A DNA stretch of 64,000 nt, taken from contig NZ_FWXU01000003.1 of the NCBI RefSeq assembly GCF_900176345.1, positions 62,001 to 126,000 of the forward strand. Direction: 5' to 3'. A program made the translations under genes and the position numbers. The notes under the pieces are model-generated. The model made no database searches. It had not been told where the DNA came from and was given only the letters and a program-made list of their open reading frames with translations. Every line of letters begins with the position of its first letter. Position 1 is the stretch's first letter. Shown here piece after piece: positions 1 through 64,000 of the stretch. This DNA comes from Rhizobium sp. RU36D. Lineage in GTDB: Bacteria; Pseudomonadota; Alphaproteobacteria; Rhizobiales; Rhizobiaceae.

Positions 1-377
1 ATGCAATAGCCGACGGTGGCGATGGGACCATCGACGCCCGCTTTTTCCAGGGTGGAAATGAAGACCGCCGTGTCGGCAGCAGTCATCGCTTGGGTGGTCC
101 CACCGATCATGCCGCGGATTTCCTTGGCAGTCTCTTCGGTCTTGAAGGCCGTCTTGGCATCATAGGGACCGTATTCGCCGAACCGGTAGAAGAGGTCCGG
201 AACCAGCACGGCATAACCGTTGGCGACGATGCGCGCGGCCATATCGTAAAACGCCTGTCGCAGGCCGAAGGCGTCCATGTAGACAATCACGCCGGCAAGC
301 TTGGCGCCCTGCTTTTTTTCCGGCATGGCGAGAAAACCTTTCGCCACGCCCTCTTCCATCTGCATTTCGATCGTCAT
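1..377 (-). CDS. Dienelactone hydrolase family protein (partial, cut by the window edge)
   Basis: An alpha/beta-hydrolase of the dienelactone hydrolase family, expected to act on small esters or lactones in the cytoplasm. The visible N-terminal 125 residues begin MTIEMQMEEG and include the early strands (GVIVYMDAFG, YAVLVPDLFYR). The frame stops at the window edge just after GYC, where the family has its nucleophilic cysteine in a G-x-C-x-G elbow. The Asp and His of the triad lie outside. The start at 377 has a GAGGA sequence a few bases upstream. It lies 41 bases behind the RND pump gene on the same strand and may be co-transcribed. The family is clear; the substrate is not. Confidence 0.85.
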   Translation of the reverse strand, partial: MTIEMQMEEGVAKGFLAMPEKKQGAKLAGVIVYMDAFGLRQAFYDMAARIVANGYAVLVPDLFYRFGEYGPYDAKTAFKTEETAKEIRGMIGGTTQAMTAADTAVFISTLEKAGVDGPIATVGYC

Positions 378-418
378 CGCGTCCTCGCCTGTCGCTTCCG
401 TGTTCGGGAGGTATAGCC

Positions 419-3400
419 TCACTCGGCAGCGATCGGCAACGTATCCTGCTCATCGGCCGGCCGGCGCGCGGCTTGGGCGAGTTCCCTATGGAACCGCTGT
501 TCCTCATGGGCATGCGGTTTGGCAAAGCGCGCAATCAGCAGATAGGCAACGGGCGTGATGTAGAGCGTGACCAGGGTTGCAACCCCGAGGCCACCGACAA
601 TCACCCAACCGAGCGCAATGCGCGCCTCGGCACCCGCGCCCTGTGCCAGCACCAGCGGCAGACCGCCGATGACGGTGGCGATCATCGTCATCATGACGGG
701 ACGCAGACGCAGGCGGCATGCCTTCTCGATCGCCTCGCGCACGTCCTCTCCCCGGTCGCGCAACTGGTTTGCGAACTCGACGATCAGGATGCCGTTCTTG
801 GCCATGACCCCGACCAGCAGAACCAGGCCGATCTGGCTGTACACGTTGAGGCTGGAACCGGTGATCACGAGTGCGAAGACGGCGCAAGCCAGGCCAAGTG
901 GCACGGTCGACATGATGATGATTGAGGACAGCACACTTTCGAACTGTGCCGCCAGCACCAGGAAGATGATGGCGATGGCAAATCCGAAGGTCAGCAGCAT
1001 GCCGTTGGAGTTTTCCTCCAGCGTTGCAGCCTCCGCCAGCGGCATCAGACGGGAACCGGGCGGCAGCAGAGGCTGGGCCATTTCCGTGACCGCTTCCACA
1101 GCCTCGCCCAGCGAAACGCCATTCTTGAGGTTTGCCGAGATCGAAACCGCAGCCATCTTCTGCTCGCGGTTCAGCTGCGGGGCAACGGCATTTTCCTGCA
1201 GCGTGGCAATGGTGGAGATCGGCACGATCCGCCCGTCACCGGCCTTCAGGAAGATGTTTTCGAGATCCGTGGGATCGTCGATCGGCCGCGTGGTCGATGT
1301 CAGCTTGACCGGAATGGCCTCGCCATCGACAAAGACATCCGTGACCGACCGTCCTTCCAGCAGCGATTGCAGGGCGGTCCCAAGCCCGGTGATGTTGATG
1401 CCGAGGTCCGACGCGCGCTCGCGGTCGACGGTCACGGAGACCTGGGCCTGTGTCGGCTCGTTCTGCAGGCGCGGCGTGTCGAAGAGATCGGAGCTTCCCA
1501 TCTGCTGCACCAGCTTGATGGCCGCTTCGGTCAGGTCGGCATGGTTGTTGCCGATCAGCGCCATCTGCAACCCGTTGCCGGCGCCGCGGATGCGCAGGCT
1601 GTTGGCCTGCATCGCAAAACCGCGCAATGCCGGAACCTTGGCAGCGGCGGCATTCACGTCACCGACGATTTCGTCCTGTGTGCGCTCTCTTTCGCTCCAG
1701 GGCGCCAGCGTCAGCACCATGAAGCCGCTATTGGTCGATCCGCCCATGCCGGAAATCGAGAAGATGTTCGTCACCTCGCCCGAATCCAGCAGTGGCTGGA
1801 GATTTTCCTCGACCCTCTGGATCTGATCCTGCGTGTAGCTCAAGCTCACGCCCTGCGGCGCCGAGAGCCGCATCATCACCATCGCCCGGTCTTCCTTGGG
1901 CGTGATCTCGCTCTTGACCAGACCGAAGGCGACATAGGCTGCACCGGAGAACATCACCGCAACGACGATCACCACAAAGGGCGCGTTCAGACAGAAGCGC
2001 AGGGTCCGGGCATAGAAGCTGGCAAAGCCCGCCCCGAATGCGCCGAGGATCCCGTGTTTTTCCGTCATCGGCCTTGTCAGCATCCGCGAGGCCAGCATCG
2101 GGCACAGTGTCAGCGCCGTGATCGATGACAGAGCAACCGCAAAGGCGAGCACGAAGCCGAATTCACGGAACAGGCCGCCGAGTTGCCCCGGCAGGAACGA
2201 CAGGGGAATGAAGACGGCAGCCAGCGTTGCCGTGGTCGCCATGACCGCAAAAAATACCTCCTGCGTGCCAAGCACCGCGGCTGCCCGAGGTCCCATGCCC
2301 TCGGTGCGCCGTCGTACGATGTTTTCGAGCACCACGATGGCGTCGTCGACCACGAGACCGGTCGCCAGCACGATCGCCAGCAAGGTCAGGATGTTGATGG
2401 AGAAGCCGACCATGTAGATCGCAATCAGCGTGCCGATCAGCGCGACCGGCATCGTGAGCGCCGGAATAAGGGTCGCCCTCCAGTCCCGCAGGAACAGGAA
2501 GATGACGACGACAACGATGATTGCCGACAGCGACAGGGCGATTTCGACCTCGTGCAACGCACCCTGGATGAACACGGCATCATCGCTGGTAACGATGATG
2601 CGTGTCCCCTCGGGCAGAGTCTTGGAGAGGTCCGCGACCGCCTTTTGCACGCCATCCGAAATGGTCAGCGTATTGGACTGGGCCTGGCGGATAATGCCGA
2701 GGCCGATACCCTGCACGCCATTTGACCGCAGCGACGTGCTGCCATCGTCGGCGCCAAGAGTCACGGTCGCAACGTCACGCAGCCGCACCCTGTCGCCGCC
2801 GATCAGAATGTTCTCGAAATCCTCGGGCTTCGTCAGGTTGGCGGTGGCGCGTACCACGATGTCCTGGGTGGACGACTGCAGTGTTCCGGCCGGCACGTCA
2901 AATGCTGCCGTCGACAGCGCCGTCGACAGGTCGGCGACCGTCAGGCCGCGCGCGGCCAGGGCGGATTGATCCACATCGATCCGGAAGACCTTTTCCTGGT
3001 CGCCATAGAGTTCGACATCGGCGACCCCTTCGACAGACGCAAGGCGATCGATCACCTCGTTCTCGACCAGCAGCGTCAGGTCTTCCATGCCAAGCGTGGA
3101 GGAGGTTATCGCGAGCCGCATGATGGCGGAACTATCCGCATCCGCCTTTACGATACGGGGCTCTTCGGCATCTTCCGGCAACTGGTTGGCAACCCGGCCA
3201 AGCGCATCGCGCACATCGTTGGCGGCCACCGCCAGATCGGCGCTGGTGTTGAATTCCAGCGTCACCCGGCTCGAGCCGAACTGCGACTGCGACGACATCG
3301 ACTTGAGTCCGTTGATGCGCGATACCGCGCCTTCAATGACTTCCGTCACCTCCTGGTCGATCGTCTGCGCCGAGGCGCCGGTATAGGTCGTCCGCACCGT

Positions 3401-3580
3401 CAGCACGGGCTGGTCGACATCGGGAAGCTCACGCACCTCGACGCCGAACAGCGCCGCAAGGCCCGCCACCACCAGCAGCGTGTTCAACACGGCTGCGAGG
3501 ATGGGACGGCGGACGAAGATAGCGGTGAAAGAGTTGCCGGCACCACCATCGGGGCCGCCGTGATTGTTCTCGACGCTCAT
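419..3580 (-). CDS. RND efflux transporter permease (HAE1/AcrB family)
   Basis: Inner-membrane proton-driven pump of 1053 residues, the usual AcrB-family length. A first membrane helix lies near residues 27-47. A periplasmic porter region follows, then a block of helices carrying VDDAIVVLEN near 411-420; its paired aspartates, with a lysine near 928 in MAKNGILIVEF, form the proton relay known from AcrB. A second periplasmic half and helix block complete the duplicated fold. Its ATG overlaps the stop of the upstream adaptor gene by four bases (ATGA), so the two are translationally coupled. No outer-membrane channel gene is visible nearby. The substrate cannot be read from the sequence, but toxic organic compounds are plausible. 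Confidence 0.95.
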   Translation of the reverse strand: MSVENNHGGPDGGAGNSFTAIFVRRPILAAVLNTLLVVAGLAALFGVEVRELPDVDQPVLTVRTTYTGASAQTIDQEVTEVIEGAVSRINGLKSMSSQSQFGSSRVTLEFNTSADLAVAANDVRDALGRVANQLPEDAEEPRIVKADADSSAIMRLAITSSTLGMEDLTLLVENEVIDRLASVEGVADVELYGDQEKVFRIDVDQSALAARGLTVADLSTALSTAAFDVPAGTLQSSTQDIVVRATANLTKPEDFENILIGGDRVRLRDVATVTLGADDGSTSLRSNGVQGIGLGIIRQAQSNTLTISDGVQKAVADLSKTLPEGTRIIVTSDDAVFIQGALHEVEIALSLSAIIVVVVIFLFLRDWRATLIPALTMPVALIGTLIAIYMVGFSINILTLLAIVLATGLVVDDAIVVLENIVRRRTEGMGPRAAAVLGTQEVFFAVMATTATLAAVFIPLSFLPGQLGGLFREFGFVLAFAVALSSITALTLCPMLASRMLTRPMTEKHGILGAFGAGFASFYARTLRFCLNAPFVVIVVAVMFSGAAYVAFGLVKSEITPKEDRAMVMMRLSAPQGVSLSYTQDQIQRVEENLQPLLDSGEVTNIFSISGMGGSTNSGFMVLTLAPWSERERTQDEIVGDVNAAAAKVPALRGFAMQANSLRIRGAGNGLQMALIGNNHADLTEAAIKLVQQMGSSDLFDTPRLQNEPTQAQVSVTVDRERASDLGINITGLGTALQSLLEGRSVTDVFVDGEAIPVKLTSTTRPIDDPTDLENIFLKAGDGRIVPISTIATLQENAVAPQLNREQKMAAVSISANLKNGVSLGEAVEAVTEMAQPLLPPGSRLMPLAEAATLEENSNGMLLTFGFAIAIIFLVLAAQFESVLSSIIIMSTVPLGLACAVFALVITGSSLNVYSQIGLVLLVGVMAKNGILIVEFANQLRDRGEDVREAIEKACRLRLRPVMMTMIATVIGGLPLVLAQGAGAEARIALGWVIVGGLGVATLVTLYITPVAYLLIARFAKPHAHEEQRFHRELAQAARRPADEQDTLPIAAE

Positions 3581-4827
3581 TGGGTAACGACCTCCGCCGG
3601 CTTCGTTGCACCAGCGACGCGCACCGCGCCACCTTCACGCACCCTCTGCAGCCCCTCGATGACCACCTGGTCGCCTTCGCTCAGCTTGGCATCCACCAGC
3701 ACGAAATCCGGATTGCGCTGGATGATCCGAACTCGCGTCTTGGAGGACTTGCCGTCGGCCACCTGCCAGACATAGGAGCCCTCGGAATCCCACTGGATGG
3801 CCAGCGGATCGACCGAGGGATAGGTCTCGCCTGGGAAGCGCATCGAAACGCCGAAGGACATGCCGGCCCGCAGCGTGTCGTCCGCGTTCGGGATCCGCGC
3901 CCGGATCCGGATCGTGCGGCTCGCCTGATCGACGCGGTTGTCGACGGCTTCGACGGAACCGGCAAATGTCTGGCCGGGCCGCGCCACTGAGCTTGCCTCG
4001 ACCGGCATTCCCGGCTGCACTGCCGTCGCGAAGCGTTCAGGCGCCCAGAAATCGACCAGCAGTTCGGAGCGGTTATCGATCGAGACGACATTCGTGGATG
4101 TCGTGGCATTGTCGCCGATATTGACCGCGACGATGCCGACGATACCGTCGATCGGCGCCACGATCGCGCGGCGCTTGAGATTGAGTTCCGCATTGGTCAG
4201 GTCGAGCTGCGCCGTTTCCACGCCGATCTGCGCATCCAGAACCTCAAGCCGCGAGAAGCTAGCAAGATTCTTGTAGGAATCCGACTTCTCGCGCGCGCTG
4301 CGCAGCATTACCTGCGCCTGATCGCGGGCGATCACCTGTTCGTCGTCATCAAGCCGTGCCAGAACAGTGCCCTTGGTGACGCGCTGGCCGGAGGATACCA
4401 GAATTTCCTCGATCGTACCGGCCGCCTGCGGCATCACCACGACGGACTGGATGGCCTCGCCGTCGCCGATGGCATTCAGGCGGTCGTTGACCACGCCGTT
4501 GACGACCTGCTTGACCACCACGAGCGGACCCTGCTGGCCATCCCGGCGCCCACCGCCGGGCGCATTGCCCTGGCCGGCCCCGCCCTGCTTGTTATTGGCC
4601 GCCTGCCCCTGGCCAGCCGCGCGCTGGCCATTCGGAGCCTGCTGCCCAGCGGCAGAAGCATTGGCCTGCTCAGCCGGCGCTGCAGGTTTCGGCAGCACCG
4701 CAACGATTGGCGAGGGCACGCCCCAGGAAGTGAGCTTCGCACCCGCACTCGGGTCAAACCAGGTCCATGAACAGAGCCCGACAACCACGAGGATTACGGC
4801 AAGCAGCAATTGTTTCCAAAACGCCAT
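3577..4827 (-). CDS. RND efflux periplasmic adaptor (membrane fusion protein)
   Basis: Adaptor of 416 residues that links the inner-membrane pump to an outer-membrane channel. An N-terminal hydrophobic anchor (about residues 5-23) is followed by a low-complexity linker rich in Gly, Gln, Asn and Ala (about 55-100). The linker leads into a lipoyl/barrel-sandwich region with a coiled-coil hairpin (LDAQIGVETAQLDLTNAELN) and a beta-barrel. Cys19 has no good lipobox, so I read the N-terminus as a membrane anchor rather than a lipoprotein signal. GGAG lies six bases before the start. The pump gene follows with an ATGA overlap. The linker is longer and more repetitive than in AcrA. Confidence 0.93.
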   Translation of the reverse strand: MAFWKQLLLAVILVVVGLCSWTWFDPSAGAKLTSWGVPSPIVAVLPKPAAPAEQANASAAGQQAPNGQRAAGQGQAANNKQGGAGQGNAPGGGRRDGQQGPLVVVKQVVNGVVNDRLNAIGDGEAIQSVVVMPQAAGTIEEILVSSGQRVTKGTVLARLDDDEQVIARDQAQVMLRSAREKSDSYKNLASFSRLEVLDAQIGVETAQLDLTNAELNLKRRAIVAPIDGIVGIVAVNIGDNATTSTNVVSIDNRSELLVDFWAPERFATAVQPGMPVEASSVARPGQTFAGSVEAVDNRVDQASRTIRIRARIPNADDTLRAGMSFGVSMRFPGETYPSVDPLAIQWDSEGSYVWQVADGKSSKTRVRIIQRNPDFVLVDAKLSEGDQVVIEGLQRVREGGAVRVAGATKPAEVVTQ

Positions 4828-5220
4828 TTAAGTCTCCGGTCCAGTCACAGGATCGGGGGCCATCCCCCTTGCCCGCCACGAACGGCAGGGCTGCACCGCT
4901 GGGGGTGCACAACAACAGATAGGCTATATTCCGCCCATACTTACAAACGGCAAGCCCGTTTCGACAACATTACGAAATTGTCATCCGTGCCGCCGCGTTA
5001 CGACGAATGCTGCGTCGCAAAAAAGACAGGACGCCGTCGAGATGCAGCCAATGCCGCCTATGACCAGATCTGACGATCATCAATTCCAACGCTCTGTCTG
5101 GGCTGGATGGCGAGGTATCGGTGGAAAAGCGACGATTTTCCTTGCCCAGACATCAAATTAGAGAATGAAACAAGAACATCTTTTCTGGTCTTTCCGACCC
5201 GAATCACTACATTGAGCCGC
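4828..5220. other. Divergent intergenic region between efflux adaptor and uvrD-like genes
   Basis: This 393-base stretch must hold the promoters of both divergent genes. I see no convincing gene. It contains a short hairpin with arms TGCACC and GGTGCA (4892-4909), a GGGGG/CCCCC hairpin just before the adaptor start (4855-4868), and an imperfect inverted repeat TTTCG-N9-CGAAA at 4959-4977. That repeat would suit a repressor dimer controlling the pump, but no regulator gene adjoins it. The right half could extend the helicase frame upstream to 5107. I prefer 5221 because the MSNGFDD start fits the family. Confidence 0.5.
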
Positions 5221-7719
5221 ATGAGCAACGGATTCGACGACATACCTTTCTTCGACGAAGAGCCAGACGAGCCCAGGACGGCGCATCGCCGGCCGGAGCC
5301 GGCCGCCTCCCGATCGGAGCCGGCACCGCCGGCTTCCGGCGGTGGCCTTGGCATTGCAGCGCGCGCGATGGCCGCCCGCGACCAGCACCGCCAGCCTGAT
5401 TATCTCTCCGGACTCAATCCCGAGCAAAGGGAGGCGGTGGAGACGGTAGACGGCCCCGTGCTAGTGCTGGCCGGCGCCGGCACCGGCAAAACCCGCGTGC
5501 TGACCACCCGTATCGCCCATATTCTTGCCACCGGACGCGCCTTCCCCAGCCAGATCCTCGCGGTCACCTTCACCAACAAGGCGGCACGCGAGATGAAGGA
5601 ACGCATCGGCCTTCTGGTCGGCGGGGCGGTGGAAGGCATGCCATGGCTCGGCACCTTCCACTCCATCGGCGTCAAGATCATGCGCCGCCATGCCGAGATG
5701 GTCGGCCTGCGCTCCGATTTCACCATTCTCGACACCGATGACGTGGTGCGCCTGATCAAACAGCTGATCCAGGCCGAAGGTATCGACGACAAGCGCTGGC
5801 CGGCCAAGCAGTTCGCCGGCATGATCGACACCTGGAAGAACAAGGGGCTGGACCCCTCCCAGATTCCGGAAGGCGACGCCCGCGCTTTTGCCAATGGCAA
5901 GGGCCGTGAGCTCTATGCGGCCTATCAGGCCAGGCTCAAGACGCTGAACGCCTGCGATTTCGGCGACCTGCTGCTGCATCCGATCCGCATGTTCCGCGCC
6001 AATCCGGATATCCTGAAGGACTATCACGGGCGCTTCAAATACATCCTGGTCGATGAGTACCAGGACACCAACACCGCCCAATATATGTGGCTGCGGCTCT
6101 TGGCACAGCGCCCGCCGAACGTGCCGCAGAATGTCTGCTGCGTGGGCGACGACGACCAGTCGATCTATGGCTGGCGCGGCGCGGAGGTGGACAATATCCT
6201 GCGCTTCGAGAAGGATTTTCCCGGGGCCAAGGTCATCAAGCTCGAACGGAACTACCGCTCGACGGAACATATTCTCGGCGCCGCCGGCCATCTGATTGCC
6301 CATAATGAAGGCCGTCTCGGCAAGACGCTGTTCACCGATCGCGTCGATCCCGACGATGAGAAGGTCATTGTCCACGCCGCCTGGGATTCGGAAGAGGAAG
6401 CCCGCGCCATCGGCGAGGAGATCGAGCAGCTCCAGCGCGACAAGCACCCCCTGAACAACATGGCGATCCTGGTGCGCGCCTCGTTCCAGATGCGCGAATT
6501 CGAAGATCGCTTCGTGACGCTCGGACTGAACTACCGCGTGATCGGCGGCCCGCGCTTCTATGAGCGGCTCGAAATTCGCGACGCCATGGCCTATTTCCGG
6601 CTGGTCTGCCAGCCGGCGGACGACCTCGCCTTCGAGCGTATCGTCAACACGCCGAAACGCGGCCTTGGTGATACGACCATCCGCGCCTTGCACGACTATG
6701 CCCGCGCTCGCGACGTGCCGATGCTGGCCGCCGCCGCGGATATCATCGAGACGGACGAGCTGAAGCCGAAAGCCCGGAAGGCGCTGTTCGACGTGATTCA
6801 GAGCTTTCGCCGTTGGAGCGAACTGCTTGAAACGACTCCGCATATCGAGCTGGCTGAACAGATACTTGAAGAATCCGGCTACACCGACATGTGGAAGAAC
6901 GACAAGTCGGCAGAGGCTCCGGGCCGCCTTGACAACCTCAAGGAACTGATCCGCTCGATGGAAGCCTTCGAGAGCATGCGCGGCTTCCTCGAGCATGTCT
7001 CTCTGGTCATGGATGCCGAGCAGAACGCCGATCTGGACGCGGTCTCGATCATGACCCTGCATTCGGCCAAGGGCCTGGAATTCGAAACAGTGTTCCTGCC
7101 CGGCTGGGAGGAAGGCCTGTTCCCCCACCAGCGATCCCTCGACGAAGGCGGACGTGCCGGCCTCGAGGAAGAGCGCCGCCTCGCCTATGTCGGCATTACC
7201 AGGGCCAAGCGCCGCTGCCACATCTGGTTCGTGTCCAACCGTCGCATCCACGGCATGTGGCAATCCACCATGCCCTCGCGCTTCCTGGACGAACTGCCCC
7301 CCTCCCATGTGGAGGTTGCAGAGGCCGAGCAATCCTATGGCGGCTATGGCCGTAACCCCTATGGCCAGTCGCGTTTCGACAAGGCCGAACCCTTCCAGAA
7401 CAGCTATTCGACGCCCGGCTGGAAGCGCGCCCAGGAAAACAAGACCGAGGCCACCCGCAACAACTGGGGCAATCGCTCCGGCCATGCCGTCGAGCGCATC
7501 GGCTACGGCGAGTCCGGCCCGCGCGCCAAAACCATCGAGGGCGAACTGGTGGCCAAGTCCACCACTTCGGAACCCTCGAAATTCTCCGTCGGTGACCGCG
7601 TCTTCCACATGAAGTTCGGCAACGGCAATGTCATGGGTGTCGAGGGCAACAAGCTGACGATCAATTTCGACCGGGCGGGTGAGAAGCGCGTGCTGGACGG
7701 TTTCGTGACGGCGGTGTGA
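5221..7719 (+). CDS. uvrD: UvrD/PcrA-type ATP-dependent DNA helicase (superfamily 1)
   Basis: 3'-5' DNA helicase of 832 residues, for nucleotide excision repair, mismatch repair or clearing of replication forks. All core motifs are present: Walker A GAGTGKT near residue 85, VDEYQDTN (motif II), GDDDQSIYGWRG (motif III), NYRST (motif IV), TLHSAKGLEFE (motif V) and VGITRAKRR (motif VI). The acidic and proline-rich N-terminal 60 residues and a Gly/Tyr-rich stretch before the end look disordered. The C-terminal FSVGDRVFHMKFGNGNV block resembles the Tudor-like tail of PcrA/UvrD. I chose 5221 over an upstream frame start at 5107 because the extra residues have no family likeness. No LexA box was found upstream. 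Confidence 0.93.
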   Translation: MSNGFDDIPFFDEEPDEPRTAHRRPEPAASRSEPAPPASGGGLGIAARAMAARDQHRQPDYLSGLNPEQREAVETVDGPVLVLAGAGTGKTRVLTTRIAHILATGRAFPSQILAVTFTNKAAREMKERIGLLVGGAVEGMPWLGTFHSIGVKIMRRHAEMVGLRSDFTILDTDDVVRLIKQLIQAEGIDDKRWPAKQFAGMIDTWKNKGLDPSQIPEGDARAFANGKGRELYAAYQARLKTLNACDFGDLLLHPIRMFRANPDILKDYHGRFKYILVDEYQDTNTAQYMWLRLLAQRPPNVPQNVCCVGDDDQSIYGWRGAEVDNILRFEKDFPGAKVIKLERNYRSTEHILGAAGHLIAHNEGRLGKTLFTDRVDPDDEKVIVHAAWDSEEEARAIGEEIEQLQRDKHPLNNMAILVRASFQMREFEDRFVTLGLNYRVIGGPRFYERLEIRDAMAYFRLVCQPADDLAFERIVNTPKRGLGDTTIRALHDYARARDVPMLAAAADIIETDELKPKARKALFDVIQSFRRWSELLETTPHIELAEQILEESGYTDMWKNDKSAEAPGRLDNLKELIRSMEAFESMRGFLEHVSLVMDAEQNADLDAVSIMTLHSAKGLEFETVFLPGWEEGLFPHQRSLDEGGRAGLEEERRLAYVGITRAKRRCHIWFVSNRRIHGMWQSTMPSRFLDELPPSHVEVAEAEQSYGGYGRNPYGQSRFDKAEPFQNSYSTPGWKRAQENKTEATRNNWGNRSGHAVERIGYGESGPRAKTIEGELVAKSTTSEPSKFSVGDRVFHMKFGNGNVMGVEGNKLTINFDRAGEKRVLDGFVTAV

Positions 7720-7753
7720 GGCGGCATGATATTGTGGGCGCTCTCACCATGTT

Positions 7754-7768
7754 ATACCCAATGTGTAT
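7754..7768. promoter_or_regulatory. Candidate autoregulatory operator of the DUF1778 antitoxin
   Basis: A 15-bp imperfect palindrome, ATACCCAATGTGTAT, pairs at six of seven positions per arm pair except one mismatch around a single central base. It lies 28 bases before the antitoxin start. TacA/DUF1778 antitoxins have a ribbon-helix-helix domain and repress their own operons through short palindromes, so an operator here is expected. Binding is inferred. Confidence 0.45.
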
Positions 7769-7795
7769 GCACCGGTTGACGGCAGGAGCCTGAAG

Positions 7796-8080
7796 ATGCC
7801 GCATAAAATTAGGGCGGAACCTCACAAACGTGCGGTCAACTTGCGTATGCGTGAAGACATCAGGGCGTTGATTGATCGCGCAGCCAAAAGCCAAGGCAAG
7901 ACGCGCTCGGATTTCATGATCGATGCCGCCCGGCGTGCAGCCGAGGACGCCTTGCTGGATCATACCCTCATCCGAGTCGATCCGGACGCCTATGCTCATT
8001 ATATTGCCGTCCTGGACCGGCCGGCGGCGGGTCCCGGCGTTGATCGGTTGATGAGCGCCCCAAGACCCTGGAAACCGTAG
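7796..8080 (+). CDS. DUF1778 / TacA-type ribbon-helix-helix antitoxin
   Basis: Antitoxin of 94 residues of the TacA family, which neutralises a GNAT-type toxin that acetylates aminoacyl-tRNA. The N-terminal RAVNLRMREDIRALIDRAAK and the following helix KTRSDFMIDAAR are the ribbon-helix-helix part. The C-terminal tail with DPDAYAHYIAVLDRP matches the toxin-wrapping region. The ATG at 7796 has GGAG about eight bases upstream; a GTG at 7763 is possible but overlaps the candidate operator. Its partner toxin should follow with overlapping codons, yet only a 25-codon remnant is present, so this looks like an orphan antitoxin. It could still repress or neutralise copies elsewhere. Confidence 0.85.
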   Translation: MPHKIRAEPHKRAVNLRMREDIRALIDRAAKSQGKTRSDFMIDAARRAAEDALLDHTLIRVDPDAYAHYIAVLDRPAAGPGVDRLMSAPRPWKP

Positions 8081-8157
8081 TGCTCTTGGCGCCGACTTTG
8101 TTGGTCGACGGCCATGACCTGATCTCCCTGAAGCTACCCGTTGGAGGCACGGGCTAA
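8080..8157 (+). pseudogene. Remnant of a TacT-like GNAT toxin (N-terminal stub only)
   Basis: A GTG overlaps the last base of the antitoxin stop (TAGTG), the junction expected for a tacA-tacT pair. The 25 codons that follow read VLLAPTLLVDGHDL and so on, resembling the TacT N-terminus (S-A-P-x-P-L-x-x-x-H-D/E-L). A stop then comes before any acetyl-CoA-binding motif. No further toxin sequence is visible before the convergent thymidine kinase gene at 8161. The similarity is short, so it remains an inference, but position and phase both support it. Confidence 0.55.
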
Positions 8158-8160
8158 CGC

Positions 8161-8742
8161 CTACTCCATTTCCATCGCCACGCGCCAGTGGCGGCGGCAG
8201 AGCGAGGTGTAGGTTTCGTTGCCGCCGATCATCACCTGTGCGCCGTCCTTCAGCGCCTTTCCATCCTCGCCCATGCGCACCACCATGGTGGCCTTACGGC
8301 CGCAATGGCAGATGGAGCGGGCTTCGGTCAGTTCGTCGGCGACGGCGAGTAGCCCGCGGGAACCCGGAAACAGCTCGCCGCGAAAATCCGTGCGCAAACC
8401 ATAGGCCATGACAGGGATGTCAAGCGCATCGACAATCCGGGCCAGTTGCCAAACCTGCTCGGTCGTTAGAAACTGCGCTTCGTCGACGAACACGCAGGAA
8501 AGCGGCCCATTGGCATGGTCACGTGAGATTGCGTCGTAGAGGTCCTCGTCCGGCCCGAAGGCATCGGCCTCGGCCCGAAGCCCGATCCGCGAGCCGATAA
8601 AACCCTTGCCCGCCCGGTTGTCGAGAGCGCTGATGAACTTGGCAATGCGCATGCCCCGTTCCTGGTAATTATAGGCCGCCTGGAGCAGGAGCGTAGATTT
8701 GCCAGCATTCATGGTGGCATAGATGAAATGCAGTTTGGCCAA
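8161..8742 (-). CDS. tdk: Thymidine kinase (class II)
   Basis: Salvage enzyme that phosphorylates thymidine with ATP in the cytoplasm. The 193-residue protein starting at TTG 8742 (LAKLHFIYATMNAGKST) has the family's usual start and length. It shows the P-loop NAGKST near residues 12-17, VFVDEAQFLT with the Walker B aspartate, GLRTDFRGELF (lasso and nucleoside site) and a zinc-binding set from CHCGRK and SLCRRH. The frame stays open to 8916, but the extra 58 residues have no counterpart in the family, so the TTG is the better start despite a weak ribosome-binding site. It converges on the antitoxin/toxin stub. Confidence 0.92.
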   Translation of the reverse strand: MAKLHFIYATMNAGKSTLLLQAAYNYQERGMRIAKFISALDNRAGKGFIGSRIGLRAEADAFGPDEDLYDAISRDHANGPLSCVFVDEAQFLTTEQVWQLARIVDALDIPVMAYGLRTDFRGELFPGSRGLLAVADELTEARSICHCGRKATMVVRMGEDGKALKDGAQVMIGGNETYTSLCRRHWRVAMEME

Positions 8743-8831
8743 GGGGTCACCGATCGCTTCTTGAACAGCGCGGTTCTTAACGGAGTTGCCGCGCAAAGCG
8801 CAACCTGTCGGCGCCCTTGCCAACAGCTTCG

Positions 8832-8999
8832 TCAGCCCTTGCCAGGACCTTTCCCCGCCTTTTGCCCGCGGCAGCGGTCGGAGCAAAAGCGGACATTGTC
8901 CCAATCCCTCGCCCATTTCTTGCGCCAGGCGAAGGGCCTTCCGCAGGCGGCGCAGGTCTTGGTCGGCAGATTTTCCTTACGCATCATCTTGCCCGGCAT
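8832..8999 (-). CDS. DUF2256 small zinc-finger protein
   Basis: A 55-residue basic protein with two cysteine pairs, [14 protein letters not shown] and FCSDRCR, a zinc-knuckle arrangement typical of DUF2256. The start at 8999 has an excellent AAGGAG six bases upstream. It lies 28 bases behind the FeS photolyase gene on the same strand. DUF2256 genes are known to me as neighbours of photolyase/cryptochrome genes, so a joint role is plausible, but the biochemical function is unknown. A longer open frame extending upstream to 9323 overlaps the photolyase in another frame and is not real. Confidence 0.88.
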
Positions 9000-9027
9000 G
9001 GGCCACTCCTTGCCTTGTGCGGAAACG

Positions 9028-10575
9028 TCAGACGACCTCTCCGGCGTCGAGCTTTGCCAGGAAGGCCTGCGCACTGCGCCTATAGGTCTCCCTCTGCCCC
9101 TCCTCCATCCGGAGCCAGGTCGCATAGGGCTGCGCAAGGCGCCGGTTGCCGCGCAGCTTCTCACCATTACGGTCGAGAAAGTCCCAATAGAGCGCGTTGA
9201 AGGGGCACGCCCCCTCCCCGCTCTTCTTTCGCACGTCATAACGGCAGCCGTCGCAATAGTCGGACATGCGCGAGATATAGGCACCACTGGCCGCATAGGG
9301 CTTGGAACCAAGCAGCCCGCCATCGGCGAACTGGCTCATGCCGATCACATTCGGCATTTCCACCCATTCGAACGCATCCGCATAGACCTCCAGATACCAT
9401 TCATGCAGCGCATGCGGATCAAGGCCTGCCAACATGGCGAAATTGCCCGTCACCATCAGCCGCTGGATATGGTGGGCATAGGCATTGTCGATCGTCTCGC
9501 CGATCACCGTGGCAAGGCAGGCCATCTTGGTTTCGGCGGTCCAGAAGAAGGACGGCAGCGGTCTGCTGGACCCGAGATAATTGCGCCTGGCGTATTCGGG
9601 CATGAACAGCCAGTAGACGCCGCGCACATATTCCCGCCAGCCGATGATCTGCCGGATGAAGCCCTCGACCGCATTCAGCGGCGCGCGACCCTCGAAATAT
9701 TCGCGCTCGGCGGCCCAACAGAGTGCCAAGGGATCGAGCAGACCGAGATTGATCGAAAAGGACAGAAGCGCGTGGTTGAGGAACGGGTCTCCCTTCAGCA
9801 TGGCATCCTGGGTTTCGCCGAACTGCGGAAGAAACGAAGCAAGGAAGCTGTCCGCCGCGCGCTGTGCCTCATCCCGCGTGACCGGAAAGTTGAAGCCTGC
9901 CGCCTTGCCCATATGATCGGGGAACCGCGCATCAACCAGGTCCATGACTTCCTTCGTGATGCTGTCAGGCGGAAAACTTGGCCGTGGAGGCCGGAAGAGA
10001 TCGGGTTTGGCCGGCTTGCGGTTCTCGGCATCGTAGTTCCAGCGCCCGCCGACCGGCTGCGCGCCATCCATCAAGAGACCTGTGCGCCGCCGCATCTCGC
10101 GATAGAAGAACTCCATCGTCAGTTCCCGCCGTCCTTCCGCCCACGCCTGGAAGTCCTTGTGGGAGCAGAGAAACCGGCCGTCCGGGCGGATATCGACAGG
10201 GAGCTTGTAGGTCGTCTCCCAGGACCGCATCGCGTCCAGCACCCGCCATTCGCCAGGCTCGGTGACGATCAGGTGCTGCGGCTTAAGCGCCTTGATCGCC
10301 CGTTCCAACTCTCCGGTGAAGGAGCCTGAATTGTTGGCATCATCGAGCCTGACATACCGCACCTCATAGCCTTCGGCGCGCAATTCCTCAGCGAAATGGC
10401 GCATGGCCGAGAGGATCAGGACGATCTTCTTGCGATGATGGCGCACATAGGTCGTTTCCTCGGCCACCTCGCACATCAGGATGACATCGCGTGCCGGATC
10501 GGCCCCTTCAAGGCTGGAGATCGAGTGAGAGAGCTGGTCGCCCAGAATGAAGATGAGGTTTCGGCAGGCAGGCAT
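9028..10575 (-). CDS. phrB: Iron-sulfur (6-4) photolyase / bacterial cryptochrome (PhrB/CryB type)
   Basis: Light-driven DNA repair flavoprotein of 515 residues, closely resembling Agrobacterium PhrB, which repairs (6-4) photoproducts using FAD, a dimethylribityllumazine antenna and a [4Fe-4S] cluster. Cysteines at 353, 441, 444 and 457 match the PhrB ligands 350, 438, 441 and 454 with a constant offset of three. The paired histidines in AYAHHIQRL lie at 368-369. The N-terminal [11 protein letters not shown] is the antenna-domain start. I chose ATG 10575; an upstream start at 10608 adds eleven residues with no family match. The DUF2256 gene follows and may be co-transcribed. Confidence 0.94.
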
Positions 10576-10659
10576 GGCAATCCGGGCGGCTGGTGAACAC
10601 AGGCGCATAACGCATCAAGATCCACGATGGATCGCCGGACGAACGATCAGGCAGCAAGC

Positions 10660-11562
10660 CTATGTGTTCACAGTTGCGGCAACGCGCTCCTTCACCAGCG
10701 TCTTCAACACGTCCACGACGGCGCGAACGCGGGGAACGTTGCGCATGCGCTCGTGGGTGACCAGCCAGATTTCAGCCGCCGGCGCTACGGGCGGACGGAA
10801 GCATAGCACCAGCTCGGGATCACCGGCCGCAATGAATTCGGAATAGAACCCCACCCCTAAGCCGTTGCGGACGCTCGCGAAAGCCGCAGGCACCGTATTC
10901 TGTCGCAGCAGCAGCGTCTCCGGCGGAAAATGCCGGCTGGCCCAATCGAAAATCGGCCTGCCACGGGCATGCGTATCGATTCCAATCAGCGAATGATCGG
11001 ACAGATCCTCGACGCTGCGCGGACATCCGTGACGCTCGGCATAGGCGCGCGAGCAATAGAGGCTCCAGTGATCCTCTACCACTTTCAGGCCGACCAGCCC
11101 GGCCTCGGTTGGCGCCGGCGCGGCGCGCAATGCGACATCGGCCTCGCCGCCGGCCAGGTCGCGCAACACGTTGCTGGTATCCACTTCAAGGCGCACCTGA
11201 GGTTAGGCCTCCCTCAACCGTATGATCAGATCCGGCAGCATGAGGCCCGCCAAGACATCATTGGTGGTGAAGCGTACGACACCCGAAATCTCCCGCGAAA
11301 GACTGCCGACAGCCCGAGAGAAAGCCGCCATAGCGTCGCGCACGGCCTCCGCCGGCCCGATGAGCGCGGCGCCCGCCTCCGTCAGGTCATAACCGGTCCG
11401 GCGCTTGTCGAAGAGTTGCACCCTCAGGCTATCCTCCAAAGCGGCGATCCGTCGCGAAACGGTGCTCTGGCTTACCTTTAGAACTTTCGATGCCTGCAGT
11501 GTCGAGCCCGTCTCGGCCACCGCGAGCAAATAGCGCAAATCGTCAACGTTGGCGGGGTCCAT
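10660..11562 (-). pseudogene. LysR-family regulator interrupted by an in-frame stop codon
   Basis: Residues 1-119 (MDPANVDDLRYLLAVAETGS onward) form a normal LysR helix-turn-helix (STVSRRIAALEDSL) and linker. The reading frame then meets TAA at 11203-11205 and continues in the same frame as PQVRLEVDTSNVLRDLAGGE through a complete effector-binding domain to 10660. LysR proteins usually read LREAYPQVRLEV here, so one base change turning a Tyr codon into TAA explains the break. The downstream half could start at GTG 11196 but would lack DNA binding. The gene is divergent from the cupin gene, its likely former target. A sequencing error is the main alternative. Confidence 0.85.
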
Positions 11563-11652
11563 GATCGGTTATGCAAATCCGGTGAACGTGGCGGCAAAAA
11601 CGGTGTTTGAACGTAAAACGCTTCGAGAATACATGGCTGTCACTGCCCGCAA

Positions 11653-11679
11653 AACGTGTTTGCAGGCTCATCACACGTT
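11653..11679. promoter_or_regulatory. Inverted repeat in the LysR/cupin divergent promoter region
   Basis: A perfect 7-bp inverted repeat, AACGTGT and ACACGTT, separated by 13 bases, lies between the divergent LysR and cupin genes, 24 bases before the cupin start. The position is right for a LysR regulatory site, although the spacing is not the classical T-N11-A. Function is inferred from position only. Confidence 0.35.
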
Positions 11680-11702
11680 CAACATAGACCAGGAGAGACG
11701 CC

Positions 11703-12317
11703 ATGCGCAAAGCGCTTGTGCCAGCCAATACCCGTATTCTCAATCCTTACAACAAGGAGACGTTCGTCTTCACCCATCCCTATGAGGGAACGATATCAAG
11801 CCGTATGGATGTCGTGCTCGGCAAGGGCGGTTCCGGTGGCGGCAATGCCATCGCCCACATCCATCCGGAAACCGACGAGATCTTCACCGTCAACAGCGGC
11901 TGCGTCATGGTGATGATCGACGGGCAAGAACACGTGGCGGTGGCCGGACAGTCGATCACGGTCCCGAAGGGTGCCAGCCATTTCTTCCGCAACGCCTTTG
12001 ACGGGGAAACCCACCTGACAGTCACCTTTGTCAATGCCCAGGAGCATCTGCGCTTCTTCCTGAATCTGGCGCGCTGGACATCGGAATATCCTGCCTATTT
12101 CAAGCCGGATGGCTCGGTGAAGCTGCTGCCGATCGCGCTCGCGCTCAACGCTTTTCGCGATCACCTTTACATTTCCGGCCCGCCGGTATGGGCGCAGAAA
12201 GTCTTGTGCACCGCGCTCGCGCCGATTGCGCGGCTCGCGGGCTACCGTCTGGCGGCCAAGCCTGCAAGCCGCGCTGAGCGGCGCATGCGGCAGAACGAAC
12301 AGGCGCTTGTCGCCTGA
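11703..12317 (+). CDS. Cupin domain-containing protein
   Basis: A 204-residue protein with one conserved cupin barrel at about residues 40-115. It shows the first cupin motif AHIHPETDEIFTVNSG (two His and a Glu as metal ligands) and the second motif with PKGASHFFRN (third His). The C-terminal 80 residues (ARWTSEYPAYFKPDG onward) are not a standard domain. GGAGAG lies just before the ATG. The gene is divergent from the broken LysR regulator, with an inverted repeat between them. Cupins of this kind may be dioxygenases, isomerases or sensors; no substrate can be assigned. Confidence 0.85.
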   Translation: MRKALVPANTRILNPYNKETFVFTHPYEGTISSRMDVVLGKGGSGGGNAIAHIHPETDEIFTVNSGCVMVMIDGQEHVAVAGQSITVPKGASHFFRNAFDGETHLTVTFVNAQEHLRFFLNLARWTSEYPAYFKPDGSVKLLPIALALNAFRDHLYISGPPVWAQKVLCTALAPIARLAGYRLAAKPASRAERRMRQNEQALVA

Positions 12318-12344
12318 CGATGAGAAGATGAACGGCCTGCGGTC

Positions 12345-12623
12345 TCAGCCGCGGGCCAATTCTGCCCGGTGCATTTCCAGGAGTTCAACCTGGACGGCGG
12401 CCTGGAAATCGAGAATTTGCAGGCGCATTTCTTCTTCGGGGCAGCCGCGGGCGATCAGTTCGGCACCCAGGTCCCGGCAGGTATTCCGCCAGAAGTCGAT
12501 TGCTGCATTTCCGTGATGATTGTCGAGCGCGATGGCCGAGCGTTTGACGAGATCCTGCCGCCAGGCAAGGGGGAAGAAACTGACTACGGACCGGGCTTCC
12601 TGCCCGCTTGTTACATCTGACAT
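12345..12623 (-). CDS. Small conserved protein resembling DUF6074
   Basis: A 92-residue soluble, helical protein. The block SFFPLAWRQDLVKRSAIALD, the later FWRNTCRDLGAELIARG and the closing helix LQILDFQAAVQVEL resemble a small rhizobial family (DUF6074) of unknown function. The start at 12623 has AGGA eight bases upstream. The frame can be extended to 12728, but those residues look untranslated. It converges on the cupin gene with a 27-base gap. The family assignment is from memory of its pattern and is moderate. Confidence 0.65.
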   Translation of the reverse strand: MSDVTSGQEARSVVSFFPLAWRQDLVKRSAIALDNHHGNAAIDFWRNTCRDLGAELIARGCPEEEMRLQILDFQAAVQVELLEMHRAELARG

Positions 12624-12766
12624 GTGCACCATCCTGACTGTGAGTCTCTTCAATAGGATGGCGATGGTTAACGATCGGTTGACTTCAGGAGAGATGTTGT
12701 CTCCGATCGCTCCACCGCAGGCATGCATCAGTCTCGGCCAAGAAGAACAAAGGTCCGAACGAGACT

Positions 12767-12797
12767 GTCCCCGAGCACCGAATCGGTGCCCAGGGAC
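12767..12797 (-). terminator. Strong hairpin downstream of glucose dehydrogenase
   Basis: Two 15-base arms, GTCCCCGAGCACCGA and TCGGTGCCCAGGGAC, pair almost fully around one central base, about 32 bases after the gcd stop on the minus strand. There is no uridine run after it, so it may stabilise the transcript end or assist termination rather than act as a classical intrinsic terminator. Confidence 0.4.
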
Positions 12798-12828
12798 CCT
12801 CTCCTCGTAACTTCGAATGCGGGCGGGG

Positions 12829-15165
12829 CTAAGGCAGCTTGTAGGCGATCACAAAGTCACCGGGCTTGGTGCCAACAGAGCCGTGTCCGCCGGCCACCAT
12901 GACGACATATTGCTTGCCGTCATCCAGCGAATAGGTCATGGGCGTCGCCTGCCCGCCGGCCGGCAGTCGCGACTTCCACAATTCCTTGCCGGTGGTGAGG
13001 TCGTAGGCACGCAGGTAGTTGTCCACCGCGGCGCCCAGGAAGACGACACCGCCCTTGGTGATCATCGGCCCGCCGATGCCGGGAACCCCGACCTTGATCG
13101 GAAGCGGCAGCGGCGTCATGTCGTAGATGGTGCCGTTGCGGTGCTGATAGGTGATCTCGCCCGTCCGAAGATCTGCGCCGGCGACCGTGCCCCATGGCGG
13201 CGCCTGGCAGGGAATGCCGAGCGGCGACAGGAACGGCCCCATATAGACGCCATAGGCCGCCCCTTCATTCCTGTTCAGCCCCTGCTCGCTCGCCTTCTGA
13301 TCGGCGGACTTCGGCGGGATCTGGTCGCGCGGAACGAGCTTCGACGTGAAAGCGAGATAAGTAGGCATCCCAAACATGACCTGCCGCTCCGGATCGACGG
13401 CGACCGAACCCCAGTTGAAGGTTCCGAAGTTGCCGGGATAGACCAGCGTCCCCTGCAATGACGGCGGCGTATACTGGCCTTCATATCTCAACTGACGGAA
13501 CTGGATGCGGCACAGCATCTGGTCGATCAGCGAGACGCCCCACATGTTGCGTTCTTCCATCTTGGGCGGACGGAAGCTCAAGCCCGACAGCGGCTGCGTC
13601 GGAGCAGCGAAATCGTCCTCGATCGCGCCGCCCGGTGCCGGCTGTTCGGTAACGGGAATGAGTGGATCGCCGGTGCGGCGGTCGAGAACATAGATGTCGC
13701 CCTGTTTGGTCGGCCCGACGAGCGCCGGCACGACCGCGCCATACCGCGTGATATCAAGCAAGACGGGCTGGGCCGGCACGTCCATGTCCCAGAGATCGTG
13801 ATGAACCGTCTGGCGAACCCAGCGATCAGCGCCGGTGTTGATATCGAGCGCGACGATCGAGGACGAATATTTTTCGACACTCTCGCTGCGGCCGATGCCG
13901 ATCTGGTCCGGGACCTGATTGCCCAGTGGAATGTAGACAAGCCCCAACTGCTCATCGACCGAAAACACCGACCAGCTATTCGGGGAGTTCGCGGAATAAG
14001 TCTGGCCCTCCGGCAGTGGCGCCGTCTGGGTCGGATTGCCCGAATCCCAGTTCCAGATCAATGCACCGCTATTGACGTCGAAGGCGCGGATGACACCCGA
14101 CTGCGACTTGACCGAGTAGTTGTCATTGACCGCACCGCCGATGATAATCTTCCCGGCAGCGATCACAGGCGGCGACGTGGAATAGTAATAGCCGGCGGGA
14201 TTGTAGGGCATGCCCTGCTCGAGGCGCAGCGTGCCGCGATCGGCGAAGCTCTCGCAGACCGATCCGTTTTGCGCGTCGAGCGCAATCAGACGCGCATCCG
14301 ATGTCGGCAGGTAGACCCTGGTCGCGCAGGCGGCACCAGCAGTGGCAGCCGGATCGGCATAGTAAGTCACGCCGCGGCAAGTCTGGTGCTGACGGTCAGG
14401 ATTGAGGCCCGCATTGGGATCGTATTTCCATTTCTCCTTGCCGGTCGCGGCATCGATGGCGATTGCCCAGTTATGCGGCGTGCAGAGATAGAGCGTGTTT
14501 CCCACTTTGAGCGGTGTGACCTGATAGGTGGTCTCGCCGACATCCTCCGGCAGCTTCACGTCGCCTGTCTGGTAGCGCCAGGCCTCCTGCAACTGATCGA
14601 CATTGTCGACGGTGATCTGGGTGAGCGGCGAATAGCGCTGGCCATAGGGCGTGCGGCCATACTGATGCCATTCGCCATCGGGCACGTTGCCGCCATAGCT
14701 GACCACGTCAGTGACTTTCTCCGTCGGCAGGGCGCCGACCTTGTCATAGCTGTCGAAGCTCAGGGAATAGCCGGCAACGACGACCGCCAGAAGCACCGGG
14801 ATTGCGACAGGCCATGGCCGCGCCGGATAGCGGTTGCCCGTGACGCCGACAAAGCCCAGAGGGCGGCGTATCCAGGGAGTCATCAGCCAGATTCCGGCAA
14901 GCACCACCAGTCCGCCGCGCGTGCCGAGTTGCCACCAATCGAAACCAACTTCCCAGATCGCCCAGGCCAGGCTGGCCACGATGAAGATGCCGTAGAGCAT
15001 CAAGGCCTGCGGCCTGCGCATGAACAGCAAAACGCCGGTCGCCAGAAAGACAATGCCGGCGACCAGATAATAGGGACTTCCACCGAGCATCACCAACTGA
15101 CCGCCGCCTATGCCGAGCACGAGGCCCAGCAGGCCGAAAACGAGTGCGGTCAATATGATAGCCAT
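12829..15165 (-). CDS. gcd: Membrane-bound PQQ-dependent glucose dehydrogenase
   Basis: Quinoprotein that oxidises D-glucose to gluconolactone in the periplasm and passes electrons to ubiquinone. The 778-residue protein has five hydrophobic segments in its first 145 residues. An eight-bladed propeller follows: WHQYGRTPYGQRYSPLTQI near the entry, then GGAVNDNYS, HHDLWDMDVPAQP and the closing GGHGSVGTKPGDFVIAYKLP, all typical of the family. I chose ATG 15165 with AGGA seven bases upstream; the open frame to 15288 adds residues without membrane-protein character. No PQQ biosynthesis gene is in the window. A perfect sigma-EcfG-type promoter lies at 15229-15254, which suggests general-stress control. 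Confidence 0.93.
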   Translation of the reverse strand: MAIILTALVFGLLGLVLGIGGGQLVMLGGSPYYLVAGIVFLATGVLLFMRRPQALMLYGIFIVASLAWAIWEVGFDWWQLGTRGGLVVLAGIWLMTPWIRRPLGFVGVTGNRYPARPWPVAIPVLLAVVVAGYSLSFDSYDKVGALPTEKVTDVVSYGGNVPDGEWHQYGRTPYGQRYSPLTQITVDNVDQLQEAWRYQTGDVKLPEDVGETTYQVTPLKVGNTLYLCTPHNWAIAIDAATGKEKWKYDPNAGLNPDRQHQTCRGVTYYADPAATAGAACATRVYLPTSDARLIALDAQNGSVCESFADRGTLRLEQGMPYNPAGYYYSTSPPVIAAGKIIIGGAVNDNYSVKSQSGVIRAFDVNSGALIWNWDSGNPTQTAPLPEGQTYSANSPNSWSVFSVDEQLGLVYIPLGNQVPDQIGIGRSESVEKYSSSIVALDINTGADRWVRQTVHHDLWDMDVPAQPVLLDITRYGAVVPALVGPTKQGDIYVLDRRTGDPLIPVTEQPAPGGAIEDDFAAPTQPLSGLSFRPPKMEERNMWGVSLIDQMLCRIQFRQLRYEGQYTPPSLQGTLVYPGNFGTFNWGSVAVDPERQVMFGMPTYLAFTSKLVPRDQIPPKSADQKASEQGLNRNEGAAYGVYMGPFLSPLGIPCQAPPWGTVAGADLRTGEITYQHRNGTIYDMTPLPLPIKVGVPGIGGPMITKGGVVFLGAAVDNYLRAYDLTTGKELWKSRLPAGGQATPMTYSLDDGKQYVVMVAGGHGSVGTKPGDFVIAYKLP

Positions 15166-15228
15166 ATCAATATCCTGAATATTTACGTGATGAGGCTTCC
15201 GCGATGGGAAACGGATGATTAGCCGAAC

Positions 15229-15254
15229 AAACGCCTGACATCCGAAAATGTTCC
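15229..15254 (-). promoter_or_regulatory. Candidate sigma-EcfG (general stress) promoter of gcd
   Basis: On the minus strand GGAAC (15254-15250) is followed by exactly 16 bases and CGTTT (15233-15229). This matches the consensus of alphaproteobacterial EcfG/RpoE2 sigma factors, GGAAC-N16/17-CGTT. It lies 64 bases before the chosen start of the glucose dehydrogenase gene in the right orientation. The match is seen directly; the regulation is inferred. Confidence 0.6.
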
Positions 15255-15356
15255 GCCTCGCGGCGCGAATGCTCAAATCGCTTTTCAATGTCGACTCATC
15301 AAGTAAGCTAGGCTTGGTCCGCTAGGGCCATGAGGACAAAGAGGGGGCGGGTCGAG

Positions 15357-15707
15357 ATGCGATTGAAAATCGTGATGTTGTCAGGCGTGACCCGGCACAA
15401 CCGCCACCAGGTGATGGCTGATATCAATGACGCCATCTCTGCCGCCGGCGGCTGGGTCAGCAACCACAGCCTGTTCTCCAACATTGCCGCCACGGTGCAT
15501 TTCGCCCTGTCGCCTGGACGCTTCGCTGTGCTGAGCCAGCGCATCGCCGAGATTGGCGTGCGACTGGACGACGAGAGCATCGCCCTGCTAAAAACGCTGC
15601 CAGACGCCCCACCCCGCCCCGAAGATGAGATCAACGCGTCGCTCAACATTACCTTCATTCACGACGAGCCCGACCTGCGTCGTGACGTCCCGGCGGTGCC
15701 GGGCTGA
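15357..15707 (+). CDS. Hypothetical protein, possibly ACT-like
   Basis: A 116-residue soluble protein I cannot assign to a named family. The N-terminal half (KIVMLSGVTRHNRHQVMADI, an AGGW turn, then alternating hydrophobic strands and a second helix) follows the beta-alpha-beta-beta-alpha-beta order seen in ACT regulatory domains. The Asp/Glu-rich C-terminal half has no clear fold. It is followed after 83 bases by a PLP ammonia-lyase that lacks its own ACT domain, which would fit a separate sensor subunit. That link is inference. I chose ATG 15357 over the open frame from 15330 because the first strand follows directly. Confidence 0.7.
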   Translation: MRLKIVMLSGVTRHNRHQVMADINDAISAAGGWVSNHSLFSNIAATVHFALSPGRFAVLSQRIAEIGVRLDDESIALLKTLPDAPPRPEDEINASLNITFIHDEPDLRRDVPAVPG

Positions 15708-15790
15708 ACGAAAAAATCGTCTCGCGCCCTCCGACCGGCACAGACACCATCCGCGTCTAAAAGGCTGCGGTGAAAGCAATAGGAATTTCC

Positions 15791-16795
15791 ATGACCAATG
15801 ACATCTCGATCACGCCGGAACGCATCGCGGAGACGGCGAGCCGCATCATTCCCTTTGTCCGGCAGACGCCGGTGCTGTCGGTCAATCTTGCCGATTTCGG
15901 CATGGAGCCGATGCCGGTCGATCTGAAGCTGGAATGCCTGCAGCATTCGGGATCGTTCAAGGTGCGCGGGGCTTTTTCGGGCCTGCTGGGCGAGGCCGTG
16001 CCGGATGCCGGTGTCGTGGCCGCCTCCGGAGGCAATCACGGCGCCGCGGTTGCCTATGCTGCCCAGAAGCTGGGTGTGGCGGCCACCATCTTCGTGCCGT
16101 CCATCACCTCACCCGCCAAGCTCGACCGCATCCGCAGCTATGGCGCGGAACTGGTTGTCGGCGGTGAACGCTATGCCGATGCCCTTGCGGTAAGCGAAGA
16201 GTTCGCCAGAAAAACGGGCGCGCGTCCCATACATGCCTTCGATGACGTGACCACATTGCTCGGCCAGGGCACGCTGGGGCGTGAAATCGAAGAGCAACTG
16301 CCTGAGATCACCACCCTGCTGGTTGCGGTCGGCGGCGGCGGGCTGATCGGAGGCGTCTCCGCCTGGTACCAGAGCCGCATCAAGATTGTCGCCGTGGAGC
16401 CTGAAGGCGCGCCAACGCTGCATATGGCGCTGCAGGCAGGCCACCCGGTCGACGCACCGACGGAGGGCATTGCGGCGGATTCGCTTGCCCCGAAACAGGT
16501 CGGTGGGCGGGTGTTCGAGATCGCCAGACAGCATGTTGGGCAATCGGTGCTGGTCACCGACCAGGCAATCCGGGATGCCCAGATCGCCTGCTGGAACACC
16601 TTACGCATGGTGCTTGAGCCAGGCGGCGCCGCCGCCTTTGCGGCCCTGCTATCAGGGGCCTATAAACCCGATCCAAACGAACGGGTCGCTGTGCTGCTCT
16701 GTGGCGCCAACACCGACGGCAGTCAACTTCCAATAAAATCGACACCGCAACGAAAAAAGGCGGCACAGCGCCGCCTTTCGAAAAGTGTATGTTGA
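15791..16795 (+). CDS. Threonine/serine dehydratase-like PLP enzyme
   Basis: Fold-type II PLP enzyme of 334 residues, expected to deaminate serine or threonine to a 2-oxo acid, or to racemise or eliminate a related amino acid. The PLP lysine lies in SGSFKVRGA (K57). The SGGNHGAAVAYAA loop and GGGGLIGG phosphate-binding loop are intact. It is short because it lacks a C-terminal ACT domain, like catabolic dehydratases and hydroxyaspartate eliminases. AGGA lies six bases before ATG 15791. The last codons overlap the intrinsic terminator of the convergent BA14K gene, giving an unusual Lys/Arg-rich tail (KKAAQRRLSKSVC). Confidence 0.88.
   Translation: MTNDISITPERIAETASRIIPFVRQTPVLSVNLADFGMEPMPVDLKLECLQHSGSFKVRGAFSGLLGEAVPDAGVVAASGGNHGAAVAYAAQKLGVAATIFVPSITSPAKLDRIRSYGAELVVGGERYADALAVSEEFARKTGARPIHAFDDVTTLLGQGTLGREIEEQLPEITTLLVAVGGGGLIGGVSAWYQSRIKIVAVEPEGAPTLHMALQAGHPVDAPTEGIAADSLAPKQVGGRVFEIARQHVGQSVLVTDQAIRDAQIACWNTLRMVLEPGGAAAFAALLSGAYKPDPNERVAVLLCGANTDGSQLPIKSTPQRKKAAQRRLSKSVC
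16753..16778 (-). terminator. Intrinsic terminator of the BA14K-like gene
   Basis: On the minus strand AAAGGCGGC, a five-base loop and GCCGCCTTT form a 9-bp stem followed by a run of six T residues, about 20 bases after the stop codon. It is embedded in the 3' end of the convergent dehydratase gene. Confidence 0.85.
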
Positions 16796-16798
16796 AAA

Positions 16799-17221
16799 TT
16801 ACCGGTAGGGCGACATGCACTGGGCGCGAACGCCGGCACGCGGCACATAGGTATTGTCGTAGGCGCGATAGGTCCGGTAGCGGTTTGCGCACCACTGCAC
16901 ATGGGCATTGCCGCCGGAATAGGCGCGCGGCGGAGCAGCGATCGCGCCACCGATAATGGCACCGGCACCGAAGGCAGCCAACGGATACCACCAGCCATCA
17001 TTGTGGCGACGATAGCCCGGACGATAATCCCGATAGCCGCGGTGACCGCGATGCCAGCCACGACGATCATCCCAGTGGCGGCGATACTGAACCTGCTCGA
17101 CGTCTGATGCCTGCTGCACCTTCACGACCGGCAACGGCGCCGCGGCGGCCGGCAACATCGAGGTGAGCGACATGATCGACGCCAGACCGGCGACAAAGAC
17201 GGGTTTGATGAAGTTTTTCAT
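16799..17221 (-). CDS. BA14K-like secreted protein
   Basis: A 140-residue exported protein of the BA14K family, first known as a Brucella immunoreactive protein. An N-terminal signal peptide (KNFIKPVFVAGLASIMSLTS) ends near AAAA. A basic, Tyr/Arg/His/Gly-rich region follows, then a short hydrophobic glycine-rich helix (FGAGAIIGGAIAAPP). The C-terminal signature HVQWCANRYRTYRAYDNTYV with AQCMSPYR carries two conserved cysteines. GAGGAG precedes ATG 17221. An intrinsic terminator follows and a near-consensus sigma-EcfG promoter lies upstream. The molecular role is unknown; envelope or carbohydrate binding has been suggested for the family. Confidence 0.87.
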   Translation of the reverse strand: MKNFIKPVFVAGLASIMSLTSMLPAAAAPLPVVKVQQASDVEQVQYRRHWDDRRGWHRGHRGYRDYRPGYRRHNDGWWYPLAAFGAGAIIGGAIAAPPRAYSGGNAHVQWCANRYRTYRAYDNTYVPRAGVRAQCMSPYR

Positions 17222-17248
17222 GGGAGTCTCCTCGTTCATTTGAGGATT

Positions 17249-17274
17249 AAACTTTCAACTCGTGCGAAAGTTCC
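17249..17274 (-). promoter_or_regulatory. Near-consensus sigma-EcfG promoter of the BA14K-like gene
   Basis: On the minus strand GGAAC (17274-17270), 16 bases, then AGTTT (17253-17249). The -35 element is perfect and the -10 has one mismatch to CGTT. The -10 element ends 28 bases before the BA14K start. Confidence 0.4.
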
Positions 17275-17378
17275 GCATGGCGCAGCCGGCGCGGCCAATG
17301 TCTGCGGGTAAGCGCTTGCGCTCTTGATCGCAGCAACAGGGCTTGCAATGTTAGGACCATGACAGCCCAGGAGATTTC

Positions 17379-18014
17379 ATGACCAAGGCCCTACTTGTCA
17401 TCGATATTCAGAACGGATTCTGCCCCGGTGGAAATCTGCCGGTGGCGCAAGGCGATGAGGTGGTGCCGGTGGCCAACGCGCTGATGGCATCGGGACAGTA
17501 TGATCTGGTGGTCGCCTCGCAGGATTGGCATCCGCCCGGACACGGCAGCTTCGCCTCAAGCCATCCCGGCGCGAAACCCTTCGACATGGGCGAACTGTCA
17601 GGCAAGCCCCAGGTGCTGTGGCCCGACCATTGCGTCCAGGGCACCGGCGACGCCGAATTCCATCCCGGTTTGGACACGAAGCGTATCGACCACGTGCAGC
17701 GCAAGGGCGAAAATCCCGCCGTCGACAGCTATTCCGCCTTTCGCGACAATGACCGCTCGGCTCTGACGGGCCTCGCCGGCTACCTGGCATCCCGCGACGT
17801 GCGCGAGCTAGATGTCATGGGCCTTGCCACGGATTACTGCGTCAAGTTTTCCGCGCTCGATGCCGTCGAGATGCTTCCGGGCGTCAGGGTCCGCTTCATC
17901 GAGGATGGATCCCGTGGCATCGATCCGGCCGGCGTCATCCGCGCCATTGCCGAGATGAAGGCAGCCGGAATTGCAGTGACCCAAAGCACCGACCTGCTCA
18001 AGGCAGGCGCATAG
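17379..18014 (+). CDS. pncA: Nicotinamidase
   Basis: Hydrolyses nicotinamide to nicotinate in NAD salvage. The 211-residue isochorismatase-fold protein has the catalytic Asp9 (LLVIDIQNGF), Lys109 (RKGENPAVDSYSAF) and Cys154 (TDYCVKFSA). Metal ligands come from SQDWHPPGH (D49, H51) and the later His84 (WPDHCVQGT). AGGAG lies five bases before the ATG. The panCB genes follow 102 bases downstream on the same strand. With them this is a small vitamin and cofactor group, though the gap leaves co-transcription open. Confidence 0.94.
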   Translation: MTKALLVIDIQNGFCPGGNLPVAQGDEVVPVANALMASGQYDLVVASQDWHPPGHGSFASSHPGAKPFDMGELSGKPQVLWPDHCVQGTGDAEFHPGLDTKRIDHVQRKGENPAVDSYSAFRDNDRSALTGLAGYLASRDVRELDVMGLATDYCVKFSALDAVEMLPGVRVRFIEDGSRGIDPAGVIRAIAEMKAAGIAVTQSTDLLKAGA

Positions 18015-18116
18015 TCCGATCGGACGCGATTGCATTCGCCTGCCATCCGCGCTAGGGGACCGGCCAGCGGCCGCGACCCGACCGGCCCGCACCATGTCCT
18101 GGAGGAGGAGCCGGAA

Positions 18117-18995
18117 ATGGAGACGGTGACATCGATCGAGGAACTGCGTCGCAAGCTGCAGCCGTCGCGGCTCCAGGGCCGCACCATCGGCTTTGTCCCG
18201 ACCATGGGCTACCTGCATCAGGGTCACATGCAGCTCGTTGCACGGGCCAAAGCCGAAAACGCGGTTACCGTCGTCTCGATTTTCGTCAATCCCCTGCAGT
18301 TTGGCGCCAATGAGGACCTCGCGCGCTATCCCCGCGACCTCCCGCGCGACAGCGCCATGCTGGAAGCGGCCGGTGTCGACTTTCTGTTCGCGCCTGAGGT
18401 CACTGATATGTATCCGCGCCCGATGCAGACGGTGGTCGATGTACCAACGCTGGGCTCGCAACTGGAAGGCGAAGCGCGCCCCGGACATTTTGCCGGCGTC
18501 GCGACTGTTGTGACGAAGCTGTTCAACATCGTCCAGCCGGATTCCGCCTATTTCGGCGAGAAGGATTACCAGCAGGTGGCGATCATCAGGCGCATGGTCG
18601 AGGACCTCGCCCAGCCAGTGCGCGTCGTGCCGGTGCCCACAGTGCGTGAGGCAGATGGCCTCGCCTGCTCCTCGCGCAATGTCTATCTTTCAGAACAGGA
18701 ACGGGCGGCGGCCGTGATCGTGCCGCGCGCCCTTGATGAAGCGGAACGGCTGGTCAGCGCCGGCATGACCGACATCGCCGAACTCGAAAAAGCCGTCCGG
18801 GCTTTCATTGCCAGCGAACCGCTGGCAATGGCCGAGATCGTCGCCATCTGCCACCCCGATACCCTGGAGCCGATGCCATCGGCCACGGGTCCGATCCTCG
18901 TGCTGCTGTTCATCCGCATCGGCAAGACCCGGCTGCTGGACAACAGGGTCATCGGCAAGGCGCAGACGGCAAGCAAGGACATGGAGGCTGCCTGA
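18117..18995 (+). CDS. panC: Pantothenate synthetase
   Basis: Joins pantoate and beta-alanine with ATP in the last step of pantothenate (vitamin B5) synthesis. The 292-residue protein has the nucleotide-binding MGYLHQGH signature at about residues 30-37, FVNPLQFG, the [11 protein letters not shown] loop, FGEKDYQQ and the SSRNVYLS motif. ATG 18117 has a strong GGAGGAGGAG ribosome-binding site; the open frame from 18030 is upstream noise. Its stop is separated from the panB start by one base, so the two are translated together. Confidence 0.96.
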
Positions 18996-18996
18996 G

Positions 18997-19827
18997 ATGA
19001 GTACACCACCCCGCCAGAAGCGTTTGACGCCGGCGAATGTCACCGCGCTCAAAGGCGAGCGTCCGATCGTCTCGCTCACCGCCTATACCACGCCGACGGC
19101 GCGCATCTTCGACCGGCATTGCGATCTTCTCCTGGTCGGCGACAGCCTGGGCATGGTCCTCTATGGGCTGGAAACCACTGTTGGTGTCACTGTCGAGATG
19201 ATGATCGCCCATGGCCAGGCCGTCATGCGCGGCGTATCCCGCGCCTGCGTCGTCGTCGATCTTCCATTCGGCAGCTATCAGGAAAGCCGTGAACAGGCCT
19301 TTCGGACGGCCGCCCGCATCATGAAGGAAACCGGCTGCGACGCGGTCAAGCTTGAGGGCGGCGCTGAAATGGCCGACACCATCGCCTTCCTGACGGACCG
19401 GGGCGTGCCCGTGCTCGCCCATGTCGGCCTGATGCCGCAGCAGGTCAACACCCATGGCGGCTATCGCTCGCAGGGCCATGACACCGTCGAGGCCGACAAG
19501 ATCCGCAATGATGCCGCCGCCGTTGCTCGCGCCGGCGCCTTTGCCATGGTGATTGAAGGAACCGTCGAGCCGCTGGCGCGGGAGATCACCGCAGCCCTGT
19601 CCGTGCCCACGATCGGCATCGGCGCATCGCCAGCCTGCGACGGGCAGATCCTCGTGTCTGATGACATGCTGGGCCTGTTCAACGACTTCAAGCCGCGCTT
19701 CGTCAAGCATTATGCGGAACTCGCGGTGACGATCGACCAAGCCGTGGAGAGCTACGCCGCCGAGGTGAAGGCCCGCGCCTTCCCCGGCCCGGAGCACACC
19801 TTCCAGGTCAGGCCGAAGAAGGCCTGA
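18997..19827 (+). CDS. panB: Ketopantoate hydroxymethyltransferase
   Basis: Adds a hydroxymethyl group from methylenetetrahydrofolate to 2-oxoisovalerate, the first committed step to pantothenate. The 276-residue TIM-barrel protein shows [13 protein letters not shown] near residue 45, with the metal-binding aspartate. VKLEGGAEM and HVGLMPQ follow, then the late VEGTVEP-like block ([10 protein letters not shown]) and [15 protein letters not shown]. The ATG follows the panC stop after one base. A short hairpin (19823-19838) overlaps this stop and the stop of the convergent DUF2164 gene. Confidence 0.96.
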
Positions 19828-19833
19828 TCAGAA

Positions 19834-20079
19834 TCAGGACTTTGGCTGCCGCTCAAGCTGATAGATAGCATCGTTGATGTCATCGACCTTCGCCATCAGT
19901 ACGGCCTGCGCATCGGCAAGCCCCTTGTTGTAGGCGCGCACGCCCACTTCCTCCGCGAAGAAGGCGATTAGCGCCTCGACCTCGAACCGCCCTGCCGTGA
20001 GGTCGAACTCCATTTGCAGAAATGCTCTGGCGCGATCGATCAGGTCCGCCATTTCTTCTTTCGTGAAATCAGACAGCAT
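19834..20079 (-). CDS. DUF2164 family protein
   Basis: An 81-residue protein of the DUF2164 family, of unknown function. The conserved pattern is visible as FTKEEMADLIDRARAFL, then LIAFFAEEVGVRAYNKGLAD, then a helix ending in IYQLERQ. GGAGG lies about nine bases before ATG 20079; the open frame reaches 20166, but the extra residues do not fit the family. It converges on panB with a six-base gap and is divergent from azlC. Confidence 0.85.
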   Translation of the reverse strand: MLSDFTKEEMADLIDRARAFLQMEFDLTAGRFEVEALIAFFAEEVGVRAYNKGLADAQAVLMAKVDDINDAIYQLERQPKS

Positions 20080-20199
20080 CACGATTGCCTCCCCCTCGAT
20101 CTGTGGCGCTTCACCCGTTTCAATCGACCCATCAGTGAAATTGAATTGTCGATTCTGGCAACGCACCGTAATCCGGGTGGCTGCGAAAGAAAGAGCATC

Positions 20200-20910
20200 A
20201 TGCGTACTGTTTTCCTAGAGGGCGCACGCGCCAGCCTGCCGATCCTCGTTTCCACGGTTCCCATGGCCGTCCTGTTCGGCGCCCTGGCCGTCGGCAACGG
20301 CCAGTCGGTGATCGAGGCGATCCTGATGAGCGCGACGATCTTCGCCGGGGCAAGCCAGCTTGTCGGCATCGAATTGTTCAACCACTCCGTTCCGGCATGG
20401 CTGATCGTCCTGTCGGTTTTTGCGGTGAACTTCCGGCATATCCTCTATTCGGCGGCGGCCAGTCCTCTCTTTGCGAGCTTCTCTCCGTTTCAGCGCTACC
20501 TGTCTTTCTTCCTGCTCACCGATCCGCAATTCGCTCTGTCGCTTACGCGCAGCGAAAGCGGCAAACCGGTCACCTTCACCTGGTATATCGGGCTTGGCGC
20601 CGTCATCTATTGCTCCTGGGTCGGCATGACGGCCGTCGGCGCGATGTTTGGCCAGTTGATCGGCGATCCCAAGGCGCTCGGCATTGATGTCCTCATGCCG
20701 ATCTATTTCATGGGTTTGGTCCTCGGCTTCCGCCAGCGCAGCAATTTCATGCCGATTGTGGCTGTCAGCGCCACCGTGTCGGTCGCCGCCATGCATTTCG
20801 TGGGATCGCCCTGGCATGTCAGCATCGGCGCCTTCGCCGGCATTGCGCTGGCGGCCCTCTTACCGCCCAAGAAGGAGCAAGAGGCAGTCGAGAAGGAGGC
20901 AAAGGCGTGA
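20200..20910 (+). CDS. azlC: AzlC-family branched-chain amino acid exporter, large subunit
   Basis: Inner-membrane protein of 236 residues with about seven hydrophobic segments. It is the large subunit of an AzlCD/YgaZH-type exporter of branched-chain amino acids or their analogues. Family hallmarks are GARASLPILVSTVPMAVLFG, the MSATIFAGASQ block, FAVNFRHILYSAAASP and LTDPQFALS. The start at 20200 follows GAAAGAAAGAG; the longer open frame from 20014 overlaps the divergent gene. Its stop overlaps the azlD GTG start by four bases (GTGA). Confidence 0.92.
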   Translation: MRTVFLEGARASLPILVSTVPMAVLFGALAVGNGQSVIEAILMSATIFAGASQLVGIELFNHSVPAWLIVLSVFAVNFRHILYSAAASPLFASFSPFQRYLSFFLLTDPQFALSLTRSESGKPVTFTWYIGLGAVIYCSWVGMTAVGAMFGQLIGDPKALGIDVLMPIYFMGLVLGFRQRSNFMPIVAVSATVSVAAMHFVGSPWHVSIGAFAGIALAALLPPKKEQEAVEKEAKA

Positions 20911-21218
20911 GCGAACTCTATGACCTCAAGATCGTCCTGACGATCCTCGCCGGCGCGGTCGCAACCTATCTGACGCGTATATCCGGCCATCTCCTGATTT
21001 CGCGCATGAAATCCGTGCCGCCGCGCCTTGAGGCGGCGCTGAACGCCGTTCCTGCCGCGGTTCTGACGACCCTTGTCGCTCCCGCCTTCTTTTACGGCGG
21101 GCTCGATATGCAGATCGCCATGGCGGTCGCGTTTCTGGTCGCCTTCCGCACCACGGGCATACCGATGCTCGTGGCCGGATGGATTACTCTTGCCATCGCC
21201 CGCGCCTATCTAGGCTGA
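20907..21218 (+). CDS. azlD: AzlD-family branched-chain amino acid exporter, small subunit
   Basis: A 103-residue membrane protein with four hydrophobic segments, the small partner of AzlC. YLTRISGHLL near residue 25 and ALNAVPAAVLTTLVAPAFF are typical of the family. It starts at GTG 20907, overlapping the azlC stop as GTGA, so translation is coupled. It ends ten bases before the convergent aminopeptidase P stop. Confidence 0.92.
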   Translation: MSELYDLKIVLTILAGAVATYLTRISGHLLISRMKSVPPRLEAALNAVPAAVLTTLVAPAFFYGGLDMQIAMAVAFLVAFRTTGIPMLVAGWITLAIARAYLG

Positions 21219-21227
21219 CGGTATCAG

Positions 21228-23060
21228 TCAGTCGAAGGGCTGGGTCGCACGCTCCAGCCAGGCCCGGACCTCATGCCCGTGCAGCAGCGGCATCAGTTCC
21301 TCACGCACCTTCTGGTGATAGGCGTCGAGCCAGCGGATTTCCTCGCGAGTCAGAAGATCGGTCACGACGAGATACCGGTCGATCGGCACGAAGGTTAGCG
21401 TGCCAAAGGACATCATCGGCATATCGCCGCCCTCGACCGGCTCCAGTTCCCGCACATAGACGAGATTCTCGATGCGGATACCGAAGGCGCCGGGCCGGTA
21501 ATAGCCGGGCTCATTGGACAGGATCATGCCGGGAAGCAGCTCCTGCGTCGACAGCCGCGAAATCCGCTGTGGCCCTTCATGGACCGACAGATAGGAACCG
21601 ACGCCGTGGCCTGTGCCATGGGCAAAGTCGGCGCCTGCCTTCCACAAGGCGATGCGCGCCAGCGGATCGAGATCGCAGCCGCGGGTGCCCCTTGGGAAAC
21701 GCGCCGTGCTGATCGCAATCATGCCCTTGAGCACCAGTGTGAAGAACCGTTTCTGCTCCTCCGGCACCGCGCCGATGGCCACCGTCCGGGTGATGTCTGT
21801 GGTTCCGTTGACATATTGCGCTCCGGAATCGATCAGGAACAGCTCCCCGCCCTTGATCGGCCGGTCGCTTTCGGTCGTCACCCGGTAATGCATGATGGCC
21901 GCATGCGGTCCGGCGCCGGAAATCGTATCGAAGGAAATATCCTTGAGCGGATTCTGCATCCGCTCGCCGACCCGGGCGCGTGCTGCTTCCAGCGCCCGCG
22001 CCGCATCGATTTCGGTAATGCTGCCGGGATGCTGCTGGTCGAGCCAGTGCAGGAACTCCACCATGGCCACGCCATCCTGCAGATGCGCCGCCGCCGACCC
22101 GTTCAGCTCCACGCTATTCTTCACCGCGCGTGGCAGCTTGGCTGGGTCATTGCCTTCCACGACGACGCCGCCTTCGCGACGGATGAGCTCCGACAGCGCA
22201 AAAGGCGTCAGGTCCGGATCGACGAGGATCCGCCCGCCGCCCGCCGACAGGGCAGCCAGCCGATCGGAAAGCGCCTGCGGTTCCCGCTGCACACCGAGCT
22301 GTCCCAGATAGGCCTCGGCCTCGATGCCGGTCTTGCGCTTGTCGAGAAAGATGTCCGCGGAGCCGTCAGCCAGTATGATGGCCCTCGCGAGGGGATGGGG
22401 CGTGTGCGGCACATCCGCGCCACGGATATTGAAGATCCAGGCGACCGACGACGGGTCGGTGACCAGGGCGGCCTTGAGGTTGCGCTCTGCCAGATCCGCG
22501 GCAATTTCCGCGATCTTTTCCTTTGCCAGGCGGCCGGCATAGCTTTCGGTCTGGATCGTCACCGCCCCCAGCGGCTCCTGCGGCCTGTCACTCCAGATGG
22601 CATCGAGCGGGTTGGCGGCCAGTTGCACCAGCGCACCGTCCTTCTCAGCCAAAGCCTTCTCCAGCCGGCGGATTTCGGCACCGGTATGCAGCCACGGGTC
22701 AAGCCCGAGACGGAAACCTTTGGTCGCGTGTGCGGCAATCCATCTGTGCGGCGGCTCGCCTACGAGATCGCCCGGGGTAAACACCTCCAGATCGACCTGC
22801 TCGGCGACCTGCGTCACATAGCGTCCATCGACGAAGACGATCGCCTGGTTGCGCATGACAAGGGCGACACCCGCGGAGCCGGTGAAACCCGTCAACCAGG
22901 ACAGACGCTCCGACGACGCCGGCACATATTCGCCCTGGTATTCGTCGGCACGCGGCACCAGGAATCCATCGATGCCGAGTGCATCGAACTGCGCCCTGAG
23001 CGCCTCGAGCCTTGAACGGCCGAACTGGGGCGTGGAAGTGACCTCAAAGGATTGAAACAT
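21228..23060 (-). CDS. pepP: Xaa-Pro aminopeptidase (M24B family)
   Basis: Cytoplasmic metallopeptidase of 610 residues that removes N-terminal residues preceding proline. It has two creatinase-like N-terminal domains (about 1-310), a pita-bread M24 catalytic domain and a C-terminal extension, like the long eukaryote-type aminopeptidase P. The five metal ligands can be read: DSGAQY, TTDITRT, GTGHGVGSYLSVHEGP, SNEPGYY and IRIENL. The gene is transcribed from the region upstream of the DUF1127 gene and ends facing azlD. Confidence 0.94.
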   Translation of the reverse strand: MFQSFEVTSTPQFGRSRLEALRAQFDALGIDGFLVPRADEYQGEYVPASSERLSWLTGFTGSAGVALVMRNQAIVFVDGRYVTQVAEQVDLEVFTPGDLVGEPPHRWIAAHATKGFRLGLDPWLHTGAEIRRLEKALAEKDGALVQLAANPLDAIWSDRPQEPLGAVTIQTESYAGRLAKEKIAEIAADLAERNLKAALVTDPSSVAWIFNIRGADVPHTPHPLARAIILADGSADIFLDKRKTGIEAEAYLGQLGVQREPQALSDRLAALSAGGGRILVDPDLTPFALSELIRREGGVVVEGNDPAKLPRAVKNSVELNGSAAAHLQDGVAMVEFLHWLDQQHPGSITEIDAARALEAARARVGERMQNPLKDISFDTISGAGPHAAIMHYRVTTESDRPIKGGELFLIDSGAQYVNGTTDITRTVAIGAVPEEQKRFFTLVLKGMIAISTARFPRGTRGCDLDPLARIALWKAGADFAHGTGHGVGSYLSVHEGPQRISRLSTQELLPGMILSNEPGYYRPGAFGIRIENLVYVRELEPVEGGDMPMMSFGTLTFVPIDRYLVVTDLLTREEIRWLDAYHQKVREELMPLLHGHEVRAWLERATQPFD

Positions 23061-23381
23061 CGAACCGCCTGCTATCTGTCATCAATGAGCGAGCTATAGC
23101 AGCCGACACTCCCGAGCGCCATTCTGACCGACAAAATCCGAGTCGCGCTTATTATCTGCGGACCACACTGGCAGAACGATGCTGCATCGCAAAAGGCAAA
23201 TGCCTTTACCCCATGCCTGCCAGATAGGCATTTCGACAAAATTTGGATGGCAAAACCCCTGAGTATTGCATTCAGTGCATGACACCCATGTAGGAAGCCC
23301 TCTGCCTAAATCGGCGATAACGCCTATATTCATAATCACGAACGGGGGCAAAATTGACCTCGGAACCAAAGGATCACTTCC
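23061..23381. other. Divergent intergenic region between pepP and the DUF1127 gene
   Basis: This 321-base region holds no supported gene; a frame crossing it on the minus strand covers the DUF1127 gene and has no family likeness. It contains a 16-bp near-perfect palindrome (arms AAAGGCA and TGCCTTT, 23192-23207) and GCTGCATCGCAA at 23181-23192, which recurs at 23726-23737 on the other side of the DUF1127 gene. A TATATT at about 23326 could be a -10 element for the rightward gene. Confidence 0.5.
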
Positions 23382-23555
23382 ATGGCAAACTCGATTTTCC
23401 GCAATGCCTATAACCGCGTAATCGAAGCCCGCGAACGCCAGGCCAACCGCTATGTCAACGGCGCGCTGATGAACCTTGACGACAAGACCCTGGCTTCCAT
23501 GGGCCTGACGCGCGAAGAACTGCGCCGCAAGGGCACCGCGGCTTACATTTTCTGA
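23382..23555 (+). CDS. DUF1127 small protein
   Basis: A 57-residue basic helical protein (MANSIFRNAYNRVIEARERQ) with the DUF1127 core: LMNLDDKTLASMGLTREELR. Related small proteins in rhizobia and Rhodobacter affect RNA turnover and phosphate or stress adaptation, but the role of this one is unknown. AGGA lies upstream of the ATG at good spacing, and an intrinsic terminator follows about 100 bases after the stop. It stands alone as a short transcription unit. Confidence 0.85.
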   Translation: MANSIFRNAYNRVIEARERQANRYVNGALMNLDDKTLASMGLTREELRRKGTAAYIF

Positions 23556-23656
23556 ACGGATTGGCCGCGTCGACATTCTCTCCCTCTGTCGGCGGTCAGT
23601 TCAGTACCAAATCCGCTTGAGCGCACTCCTCCCATGGGCTCGCGGATTTGACACAC

Positions 23657-23690
23657 AAAAGGCGGCATCACCGATGCCGCCTTTTGTTTT
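23657..23690 (+). terminator. Intrinsic terminator after the DUF1127 gene
   Basis: A 13-bp perfect stem (AAAAGGCGGCATC with its complement) around a three-base loop, followed by TTTTGTTTT. It is oriented for rightward transcripts; the stem could also act on leftward ones. Confidence 0.85.
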
Positions 23691-23755
23691 GTCTCACAAA
23701 GCCTGAGTTATGCTTTTGATGCAACGCTGCATCGCAATATCGGCACCCGCGTCCT

Positions 23756-24628
23756 TTATCCGAGATGGATCGTGACCCAGCCATTGCGCCAGATGGTGCG
23801 GATGTGGCGCATGCCGACACCATTGTAAGCGGCCAGCACCTTCCAGCGCTGCTCCGCCAGGATGCCTGATAGGATCACCGTGCCACGCGGTGTCAGATGC
23901 GACACGAGTTGCGGCGCCATCTTCATCAGCGGCCGCGCCAGGATATTGGCAATGATCAGGTCGAACGGACCATGCTTGCCAAAGGCCGGCGAGTGGAAGC
24001 CGGGTGCCGTCTCGAATGCAATGCCCTCGGAAATCCCGTTGCGACGCGCATTCTCCCGCGCGACCCGCGTTGCCACCGGATCGATATCCGTGGCCAGCAC
24101 CGGCACCCTGATAAGTTTGCGCACCCCGATCGCCAGCACGCCGCTGCCGGTCCCGAGATCCAGCGCATTGGTGACCGTGCGCGACCGAACCACCTGCTCG
24201 ATCATCTCAAGGCAGCCGGCCGTCGTCCCATGATGGCCGGTTCCGAAAGCCTGGCCGGCCTCGATTTCCATGGCAAGGTCGTTGATCGCCACCTTGTCTC
24301 GGTCGTGGGACCCATGGACCAGGAACCGCCCTGCCCGCACGGGCTTCAAGCCCTCAAGTGACTTGGCGATCCAGTCGATATCCGGGATCACTTCGCGCGC
24401 CACGACCAAATCCGGGTAAAGCCCTGATACCGTGGCCTGGAACAGCGCGCCGACATCGCCCTCGTCATCTGCGAGACAATAGACCGATGCCTCCCAGACA
24501 TTGTTCTTCTCGTCGATCTCGGTGGTGGCGACGGCAAACTCCTCGAAGTCCGCCTCCTCGGTCATGGCGTCGAGGATCCGGGTCGCCTCTTTTTCACCTG
24601 TCGTCACATATAAGCGGATTTCACTCAC
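23756..24628 (-). CDS. prmA: Ribosomal protein L11 methyltransferase
   Basis: SAM-dependent enzyme of 290 residues that trimethylates ribosomal protein L11. The N-terminal substrate-binding domain begins VSEIRLYVTT. FGTGHHGTTAGCLE precedes the methyltransferase domain with DLGTGSGVLAIG (SAM-binding motif I), ATDIDPVA, and the IIANILARPL motif in place of NPPY. The GTG at 24628 gives the usual family N-terminus; the open frame continues to 24745 without similarity. It lies downstream of, and on the same strand as, the SCO1 gene. Confidence 0.93.
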   Translation of the reverse strand: MSEIRLYVTTGEKEATRILDAMTEEADFEEFAVATTEIDEKNNVWEASVYCLADDEGDVGALFQATVSGLYPDLVVAREVIPDIDWIAKSLEGLKPVRAGRFLVHGSHDRDKVAINDLAMEIEAGQAFGTGHHGTTAGCLEMIEQVVRSRTVTNALDLGTGSGVLAIGVRKLIRVPVLATDIDPVATRVARENARRNGISEGIAFETAPGFHSPAFGKHGPFDLIIANILARPLMKMAPQLVSHLTPRGTVILSGILAEQRWKVLAAYNGVGMRHIRTIWRNGWVTIHLG

Positions 24629-24765
24629 GGTCGGGCTTTCGATTTCGATTGCGGGTCTTGGCGCGGCATCGCGGCTCGCGCCTGCTTTGCCGTTTGGGTA
24701 CAACGCAAGCCATGGCCTTGCAATGCCGAACCATGAGCCCCGCAAGCAGAAACGCCGAGAAAGGT

Positions 24766-25365
24766 TCAGCCCTTCAGCAGGTTCGCCAGCTTCTGCTGCG
24801 CGACATCGGTATTCTCACCATAGGAAATGGTGCCCTTGAACCGCCCTTGCGCATCCAAGAGGAAGACCGAGGCGGTGTGGTCCATGGTGTAGTCGCCGTT
24901 CGGATCCTTTTCGTCCGTCGGGATCTTCTTGGCATAGACCTTGAAGCCCTTGATAACCTCCGCGATCTTTGCGGGATCGCCAGCAATGCCCTTCACCCGG
25001 TCAGTCACATTGGAAATGTAACGCCCCAAGAGCTCAGGCGTATCGCGTTCCGGGTCGACAGTGACGAAATAGGCCTGCAGGCCGGTGCCCGAGGGATCGA
25101 CTGACTTCAGCCAGCCATCCAGTTCGAACAGGGTCGTCGGGCAAACTTCCGGGCAATGGGTGAAACCAAAGAACAGCGCGGTCGGCTTGCCGCGGAAGGC
25201 CTGCTCGGTAATCGGCTTTCCGGTCTGGTCCACCAGTTCGAACGGAACGCCGAAGGGCGCATCCGCCACCTGCTGCTTGCTTTGCGTGATGGTGAGAGTA
25301 AGCCAGCCCAAAACACCAGCCAAGGCCAGAACGGCCACCCAGAGAACAACCCGTACCGTCTTCAT
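24766..25365 (-). CDS. SCO1/SenC family protein (cytochrome oxidase copper assembly)
   Basis: Membrane-anchored periplasmic thioredoxin-fold protein of 199 residues that delivers copper to the CuA site of cytochrome c oxidase or serves as a redox partner. An N-terminal helix (about residues 5-25) is followed by the copper site CPEVC (C71 and C75), with His163 in MDHTASVFLL. AGGAAGG precedes ATG 25365. Upstream lies a 52-residue membrane protein gene, and beyond it an FNR/FixK box, which suggests a link to respiration at low oxygen. Confidence 0.92.
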   Translation of the reverse strand: MKTVRVVLWVAVLALAGVLGWLTLTITQSKQQVADAPFGVPFELVDQTGKPITEQAFRGKPTALFFGFTHCPEVCPTTLFELDGWLKSVDPSGTGLQAYFVTVDPERDTPELLGRYISNVTDRVKGIAGDPAKIAEVIKGFKVYAKKIPTDEKDPNGDYTMDHTASVFLLDAQGRFKGTISYGENTDVAQQKLANLLKG

Positions 25366-25515
25366 AAAATACCTTCCTGCGCCGCTCAATTCCGGCAAAC
25401 GCCTTCAGATACGCTGAGCCTCGTTTCAAGGCAAATCAACTGGCGGTCAAAACACCGGGGCGCGCGCATTTGTCTCGGTTCTACCCGCCCGTGTCCGGGC
25501 ACGATCGGCCATCCG

Positions 25516-25674
25516 CTAAAAACAGTAGGCGAGCCCTGTTTCCGAAAGAGACAGGATGATGGCGTCACCGAAATGCAGCCAGCCTGTGAAAGCCATCGCC
25601 GCCGCGGCAACAGCGAGCGCCGACAGCGCCACAAAGGGCAAGAAGGCAGATGATCTTATGGCAGCAGCAATCAT
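25516..25674 (-). CDS. Small predicted membrane protein
   Basis: A 52-residue frame, MIAAAIRSSAFLPFVALSAL and onward, with one hydrophobic helix through residue 30. The amphipathic tail ends ILSLSETGLAYCF. Codon choice is like that of the neighbours, and the compact hydrophobic design looks real, but the ribosome-binding site is weak and I cannot name a family. It lies between the SCO1 gene and the divergent DUF2189 gene, 69 bases from a perfect anaerobox, so a respiratory accessory role is a reasonable guess. Confidence 0.5.
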   Translation of the reverse strand: MIAAAIRSSAFLPFVALSALAVAAAAMAFTGWLHFGDAIILSLSETGLAYCF

Positions 25675-25742
25675 GGCGCTATGATAACGCAGCCGGTGTC
25701 AGGGCGAAAGTGGCAACTATTTCGTCATAACTCCGGGAAGGC

Positions 25743-25756
25743 TTGACGGAAATCAA
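25743..25756. promoter_or_regulatory. FNR/FixK-type anaerobox
   Basis: TTGACGGAAATCAA matches TTGAY-N4-RTCAA perfectly. It lies 61 bases before the DUF2189 start and 69 bases before the start of the divergent small membrane protein. FixK, FnrN and related activators of rhizobia bind such sites under low oxygen. The match is seen; binding is inferred. Confidence 0.65.
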
Positions 25757-25817
25757 GGATTGCACAAGCGATTTGCCCATAGGATTCAAGGTGCCACAAT
25801 CGTCTTGGGAGGGATGA

Positions 25818-26606
25818 ATGGAACAGCAGACCATCACGGGCATACCGCCGAAGCTGAAGATCAACAAGCTGGAGCTTGCCGATGTGAAGTCGGCATTTTT
25901 AGCGGGTTGGGCGGATTTCCTGAGCTATCCGCTCTATGGTCTGTTCTTCGGCGCCATCTATGCAGCCGGCGGCGTGTTCATCACCGTCTTCCTGGCCTAT
26001 TATCACCTGCCCTGGATGATCATCCCCGTGGCGATCGGCTTCCCGCTGATCGGTCCCTTCGTGGCGGTCGGCCTTTACGAAATCAGCCGTCGCCGGCAAG
26101 CAGGCATCGCCATAACCTGGCAGGGTATCCTCGGCGAAGTGTTTCGCCAGAGGGAGCGCCAACTGTCCTGGATGGCGTTTGCGGTGCTGTTCATCTTCTG
26201 GATCTGGATCTATCAGGTGCGCCTGCTGCTGGCGCTGTTTCTCGGCTTCAAGATCCCGGCATCGCTCGGCGCCTTGGCAACCGTCATCGCGACAACGCCC
26301 GAAGGCCTGACATTTCTCTGCGTCGGCACGATCGTCGGCGCCGTGCTGGCAACGCTTCTGTTTTCCGTAACCGTCATATCGATGCCGCTGCTGCTTGACC
26401 AGGACATCGACTTCATCACGGCCATGATCACCAGCGTGCGCAGCGTGGCGGAAAATCCAGCACCCATGCTGCTCTTCGGCTTCATCATAGCCTGCCTGAC
26501 GCTAGTCGCGCTGATCCCCGCCTTCCTCGGACTGCTTGTCGTCCTGCCCGTCGCCGGCCATGCCACATGGCATCTCTACCGGCGTGCGATCGCCCCGATC
26601 TTCTAG
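25818..26606 (+). CDS. DUF2189 integral membrane protein
   Basis: A 262-residue inner-membrane protein with about six hydrophobic segments. The N-terminal amphipathic LELADVKSAFLAGWADFLSYP and PLIGPFVAVGLYEISRR match DUF2189, a family of unknown function often found near respiratory or denitrification genes. GGGAGGG lies immediately before the start. The FNR/FixK box at 25743-25756 suggests induction at low oxygen. Its divergent neighbours are the small membrane protein and the SCO1 gene. Confidence 0.85.
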   Translation: MEQQTITGIPPKLKINKLELADVKSAFLAGWADFLSYPLYGLFFGAIYAAGGVFITVFLAYYHLPWMIIPVAIGFPLIGPFVAVGLYEISRRRQAGIAITWQGILGEVFRQRERQLSWMAFAVLFIFWIWIYQVRLLLALFLGFKIPASLGALATVIATTPEGLTFLCVGTIVGAVLATLLFSVTVISMPLLLDQDIDFITAMITSVRSVAENPAPMLLFGFIIACLTLVALIPAFLGLLVVLPVAGHATWHLYRRAIAPIF

Positions 26607-26677
26607 CTGATCTGGGCTTCGCACACTTCCCAGTATACAGCAGTTTCCGCCCGCAATTGCTTCGGCTGCCTTTAGTA

Positions 26678-26693
26678 TTAGCGAAAGTTTAAC
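26678..26693 (+). promoter_or_regulatory. CtrA-like box upstream of the chemoreceptor
   Basis: TTAG-N7-TTAAC differs by one base from the CtrA consensus TTAA-N7-TTAAC and lies about 140 bases before the chemoreceptor gene. CtrA controls motility and chemotaxis genes in many alphaproteobacteria. It is suggestive only. Confidence 0.35.
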
Positions 26694-26835
26694 TAATATT
26701 GGCGACAGTTGATAAGCGAAGATGCCCATCCGGGTTATTTGGATATGACGTCCGCCGCGCGTTGATCGCCCCCGGCCTCCGCATGATCGATACCAGCAGT
26801 ACGATTGACGGAACGCGTGGAGCGCGAGGGCTTGC

Positions 26836-28800
26836 ATGTTAGGCGATGCGATTGGCAAGAAATTTACGGTCAAACAACGCCTCATGACGCTGGGCGGCGC
26901 TGCGGTGTTTGGCATCGCGTCCATGCTCGGCGTCGGCTGGTACCAGAGCGCGGGTCTCAGCAGCGCGCTTGCCCGCGCAATTGAAGTTCAAAAGGCCAAC
27001 GAACGCATCAACGAAATGCGCCTCGCCAACACCAATCTGGTGCTGATCGCGATGGACAGCATCATCGATCGCGGCGAAGGCAAGATATCGCCGGAACGTC
27101 TTGCGGCGGTCAAGAAAGAGTCCGATCTGCTGGAGGCGGGATCCGCGACCCTGAAGGATGTTGCCTCCCGGCTCGGCGACCCCGGCAAGGTGAGCAGCTA
27201 CGATGCGGACCTGTCTCTTGTTCGCAAGGCCATCGAAACCGACCTCAAGAACCTGATCGAGACCGGCGCACCAGAGGAAAGCTACGCGCAGATCGACGAC
27301 GTCATCGATGATGCCGGAGAGCGCATCAGCGTCATGCTGCACGATATCTCCGTCGCCGCCGGCAAGCTCGCCGAAGAGCGGGTCACAGAGGCAACCACCC
27401 GCTCGCGCGACACCCTCTATGCCCAGATCGGCCTTGGCGGCCTGGCGTTCATCACGGTGCTCGTCCTTCAGATCATTCATGGCAACGCCATTGCCAATGG
27501 CATCCGCGCGGTTCGCGCCGGCATGCAGCGCATCGTCGATGGCGACTACGAGACCCAGGTCGAGATGCTTGACCGGCAGGACGAGATCGGCTCCATGGCC
27601 CGCGCCGCCGATGTGTTTCGGCGCGCTGCAATCGAAAAACAGACCGTGGAAGCCAACGCCGCTGCCGCGCGGGTTCAGAACGATGCGGAGCGCCGCCAGC
27701 GCGATGCTGTCAGCCAGGCCGATGCCCTTTCGGTCAAGAACGTGGTCGACGCGCTCGGCCTTGGTTTGAACCGCCTGTCGGAGGGCGACCTTTCGGTCCG
27801 CATCGACGTGCCTTTCGAAGGCGACCTGGACAAGCTGCGCGCCGATTTCAACAATGTCACCGAACGCCTGCAGCAGGTGATGAGCGACATCACCGGCAAC
27901 ACGAACTCCATCCAGGCCAATAGCCAGCAGATGCGCAGCGCGGCCGACGACCTGGCCCGCCGCACCGAACAGCAGGCCGCATCCCTGGAGCAGACATCCG
28001 CCGCCCTCGACCAGATCACGGTCACCGTCCGCAATGCCACGAGCCGCGCGGAAGACGCAAGCCACATGGTGGACAACGCCAAGACCTATGCGGAGAAATC
28101 CGGCGCTGTGGTCTCGGATGCCATGGCGGCGATGGAGCGAATCGAAAGCGCGACCGGAGAGATCGGCAAGATCATCAACGTGGTCGACGAGATCGCCTTC
28201 CAGACCAACCTGCTGGCGCTGAATGCAGGCGTCGAGGCTGCCCGCGCGGGCGATGCCGGCAAGGGCTTTGCCGTTGTTGCGCAAGAGGTCCGTGCCCTGG
28301 CCGGACGCGCCGCCGACGCCGCCCGCGATATCAAGGCTTTGGTCGGCAAGTCGAATGTCGAGGTCAAGACCGGCGTTGAGCTCGTCACCGCCACCGGAGA
28401 GGCCTTGCATCGCATCGGCGAGGATGTCGCGCGCATCAATGAGCACGTGAAGTCGATTGTAACCTCCGCGCGCGACCAGTCGATCGGCCTCGGCGAAATC
28501 AATTCCTCCGTCAGCCAGATGGACCAGGTCACGCAGCAGAACGCTGCCATGGTCGAGCAGACCAATGCCGCAAGCCACACACTTGCCAGCGACGCCGAAG
28601 CCCTCACGAGGCTGGTGGCGCAGTTCAAGATTGGCGGGAGCCCCGCTCCCGCCCGTAAGCCGGAGGTCGCAACCGCTGCCTCCCTACCGAAGCCGTCTCC
28701 CGCCAGGCAACTTGTCAGCAAGGTGGCGGGAGCGATGAACCGCAGCACAGCGGCCGCCCCCAAGCAACAGGCGGCTGCAGAGAATTGGGAAGAGTTCTGA
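26836..28800 (+). CDS. Methyl-accepting chemotaxis protein
   Basis: Transmembrane chemoreceptor of 654 residues. One membrane helix lies near residues 15-35. A helical periplasmic sensor of about 160 residues follows, then a second helix near 195-215, two HAMP-like segments and a long coiled-coil signalling domain. The hairpin tip reads [20 protein letters not shown]. The chain ends in NWEEF, a CheR/CheB-tethering pentapeptide like the NWETF of enterobacterial Tar and Tsr. The ligand is unknown. cheW follows after two bases, so receptor and coupler are made together; no cheA or other che gene is in the window. Confidence 0.94.
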
Positions 28801-28802
28801 AC

Positions 28803-29267
28803 ATGTCCAACGCGATCAAGCAGTCGGGTGCCTATCTCGAAATCGTATCCTTCCACCTGGCCGAACAGGAATTCTGCATCGACATCATGGCGATCCGCGA
28901 AATCCGCGGCTGGGCACCGGTCACGCCGATGCCCCACACCCCGCCCTACGTGCTGGGTCTGATCAACCTGCGCGGCGCCGTGATCCCGGTCATCGACATG
29001 GCCTGCCGTCTGGGCATGAACATGACCGAGCCATCCGAGCGGGCCGCCATCATCGTCACCGACATCGCCGGCAAGCTCGTTGGCCTGCTTGTCGAGCAGG
29101 TGTCGGACATGATGACCATCCGTTCGGAAGACCTGCAGCCGGCACCGGAAATCATCCCGGAAGCACAGCGCGCCTTCTGCCGCGGCATTGTCGCCCTGGA
29201 AAAGACCATGGTCTGCTTCCTCAATCTCGATACGGTCATCGCCGACGAACTCGCTCAGGCCGCCTGA
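28803..29267 (+). CDS. cheW: Chemotaxis coupling protein CheW
   Basis: A 154-residue CheW protein that links chemoreceptors to the CheA kinase at the pole. LEIVSFHLAEQEFCIDIMAI, REIRGW, PYVLGLINLRGAVIPVIDM and the C-terminal LEKTMVCFLNLDTVI match both halves of the CheW double beta-barrel. It starts two bases after the receptor stop, with GAAGAG as ribosome-binding site. Being paired with one receptor, it may serve a dedicated array or supplement the main che operon elsewhere. Confidence 0.94.
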   Translation: MSNAIKQSGAYLEIVSFHLAEQEFCIDIMAIREIRGWAPVTPMPHTPPYVLGLINLRGAVIPVIDMACRLGMNMTEPSERAAIIVTDIAGKLVGLLVEQVSDMMTIRSEDLQPAPEIIPEAQRAFCRGIVALEKTMVCFLNLDTVIADELAQAA

Positions 29268-29474
29268 GCCGTCGACGCCCTACTCTTCCCCAAGATCGGT
29301 CTCCAGCCTCGCGCTGGAGGCCCGATTAGCCGTGTCTGGCAAGTGGAGCACGGTTGGGACAGGCGCGCCTCCAACGCCGCCCACAGTCATCAGCAGAGCA
29401 AAAATTCAAGAGCACTCACGAAATTTTGATTTCACAAGTATTTGATATCTATATGCTTTCTTAAGATTTAATTT

Positions 29475-29500
29475 GGAACAATGCCGTTTCCTCATCGTTT
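29475..29500 (+). promoter_or_regulatory. Candidate sigma-EcfG promoter of the small secreted protein
   Basis: GGAAC (29475-29479), exactly 16 bases, then CGTTT (29496-29500): a perfect match to the alphaproteobacterial general-stress consensus. The start codon follows 50 bases after the -10 element. Confidence 0.6.
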
Positions 29501-29550
29501 CTCCATCGCTTCCCCAACGGGAAAGATAAAACACGAGAAGGAGAACGAAC

Positions 29551-29880
29551 ATGAACAAGACCATCAAGATTGCACTGGCCGGCATGCTGGCTGCTTCTTC
29601 TGTCAGCGGTGTTGCCCTGGCACAGTCTGCCATGGCCCCGATGGCCGATGACGGTGTCAGCATCGTTCGGATCGACAGCCTGAACCAGGACAGCACACGC
29701 AGCCAGTTCCGCGAGCTCGAACTGAAGGCAACCGACACGGCTGGCGTTCAGGAGGCTCAGGCGGAGGTTCAGGCAGACCCAGCGATCGTGAGCGCGCTGG
29801 CCGAGCAGAACCTGCAGCTGTCCTTTGTCGTTGACGTCCAGACGGCCGCAAATGGCGGCAAGATCGTCTACGTCCGCTAA
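29551..29880 (+). CDS. Small secreted protein of unknown function
   Basis: A 109-residue exported protein. The signal peptide (MNKTIKIALAGMLAASSVSG to about ALA-QS) is clear. The mature part has no cysteine or known motif, but holds the line SIVRIDSLNQDSTRSQFREL and a closing beta-type stretch (LSFVVDVQTAANGGKIVYVR). AAGGAG lies upstream of the ATG. An intrinsic terminator follows, so it forms its own transcription unit. A perfect sigma-EcfG promoter upstream marks it as a likely general-stress protein of the periplasm. I cannot assign a family. Confidence 0.82.
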   Translation: MNKTIKIALAGMLAASSVSGVALAQSAMAPMADDGVSIVRIDSLNQDSTRSQFRELELKATDTAGVQEAQAEVQADPAIVSALAEQNLQLSFVVDVQTAANGGKIVYVR

Positions 29881-29915
29881 GTCTGGCTTGATTTGACAGA
29901 CATGTGGCAATCAGA

Positions 29916-29950
29916 AAAACGCCCTGAAAGCTTGGCTTTCAGGGCGTTTT
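29916..29950 (+). terminator. Intrinsic terminator after the secreted protein gene
   Basis: A 16-bp perfect stem with three-base loop (arms AAAACGCCCTGAAAGC and its complement) ends in TTTT, 36 bases after the stop. The rest of the 307-base gap to 30187 shows no gene or other clear structure. Confidence 0.9.
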
Positions 29951-30187
29951 CGCCTTTGGCGAAATTGTTTGGCTCCACCAAGGTGCTGGGCAAGATACGA
30001 GCAGACCGGAAAGCGTTGGGGTTTACGCCTCAGCCATCAAATATCCACTGGGGAGCTTGCACCAATTCCTAACAGGGCAAAAGTGACGGAGCGCACAAAC
30101 TTGCTCATTTGGCGACGATGACCCTGACCAATTTTGGTTGTATCTGGGACCAGCGTTCGACAGGGTCATGCAGCATCAACCGAGGCG

Positions 30188-30679
30188 CTACTTCGGCTTT
30201 CCATTGGTCCAGGTGACCTGTTGCGAGAACAACGGCACCGTGGAAATGGCCATCTTGGCAGAACCGTCCGTGACCTGGCGGGAATGAACCAGATAGACAA
30301 GCGTATCATTGGCCTTGTCATAAATCCGGTTGACGACAAGCGTCTTCCAGATCAGCGACATTCCCTCGCGGAAGACCTCCTCACCCTCCTGGCCCAGGTC
30401 GATATCGCCGATCGTGATCGGTCCCGTCTGACGGCAGGCGATCGAATTGTTGGACGGGTCCTCGAACCAGTTGCCCTTTGATAGGCGATCGATGATGGAG
30501 CGATCGAAATAGGTCACGTGGCACGTCACCCCGGAAATCTTGGGATCCGTCATGGCCTCGATGACGATATCGTTGCCGACCCAGTCGACCCCGACCTTGC
30601 CGATCACTTCCGCCGACGCTACGCCCGCCCATAGGGCTCCGGCGGCCATCGCTCCCGTCAGGATTTTCTTCCATGCCAT
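30188..30679 (-). CDS. creA: CreA family protein
   Basis: A 163-residue exported protein of the CreA family, found in the periplasm and of unknown function. The signal peptide (about residues 1-23, ending AGVASA) is followed by the conserved EVIGKVGVDWVGNDIVIEA and DPKISGVTCHV. ISxARQTGPI-like SIACRQTGPITIG and DKANDTLVYLVHSR come next. AGGAGAG precedes ATG 30679; the frame is open to 30736 without support. It lies behind the exonuclease gene on the same strand. Confidence 0.9.
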   Translation of the reverse strand: MAWKKILTGAMAAGALWAGVASAEVIGKVGVDWVGNDIVIEAMTDPKISGVTCHVTYFDRSIIDRLSKGNWFEDPSNNSIACRQTGPITIGDIDLGQEGEEVFREGMSLIWKTLVVNRIYDKANDTLVYLVHSRQVTDGSAKMAISTVPLFSQQVTWTNGKPK

Positions 30680-30745
30680 ATCGAACTCTCCTATGAACCG
30701 TTGCAGCCAAGGTAAGCACGCCGATGACCGTTGCAAGGGCTGGCC

Positions 30746-31372
30746 TCATGCCCTTCGGCAGGAGCACGCCTCATAGCCACCGGCATAAAGACGCCCGGGA
30801 CGCATGCCGATAACCCCGGCAATGGCGGCGACATGGGACACACCCGCCTGCCGCGCCATGGCAATCGAGGCTTCCGCGCAGATGGCGGCGTCCTCTGCGG
30901 CATTGTGATGGCGAAACATCAGCCCCAGATGATCCGCCAGCACATTCAGCCGATGGGAGGTCAGATGCGGCCAAAGCCGCTGCGCCATCTTCACGCTGCA
31001 CAGGTAGGAAAGCTGCGGATAGGCCTGCCGGTAGGAATCAAGCGCACTGCGCCAGACGCTGAAATCGAAGGCGGCATTGTGCGCGATCATGGTGGCACCG
31101 GCAAAGTCGTCGGCAAACTCGTCCATCACCTCCGGAAATTCCGGCGCGTCTTCGACATGCTCCGGTCGAATGCCGTGAATGGCGATGTTGAACGAGGAAA
31201 AGCGCATCGAGCGCGGACGGATCAGCCGCTCCTCCACCCTGACGACCCGGCCATCCTCGATCCAGGCAAGGCCAACCGAGCAGGCGCTTCCGCGCTCTTC
31301 ATTGGCGGTCTCGAAATCAATGGCGATGGTCTTGCCATTAGGCAGTGCAGGCAGTGCGTTCAACATGGTCAT
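30746..31372 (-). CDS. DEDDh 3'-5' exonuclease (DnaQ-like)
   Basis: A 208-residue exonuclease of the DnaQ/RNase T superfamily, probably acting in DNA repair or RNA trimming. The acidic motifs are present: DFETANEE (motif I, D and E), NIAIHGIRPEHV before motif II, HNAAFDFSVW (motif II Asp) and HHNAAEDA (motif III His and Asp). A Cys-rich basic tail (YEACSCRRA) is unusual. Two closely spaced ATG codons (31372 and 31366) compete; the ribosome-binding site is weak for both. It is not the replicative epsilon subunit judging from its short C-terminus. Confidence 0.87.
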   Translation of the reverse strand: MTMLNALPALPNGKTIAIDFETANEERGSACSVGLAWIEDGRVVRVEERLIRPRSMRFSSFNIAIHGIRPEHVEDAPEFPEVMDEFADDFAGATMIAHNAAFDFSVWRSALDSYRQAYPQLSYLCSVKMAQRLWPHLTSHRLNVLADHLGLMFRHHNAAEDAAICAEASIAMARQAGVSHVAAIAGVIGMRPGRLYAGGYEACSCRRA

Positions 31373-31696
31373 GCGGATGGAATAGGCGTTAGCGGGGATT
31401 CGGACAATGCTCTCGGTGTCAGCCGTCCACTCTGGACAATGCCTGTGGCCGTCGCGCGACATCGTCGAGAACAGAGCACAACCTTCTCATCCTGTCATTG
31501 ACAACTGACAGTCGAGCCGGCAGTTTTCCTCCATGATCGCGAACATTACACTCATGCACATGACCCATGTCACCGTCGTCCTGTCGAAGGGCGCTGGAAC
31601 GCGGTCACGTCCATAGACACGCGATCATCCGGCAAACCCTACCGAGGCGAGTAGGGTTTGAAGACACCTGCTCTCCCGGCAATCGATGAGAGAGCC
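31373..31696. other. Divergent intergenic region with a stable hairpin
   Basis: A gap of 324 bases between the exonuclease and the acetyltransferase. It contains a consensus TTGACA at 31498-31503 inside an inverted repeat (CTGTCA at 31492 and TGACAG at 31506) without a good -10 element. A perfect 10-bp hairpin, CAAACCCTAC and GTAGGGTTTG around eight bases (31633-31660), ends 36 bases before the acetyltransferase start and would sit in its leader. No gene is supported. Confidence 0.5.
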
Positions 31697-32236
31697 ATGG
31701 CAGAAGCACCACCGACACCACCAATCCGTTACCGACAATATTTGCCCGAAGGGCTAAGCATTCGCGGACGGGTCCCTTCCGATGCACCAGAAATCGCGGC
31801 CCTGCACAATATGCCGGGCTATCGCAACGGCACGCTGCGGCTTCCCCATCACACGCCAGACGAAGTCCGCAAGGGCATCGAAAATGCGCCTACCGGCTAT
31901 ATCAACCTCGTGGCTGTCCTTGACGGCAGGATCGTCGGCGATATCGGCCTCAGCCGGTTTTTGGGACGTCGCGCCCATGTCGGCAGCGTCGGCATGGGCG
32001 TGCATGACGACTATCAGCGCCGCGGCATCGGCCGCGCCTTGCTGGGCGAAGTCATCATGATGGCGGATGACTGGTACAATCTGCGCCGCCTGGAACTCAC
32101 CGTGTTCATCGACAATGCGCCGGCCATCGCGCTCTATGAAAGCTTCGGCTTTGAGCGGGAAGGCACGCATCGCCAGTTTGCCTATCGTGCGGGTGCCTAT
32201 GTTGATGCCTATGCCATGGCACGGATAAGGCCCTGA
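31697..32236 (+). CDS. GNAT family N-acetyltransferase
   Basis: A 179-residue acetyltransferase of the GNAT superfamily. Acetyl-CoA-binding motif A is seen as VGMGVHDDYQRRGIGRALLG, with the following helix and the C-terminal IALYESFGFEREGTHRQFAY that is typical of amino-acid or antibiotic acetyltransferases of the RimJ/PhnO type. ATG 31697 is preceded by GAGAGAG; the TTG-initiated longer frame from 31658 runs through a leader hairpin. The substrate is unknown. Confidence 0.87.
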   Translation: MAEAPPTPPIRYRQYLPEGLSIRGRVPSDAPEIAALHNMPGYRNGTLRLPHHTPDEVRKGIENAPTGYINLVAVLDGRIVGDIGLSRFLGRRAHVGSVGMGVHDDYQRRGIGRALLGEVIMMADDWYNLRRLELTVFIDNAPAIALYESFGFEREGTHRQFAYRAGAYVDAYAMARIRP

Positions 32237-32445
32237 GACCGCCTAGCGGGAGATGGAATGCGTATCCCGCGTAAACCATTCCGTCCCTTTCAGGTCTGCC
32301 TTGCAGAATCGGCGCTGTACAATTGCGGCTTTGACGTTTAGGAACGCCCCATCTGAACCCGCTTCGCGCGGGCGCGGCCTTGTTTGCCGCCCGATTGCAC
32401 CATCGGCCAAGAGTGCAAGTGACCTGAATTCGAAAGACGACATCC

Positions 32446-34380
32446 ATGACAGAATTTGACGGCATCGTCCCGGCGATTGCCGAAGCCTTGCGTAAACGCG
32501 GCTATACCGACCTGACCCCTGTGCAGCAGTCGATGATCGACCCCGATCTCGAAGGCCGCGACGCCCTGGTTTCCGCCCAGACCGGCTCCGGCAAGACCGT
32601 CGCCTTCGGTCTTGCGCTGGCGCCGACCTTGCTCGGCACGGAAAGCCGCTTTGCCCGTGCCGGCAGCCCGCTGGCACTGGCCATCGCGCCCACCCGCGAA
32701 CTTGCCATGCAGGTGATGCGCGAGCTTGAATGGCTCTATGAGTTGACCGGCGCCGTCATCACCTCTTGCGTCGGCGGCATGGATGCGCGCAGCGAACGGC
32801 GCGCGCTGGAGCGCGGCGCCCATATCGTCGTCGGTACGCCAGGCCGCCTGCGCGACCATATCACCCGTGGCTCGCTCGACCTTTCCGGACTGCGCGCCGT
32901 CGTGCTGGACGAGGCGGATGAAATGCTGGACCTCGGCTTTCGCGAGGACCTGGAATTCATCCTCGAAGCCTCGCCGGACGACCGCCGCACCCTGATGTTC
33001 TCGGCCACCGTGCCGAAGTCGATCGCCGGCCTCGCCAAAAGCTACCAGCGCGACGCGCGGCGCATCGAAACGGTGTCGGAAAAGAAGCAGCATGTCGATA
33101 TCGAATATCGCGCGCTGACCGTCGCCAATCCAGACCGGGAAAATGCGATCATCAACGTCCTGCGCTATTACGAGGCGCGCAACGCCATCGTGTTCTGCTC
33201 CACCCGCGCCGCGGTCAACCACCTGACGGCCCGCCTGCACAACAGGGGCTTCTCGGTGGTGGCGCTTTCGGGCGAACTGTCCCAGAACGAACGCACCCAT
33301 GCCCTCCAGGCGATGCGGGATGGACGTGCAAGGGTCTGCATCGCCACCGACGTCGCCGCCCGCGGCATCGATCTGCCGGGCCTGGAACTCGTCATCCACG
33401 CCGACCTGCCGACCAATTCGGAAACCCTGCTGCATCGCTCCGGCCGTACCGGCCGTGCCGGCAACAAGGGCGTGTCCGCCCTCATCGTGCCCGTCAGCGC
33501 CCGCCGCAAGGCGGAGCGACTTCTGGGCGGCGCAAACGTCCAGCCGACCTGGGCCCTGCCCCCGTCCGCCGACGAGGTGATTGCCCGCGACGACGAGCGC
33601 CTGCTGGCCGATCCGAACCTGTCGCTGCCGCTGAGCGAGGACGAAGCCCCGTTCATCGCCACCCTTCTGGCGCAGTATAGCGCCGAACAGGTCGCAGCCG
33701 CCTTCCTGAGGCTGCAGCGCGGCAACCGCTCGGCACCGGAAGACCTGATCCCGATCTCGCTACAGCCCGAGCGCAAGCGCCGCGAAGGCGAAAACTTCGA
33801 GCCCGGCCCGCGCGCCGAGCCGCGTCCGCGCAGCGAATTCGGCCCCAGCGTCTGGTTTTCTCTGTCGGTAGGTCGCAAGCAGAATGCCGAGCCGCGCTGG
33901 CTGATCCCGATGCTGTGCCGTCACGGCCAGATCACCAAGAATGAGATCGGCGCGATCAAGATGCAGGGCGAAGAGACCTTCGTCGAAATCGCGGCTGGCA
34001 ATGTCGACGGTTTCGTCGGCGCGCTTGGCCCCGACATGACCATGGAGCGCGGCGTCCGGGTGAAGCGGCTGAACGGGATTCCAGACCTTTCCGGTGGCCG
34101 CGACAAGCCGGCCCGCGACAGCAAGCCCTATGGCGAGAAGAAGAGCTTCGGCGATAAAAAGCCCTATGGCGAAAAGAAGCCCTATGCTGGCAAGCGCCGC
34201 GACGACGACATGATCAGCGCCGATCGAGACGTCTGGGGTGATCCGAAGCCGGCAGGCGAAAAGCAGGCCTGGAAGCCGAGAGGCGACAAGCCGGCATATG
34301 CCGGCAAGCCCAAGGGCAAGTTCGATGACCGCAGCAATGCGGCACCGGGCAAGAAGAAGCCCTACAAGCCCAAGGGCTGA
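32446..34380 (+). CDS. DEAD-box RNA helicase with DbpA-type RNA-binding domain
   Basis: ATP-dependent RNA helicase of 644 residues, likely acting in ribosome assembly or cold adaptation. The RecA-like core carries AQTGSGKT (Walker A, about 44-51), PTRELAMQV, DEAD in VVLDEADEMLD, SAT (FSATVPKS) and HRSGRTGRAG. A DbpA-like RRM (PRWLIPMLCRHGQI to VRVKRLNG, about 500-550) follows. The last 90 residues are a lysine-rich repeat tail with KPYGEKK and GDKKPYGEKKPY units. A leader of about 200 bases with hairpins precedes the gene. It is alone in its transcription unit. Confidence 0.93.
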   Translation: MTEFDGIVPAIAEALRKRGYTDLTPVQQSMIDPDLEGRDALVSAQTGSGKTVAFGLALAPTLLGTESRFARAGSPLALAIAPTRELAMQVMRELEWLYELTGAVITSCVGGMDARSERRALERGAHIVVGTPGRLRDHITRGSLDLSGLRAVVLDEADEMLDLGFREDLEFILEASPDDRRTLMFSATVPKSIAGLAKSYQRDARRIETVSEKKQHVDIEYRALTVANPDRENAIINVLRYYEARNAIVFCSTRAAVNHLTARLHNRGFSVVALSGELSQNERTHALQAMRDGRARVCIATDVAARGIDLPGLELVIHADLPTNSETLLHRSGRTGRAGNKGVSALIVPVSARRKAERLLGGANVQPTWALPPSADEVIARDDERLLADPNLSLPLSEDEAPFIATLLAQYSAEQVAAAFLRLQRGNRSAPEDLIPISLQPERKRREGENFEPGPRAEPRPRSEFGPSVWFSLSVGRKQNAEPRWLIPMLCRHGQITKNEIGAIKMQGEETFVEIAAGNVDGFVGALGPDMTMERGVRVKRLNGIPDLSGGRDKPARDSKPYGEKKSFGDKKPYGEKKPYAGKRRDDDMISADRDVWGDPKPAGEKQAWKPRGDKPAYAGKPKGKFDDRSNAAPGKKKPYKPKG

Positions 34381-34468
34381 TTTCCCATCGCGGCCGGGCC
34401 AGTCTCCGCCGCTTACAAGACAGCTTGCCGGATCTCTGCCACAGGTCCGGCATCCTCGTCCGATCTCA

Positions 34469-34493
34469 GGAACAAATCCGCCATCCACGCATT
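34469..34493 (+). promoter_or_regulatory. Near-consensus sigma-EcfG promoter of the TIGR02587 pair
   Basis: GGAAC (34469-34473), 16 bases, then CATT (34490-34493), one mismatch from CGTT. The start codon follows 28 bases later. Confidence 0.4.
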
Positions 34494-34521
34494 ACCCCGC
34501 CACATCAGGCAAGGGGCATGA

Positions 34522-35397
34522 ATGATGGATATGGCGGCGCAAAGCGGCGACAGTTTCGATGACGCGCGCCGTGTGAGGCGCAACCGCTTCCTGATGGGCC
34601 TGGCGCGCGGCATAGCCGGCGCCCTGCTCTTCGCATTGCCCATGCTCATGACGATGGAGATGTGGTTCCTCGGCTTCTACATGGGCCGCGACCGCCTGCT
34701 TCTCCTGATGCTTCTCAACATTCCCCTGCTGGTCGTGCTGGCCCACCGCATCGGCTTCGAGCGCACCGTCAGCTGGCGGGAGGCCGCGCGCGACGCCACC
34801 GTCGCCTATGGCATCGGCATTGTCTCCAGCGCCCTGATCTTGACGGTTTTCGGGTTGTTGAAGGGCGACATGCCGGGAACCGAGATCATCGGCAAGATCG
34901 CCCTGCAGTCCGTGCCCGCCAGCATCGGCGCTATGCTGGGCCGCAGCCAGTTGGCAGGCGATGCGGATGACGACGAGGACGAAGAAGAGCCGGACGAGAC
35001 GCAGACCACCTATTTCGGCGAATTGTTTCTGATGGCCGTCGGCGCGCTCATTCTCTCGCTCAATGTTGCACCCACGGAAGAGATGATAGTGATCGCCTAC
35101 AAGATGACGCACTGGCACGCGCTGGCGCTGGTGATCCTCTCGATCGCCTTGATGCACGGCTTTGTCTATGCGGTGTCGTTCGAGGGTGGCCACGAGCTTT
35201 CGCCTGACACACCGTGGTGGCATGCCTTCGTGCGCTTCACCCTGCCCGGCTTCGTCATCGCCTTGTCGATCAGCCTCTACACATTGTGGAGCTTCGAGCG
35301 GATCGACGACACCTCGGCCGCCAATGTCCTGCTGTCCGTCATCGTGCTGGCCTTTCCGGCGTCGCTCGGTGCGGCTGCGGCCCGGCTCATTCTGTGA
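34522..35397 (+). CDS. TIGR02587-type integral membrane protein
   Basis: A 291-residue membrane protein with about seven hydrophobic segments and a highly acidic cytoplasmic loop near residue 155 (DADDDEDEEEPDE). The arrangement and the adjoining small membrane protein match the TIGR02587/TIGR02588 pair, which lacks an assigned function. Start codons at 34522 and 34525 are both possible, with AAGGGG upstream. A near-consensus general-stress promoter precedes it. The partner gene follows after eight bases. Confidence 0.78.
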   Translation: MMDMAAQSGDSFDDARRVRRNRFLMGLARGIAGALLFALPMLMTMEMWFLGFYMGRDRLLLLMLLNIPLLVVLAHRIGFERTVSWREAARDATVAYGIGIVSSALILTVFGLLKGDMPGTEIIGKIALQSVPASIGAMLGRSQLAGDADDDEDEEEPDETQTTYFGELFLMAVGALILSLNVAPTEEMIVIAYKMTHWHALALVILSIALMHGFVYAVSFEGGHELSPDTPWWHAFVRFTLPGFVIALSISLYTLWSFERIDDTSAANVLLSVIVLAFPASLGAAAARLIL

Positions 35398-35405
35398 GGT
35401 AACCC

Positions 35406-35816
35406 ATGACCACGACGACAAAAGGCCGGCATACGGAAGGCGACCAGCCCCACTGGGTCGAATGGGTGACAGGCATCATCTCGGCGGCGCTGGTGCTGTT
35501 CATCCTCTCCTGGATTGCCGTGGAGGCCTTCACCCATACGGCGGAGCCGCCCGAGTTGGAGGTTGCCGAGGTTTCTGAAGGTGCGACAGCCAGCGGCTAC
35601 CGTGTTACCTTTGAGATCTCCAACAGCTCCAACACCACGGCGGCCGCCGTCGTCGTCAGGGCAGAGCTTCGCGAACGAGGCGAAGTCGTCGAGGAAGCAG
35701 AGGTGACCTTCGACTATGTGCCGGCACAATCGCTGACCCGCGGTGCCGTTCTCTTCGCGACCGATCCCGCCGGTCGCGAGCTGACGCTACGCGCCATCGG
35801 CTTCACCGATCCCTGA
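35406..35816 (+). CDS. TIGR02588-type membrane-anchored protein
   Basis: A 136-residue protein. A short polar N-terminus with HWVEWVTGIISAALVLFILS leads into one membrane helix (about residues 20-40). A periplasmic beta-rich domain follows (YRVTFEISNSSNTTAAAVVV), resembling an immunoglobulin-like fold. It pairs with the upstream TIGR02587-type protein and may form a complex with it. It ends two bases before the convergent ligA stop. Confidence 0.78.
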   Translation: MTTTTKGRHTEGDQPHWVEWVTGIISAALVLFILSWIAVEAFTHTAEPPELEVAEVSEGATASGYRVTFEISNSSNTTAAAVVVRAELRERGEVVEEAEVTFDYVPAQSLTRGAVLFATDPAGRELTLRAIGFTDP

Positions 35817-35818
35817 GC

Positions 35819-37993
<2,175 letters not shown>

Positions 37994-38020
37994 TCAACCT
38001 GAACGTCTTACTGCAAAATT

Positions 38021-38116
38021 CCTTGAATCGAAATCGATTCAAGGCGAAAATTATGCAGCAGATACAAAGAGCTACAGCGAACCTTTGTGCGCCATATTTG
38101 GCGCACGGGCTGTAGC
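38021..38116. repeat. Compound rhizobial-type intergenic palindrome
   Basis: Two adjacent hairpins lie upstream of ligA. The first pairs CCTTGAATCGA with TCGATTCAAGG across two bases (38021-38044). The second has outer arms GCTACAGC and GCTGTAGC (38071-38078, 38109-38116) and inner arms TGCGCCA and TGGCGCA (38088-38094, 38099-38105). The shape and the CTACAGCG...CGCTGTAG frame recall palindromic repeats scattered through rhizobial genomes. It may be a mobile repeat, and the first hairpin could also be a ligA operator. Confidence 0.6.
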
Positions 38117-38143
38117 GAAAAAAAGCGAATGAAAAGATGCTGC

Positions 38144-38965
38144 TCAGGCCTCGACCGCCGTACCCAGATCGATACGCGCCTTGATCGGCAGATGATCCGA
38201 TGCGAGGCGGGCAAGCGGGGAATCATGCACGGCAATCTCCTGGATCAAACCCTCGCGATTAGCCATGATCCGGTCCAGCGATAAGACGGGCAGTTGCGCC
38301 GGAAAGCTCGGGAGCGCGGGCGGCAGCGGACCGAACACTCGCTCCAGCCGCTTCAACGACGAGCCGTTGCCGAGCCGCCACTCGTTGAAATCGCCCATCA
38401 GTACGGTCGGGCAGTCCTCGCGCATGCCGATGATGTCGACCAGCGTATCGGCCTGCTGCCGCCGTGAACGACGCATCAGGCCGAGATGGGCGGCGATCAC
38501 CCGCAGCGCCTTGCCGTTATCAAGGTCGATCTCCGCCACCAGCGCCCCGCGCGGCTCCAGCCCCGGCAACGCCACCTGGTGCACGTCGCGCAGCACCCCC
38601 TGCTTGAACAGCAGCACATTGCCGCGCCATCCATGCGACTTCGGTTTTGCCGCCACCGTCACCGGGATCGGCGCAAGGCCCGTCTCTTGCCTAAGCCGCG
38701 GCAGGTCTAGCAACCCTGCCCGCTCGCCAAAGCGCATGTCAGCCTCCTGCAGCGCAATCACATCCGGATCGATCTCGTGGATCACCTCGATGGTGCGGCC
38801 CGGATCGAAGCGGCCATCCACACCGACGCATTTATGCACATTGTAGGAGGCGAACAGCAGGCTGCCGGCAGGCCTGTGATAGGGCAGAAGCTCGGCCGGG
38901 CGATTGTGCCTGTTGCGGATCGAAGCCAGCAGGGCGCTTGCGATATTGGCATTGTTCTTCTTCAT
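38144..38965 (-). CDS. Endonuclease/exonuclease/phosphatase family protein
   Basis: A 273-residue hydrolase of the EEP fold (DNase I, sphingomyelinase and phosphatase relatives). Catalytic positions are visible: SYNVHKCVG (Asn), ALQEADMRFG (metal-binding Glu), AAHLGL, GDFNEW (Asp and Asn), LDRI and the C-terminal SDHLPI (Asp-His). There is no signal peptide. It follows the phospholipase D-type gene on the same strand by 27 bases. Such EEP-cardiolipin synthase neighbours are common, which suggests phospholipid or phosphodiester chemistry rather than DNA repair. Confidence 0.9.
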   Translation of the reverse strand: MKKNNANIASALLASIRNRHNRPAELLPYHRPAGSLLFASYNVHKCVGVDGRFDPGRTIEVIHEIDPDVIALQEADMRFGERAGLLDLPRLRQETGLAPIPVTVAAKPKSHGWRGNVLLFKQGVLRDVHQVALPGLEPRGALVAEIDLDNGKALRVIAAHLGLMRRSRRQQADTLVDIIGMREDCPTVLMGDFNEWRLGNGSSLKRLERVFGPLPPALPSFPAQLPVLSLDRIMANREGLIQEIAVHDSPLARLASDHLPIKARIDLGTAVEA

Positions 38966-38992
38966 GCGGAGCCGTTCCGTCCTGGGTATTCG

Positions 38993-40438
38993 CTAAAGAT
39001 AGGGCGATGCCAGCCAAACGACACGGTCAAACAACCGGACCAGGAATGGTCGTTGTCTGAGCGTATCGAGATCGACCGCCTCGGCGTGTTCAAGCGCATG
39101 CCGGATGCGCGCGTCCACTGCCTCGGCGAAAGCAGGATCATAGACCTCCACATCCACCTCGAAGTTAAGACGCAGCGATCGAGAATCCAGATTGGACGAT
39201 CCGACGAAACTCCATTGCCCGTCGACCGTGGCCAGCTTGGAGTGATCGAACGGCCCCTGAACCCGGTGGATGCGGCAACCATCCCTAAGGATCTGCTCGA
39301 ACTGTGCCGTCATCGCATGGCTGACGATGGCCAGATTGTTGTTGGCGGGAACCAGGATATCCACCGTCACCCCACGGCGAGCGGCCGTCGCCAGCGCGCC
39401 GAGCAGGATGTTGTCGGGCAGGAAGTAAGGCGACATGATGCGGATCGAAGTTTCCGCGACGGAGAACGCCCCCATCAGTGTCTTGTGGTTCGTCTCGAGA
39501 TTCGTATCCGGCCCCGACACGACGGCGCGCATATAAGGCTTTGTGCCCGGCTCCTCGCAATCCACGGACACCGCCCAGGCTTCCCCCGTCAGCGTCTCTC
39601 CCGTCTCGAAGGCCCAGTCCTCCGCCGCAACGGCCTGCACATCGGCAACGACGGGTCCGGAGAGACGGAAATGCGTGTCATGCAGTCTGTCCGGGCCGGT
39701 AAAACCCGCCCTGATATTCATGCCCCCCATGAAAGCGGTCTCGCCATCGACAACCAGGATCTTCCGGTGCGTCCTGAGATTGGCATAGGGCAGTCGCAGG
39801 CCGAGGATGACCTGGCCATTGAACGAGGCGGTCGTGACCCCGCGTTCACGCAGGTAGCCGACAATGCTCGGCACGCTATAGCGGGCGCCGACCGCATCGA
39901 TCAGCACCCGCACCTCGACGCCGCGCCGATGGGCAGCAACGAGACAATCGGCGATCCTCAGCCCCGCCGCATCCCGGTCGAAGATATAGGTTTCCAGCAG
40001 CACGCTATGCCTGGCAGCATTGATCGCCTTGGCGAAGGCGTCATAGGTCTCGTCACCCGAGGCGAGGATCTCGATCCGATTGCCGGAGGTCAGGCTATGA
40101 CCGGCCACCCGGTCGCCCAACACCTTCAGCGCCGCAAAACGCCGCCCGAACTGCGCTTCGATCTCGCCGGTCGCGACAACATATTGCGACAAGACTTTCC
40201 AGAGGCCCGGATGGCGCGCGCGGCGCAGCATCTTCGAGGCCCGGCGGATGCGGTTGATGCCAGCGACCGTATAGATCAGGGCACCGACGATCGGAGAGAG
40301 GATGATGATGCCGACCCAGCCGATGGCGGAGCGCACGTCCCGCTTGGTCATGGCGGCATGGATGGCTGCGACCCCGCCCATCAGCACGGAAAGTGCAGCC
40401 AGGACATGTGGCCAGTAGTTGGAGAGGACTTCGAACAT
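38993..40438 (-). CDS. cls: Cardiolipin synthase-like phospholipase D protein
   Basis: A 481-residue membrane-bound enzyme that condenses phosphatidylglycerols into cardiolipin. Two N-terminal membrane helices (about 8-28 and 40-60) are followed by two HKD catalytic motifs, HRKILVVDGETAFMGGMN and HSKLATVDGQWSFVGSSN, as in bacterial Cls. The EEP hydrolase gene follows after 27 bases. The assignment to Cls rather than another phospholipase D rests on the paired helices and the spacing of the motifs. Confidence 0.9.
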   Translation of the reverse strand: MFEVLSNYWPHVLAALSVLMGGVAAIHAAMTKRDVRSAIGWVGIIILSPIVGALIYTVAGINRIRRASKMLRRARHPGLWKVLSQYVVATGEIEAQFGRRFAALKVLGDRVAGHSLTSGNRIEILASGDETYDAFAKAINAARHSVLLETYIFDRDAAGLRIADCLVAAHRRGVEVRVLIDAVGARYSVPSIVGYLRERGVTTASFNGQVILGLRLPYANLRTHRKILVVDGETAFMGGMNIRAGFTGPDRLHDTHFRLSGPVVADVQAVAAEDWAFETGETLTGEAWAVSVDCEEPGTKPYMRAVVSGPDTNLETNHKTLMGAFSVAETSIRIMSPYFLPDNILLGALATAARRGVTVDILVPANNNLAIVSHAMTAQFEQILRDGCRIHRVQGPFDHSKLATVDGQWSFVGSSNLDSRSLRLNFEVDVEVYDPAFAEAVDARIRHALEHAEAVDLDTLRQRPFLVRLFDRVVWLASPYL

Positions 40439-40570
40439 CGATCACCGGGACTGAGGAACGTGCCGCGCAAGGATGACCGTGCGAACTGCCGGATGGCAAG
40501 CGGAAAGGCATCATTGCGAGGCAATCAATAACGCGCGAGACGCCGTCGCGTTCACCCAGCAGGGAAAAAA

Positions 40571-42244
40571 TCAGTTTTCGCCCGACAGCAGCTTGGCCGC
40601 AGCCGCCCGCGCCTCTTCGGTAACCGTCGCGCCCGCCAGCATGCGGGCGATCTCTTCCGTGCGGTGCCCCGGCTCCATGGTCGCAACACGCGTCGCGATG
40701 CGGTCGCCGCCCTCGGCCGAGGGGCCCTTGGAAATCAACAGATGGGTCGCGGCCCGCGCCGCCACCTGCGGCGCATGGGTGACCGAGAGAACCTGCACAC
40801 GCTCTGACAACCGCTTCAGACGCTGGCCAATCGCATCTGCGACTGCCCCGCCAACACCCGTGTCGATTTCATCGAAGACCAGCGTCGGCGCCGAACCGCG
40901 ATCGGCAAGCGCCACCTTCAGCGCCAGCAGGAAGCGCGACAGTTCCCCGCCCGAGGCGACCTTCATGATCGGCCCCGGACGCGTGCCGGGATTGGTCTGC
41001 ACATGGAACTCGACGATGTCGATGCCATCTGCCGTCAGCGCTTCCGCATCGCTGGTGATTTCCACCATGAAACGGGCGCGCTCCAGTTTCAGCGCCGGCA
41101 ATTCCTGCATCACGGCCTCTGCAAGCGCGCTTGCCGCATGATGCCGCTTGTCGGAGAGCGAACGGGCCTTGCGATCAAACACCGCACGCGTTTCCGAGAC
41201 GGCAGCCAGGAGATGGCCGAGTTTTTCCTCGCCTGCATCCAGGTCCGCGAGATCGCTGATCATCTTCTGCGCCAGGGCGGGCAATTGCATCACCTGGACC
41301 TGGTACTTGCGGGCGGCAGCGCGCAGGGCAAACAGCCGCTCTTCCACCCTTTCCAGTTCCCGCGGATCGAACTCCGTGCGCCGCAGGGCGGCTTCCACTT
41401 CCATCTGGGCGTTGGAGAGCGAATCGAGCGCCGAATCCAGCAGCTGGACCGTTTCCTCCAGCAAACCAGGCGCTTCCGCGCTCTTGCGCTCCAGTCGCCG
41501 CATCAACGATGCGATGACAGGCACTGGCGAGGCATTGCCGTTCAGAAACTCGGAGGCTTCTGCAATATCGCCGGCGATCCGCTCGGATTTCTGCATCACG
41601 GCGCGGCGCTCGGCCAGTTCATCCTCTTCCCCGTCCTGGGGCGAAAGCGTCTCCAGCTCTTCGACTGAAGATCGGAGGTAATCCGCCTCGCGGGCAGCAG
41701 CCTCGACCTTGGCCTTGTGGGTCTTGTAGGCGCGCTCTGCCTCGCGCCAGCGGCGATAGGCCTCGCCCACGTCGGCTGCGTCGTCGGCCAGGCCCGCAAA
41801 CGCGTCGAGCAGCACCCGGTGGGCATCGGTATCGACCAGCGCTCGGTCGTCATGCTGGCCGTGGATTTCGACGAGCAACTGGCCCGCCTGCCGCATCAGT
41901 TGAACACTGACCGGCTGGTCGTTGATATAGGCACGGGTGCGTCCGTCGCCCGACTGGACCCGTCGAAAGATCAGGTCGCCATCGTCATCGACGCCATTTT
42001 CCTTGAGAAGTGCGCGAGCCCTGTGGGTGCCGGAAACGTCAAAGACGGCCGTCACCTGCCCCTTGTCCATGCCGTGTCGAACGAGAGACCCGTCCCCGCG
42101 CCCGCCAAGGGCGAGCGACAGGCTGTCCAGGAGGATGGACTTGCCCGCACCGGTTTCACCGGTCAGCACCGAAAGCCCGGCCTCGAATGAGAGGTCGAGC
42201 CGTTCGATCAAGACGATGTCGCGGATCGATAGCTGGACCAGCAT
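40571..42244 (-). CDS. recN: DNA repair protein RecN
   Basis: SMC-like ATPase of 557 residues that holds broken DNA ends during recombination repair. Walker A GETGAGKS lies at about residues 29-36, the coiled-coil arms lie near 150-350, and the C-terminal half has the signature GGELSRFLLALK followed by LVFDEIDTGVGG (Walker B). It is 29 bases downstream of bamD on the same strand. I see no LexA box before it, so it may rely on the envelope operon's transcription. Confidence 0.96.
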   Translation of the reverse strand: MLVQLSIRDIVLIERLDLSFEAGLSVLTGETGAGKSILLDSLSLALGGRGDGSLVRHGMDKGQVTAVFDVSGTHRARALLKENGVDDDGDLIFRRVQSGDGRTRAYINDQPVSVQLMRQAGQLLVEIHGQHDDRALVDTDAHRVLLDAFAGLADDAADVGEAYRRWREAERAYKTHKAKVEAAAREADYLRSSVEELETLSPQDGEEDELAERRAVMQKSERIAGDIAEASEFLNGNASPVPVIASLMRRLERKSAEAPGLLEETVQLLDSALDSLSNAQMEVEAALRRTEFDPRELERVEERLFALRAAARKYQVQVMQLPALAQKMISDLADLDAGEEKLGHLLAAVSETRAVFDRKARSLSDKRHHAASALAEAVMQELPALKLERARFMVEITSDAEALTADGIDIVEFHVQTNPGTRPGPIMKVASGGELSRFLLALKVALADRGSAPTLVFDEIDTGVGGAVADAIGQRLKRLSERVQVLSVTHAPQVAARAATHLLISKGPSAEGGDRIATRVATMEPGHRTEEIARMLAGATVTEEARAAAAKLLSGEN

Positions 42245-42273
42245 GGGCGCAATGTTCTCGATCTAGATTGGGG

Positions 42274-43140
42274 TCAGGCTCCGATGAGCTTCTTTCCGGC
42301 GCGAGAAATCCAGGAGCCGGAATTCTCCCGCGGCTCCAAGCCACCGCTCTGCAGCAGCTTGAACGAATCGGCATACCACTGGCTATCAGGATAGTTGTGG
42401 CCCAGAACCGCCGCCGCGGTCTGCGCTTCCTGAACCACGCCAAGGGCGAAATAGGCTTCGACCAGGCGGGCAAGCGCTTCCTCGACCTGATTGGTGTTCG
42501 GATACTTTTCGACAACGGCACGGAAGCGCTGGATGGCGCCGAGGAATTCCTTGCGCTCCAGATAGTAACGACCGACCTGCATCTCCTTGCCGGCCAGCTG
42601 GTCGCGAGCAAAGCGGATCTTTGCCTGGGCGTCGTCGACATATTCGGAATTGGGATAGTTATCCACGACCTTCTGCATCGCCTCGATCGTGCGCTGCGAG
42701 CTCTTCTGGTCCTGGGTCACGTCGACGATCTGCTTCCAATAGGCCAGACCGACAAGATACTGGACATAGGCGGCGTCTTCCGACTGCGGATAGAGGCTGA
42801 GATAGCGGTTGCCGCTGGTCACGGCTTCGGTGTTGCGACCGGCGCGATACTTGGTGAAGGTCCCCATGACCTGCGCCTTGCGCGACCACTCGGAGAACGG
42901 GTTCTGCGCATCGACGGCATCGAATTTGCGGATGGCTTCGGACATCTTGCCGGCCTTGATATTGGCCAGACCCTGATTGTAGAGCACTTCCGGTGGTTCG
43001 GTCTCGGCAGCGAGCTTGGTGATGTCGATATCAGGATCCGTCTGGCAGGACGACAGCAGCGCACCGATCCCGGCTGCGACGATAACGACAGAGCCGATCC
43101 GCGCCGCTTTCTTCACCATCAAAGACACAACATTACCCAT
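42274..43140 (-). CDS. bamD: Outer membrane assembly lipoprotein BamD
   Basis: A 288-residue lipoprotein of the BAM complex, which folds beta-barrel proteins into the outer membrane. A basic N-terminus and hydrophobic stretch lead to the lipobox LLSSC (Cys32). Five tetratricopeptide-like repeats follow (for example [20 protein letters not shown] and [20 protein letters not shown]). It sits between lpxC and recN, the order usual for this group. Its 339-base upstream gap suggests a promoter of its own. Confidence 0.95.
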
Positions 43141-43479
43141 TTAACAGATCCCGATTGCAGCCCGGCACTGGCCCTGGACACCATCTCGGCATCCCCAGGG
43201 TCGATGCGTTCAACTCAATTCCCACCAGCAACCCCGCAACCTCCGTCACGAAGTCCGCGGTCGCCGTGCTGAACACGATCGCATCCGACCGCGTTCTATC
43301 CTTAAAAGCCATTTCAGAGCAACGCAATGATGGCGCTTTAACGCATTTTTATGGCAGCGCGAAGTCTTTGCCGCAAACTCACCATTTTCGTAAATTCACC
43401 GCGCGCGGCCCTTCTGCTGAAACGAAAATTGCCGCCGATTTCCATCAGCGGCAATCATAAATTCCAAAGGTTTAAAGGC
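43141..43479 (-). other. Intergenic region between lpxC and bamD
   Basis: A gap of 339 bases. At the lpxC side a hairpin with arms ATTGCCGC and GCGGCAAT around 12 bases (43428-43455), followed on the minus strand by TTTT, is a likely lpxC terminator. Further along, TTGCGG, 17 bases and CATAAA (about 43380-43350) is a possible but weak bamD promoter. No gene is supported here. Confidence 0.45.
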
Positions 43480-44433
43480 TCACGCCGTCCAGGGCGCGAA
43501 ATCAGCCACGCTGACCGGCACGAATTCCCGGGCCCGAACCTGTTGGCCGCGCGAGCGCGTTTCAACGACTTCGTAAGCCGTCGGATCCGACAGCAGGGCC
43601 TTCAGCGCATTGGCATTCATCTTGTGACCGCCGCGATAGGAGCGATAGCAACCGATAAACTGAGCGCCGGCAAGCGCGAGATCGCCGACGGCATCCAGCG
43701 TCTTGTGACGCACGAACTCGTCGTGATAGCGCAGGCCTTCCATGTTGATCACGGTATTGTCGTCGGAAATGACGACCGAATTTTCAAGCGATGAGCCGAG
43801 CGCAAATCCAGCGGCCCACAGACGCTCCACGTCGCGCATGAAGCCGAAGGTACGGGCGCGCGACAATTCCTTGCGGAAGGAGACCGGCGTCAGGTCCCCC
43901 TTCCAGCTCTGCCGACCGATCAGCGGGCAATCGAAGTCGATTTCGACCTCGAAGCGCGTGCCGTCATAAGGCCGAAACTCCGACCAAGACCCACCAGATT
44001 CGACGCGAACCGGCTTCACAACACGGATGTAGCGGCGCTTGACGCCGAGATTGACCACACCGGTCTGCTCAAAGGCGTCCATGAAGGCTTCGGAGCTGCC
44101 GTCCATGATCGGCATTTCCGCACCATCGACCTCAATGACCAGGTTATCGACGCCATAGGCGTAGATGGCGGCCATGACATGCTCGATCGTCGCCACCGAA
44201 TGGGCCGGAGAAAAGCCGAGAACGGTGCACAGATCGGTATTGCCGACCTGCGAGGAAACTGCCTTGAGCTCGATCATGGACCCATCAGCCGCCATGCGGT
44301 TGAACACGATGCCGGTTCCGGCCTCAGCGGGCTGGAAGGTGATGGAGACCGAAGTTCCCGAATGCACGCCGATACCCGTCAACGTGACCGGTGCAGCGAT
44401 AGTGGTCTGGAACCCCAGCAAACCGATTGCCAT
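43480..44433 (-). CDS. lpxC: UDP-3-O-acyl-N-acetylglucosamine deacetylase
   Basis: Zinc-dependent deacetylase of 317 residues that catalyses the first committed step of lipid A synthesis. The zinc ligands are visible in TIEHVMAAI and HKTLDAVGDLAL. The catalytic Glu region lies in AEMPIMDGSS, and the C-terminal GGHKMNANALKALL matches the family. ATG 44433 has AAGGAAGG at good spacing; the frame is open to 44463 without need. It lies between ftsZ and bamD, with a terminator at the ftsZ side and its own candidate promoter. Confidence 0.96.
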   Translation of the reverse strand: MAIGLLGFQTTIAAPVTLTGIGVHSGTSVSITFQPAEAGTGIVFNRMAADGSMIELKAVSSQVGNTDLCTVLGFSPAHSVATIEHVMAAIYAYGVDNLVIEVDGAEMPIMDGSSEAFMDAFEQTGVVNLGVKRRYIRVVKPVRVESGGSWSEFRPYDGTRFEVEIDFDCPLIGRQSWKGDLTPVSFRKELSRARTFGFMRDVERLWAAGFALGSSLENSVVISDDNTVINMEGLRYHDEFVRHKTLDAVGDLALAGAQFIGCYRSYRGGHKMNANALKALLSDPTAYEVVETRSRGQQVRAREFVPVSVADFAPWTA

Positions 44434-44542
44434 GAACTTGCCTTCCTTTATGCGGATCGCCATTCTTCAATCCAGGCCAGCTGCATCGCCGGCCTGCGAC
44501 AGAACAAACATTTTTAGGTTAATGCTTGCTTCCCCTGCATCC

Positions 44543-44571
44543 TTCATACGGGTGTCGACGCAACTTTCCAA
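44543..44571 (-). promoter_or_regulatory. Candidate sigma-70 promoter of lpxC
   Basis: On the minus strand TTGGAA (44571-44566), 17 bases, then TATGAA (44548-44543), each matching four of six consensus positions. It lies about 110 bases before the lpxC start. The remainder of the ftsZ-lpxC gap (44434-44749) holds the ftsZ terminator, a TTAACCAT sequence at 44601-44608 and no gene. Confidence 0.4.
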
Positions 44572-44645
44572 ATCACTGTTCATTTCGATTTGTTACGAAG
44601 TTAACCATCTGAAATAATTTGATAATGGCCTCCAGACCAAACAAA

Positions 44646-44672
44646 AATGCCCGGGTTTGTTACCCGGGCATT
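44646..44672 (-). terminator. Intrinsic terminator of ftsZ
   Basis: An 11-bp perfect stem, AATGCCCGGGT with its complement around five bases, is followed on the minus strand by TTTTTGTTT. It lies about 78 bases after the ftsZ stop and closes the division-gene transcript before lpxC. Confidence 0.88.
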
Positions 44673-44749
44673 CACAAGGCGCATCAAAGTCGGCTGGCGG
44701 ATTCGCATCCGCCGGGCGTCGTGGCGACGATCGCCGCCGACCGGGCCTA

Positions 44750-46504
44750 TCAGTTCGACTGCCGGCGAAGGAAGGCCGGGATTTCGAGCTGATCTTCTTC
44801 GTGCGAGGCACGCGACTGCGGAACGGCACGACCCTGATCGTCAAGCTGGCCACGACGCGGTGCGTAGAGGCTGGCTTCCGGCGACAGCGGGCGACGCTGC
44901 TGCGAGGCGGCGGCTGGTGCGGAGGTCATTTCCGGAACCGCCTGCTCCTCGTCTTCGCGACGGCCGAGCGAGTTGGTGATGCGCTTCAGCAGTCCCATCG
45001 GGCCACGCTCGTCGGCTGTCGGGGCGGCCGCGGGCTGGCTGCGATGATCGAGCTCGGCGCGTAGGACCGGCGGAAAATCCTCGACCTTGGGCATGCGGAC
45101 CGGATCGACCGACTGGCGCAGGACCGGAGCGACCGGCTCATGATGCATCGGCGCAACCGGTGCAGCGGCGATCGGAGCAGCGGGGCGCTGCAAGACCGGC
45201 GCCGGCTGCGGTGCTGCGGCACGCAGGACCGGCTGCGGCTCGACTGCCGGAGGCGGCGTGAACAGCCGGCTCTGCGGGCGGAACTCCTCGGCAACGGGAG
45301 CCTGCATCGGTGCCGGCGCCGGAGCGGCGGCAACCTGGCGGGCCATGGCAATTTCCAGTTCGCGTTCCATTTCGGCTTCTGCCGAACGGATGGTCTCGGC
45401 GATCGGGTCCGCTACGCGGGGTGCCTGCGCGACTGCAGGCTGCATGGCGGCCGGAGCCGGAGCAACGGCCGCCGAAGGACGGATAACGGGCTTCGACTGG
45501 GCTGCGGCCTGGAAGGCGCTGTTGGCAGCAGCATTGGTGGCGCGATCGATACCGGTCGCGACGACCGAAACGCGGATGATGCCTTCCAGCGCTTCGTCGA
45601 AGGTGGCGCCGAGGATGATGTTGGCGTCCGGATCGACTTCCTCGCGGATGCGGGTTGCCGCTTCGTCCACTTCGAACAGCGTCATGTCGCGACCGCCGGT
45701 GATGGAGATCAAGAGACCCTGAGCGCCCTTCATCGAGGTTTCGTCGAGCAGCGGATTGGCGATCGCAGCTTCCGCTGCCTGCATGGCGCGGCCCTGGCCC
45801 GAGGCCTCGCCGGTGCCCATCATCGCACGACCCATTTCGCGCATCACGGAGCGAACGTCGGCGAAGTCGAGGTTGATGAGACCTTCCTTGACCATCAGGT
45901 CGGTGATGCAGGCGACGCCCGAATACAGCACCTGGTCGGCCATGGCGAAGGCATCAGCAAAGGTCGTCTTGTCGTTGGCGATGCGGAAAAGGTTCTGGTT
46001 CGGGATGACGATCAGCGTATCGACGGACTTCTGCAGCTCCTCGATGCCCTGCTCGGCAAGCCGCATGCGGCGCTGACCTTCGAAGTGGAACGGCTTGGTG
46101 ACGACGCCGACGGTCAGGATGCCCTTGTTGCGGGCGGCCTGAGCCACGACCGGGGCAGCACCCGTGCCGGTGCCGCCGCCCATGCCGGCGGTGACGAAGC
46201 ACATATGCGTGCCGTTGAGATGATCGATGATCTCATCGATGCACTCCTCGGCGGCTGCGCGACCGACTTCCGGCTGCGAACCGGCACCAAGACCTTCGGT
46301 GACATTCACACCGAGCTGGATGATCCGTTCGGCGCGGGTCATCGTCAGGGCCTGGGCATCGGTATTGGCAACGACAAAGTCGACGCCCTGCAGGCCGGCC
46401 GTGATCATGTTGTTGACGGCGTTGCCGCCGCCGCCCCCGACGCCAAACACCGTGATCCGAGGCTTCAGCTCGGTGATATCTGGCTTTTGCAGCTTTATCG
46501 TCAT
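44750..46504 (-). CDS. ftsZ: Cell division GTPase FtsZ (long rhizobial type)
   Basis: Tubulin-like GTPase that forms the Z-ring. The 584-residue protein has the glycine-rich [10 protein letters not shown] start, the tubulin signature GGGTGTG at 109-115 and the T7 loop ([11 protein letters not shown]). The GTPase core ends near residue 320. An unusually long linker of about 240 residues rich in Pro and Ala follows, with four PVL(R/Q) units. The conserved C-terminal peptide EIPAFLRRQ, which binds FtsA, closes the protein. ATG 46504 was chosen over the open frame to 46612, which runs into the ftsA-ftsZ spacer. An intrinsic terminator follows. Confidence 0.96.
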
Positions 46505-46664
46505 GGTACCCGTTCCTTCTTTCTCTGGCCGCATCGCCATGCCGGCCAAGTATTTCATCTTCTCTGACCGCCAACCTTGTGCGAAGCTTGCGTGGTGGTG
46601 GAATTCACTCAATCGACGCTCCCTTTCGCGAAAAACCTTTTGGGCATCCGCGGGGAGGAAAACG

Positions 46665-47996
46665 CTAGAAACTCTCCTTCAGCCACTGCCCGACGCGGGC
46701 AATACGGCCATTTCCGGCGGCAAAGGGCGAGAACATGCCGCCCTGGCCGATATGTGTCTCCTGGTCCGCGACCTGCGGGTAGATCATCAACCCGACAGCC
46801 GTGGAAAAAGCAGGCCCCTTGGCCGCAGCCGGCAGGCCGGCAACACCCATGGGACGCCCGATGCGGACATTGCGAGCCAGAACCCGACGCGCCGTTTCCG
46901 GGATGCCGGTGAGCTGGCAAGCGCCACCGGTCAGCACCACCCGCTTGCCCACGACGGGGCTGAAGCCGGACTTGGTGATTCGGTCGCGGATCAGTTCCAG
47001 TGTCTCCTCGATGCGCGCCCGGATGATTCTCGTCACCAGCGCCTTCGGCACCTGGGTCGGCAGGTCACGCTCGTCTTCGCCGATCGGCGGCACGGCAATC
47101 ACGTCCCGCTCGTCGGCGCTGTTGGACAGAGCCGATCCGTGCACCACCTTCAGCCGCTCCGCATCGTCGATCCGGGTGGACAGACCACGCGCCAGGTCAG
47201 TGGTCACGTGATGGCCGCCAAGACCGATCGCATCGGTGTGGATCAGCTTGCCCTCGGCAAAGACGGAAATGGTCGTCATGCCGCCACCCATGTCGATGCA
47301 GGCGCAACCCAGTTCGACTTCATCATCGACCAGGGCAGCCAGACCGCTGGCATAGGGTGTCGCCACCACGCCTTCGACCGACAGATGCGCCCGGTTGACG
47401 CAAAGCTCGAGATTCTTCAGCGCTGCACGCTCGGCGGTCACCACATGCATGTCGACACCGAGCACGTCGCCGAACATGCCGAGCGGATCGGCAATGCCGC
47501 GCTCGCCGTCGAGCGAGAAGCCGGTTGCCAGCGAATGGACCACGCCGCGCTCCAGCCCCTGCGACTGCTGGGCAGCCGCAACCAGAACCTTGCGCAGATC
47601 GCTTGCCTCGACTTCCTGGCCGCCGAGATCGATCGTCGCCGTGTAGACATCGCTGCCGACCCGGCCGGCGGATACGTTCACGATCAGGCTTTCGACCGTC
47701 AGGCCAGCCATGCGCTCGGCGGCATCCACCGCCAGGCGAACCACGCTCTCCAGCGCGTCGAGATCGGAAATGATGCCGGACTTCACGCCACGGGACCGCT
47801 GATGGCCGATGCCGATGATCTCCACGCTATGCGTGCGACCCGGCAGCACGGCGCTTTCCTTGCGCGGATTGAGCCGGCCGATCATGCAGACCACCTTGGT
47901 GGAGCCGATGTCCAGAACCGAAACGACATGTGACCGCTTCGAGGACAGTGGCTTCAGCCGAGGCATGCCGAAATTGGATGAGCCGAACAGGTTCAT
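46665..47996 (-). CDS. ftsA: Cell division protein FtsA
   Basis: Actin-like protein of 443 residues that tethers FtsZ to the membrane and recruits later division proteins. Phosphate 1 motif [11 protein letters not shown] lies near residue 28; a later phosphate motif [13 protein letters not shown] follows, and the C-terminal amphipathic helix ([14 protein letters not shown]) is the membrane anchor. The start overlaps the ftsQ stop by four bases (ATGA). The 160-base spacer to ftsZ is the longest in this part of the cluster and could hold an ftsZ promoter. Confidence 0.96.
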
Positions 47997-48925
47997 ATGT
48001 TCTGCTCCGCCTTCTTGAGTGCCTTCGTCCGAGCCTCAACCGCCGCCTGACGGCGTGCCTGGGCTTCGGGCGTCAGTTGCACCGTGGTGCGATCCTTGAG
48101 CCGCAGGTCGATGGAGGCGATGTCACGCGACAAGATCTGCTGCTCGGCATCGAGACGCGACAGCAGTGCAAGTGCGTCGCTCAAGCCATCCTGCGGCAGC
48201 TTGACGATGATGCCATTGTCCATGTGCAGGTCCCAGCGGCGGCTTGCGACCCGGACATAGGCCTTCACATGGGCGGCAATCTGCGGCCACTCGGCAAATT
48301 CCTTTTCGACGGAGGCAGCAGCCGTTTCCGCGTCGCGGCCGACAAACAGCGGCAGAGAGGCGAACTGGCTGTCCCGCAGCGGTGCGATCACGCTGCCGCT
48401 CTTTTCGATCAATGCCAGATCGCTGCCATGCTGCCAGATGCCATAGGCCTCACGCTCCTTCAGAGCCACCTCGATGGTGTTCGGATAGACCTTGCGCACC
48501 TCAGCGGCCTGAACCCAGGGAAGTTCGGTCAGGCGCTGGCGAGCCGTGTCAATATCGAGTGCTACGAGCGACGTCGTGCCGTCAAGACCGAGCAGCTGCA
48601 GGATATCCAGTTCCGACGTATGGGTGTTACCGGAGACGCGAACATCCTCGATCGCAAAGCCGGCGATCGACGTTGCGGCCTGGAACACGGTAGCCGTATG
48701 CCCGCCTGCCACCACGCCCTGGGCCGTAACCGCAGCGCAATAGACAGCAAGGGAAACCGTCCCGACATGGTTGGGGATGGCGATCCGCCCCGAGCAGAGG
48801 CTGACGATAAAGCGCACCATGCGCCGCAGGGGTCGCGGCAACACGAACGATTCAGCGGCGGCCGGCGCACCAAATGCGCCGTCATCCTGCGAATCAACCG
48901 ACCTCTTGCCGCTCACCGCAAACAC
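47993..48925 (-). CDS. ftsQ: Cell division protein FtsQ
   Basis: Bitopic division protein of 310 residues that bridges FtsA/FtsZ with the late divisome. A cytoplasmic N-terminus of about 45 residues and a single membrane segment precede the POTRA domain ([20 protein letters not shown]) and the FtsQ beta domain with [15 protein letters not shown] chose GTG 48925 (VFAVSGKRS), which has GGAGG seven bases upstream, instead of a TTG at 48946. This start overlaps the end of ddl by 13 bases. The stop overlaps the ftsA start as ATGA. Confidence 0.92.
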
Positions 48926-49839
48926 GACGCGTCCTCCACCATCCAACGGACCAGATCACCAAAGGAAAGGCCGGCATGTGCGGCCATCTCGGGCACAAGC
49001 GAGGTCGGGGTCATGCCGGGCTGCGTGTTGATTTCCAGCCAGATCACCTCTCCATCTTCAGAGAAACGATCATCGTAACGGAAATCCGACCTGCTAACGC
49101 CACGGCAACCAACGGCCTGATGCGCCTTGACCGCCAAGTCTTGTATTTTTTGGTAAATTTTCGGTGAAATTTCTGCAGGCAGCACGTGTTTGGAGCCGCC
49201 GGCCGCATATTTGGAATCGTAATCGTAGAAGGCGCCGGTCAACGGCACGACCTCCGTCACGCCCAGTGCCTTGCCGTCCATAACCCCGCAGGTCATTTCA
49301 CGGCCCGCGACATAGCGCTCGACCATGACGCGATCGCCATAGCGCCACTCCGACGAGGTCAGCACCTGCGGCGGATGCGAGCGCCCCTCCTGCACGATGA
49401 CGACGCCAAAGCTAGAGCCCTCGCGCACCGGCTTGACGACGTAAGGCGGCTTGATCGGGTGCTCCTGGCCGATATCGAAGCGGCTCATCTCGCGGCCTGC
49501 CGCAACCGGAACGCCGGCGGCAGCAGCAACGATCTTCGCCTGCGCCTTGTCCATGGCAAGGGCGGAGGCCAGCACGCCGGAATGCGTGTAGGGGATCTCG
49601 AGATATTCCAGCACGCCCTGAATGCTGCCATCCTCGCCGAACGGCCCATGAAGCGCATTGAAGGCGACATCCGGCTTCAGTTCCGCCAGGACCTGGGCCA
49701 CATCACGACCGACATCCACGCGGGTGACGCGATAGCCCTCGCCTTCCAGCGCCTGGGCACAGGCATTTCCCGAGGACAGGCTGACCGGCCGCTCCGAGGA
49801 AATTCCGCCCATCAGGACGGCTACATGCTTGCTACCCAT
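48913..49839 (-). CDS. ddl: D-alanine--D-alanine ligase
   Basis: ATP-grasp enzyme of 308 residues that makes the D-Ala-D-Ala dipeptide for peptidoglycan. Signature blocks are [17 protein letters not shown] (substrate site), [14 protein letters not shown] and the C-terminal [10 protein letters not shown] with [13 protein letters not shown] (metal ligands). GAGG lies before ATG 49839; a TTG one codon upstream is possible. The diguanylate cyclase gene lies upstream with a terminator-like hairpin between, so ddl-ftsQ-ftsA-ftsZ probably has its own promoter. Confidence 0.95.
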
Positions 49840-49939
49840 CAAACGCCCTCGAATAATCCGCTATGCCTTCATATCTGCACGTTGCAGGCATTTCCCAAAA
49901 CGGAACCCTGCGCCATGAGCTACTAGAACGACATTAAGG

Positions 49940-49955
49940 TTAATGAAGCGTTTAC
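49940..49955 (+). promoter_or_regulatory. CtrA-like box upstream of ddl-ftsQAZ
   Basis: TTAA-N7-TTTAC, one base from TTAA-N7-TTAAC, in the 207-base gap before ddl. CtrA controls ftsQA in Caulobacter. The sequence around it is rich in TTAA repeats, so chance is possible. Confidence 0.3.
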
Positions 49956-50008
49956 TTTGGTTAACCGGGCGGGTCGGGCCGCTAATATTTTAAGCAGGCC
50001 AGTGGCGT

Positions 50009-50035
50009 AAAAACGCCGAAATCCAGCATTTCCGG
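50009..50035 (-). terminator. Probable terminator of the diguanylate cyclase gene
   Basis: On the minus strand CCGGAAAT, five bases and ATTTCGG (one bulged base), then CG and TTTTT, about 12-38 bases after the stop codon. Overlapping GGCGT and ACGCC arms (50004-50017) could form an alternative hairpin. Confidence 0.4.
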
Positions 50036-50046
50036 GCTTTTTCGAT

Positions 50047-50901
50047 TTAGGCCCGACGCTGCATCGGTAACGGATCACCAGGCTGTTCCGGCCGTGATCG
50101 CTGGCTCGCGGTCAGTGATTCGACCTGCGACGCGCGGATGATTCGGTTTCGGCCGCCGGCCTTTGCCAGGTAGAGCGCGCTGTCGGCGGCGGCGAAAATC
50201 TCGGCGAAGCCCCGCGATATGGTCGAGCGGGCAATGCCGCCTGATATCGTGACCTGGATCGCACCGGAGGCAATCGAAATCGGCGTTCCCGCGATCTTCA
50301 ACCGCGCCGCTTCCGCCAGGGCGAAACTGTCGCTGTCCGAAGAGAGGAAGCTGAGGATGGCGAATTCCTCCCCACCGATTCGCGCGCAGACATGGCCCTC
50401 TCCATAGATGGACCGCAGCATGTTCGCGACGGCGACAATGACGTCGTCGCCGGCCTTGTGGCCATGGGTATCGTTCACTGACTTGAACCGGTCGACATCG
50501 AAGAGGATCATCGTCACATCGCCGGACGCGGCATCGAACGCATCCTGGAAAGCTCTGCGGTTCAGAAGACCTGAGAGCATATCGGTTCGGCTCAGCCTCT
50601 CGAGCTCCGTGCGCGAGACCGCAAGATCATGGATGGCGAAACCGACGACCGAGTAAGCGATGACCGCCACGATAAACGACACCGGCGGCGTCAAGGCGGT
50701 CGCAAGGACCAGCGCCGGCATGAGGTCGTAAGGCATGAGCCCCAGCCCATAGAGCGCGAAATGGGCGAGCACGTTCATGGCATAGGCGATGGCCGCGATC
50801 TTGAGGGCCATGCGGCAGGAACGCCGTACAACATCACTGCTCGAATTGAATTCGCCCAGCGTCAACTGCCGCACGATCCATTTTCGGGTCGCCACCACCA
50901 T
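50047..50901 (-). CDS. Diguanylate cyclase (GGDEF domain) with membrane segments
   Basis: A 284-residue protein that should make cyclic di-GMP. Two hydrophobic segments (about residues 32-52 and 65-88) act as membrane anchor. A short linker (SRTELERLSRTDMLSGLLNR) leads to a GGDEF domain with LFDVDRFKSVNDTHGHKAGD and the active-site GGEEF. I see no RxxD inhibitory site at the usual place just before GGEEF. ATG 50901 has GGAG seven bases upstream, better than ATG 50907. It sits inside the division and cell-wall cluster between murB and ddl, flanked by hairpins on both sides. Confidence 0.9.
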   Translation of the reverse strand: MVVATRKWIVRQLTLGEFNSSSDVVRRSCRMALKIAAIAYAMNVLAHFALYGLGLMPYDLMPALVLATALTPPVSFIVAVIAYSVVGFAIHDLAVSRTELERLSRTDMLSGLLNRRAFQDAFDAASGDVTMILFDVDRFKSVNDTHGHKAGDDVIVAVANMLRSIYGEGHVCARIGGEEFAILSFLSSDSDSFALAEAARLKIAGTPISIASGAIQVTISGGIARSTISRGFAEIFAAADSALYLAKAGGRNRIIRASQVESLTASQRSRPEQPGDPLPMQRRA

Positions 50902-50967
50902 GCCCATACTCCATACAGATGGCGGGATCGTAGGGGCCTCGACTTAACAATTCGTCGCCATTGCAGG

Positions 50968-50995
50968 CGGCATAACCAAAGATTTTGTTATGCCG
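50968..50995 (-). other. Hairpin overlapping the murB stop codon
   Basis: A perfect 9-bp stem (CGGCATAAC and GTTATGCCG) around ten bases. The murB TAA lies inside one arm, at 50990-50988. There is no uridine run. It separates murB from the cyclase gene and may act as a transcript processing or stability element. Confidence 0.45.
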
Positions 50996-51962
50996 TGGTA
51001 ACGCCCATGAAAGGCTTTACCTCACGACCCGGCATGAACAGCCCGAGTCGCTTGATCTCCCATTCCAGCTTGATGCCGGCGGTTTCGAAAACCCGCTGAC
51101 GCACCGTTTCGCCGAGATATTCCAGGTCATATCCGGTGGCGTGGCCGACATTGATCATGAAATTGCAGTGAAGCGACGACATCTGGGCGCCGCCAATCAT
51201 AAGACCGCGGCAGCCCGCCTCGTCGATCAGTTTCCAGGCGGAATGACCCTCTGGGTTCTTGAACGTCGAACCGCCGGTCTTTTCCTTGACCGGCTGCACG
51301 GTTTCACGGTGGTGGCGCACTGCATCCATGTCGGCGCGGATCTGCGCCCGGTCGCCCGGATAGCCTTCGAACACGGCGCTGGTAAAGATCAGGTCCGACG
51401 CTGCCTCGCTGTGGCGATAGCTGTAGCCCATATCGGCATTCGACAGCGTCAGGATATTGCCCTTGCGATCGACCGCCTCCACCTCGACGACGCGCTGGGA
51501 CGTGTCGCCGCCGTTCGCGCCGGCATTCATGCGAAGCGCGCCACCGATCGAACCGGGAATGCCATAGTAGAAATGGAAGCCGCCGATATTGTTGTCCATT
51601 GCCATGGCGGCAATGTATTTGTCCGGGCAGATGGCGCCGGCACGAATGCGGTTTTCGCCGGCCAGTTCCACCTGGCCAAAGCCCTTGGCCGACAGCCGCA
51701 GAACAACGCCGGGAATGCCACCATCGCGCACCAGAAGGTTGGAGCCGACGCCAACCACCGTCAGCGGCACCTCTTCCGGCAGGATCTTGAGGAAGGCCAC
51801 GAGATCGTCCCGGTCATGGGGCTGGAACATCAGTTCGGCCAGCCCACCCGCCTGGAACCAGGTCACCCGGTCCATCGGCGCGTCAGGCGTCAGCCGCCCC
51901 CTGATATCCTTGACCCCGCTTCCCAGCGAGGCCAGCAGCTTTTCCCCATCCACCTGTTTCAT
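50988..51962 (-). CDS. murB: UDP-N-acetylenolpyruvoylglucosamine reductase
   Basis: FAD enzyme of 324 residues that reduces enolpyruvyl-UDP-GlcNAc to UDP-MurNAc with NADPH. FAD-binding blocks are [27 protein letters not shown] and the [19 protein letters not shown] region. The catalytic serine lies in [10 protein letters not shown] and a C-terminal Glu in EWEIKRLG. The ATG at 51962 overlaps the murC stop by four bases (ATGA). This is type I-like in its substrate loop. The stop codon lies in a hairpin. Confidence 0.95.
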
Positions 51963-53374
51963 GCCGTCTTTCCCGAAAGGCTTTCCAATTCCCCGGGCAG
52001 CGCCGCCGCCCACTGCGTGATACTACCCGCGCCCAATAGAACTACGAAGTCACCAGGCTTTGCAATGTCTGCGACAATTGGCGCAAGTTCGGCCGGCGAA
52101 GAGAGGAAGCGCGCATCGCGATGGCCGCCGGAACGGATCCGTTCGACCAGCGCTTCCGACGTGATGCCCTCGATCGGGTCCTCGCCGGCTGCATAGACCG
52201 GGGCCAGGAGAATGCTGTCGGCCTCGTTGAAGCAGTTCGCGAAGTCATCAAACAGGCTGGAGAGCCGCGTGAAGCGATGCGGCTGATGGACGGCAATGAT
52301 TCGACCCTGGCAGGCCTCTCGGGCCGCTTTCAGCACGGCCTTGATCTCAACGGGATGATGACCGTAGTCGTCGAAGACGCTGACACCATTCCAGGTGCCG
52401 GTCAGGGTGAAGCGCCGCTTGACGCCGCCAAAGGCCGACAACCCCTTCTTGATCGCCTCCTCGGAAATCCCGAGCCGGTTGGCAACCGCAATGGCGGCAG
52501 TCGCATTGGAGATGTTGTGGCGACCCGGCATCGGCAGGGCCAGGTCCTTGAACTCGAACACGCGGCCGGTGCGCCGACGGCGGATAACCACGTCGAACAG
52601 CGAGCGGGTGCCCTCATGGCGCACATTCATGAAGCGCACATCCGCCTGCGGGTTCTCGCCATAGGTGATGACCTTGCGATCCTCGATCCGGCTGACCAGC
52701 GCCTGGACCTCTGGATGATCGATGCACATGACGCCGAAGCCGTAGAACGGCACGTTTTCCACGAACTGGCGGAAGGCCGCCCGAACCGCGTCGAAATTTC
52801 CGTAATGGTCCAGATGCTCGGGATCGATATTGGTGACGATGGCGACATCGGCGGGCAGTTTCAGAAAGGTGCCGTCGGATTCGTCGGCCTCGACCACCAT
52901 CCACTCGCCCTCGCCCATGCGGGCATTGGTGCCATAGGCATTGATGATGCCGCCGTTGATGACGGTCGGATCGAGACCGCCAGCCTCCAGCAGGGTCGCG
53001 ACCATCGAGGTGGTCGTCGTCTTGCCATGGGTGCCGCCGATCGCGATGGCATTGCGGAAGCGCATCAGTTCGGCCAGCATCTCGGCGCGACGCACCACCG
53101 GCAGCAAGCGCTCCCGTGCGGCCTTCAGTTCCGGATTGTCCTTCTTGATCGCGGTCGAGACGACCACGACTTCGGCATCGCCTAGGTTCTCGGCGCGGTG
53201 CCCCACGAACACCTCGATACCCTTGGCACGCAGCCGCTGCACATTGGCGCCATCGGACTGGTCGGAGCCCTGCACCCTGTGGCCAAGATTGTGCAGTACC
53301 TCGGCAATGCCACTCATGCCGATGCCACCGATCCCGATAAAGTGGACCAGCCCGATGGTTTGCGGCATTTTCAT
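51959..53374 (-). CDS. murC: UDP-N-acetylmuramate--L-alanine ligase
   Basis: ATP-dependent Mur ligase of 471 residues that adds L-alanine to UDP-MurNAc. [14 protein letters not shown] (UDP-binding) opens the protein. [12 protein letters not shown] is the ATP-binding loop near residue 112. [12 protein letters not shown] and [20 protein letters not shown] mark the catalytic and C-terminal domains. It overlaps murG upstream and murB downstream by four bases each, so the three are translationally coupled. Confidence 0.96.
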
Positions 53375-54492
53375 GCGTTGGCTCCCTTGATGTCCGTCAG
53401 CGTCTTGCCTGCGGCAATAGCCTCAACGAGGTCGGCAAGCAAGCGCGCGGCATCCGGCTTGCCGGAAAGCCTGGCTGCGGCCGCCATGGCAGACAGTTTT
53501 TCCGGCTGGCGCATGGCCTCGCTCAGCAGGGATGCGACGCGCTCCGGCGACAGTTCGGCCTGCGGAATGACCGTCGCACCACCCGCCTTTTGCAAGGCGG
53601 CGGCATTGGCGGCCTGGTCATGGTCCAAGGCGTAAGGATAGGGCACCAGGATGGACGGCCGGCCGATGACCGACAGTTCCGACACCGTCGAGGCGCCCGA
53701 GCGGCAAATGACGAACTGCGCCTTGGCGATACGCGCGGCCATGTCGGAGAAGAAGGGCGACACCTCGGCCTGCACGCCAAGCTCGCGATAGGCGGCAACC
53801 ACCTGCTCGCGATCCTCAGGCCGGGCCTGGTGGGTCAGGACAAGGCGCTGTCGCAGATCGGCATCCATCAGGCGGATGGCAGCAGGTAGAGCTGCCGAAA
53901 AGAACTGCGCGCCTTGGCTCCCGCCGAACACGACAAGATTGAACGGCGCATCACCGTGAGACGCGACATAGGGAACGGCAGATGCCTCTATGACCGCCGG
54001 TCGCACGGGATTGCCTGTTACCACGGTCTTGCCGGCATAGGCGCCGGCCGCCGGCAGAAAGCCACCGGCGATGGCGCGCACGCGTGCGGCAAGCGCCTTG
54101 TTGGCGCGCCCCATGACAGCGTTCTGCTCATGCACCAGGCTTGGTACGCCGAGCCGGGTCGCGGCAAGAAGCGGTGGCACGGTCGGATAACCACCAAAGC
54201 CCACGACAGCCTTTGGCCTGAGCTGGCGGACCAGCTTCGTGGCAAGTCTCACGCCGCGCCACAGCGTCCACGCCGTTTTCAAGACGGCAATCGGGTTCTT
54301 GGAGGCAAAGGTGGCCGACGGAACGGTATGGATCGCCCCGGCCGGGAACTTGCCGGCAAAGCGCTCCGCACGACTGTCTGTGACAAGGTGAACATCATAA
54401 CCGCGATCCGCCAGCGTATGCGCCAGCGCCTCGGCAGGAAACAGATGCCCGCCGGTTCCGCCGGCAGCAAGAAGGATGATACCTTTGGTCAT
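53371..54492 (-). CDS. murG: Lipid II synthase, UDP-GlcNAc transferase MurG
   Basis: Peripheral membrane glycosyltransferase of 373 residues that adds GlcNAc to lipid I to give lipid II. The GT-B fold is shown by [52 protein letters not shown] and the C-terminal [11 protein letters not shown] with the later [13 protein letters not shown] 54492 was chosen because the open frame to 54546 enters an inverted repeat. The ftsW gene lies upstream across that repeat, and murC follows with a four-base overlap. Confidence 0.95.
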
Positions 54493-54510
54493 GATTTTAC
54501 ACCTGGGGCA

Positions 54511-54662
54511 TACCCCCCTCTGCCCTGCCGGGCATCTCCCCCACAAGGAGGGAGATCAGTTGGAGCCGCCGCAGTCAATGCTTGGTTTCGTGAATGCGAT
54601 ACGCCGCCCCGAGTCGATCTCCCCCCATGTGGGGTAGATGCCTGGCAAGGCAGAGAGGGGTA
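54511..54662. repeat. RIME-like inverted-repeat element between ftsW and murG
   Basis: Two 47-base arms (54511-54557 and 54616-54662) are inverted copies that differ at only about seven or eight positions. They share ACCCC, TCTGCC, GGCATCT, CCCCACA and GGGAGATC blocks around a 58-base centre. It is a non-coding palindromic element of the kind called RIME in rhizobia, here inserted between essential genes that otherwise overlap or abut. The RNA would fold into a very long hairpin. Confidence 0.75.
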
Positions 54663-54678
54663 AACCACAGTCACTGCT

Positions 54679-55833
54679 CTACTCCGCCGGCACGCCATGC
54701 GAGCCGCGGAACAGGATGCGCTCCTGCGCCCGCTTTTCCGGCCGGCGTCGCGTCAGCGCCAGAATGAAGCCGGCGGTCACGCAGATGGCGATCATCGAGG
54801 AACCGCCCGAGGAAATCAGCGGCAGGGTCATGCCCTTGGCGGGGAGCAGTTCCAGATTGACGCCGATATTGATCATCGACTGTGCACCGATCTGCAGCAC
54901 GAGGCCCGCCACGGCGAAGCGGTTGAAATCGTCCCGCTCGCTATAGGCATGGGAGAGGCCGCGCACCACCAGGACTGCAAAGAGCGCGACAAGCGCCATG
55001 CAGAACAAGATGCCGAATTCCTCGGCGGCGACGGAGAAGATGAAGTCGGTATGGCTGTCGGGAATGATCCGCTTGACGATGCCTTCGCCAGGCCCCTGCC
55101 CCAGCCAGTCACCGCGAATGATCGCCTCGCGCGCCGTATCGACCTGAAACGTATCGCCTTCCCCGGTGAGAAAGCGATCGACACGCGCCGTAACGTGCGG
55201 AAGACTGTAATAGGCAGCCGTGAAGCCCACCGCCCCCAGCGCGCCTAGCACCGTGATCCAGAGCCAGGGCATGCCGGCCATGAAGAACATGCCGCCCCAA
55301 ACGACCGAGGTCAGGATGGTCTGGCCAAGGTCCGGCTGCGCAATCAGCAGGACCGCCACGATGCCGAACAGCATCATGGCAAACAGGTTGCCCGGGATAT
55401 CGGGCTGGCGAGCATGTTCGGCGAACAGCCAGGCGCAGACGACCACGAAGGCCGGCTTCATGAATTCGGAGGGCTGGATCGAGTTGCCGAAAATGTTGAT
55501 CCAGCGGCGCGCGCCCTTGATCTCCGCACCGAAGAACAGCGCCAGCACCATCAGGCCCAGCGAGACGATCAACAGCACCAGCGCCGTGCGCCGGATCTGT
55601 CGCGGGCTGAGGAAGGATAGGCCGATCATCACCGCAAGTGACGGCACGATGAACATGGCGTGACGCTTGACGAAGTGGAAGCTGTCGAGGTTCAGGCGCT
55701 CGGCAACGGCGGGCGACGCCGCAAAGGACAGCATCAGCCCGATGCCCATCAGCAGCACGAACAGGATTAGAAACAACCGGTCGATTGTCCAGAACCAGTC
55801 TGCGACCGGCCCGCGTTCCGCGCGACTTACCAT
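54679..55833 (-). CDS. ftsW: Septal peptidoglycan polymerase FtsW
   Basis: SEDS glycosyltransferase of 384 residues with about ten membrane segments that polymerises lipid II at the septum together with FtsI. Recognisable blocks are GARRWINIFGNSIQPSEFMK, AQPDLGQ, the large periplasmic loop with GDWLGQGPGEGIVKR and IPDSHTDFIFSVAAEEFG, and LLPAKGMTLPLISSGGSS. Its ATG follows the murD stop after one base. Downstream the RIME-like repeat separates it from murG. Confidence 0.96.
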   Translation of the reverse strand: MVSRAERGPVADWFWTIDRLFLILFVLLMGIGLMLSFAASPAVAERLNLDSFHFVKRHAMFIVPSLAVMIGLSFLSPRQIRRTALVLLIVSLGLMVLALFFGAEIKGARRWINIFGNSIQPSEFMKPAFVVVCAWLFAEHARQPDIPGNLFAMMLFGIVAVLLIAQPDLGQTILTSVVWGGMFFMAGMPWLWITVLGALGAVGFTAAYYSLPHVTARVDRFLTGEGDTFQVDTAREAIIRGDWLGQGPGEGIVKRIIPDSHTDFIFSVAAEEFGILFCMALVALFAVLVVRGLSHAYSERDDFNRFAVAGLVLQIGAQSMINIGVNLELLPAKGMTLPLISSGGSSMIAICVTAGFILALTRRRPEKRAQERILFRGSHGVPAE

Positions 55834-55834
55834 C

Positions 55835-57244
55835 TCACGTCCCTCCTTGTGGCGCTTCCACCAGCATGGTTACTCCATCGAGTGCCGCGACATGGCCGAC
55901 AAAGGCCTCACCGCGCACTTCGAAGTTCTTGTACTGGTCGAAGCTTGCGCAAGCCGGGGAGAGCATCACGGCCACGTCGCGCCCATCTTCGGCCGCATCG
56001 GCAGCCGCATGGACCAGCGCCCGCTCAAGCGTGCCGGAAATCTCGAAAGGCACGGCGTCACCAAGCGTGGCCGCGAAGGCGGAGGCCGCCTCGCCGATCA
56101 GATAGGCCTTGGCAATGCGCGGGAAGAGCGGCGCAAGCGTGGTGATGCCACCCTCCTTGGGCAGGCCACCGGCGATCCAGTAGATGCGGTCATAGCTGGA
56201 AAGCGCCGGCGCGGCGGCATCGGCATTGGTCGCCTTGCTGTCGTTGACGAAGACGACATTGCGGCGCCGTCCGACCGGCTGCATGCGATGCTTGAGACCG
56301 GCAAAGGATTTGAGCCCCGCCCTCACCTCGTCAGCGGAGACGCCAACGGCCAGGCAGGCGGCAATCGCCGCAGCGGCATTCTGCGCATTGTGGCTGCCGC
56401 GCAACGTCTGGATGCCATCCAGATCGCAAAGCAAGGTGGCCGTTCCACCATGCGCCTCCATGATCCGTTGCCGCTCGGCATAGAAGCCATCGGCCAGCGG
56501 CTGGCGCTTCGAAATGCGGACTACTTTTGTGCCCGAACGCTCGATGCGGTCGGCAATGCGCTCGCAATAGCTGTCATCGACACCGACGACGGCAGTGGCG
56601 CTACCCGCCACGAGCCGTTCCTTGACATCGGCATAATGCTGCATCGTGCCGTGACGGTCGAGATGATCCGGCGTGAGGTTGAGCAGGATGCCGGCGGATG
56701 GATCGATCGTCGGCGCCAGGTCGATCTGGTAGGACGAGCATTCGACCACGAAGAACCGTCCGGGCTTCGGCGGATCGAGCGTCAGCACGGCGCGGCCGAT
56801 ATTGCCGCCCAGTTGCGTGTCGCGGCCCGCGGCAGAAAGGATGTGCGCGATCAAGGCCGTCGTGGTGGACTTGCCGTTTGTGCCGGTAATGGCAATGAAC
56901 GGGCAGTCCGGCGCATGCGCCCGGCGCTCCCGCACGAAGAGTTCGACATCGCCGATGATCTCGACCCCGGCCGCTTTGGCCAGCCCCACCGTCCAATGCG
57001 GCTTGGGGTGGGTGAGCGGCACGCCGGGCGAGAGCACGAAGGCGGCGAAGCCGTTCCAGTCGACACTACGAAGGTCGGCGGTTCCGATGCCCTGGGCCGC
57101 AGCCTTGGCGACGCTGTCGGGATTGTCGTCGCAGGCAACCACATCGGCGCCGCCGGCAACCAGCGCCTGCGCCGTCGCAAGGCCGGAGCCGCCGAGGCCG
57201 AACAACGCCAACCTGCGACCCTTGAAGGTGGTGACCGGGATCAT
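55835..57244 (-). CDS. murD: UDP-N-acetylmuramoyl-L-alanine--D-glutamate ligase
   Basis: Mur ligase of 469 residues that adds D-glutamate. [18 protein letters not shown] is the UDP-binding N-terminal domain, [14 protein letters not shown] the ATP-binding loop near residue 117, and [12 protein letters not shown] and FVNDSKATN mark the catalytic and C-terminal domains. Its start follows the mraY stop after seven bases, and ftsW follows after one base. Confidence 0.96.
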
Positions 57245-57251
57245 GGCCGCC

Positions 57252-58352
57252 TCACCGCAGCTTGAGCGTGGACAGGCCGAGCATGGCCAGGCCCACGGCG
57301 ATGATCCAGAAGCGGATAACCACCTGGCTTTCGGTCCAGCCCAGCTTTTCGAAGTGATGGTGGATCGGCGCCATCAGGAAGACCCGCTTGCCGGTCATCT
57401 TGAAATAGCCGACCTGGATGATGACCGACAACGTCTCGGCGACGAACAGGCCACCGATGATGACCATGACGATCTCGTGCTTGGTGGCAACGGCCACCGA
57501 GCCGATCAGGCCGCCGAGCGCCAGAGATCCGGTATCGCCCATGAAGATTGCGGCGGGCGGTGCGTTGAACCAGAGGAACCCGAGACCGGCACCGATCACG
57601 GCACCGAGGATCACCGCAAGCTCGCCCGTTCCCGGCACGAAGTTGATCTGCAGGTAGTTGGCGAACATGGCATTGCCGGCCAGATAGGCGATCAGCCCGA
57701 AGGCGGCCGCAGCAATCATGACCGGCACGATGGCAAGACCGTCGAGACCGTCGGTGAGGTTGACGGCATTGCCGGCCGCCACGATCACGAAGCCGCCGAA
57801 CAGCACGAAGAAGATGCCGAGATCGACAAGGAAATCCTTCACGAAGGGAAAGGCGATCGAGGAGCCGAGATGCGAGCCGGAAGCGCTGGCGTTGAGCGCG
57901 GAATTCATCATGAAATAGACAGCGATACCGGCAACGACAAACTCGATGGCCAGGCGCGCCTTGCCGGAAAAGCCCTTGTCGGTCTGCTTGGTGACCTTGA
58001 GATAGTCGTCATAGAAGCCGATTGCGCCGAAGGAGAGCGTCACCAGCAGCGTCGCCACCACATAGATGTTGGAGAGATCGGCCCACAAGAGCGACGAACC
58101 GACGATGCCGGCAAGGATCATCAGGCCGCCCATCGTGGGAGTGCCAGCCTTCTTGAAATGCGTCTGCGGACCATCGGCGCGGATTGGCTGCCCCTTGCCC
58201 TGGCGCACCCTGAGGGAGGAGATCATCCGCGGCCCGAACAGGAAGACAATCAGCGCCCCGGTGAACATCGCCGCTCCGGTACGGAAGGTGATGTACCGGA
58301 AGAGATTGAAGAATTGCAGGTTGTCCGCCAGTTCGACAAGCCAGATCAGCAT
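57252..58352 (-). CDS. mraY: Phospho-N-acetylmuramoyl-pentapeptide transferase
   Basis: Ten-helix membrane enzyme of 366 residues that moves phospho-MurNAc-pentapeptide to undecaprenyl phosphate, making lipid I. Catalytic and substrate motifs are present: [54 protein letters not shown] and [16 protein letters not shown] 58352 has AAGGG six bases upstream; the open frame extends to 58499 inside murF. It lies 25 bases after the murF stop. Confidence 0.96.
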
Positions 58353-58377
58353 TGGAGCCCTTTCGAAGAAGCCCGGA

Positions 58378-59811
58378 TTAAATTTGGCGCCCCGTGTCGT
58401 GGAATGCCGGATACTTGTCAAGCAGGGCTGCGACGATCTTGCCGAAACCGATGCCGAGGGATGATTTGACCATGACGACATCGTCCGGACGCACCGCATC
58501 CACGACGAATTGAGCCAGATCCTCGGTGCGCTCGCGATACTCCACCTGGACGTTTTCCGGCAGAGATGCCTTCAGCGCGGCCATTTCGGCGCCGGCGAGC
58601 CAGACATGCTCGATGCCAGCTGCCAGGATCGGGCTCGACAGCTCGGCATGCACCTTCTCGGAGAATTCGCCCATTTCCAGCATGTCGCCAAGGACGGCAA
58701 TCCGCCGCCCTGCCCCCTCGGGATGGGAGGACGCGAGCACCGCAAGGGCGGCCCGCATGGAGGCCGGATTGGCATTGTAGCTTTCATCGATCAGCGTGAA
58801 AGCGCCGTCGCCCAGGTCAAGCCGGTGGCGAGCGCCCCGTCCCTTGACGGGCGTCAGCCGGGTCAACACCTCGATCGCCTGATCAAGGTCGGCGCTGCAC
58901 AGCCGAACGGCGGCCAGCACGGCGAGCGCGTTTTCCGCGATATGCTTGCCCGGAGCCCCAATTTCGACTTCGCGGGCGACACCCGCCAGATCGACCGACA
59001 TTGCCGAGCGTTCCGGCCCGCCATGAAACTCCAGCAGCCGGAAATCAGCCTTGGAATGGTGGCCGAAGCTCATGACGTGGTCGATGCCGATGGCATGCGC
59101 CGCCTTTTGCAGGAAGTCATACTGCCCGTTGTCGCGGTTGAGGAGTGCGTAGCCACCCGGCTCCACGCCTTCGAAGATTTCCGCCTTGGCAGCCGCGATC
59201 TCCTTGAGATTGCGGAAATTGCCGAGATGAGCCGCGGCGATGGTGGTGATGATCGCGACGTGCGGCCGCACCATCCGGGTGAGCGGCGATATCTCACCGG
59301 GATGGTTCATCCCGATCTCGAACACGCCGAAATCCGTATCGGCCGGCATGCGCGCGAGCGTTAGCGGCACGCCCCAGTGGTTATTGAAGGAGGCGACCGC
59401 CGCATGCACCTTGCCGGAGGGCTCCAGCACCTTGCGCAGCATTTCCTTGGTCGTGGTCTTGCCGACCGAGCCGGTGACGCCGATGATGCGCGCGCGTGAC
59501 CGATCGCGAGCCGCAATGCCCAGCCGCTGCAGGCCGACCAGCACGTCATCGACCACGATCATCGGCACGGTCAGGCGCCCAAGCGCCGGAAGCTTGGCCT
59601 CGCTCACGACCAGCAGCGAAGCGCCGTTCGCAACGGCAAGGCTCGCAAAATCATGGCCGTCGACACGGTCTCCCTTGATGGCGAAGAAGACATCGCCGGG
59701 AGAGATTGAACGGCTATCGATGGAAATGCCGGTAATGCCATCCGGAAGGCTGCCATAGGGGCGCCCCGCCATGGCTGCGATCATGTCCTTCGTGGTCCAG
59801 AGAAAGGTCAA
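58378..59811 (-). CDS. murF: UDP-MurNAc-tripeptide--D-alanyl-D-alanine ligase
   Basis: Mur ligase of 477 residues that adds D-Ala-D-Ala to finish the UDP-linked pentapeptide. It shows [19 protein letters not shown], the ATP loop [14 protein letters not shown] near residue 110, the helix [13 protein letters not shown] and [15 protein letters not shown]. It begins with the uncommon codon TTG at 59811, which overlaps the murE stop as TTGA. GGAG lies about eight bases upstream and the N-terminus [11 protein letters not shown] fits the family, so the TTG start is well supported. Confidence 0.95.
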
Positions 59812-61268
59812 GTCCGAAGCTCCTCCAATGCCTTGCGTATTTCGGCATGGTCCGAGAAGGGCAGCGTGACATCGCCAACGGTCTGCCCCTCCTCATGCCC
59901 CTTGCCGGCGACGATCAAAGTATCGCCCGTGCCCAGCAGACCGACGGCATGCCGGATGGCCGCGGCCCGGTCGCCGATCTCCGTCGCGCAACTGGCCGCC
60001 GCCATGATCTCGGAGCGAATGGTTTGCGGCACCTCCGAGCGCGGATTGTCGTCGGTCACGATCACCACATCGGCCAGCCGGCAGGCGATCTCGCCCATGA
60101 TCGGCCGCTTGCCGCGATCCCGGTCGCCGCCGCAGCCGAAGACGACGATGACGCGGCCCGTCGTGAACGGGCGAACCGAATTCAAAACGTTTTCCAGTGC
60201 ATCCGGCTTGTGCGCGTAGTCGACATAGGCGAGCGCGCCCGAGGCCGTGTTACCGACCAGTTCCAGACGCCCGGCCGCACCCTTCAGTTTTTCCAGCGCC
60301 TTCAATGCCATCTCGGCCGGAACGCCGGTCGAGATGGCAAGCCCGGCGGCAACAAGCGCATTCGCCACCTGGAAATCCCCCGCCAACGGGATATGCACCT
60401 CGAAAATCTGACCACCGACATGCACCTCGACGGTCTGCTTGTGGCGAAAATGCTCGATCCGCTTTACGGTCAGGAAATTCCCTTTGCGACCGACGGTGCG
60501 GACGTCATGGCCAGCCTCGGTTGCGACGCGGATCGCCTGATCAGACCAGGCGTCATCCGCAAAGATGATCGCCGGCGCGCCCTTGGGCAGCAGCGTGTCG
60601 AACAGCCGCATCTTGGCCGCCATATAGTCTTCAACGGTGGGATGATAATCCATGTGATCACGGCCAAGATTGGTGAAGGCCGCAGCAGCGAGCCTGACGC
60701 CATCCAGGCGGCACTGGTCCAGACCGTGGCTCGAAGCCTCCATAGCAGCGTGGGTCACGCCTTCGGCGGCAAGCTCTGCCAGCATGCGATGCAGCGCGAC
60801 CGGGTCCGGCGTCGTCAGCGAGCCGTAGTCGTTGCGCGTCGGCGAAACAACGCCGGTCGTGCCTACCTGCGCCGCGGCCAGGCCGGCAGCCGCCCAGATC
60901 TGGCGGGTGAAGGAAACAACCGATGTCTTGCCGGCCGTGCCGGTCACCGCCACCATCGTCTCCGGCTGCGCGCCTGCGAGCTTGGCGGCGGCTAGCGCCA
61001 GGAAGCGCCTGGGATTGCCGACAACAAACACCGGCACAGCGGCTTCGACGACATGCGCGGACACGACGGCGGCCGCCCCCTTGGCCACGGCATCCTCGAC
61101 GAACCGCGCGCCATCGGCCTTGGAGCCGGCCAAAGCGACGAAAACATCGCCCGGCACAATCTTCCGGCTGTCGGCCAAGACCCCGGATATCTCAATTGAA
61201 CCGTCCGGGCCGTCAAGCCGATCGCCCAGATCGGCATCCCCGTCGAAAGCCAGGTCACGCAGTTTCAT
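59808..61268 (-). CDS. murE: UDP-MurNAc-L-Ala-D-Glu--diaminopimelate ligase
   Basis: Mur ligase of 486 residues that adds meso-diaminopimelate. The N-terminal [17 protein letters not shown] domain is followed by [19 protein letters not shown] (ATP loop), [30 protein letters not shown] (with the carbamylatable lysine) and DDNPRSE, the motif that selects diaminopimelate over lysine. I use ATG 61268 (MKLRDLAF), which resembles rhizobial MurE starts; GTG 61277 is an alternative with AGGA at good spacing. Its stop overlaps the murF TTG. Confidence 0.95.
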
Positions 61269-61328
61269 GTCCGCCACTTTTCCATTCCTGACGCGCGATT
61301 TCCAGCGAATCGCGCGACATAATCCTAC

Positions 61329-63074
61329 TCAATAGGAAACGAGCAATCCCGACCCGTCGTCCCCGAAGCTGGGTTCTACACCAAGAATTGCGGCGGTTCT
61401 GCGGATAATATCGCCCGCCATGGGCGCTGCAGACGTGCCGGCCAGCGCAGCACCATTGCCTTTGTCCGTTTTCGGCTCGTCGATGAAGGTCAGCACCACA
61501 TATTGCGGATCGCTGATCGGAAAGGCCGCGAGGAAGGCGTTAAAGTTCTTGTCGCCGACATAGCGGCCGTTCACGACCTTGTCGGCGGTTCCCGTCTTTC
61601 CGCCGACATCAAAGCCTTCGACACGCGCGTTGCGGCCGGAGCCCTTGACCCCGTTCCAAGCGAACAGGAAGCGCATGTCCTTGCTGGTGGAGGGCTGCAT
61701 GACCTGCTGGGCCACGAGATCGGCCTCTTCGCGGGTTCTCGGCAGGAATGTCGGCTGGATCAGCTTGCCGCCATTGACCAGCGCGACCCCGGCGACGGCA
61801 GTCTGCAGCGGCGTGGTCGAGACGCCGTGACCGAAGGAAATGGTGATCGAGTTGATCTTCTTCCATTCCCGGGGCTGGCTCGGCATGGCCACCTCGGGCA
61901 GTTCCGTCTTCATCTTCGTCAGCAGGCCCAGCCGCGTCAGGAACTCCTTATGTCCCTCGGTGCCAACCATGTCGGCAATCTTCGCCGTACCGATGTTGGA
62001 GGAGTACTGGAAGACTTCCGGCACCGACAGGACACGGTTCTTGCCGTGAAAGTCTTTGATGGTGAAGCCGCCGATCCGGATCGGATAACGCGCATCGACG
62101 GAATCGCGCAACGTGATCTTGCCGGCATCGAGACCCATGGCGAGCGAGAAGGACTTGAAGGTCGAGCCCATCTCGAACGTGCCGTTCGACATCCGGTTCA
62201 GCCAACCTTCCTTGCTACCCTCAGCCGGATTGTTGGGATCGAAATCCGGCAAGGACGACATGCCGAGGATTTCGCCGGTATGGGCATTGATCACGACCGC
62301 ACCGGCACCCAGAGCCTGGAACTTGACGACGGCATCCGCCAGCACGTCCCGGACAATATTCTGAACGCGCAGATCGATCGAAAGCTTGACCGGTTCCAGC
62401 GGTGCGTCGCTGGTCATGCCGACAGCCAAGAGGTCTGCAAGACCCTGGTTGTCGATGTATTTCTCCATGCCCGACATGCCGTGGTTGTCGATATTGACAT
62501 AGCCGACGATATGCGAGGCGGTCGAACCGCCGGGATAGAAGCGCCGCTTCTCCGGCCGGAAACCTATGCCGGGAATGCCGAGCGCCAGGATCTGGCTCTG
62601 CTGCTTCGGCGTCAACTGCCGGCGCAGCCACTGGAAATGAGACTTGGAGGAGAGCTTCTTGTAGGTGCCCTTGATGTCGAGATCAGTTAGAACGGTCGCG
62701 AGCTTTTCCACCGCCTCATCCGGATCGACGACGCGATGCGGCTCGGCAAACAGCGACACGGTGCGGATATCGGTCGCCAGCACCTCGCCGTTACGATCGA
62801 GGATGTCCGGACGCGATGCCATCAGCCGGTCTGCCGGCAGGATGCTGGATGTCGTTTCCGGCTGCGCGAAACCGTATTGAACCAGACGACCGCCGATCAC
62901 TGAATAGGCGACCGCGAAGCCCGCAATCATCAGGCCGACGCGTTTGCGGGCCAGGCCCGCCTTGCGCTTGCCGGTGCCTTCAAACGTCGTGCCCGAGGCA
63001 AAGCCGCCACGATTGCCGTTGGCGGAAAAGTGGGCCTGGCTCTTCAGAAGCATCAAACGGGAGAGAAATGACAT
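61329..63074 (-). CDS. ftsI: Peptidoglycan D,D-transpeptidase FtsI (PBP3)
   Basis: Septal class B penicillin-binding protein of 581 residues that crosslinks peptidoglycan made by FtsW. A cytoplasmic tail and one membrane helix (about 46-66) are followed by a pedestal domain. The transpeptidase domain has the active-site serine in STFK (S304-K307), SSN (358-360) and KTG (493-495). The ATG shares one base with the ftsL stop (TGATG). The stop lies 60 bases before the murE start. Confidence 0.96.
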   Translation of the reverse strand: MSFLSRLMLLKSQAHFSANGNRGGFASGTTFEGTGKRKAGLARKRVGLMIAGFAVAYSVIGGRLVQYGFAQPETTSSILPADRLMASRPDILDRNGEVLATDIRTVSLFAEPHRVVDPDEAVEKLATVLTDLDIKGTYKKLSSKSHFQWLRRQLTPKQQSQILALGIPGIGFRPEKRRFYPGGSTASHIVGYVNIDNHGMSGMEKYIDNQGLADLLAVGMTSDAPLEPVKLSIDLRVQNIVRDVLADAVVKFQALGAGAVVINAHTGEILGMSSLPDFDPNNPAEGSKEGWLNRMSNGTFEMGSTFKSFSLAMGLDAGKITLRDSVDARYPIRIGGFTIKDFHGKNRVLSVPEVFQYSSNIGTAKIADMVGTEGHKEFLTRLGLLTKMKTELPEVAMPSQPREWKKINSITISFGHGVSTTPLQTAVAGVALVNGGKLIQPTFLPRTREEADLVAQQVMQPSTSKDMRFLFAWNGVKGSGRNARVEGFDVGGKTGTADKVVNGRYVGDKNFNAFLAAFPISDPQYVVLTFIDEPKTDKGNGAALAGTSAAPMAGDIIRRTAAILGVEPSFGDDGSGLLVSY

Positions 63075-63466
63075 CAGCGGTCCACCGATCCTGTCTCTAT
63101 ATCATCCGTGTCGGGCTCCCCCTCCGACGTCGGCGCGAATTGCGATATGGCTTTGGCGATGTCGTCAGGCGGCAATTGCGCACGCGGCATCGGCAATTCC
63201 GTCGAACGAGCCAGTTGCGTCGGCTGGGTCGGCTCCAGCTTCAACTCGTTGCTGTAGACGGCAATGAGCCGCTCCAGCCGGTTCGGCTGGGACAAGAGCG
63301 CCCAGTCGGCCTTCAGCAGGTCGATGGTGTCCTTCTCCAAGCGGATTTCCGCCTCGAGCCGGCGCACCTCTTCCAGCTTTTCCTCGGCATGGTGCTTGAT
63401 CTGATAGGTCACCGTGGCGGCGGCCACCATGGCCCCAACCATGATGGCGTCGAAGGTTCTAAACAT
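63074..63466 (-). CDS. ftsL: Cell division protein FtsL
   Basis: Bitopic division protein of 130 residues that forms the FtsQLB activator of FtsWI. One N-terminal membrane helix ([20 protein letters not shown]) is followed by a coiled coil ([20 protein letters not shown]) and a disordered acidic tail. GGAGGAG precedes the ATG. Its start overlaps the rsmH stop by eight bases and its stop shares one base with ftsI. Confidence 0.92.
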
Positions 63467-64000
63467 GGTCTCCTCCGATACGGTCGAGACTGGCTAGGTC
63501 AGGCAAATCGAAAATGGAAAAATCGGGCTTTTCGGCCGGGGCTTCGGTGCGCATCCCGACCCTCAGCTTGGCCGAGCGGGCGCGCGGATTGGCCTCGGCT
63601 TCCGCCTCAGTCGCGGCCACCATGCCCTTGCCGACGGGCAGAAAGGTCGCGGCCTTTTCGACCACCATCGGCAGATGTCGCGAACCGGAGGCCTTGCCGG
63701 AGCGCTCGGAAAAGAACTTCTTGACGATGCGATCTTCAAGGGAATGGAAGGTCACGACGACAAGCCGCCCTCCCGGCTTCAGCGCCTGCTCTGCCGCAAA
63801 CAGGCTGGCAGCTAGCTGGCCGAGCTCGTCATTCACGAAGATGCGCAAAGCCTGGAAGACGCGCGTGGCGGGATGGATCTTGTCCTTTGCCTTGCGCGGA
63901 TTGACCGTCTCGATCAGGTTCGCGAGATCGCGGGTGGTCGCAAATGGCTCGGTTGCCCGGCGCTTCTCAATGGCGCGCGCAATACGGCCCGCATGCTTCT
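63459..64000 (-). CDS. rsmH: 16S rRNA (cytosine-N4) methyltransferase RsmH (partial)
   Basis: C-terminal 180 residues of the SAM-dependent enzyme that methylates C1402 of 16S rRNA. The gene runs off the right edge of the window, so its start and SAM-binding motif I are outside. Visible family blocks are [52 protein letters not shown] and the closing [16 protein letters not shown]. It is the usual first or second gene of the division and cell-wall cluster, and its stop overlaps ftsL. Confidence 0.95.

Follow-up and report, generated by a model that had tools for sequence, protein, structure and literature searches.

Gene content of the locus

In this study, we analysed a 64,000-nucleotide stretch of DNA from Rhizobium sp. 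RU36D (referred to here as the window), in which a palindromic FNR/FixK-type box lies between two divergent genes. The features discussed are as follows, with positions counted from the first letter of the window:

24766-25365, minus strand: SCO1/SenC copper chaperone gene (PF02630 SCO1-SenC, E 8.3e-47)
25516-25674, minus strand: ORF for a 52-residue, SCO1-linked membrane protein with the C-terminal sequence ...GLAYCF, conserved in relatives
25681-25686, minus strand: predicted -10 element TATCAT of the small ORF, its TA core also kept by aligned relatives that have no box
25743-25756, plus strand: palindromic FNR/FixK-type box TTGACGGAAATCAA, exact and single in the window
25780-25785, plus strand: predicted -10 element TAGGAT of the DUF2189 gene, read from the sequence and aligned with relatives
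25807-25813, plus strand: ribosome-binding site GGGAGGG of the DUF2189 gene (TCTTGGGAGGGA at 90% or more per column in aligned same-genus loci)
25818-26606, plus strand: DUF2189 gene (PF09955), encoding a 262-residue polytopic membrane protein with a CysZ-like fold in the structure model

The initial annotation had described an exact match to TTGAY-N4-RTCAA at 25743, placed between divergent units, with a small membrane protein and a copper chaperone on one side and a DUF2189 protein on the other. All of this was borne out: the palindrome TTGACGGAAATCAA fits the pattern exactly, it separates the 52-codon ORF from the DUF2189 gene, and Pfam recognizes the proteins of the two larger genes, while no Pfam family was found for the small ORF. 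The SCO1 gene lies beyond the range 25516-26606 that had been quoted for these features.

The box and its conservation in relatives

Exact TTGAYNNNNRTCAA is present in the window as a single copy, at 25743, where 0.19 copies are expected per shuffled window. Among the 47 other copies of the gene in the genus, 29 carry an exact box between -71 and -78 of the aligned DUF2189 start (30 of 48 with the window's own copy). In the same place the box carries one mismatch at L064 and L100 and two mismatches at L070 and L103, and in the remaining 14 of the 48 copies no close match was found there. A count over the proximal stretch, in which the choice of start was less well anchored, gave an exact box in 23 of 47 same-genus loci; this figure is lower because an upstream start codon was sometimes taken, whereas the 30 of 48 are anchored on the aligned first residue. 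No exact box was found in a control stretch from -450 to -320 in any of 47 same-genus loci, window included. It is therefore extremely unlikely that the box is a chance match, even though 17 of 100 window shuffles contained at least one exact box, since its fixed distance is kept in so many relatives and the control stretch is empty.

The initial annotation had named absence of the box from orthologous regions as one of the results that would refute its proposal. The 29 loci with an exact box speak for it; however, in 18 others the box is missing or decayed. FnrN is kept in 17 of the 18 genomes without an exact box, and loss of the regulator thus does not explain loss of the box. The exception is G030, an 88% complete genome in which the best FnrN match reaches only 34%. 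Outside the genus, an exact box is rare in the window's subfamily of DUF2189 (2 of 22 loci within 500 bp), and in two control stretches of this subfamily it was not found. Among 71 named loci (L160-L230), which were taken as outside the genus, six have an exact box within 300 bp.

A second, DUF2189-containing cco cluster was observed in 13 genomes of the genus, eight of which (G008, G013, G014, G021, G022, G027, G030 and G037) are without an exact box at the locus corresponding to that of the window; for comparison, the exact box is missing from 10 of the 35 other same-genus copies, counts that are uncorrected for relatedness.

Promoter layout on the two sides of the box

In the aligned upstream regions from the genus, the ribosome-binding site of the DUF2189 gene is kept, and the box is kept in most. 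Measured from the element TAGGAT, transcription of the DUF2189 gene is predicted to start at about 25792, which would place the centre of the box at about -42. The usual centre of a class II activator site is -41.5. On the other side, the predicted -10 element of the small ORF ends six bases before the ATG, so that a leaderless transcript is predicted, and the centre of the box would be about 75 bp, not about 42 bp, from the start of that transcript. This promoter reading is based on sigma-70 spacing and on leaderless-start reasoning, and the difference between the two distances means that the position of the box agrees with the DUF2189 side. A functional box is very likely and, judged from this predicted geometry together with its positional conservation, it is highly probable that it controls the DUF2189 gene; to this extent the proposal of a low-oxygen box at this locus is supported.

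In the available text of PMC7888657, the fixNOQP and fixGHIS promoters controlled by FnrN/FixK carry an anaerobox of the form TTGAT-N4-ATCAA, and the window box belongs to the same class of palindromes. The activating boxes are there put at -32 to -34 by the authors' own count, whose reference point may differ, and the downstream edge of the window box would lie at about -36. The window box differs in that its target is the DUF2189 gene, not an oxidase or fixGHIS gene, and in that the transcription start is a predicted one.

The small SCO1-linked protein

The 52-residue ORF is a conserved gene. Of 47 same-genus loci, counting the window, 46 have an intact copy, whose conserved tail has the form F-x-G-W...G...GL-x-x-C-F/L, and the ORF looks to be under purifying selection, with a median dN/dS of 0.37 from 739 usable of 1035 pairs, many of them near synonymous saturation. 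With a profile of the protein, 48 genomes of the genus gave a match, near full-length in 47 and reduced to a 12-residue piece in G030. Outside the genus the matches were weak, with E from 7e-4 to 5e-3, in four genomes, in three of which (G078, G086 and G093) the match lies beside SCO. When eight SCO loci outside the genus were read, a small ORF adjoined SCO in five, namely the three found by the profile and two of the five others (L286 and L287), which were recognized by eye from their tails. These ORFs with GLxxCF-like tails (L271, L272, L273, L286 and L287) lie upstream or downstream of SCO and belong to five other families. Within the genus, the small ORF is present and absent together with DUF2189, and in genomes of the genus that have no DUF2189 it was not found at any of 11 SCO loci. 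Despite this tracking of DUF2189 within the genus, the small protein is best seen as a putative partner of SCO1.

These observations bear on the idea of the initial annotation that both sides of the box form one small microaerobic respiration island, in which the box would drive DUF2189 and the small ORF-SCO1 unit together. The order PrmA-SCO1-small ORF-box-DUF2189 is indeed kept in most same-genus loci, and the box stands almost midway between the divergent units. However, a -10 element of its own is predicted for the small ORF and is conserved even where the box has been lost, the box centre is about 75 bp from its predicted start, and relatives of the small ORF adjoin SCO in three other families in which DUF2189 is found elsewhere. 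The separate predicted promoter weakens the case for one box serving both sides, and we consider a single box-driven island quite unlikely.

Regulators and box sites in the genome

The genome to which the window belongs (6.08 Mb) contains 50 exact box sites, some of which fall within coding sequence, as compared with seven for the reversed pattern. Based on gene calls around the sites and a Pfam check of 20 proteins, boxes stand in front of ccoN, hemN/fnrN, nirK/nnrS, coxB, ctaA, ccmC and of genes for a CycH-type protein, a Usp protein and a CRP-type regulator. The genome also encodes a cognate regulator, FnrN, with an N-terminal cysteine cluster CRSCDARHGGVC (L083:3030-3971), whose gene is divergent from hemN and lies about 9 kb from ccoN. 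FNR regulons include many non-oxidase genes.

FnrN is not the only protein that could act on such a site. There are five CRP-type matches in the genome and one further CRP-like gene at L026, nirK and nnrS also have a box, and the targets of FNR, FixK and DNR are described as very similar in the available part of PMC2908626. The box might thus be used mainly by an NnrR/DNR-type or FixK-type protein of the CRP/FNR family, and the gene would then respond to nitric oxide or to a FixL cascade. With FnrN encoded beside hemN and near ccoN, and with the linkage of the DUF2189 family to cbb3 oxidase genes described below pointing toward the oxygen branch, we regard this as unlikely, and FnrN remains the preferred candidate.

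Two side observations were made on other sites in this genome. Four copies of a perfect palindrome, TTGACAGCTGTCAA, are located on one contig (C27:89008, 89843, 92022 and 93774; L023), and three of these precede a predicted gene by 102-123 bp. They are perhaps the operator of another regulator, not FNR. A second exact copy of TTGACGGAAATCAA is found at C25:156141-156154 (L088:3142), where one of the flanking genes encodes an amino-acid permease.

Linkage of the DUF2189 family to cbb3 oxidase genes

In a class-wide survey of 144 genomes that are at least 90% complete, own genome included, DUF2189 was found in 56 and a cbb3-type CcoN in 62; 48 genomes have both, eight only DUF2189 and 14 only CcoN (Fisher p 3e-17, uncorrected for relatedness and genome size). 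EI24, a membrane protein family used as a control in 57 of the genomes, also co-occurs with CcoN (p 3e-5, as compared with 2e-6 for DUF2189), so that genome size accounts for part of the co-occurrence signal; among the 35 of these genomes with at least 2.5 Mb, only DUF2189 co-occurs with CcoN (p 0.002 versus 0.39 for EI24). Position is stronger evidence for a tie between DUF2189 and cbb3. Class-wide, DUF2189 lies within 7.5 kb of 27 of 67 ccoN matches, in 27 genomes; for this count one of 77 DUF2189 rows was dropped as the second fragment of one gene (G105), and a short fragment in G227 was kept. No EI24 gene was found within 20 kb of ccoN at any of 32 EI24 places in the 57 genomes.

In the 100 relatives, own genome included, DUF2189 was found in 82. 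A diverged type of ccoN (54-59% identity) accounts for 17 matches, each of which is adjoined by DUF2189; this type is the only ccoN in G064 and G077 and an extra copy in 15 genomes. The arrangement varies. DUF2189 follows ccoNO(Q)P, in some loci with ccoI or ccoS next; it stands first, ahead of ccoN, and is itself preceded by a box in four genomes (L236, L237, L239 and L240; in L240 another box precedes ccoN); it is divergent from ccoN across a box at six loci; and it is found tail to tail with ccoI or in tandem after it. This variety suggests a functional bond rather than an inherited order. Of the 46 linked copies in the cco clade, 12 have an exact box between -150 and -20 and one has it in the control stretch, and in the divergent cases the box may instead serve ccoN.

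The sister subfamily of the window's protein is thus embedded among ccoG, ccoH, ccoI and ccoS, the cbb3 biogenesis genes in the available text of PMC8267372, although DUF2189 is a different Pfam family from these and the window's copy lies at a separate locus. In the literature searched, DUF2189 and BPSS1780 each occur in a single paper; no paper joining cbb3 with PF09955 was found, and neither was COG5473. One entry of the FNR core list in the available part of PMC2908626 (set 2905) is a hypothetical protein that could be DUF2189, although that text does not name it, and the FnrL targets in the available parts of PMC4634722 and PMC4263372 include unnamed hypothetical proteins, none of which was matched to DUF2189.

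Another small protein was observed in the cco operons. At 17 of 18 ccoNOP-DUF2189 loci, a conserved protein of 57-74 residues with one hydrophobic stretch is encoded between ccoP and DUF2189, the ORFs having been chosen by a C..H/Y pattern where one was present. Its tail reads ANxHLxxVAxxSQPxCVxHLK...RAAxxxC, and examples are L131:7083-7292 (minus strand), for which no Pfam match was found, and L138:8151-8348 (plus strand), with 15 more loci. At L134, a DUF1971 gene (7776-8069) lies between DUF2189 and ccoN.

The DUF2189 protein and the position of the window's subfamily

The window's protein belongs to DUF2189 with 122 bits (E 2.3e-35) against a Pfam cut-off of 26.2. It also gives a weak match over residues 30-255 to the BPSS1780 family membrane protein entry (NF041043; E 5.6e-4), of which it is not a member, since its 19 bits compare with a cut-off of 90. 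The structure model is of high predicted quality (pLDDT 90.4, pTM 0.86). A Foldseek search with it gave no match at E 0.001 or better. VIA ranked three CysZ entries at the top (Z 16.5, 14.7 and 13.7), followed by PNS1 and CTL1 (13.2, 12.6 and 12.5) and by all others at 6.5 or less; this aligner was restricted to Foldseek's candidates, and Z below about 13 may mean little for helical bundles. The predicted fold is therefore like that of the CysZ sulfate permease (EI24 family; available text of PMC5967866), with Z 16.5 and an rmsd of 3.2 over 199 residues. However, the likeness does not extend to the sequence level. No EI24 match was found by Pfam, a PDB profile search was negative, and so was hhalign, with probabilities of 0.28% and 0.81% that are within the control range (5 of 20 EI24 sequences, with doubtful frames, were left out of the alignment), so that sequence comparison lends no support to homology with CysZ. 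The part of the window's protein that, by eye, may correspond to the sulfate-binding GLR of CysZ reads G41-L42-F43 at the start of helix 38-60, and the arginine is not evident.

A tree of 107 of the 216 DUF2189 ORFs found divides the family into two subfamilies. In the cco clade, 36 of 37 rows are cco-linked; the clade with the window's copy has 70 rows, of which only three are known to be, namely L135, L242 and L190. The last of these, with the order ccoP-G-H-I-DUF2189, shares a subclade with the window's copy; it was labelled unlinked in the tree, its linkage being found on mapping. Both subfamilies keep D33, P80, Y87, S90, W130, G174, P190, S206 and P244 as well as a near-invariant C-terminal motif, G-H-A-T-W-H-x-Y. 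In the two subfamily row sets, H248 is present in 97% and 89% and H252 in 100% and 97%, and both histidines are invariant in a 53-row alignment of the window's subfamily. One guess is that this HxxxH, which lies in the last helix, may serve to bind metal or heme; it resembles the copper motifs of CcoA, MxxxM and HxxxM in the available part of PMC6362234, in spacing only.

The window's DUF2189 gene is not beside a cco cluster, being on contig C37 with ccoN on C74. Around the 71 loci L160-L230 of its subfamily, naming by eye gave housekeeping neighbours in Rhodobacteraceae and unrelated ones in Bradyrhizobium; most of these loci have no exact box, and SCO is beside or near five of the 71. Three Rhodobacteraceae loci (L221, L224 and L225) have two DUF2189 genes close together. 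In addition, no DUF2189 match was found in 11 genomes of the genus that are at least 94% complete, of which 10 keep ccoN, and DUF2189 is thus not indispensable. The suggestion of the initial annotation that DUF2189 could be an oxidase-assembly factor is supported in so far as the family is oxidase-related, being found in or against cbb3 clusters, but this applies mostly to the other subfamily than the window's. Given the sister subfamily, the neighbours and the genomes with ccoN alone, an oxidase role for the window's copy is something that we infer from its family, its predicted fold and its regulation.

A different role has to be weighed here, in which the window's protein would be a low-oxygen-induced transport or envelope protein, such as a CysZ-like permease or a scaffold, with no specific oxidase role, and only the sister subfamily would work with cbb3. 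The best fold matches of the model are permease-type (CysZ, followed by PNS1/CTL1), the window's subfamily is mostly unlinked to cco genes, and ccoN occurs without DUF2189 in the 10 genomes mentioned; however, the near-invariant residues are common to both subfamilies, linked members also occur outside the cco clade (L190, L135 and L242), and through its box the gene shares its kind of regulator with ccoN. We think that a transport or envelope role is possible but the less probable of the two, and we prefer a role in support of the oxidase.

Proposed role of the DUF2189 protein

According to the reading that we prefer, a dimer of an FNR-family regulator, most likely FnrN with its 4Fe-4S-type cysteine cluster, would bind the box at about -42 when oxygen is low and would activate transcription of the DUF2189 gene in class II fashion, together with that of ccoN. 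The product, an inner-membrane protein of predicted CysZ fold with the motif G-H-A-T-W-H-x-Y at its C-terminus, would then help to build or maintain the cbb3 cytochrome oxidase, and the sister subfamily appears to be retained in cco clusters for the same job. SCO1 and the 52-residue protein would constitute a neighbouring copper-chaperone unit, which has its own promoter and is not driven by the box. We give a probability of roughly 0.55 to the whole chain, from activation of DUF2189 by FnrN at low oxygen to support of the cbb3 oxidase by the membrane protein.

The idea can be taken further, though in this full form we consider it rather doubtful. DUF2189 might be a dedicated component of cbb3 biogenesis, a channel or cofactor-transfer protein of CysZ fold in which the HxxxH handles copper or heme for CcoN and whose expression is switched by FNR. 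One subfamily would have been kept in cco operons, and the window's would have become dispersed while still being switched by low oxygen in some lineages.

With cbb3 oxidases, bacteria can respire in root nodules and other places where oxygen is very scarce, and some of the factors that assemble these enzymes may still be missing from the known set. As a family that has no assigned function and recurs in cco clusters across many alphaproteobacterial families, DUF2189 is a good candidate for an overlooked cbb3 helper; it is a target that genetics can address directly, and its label gains a possible function. Two further targets are the small SCO1-linked protein and the small cysteine-containing protein encoded beside DUF2189 in cco operons.
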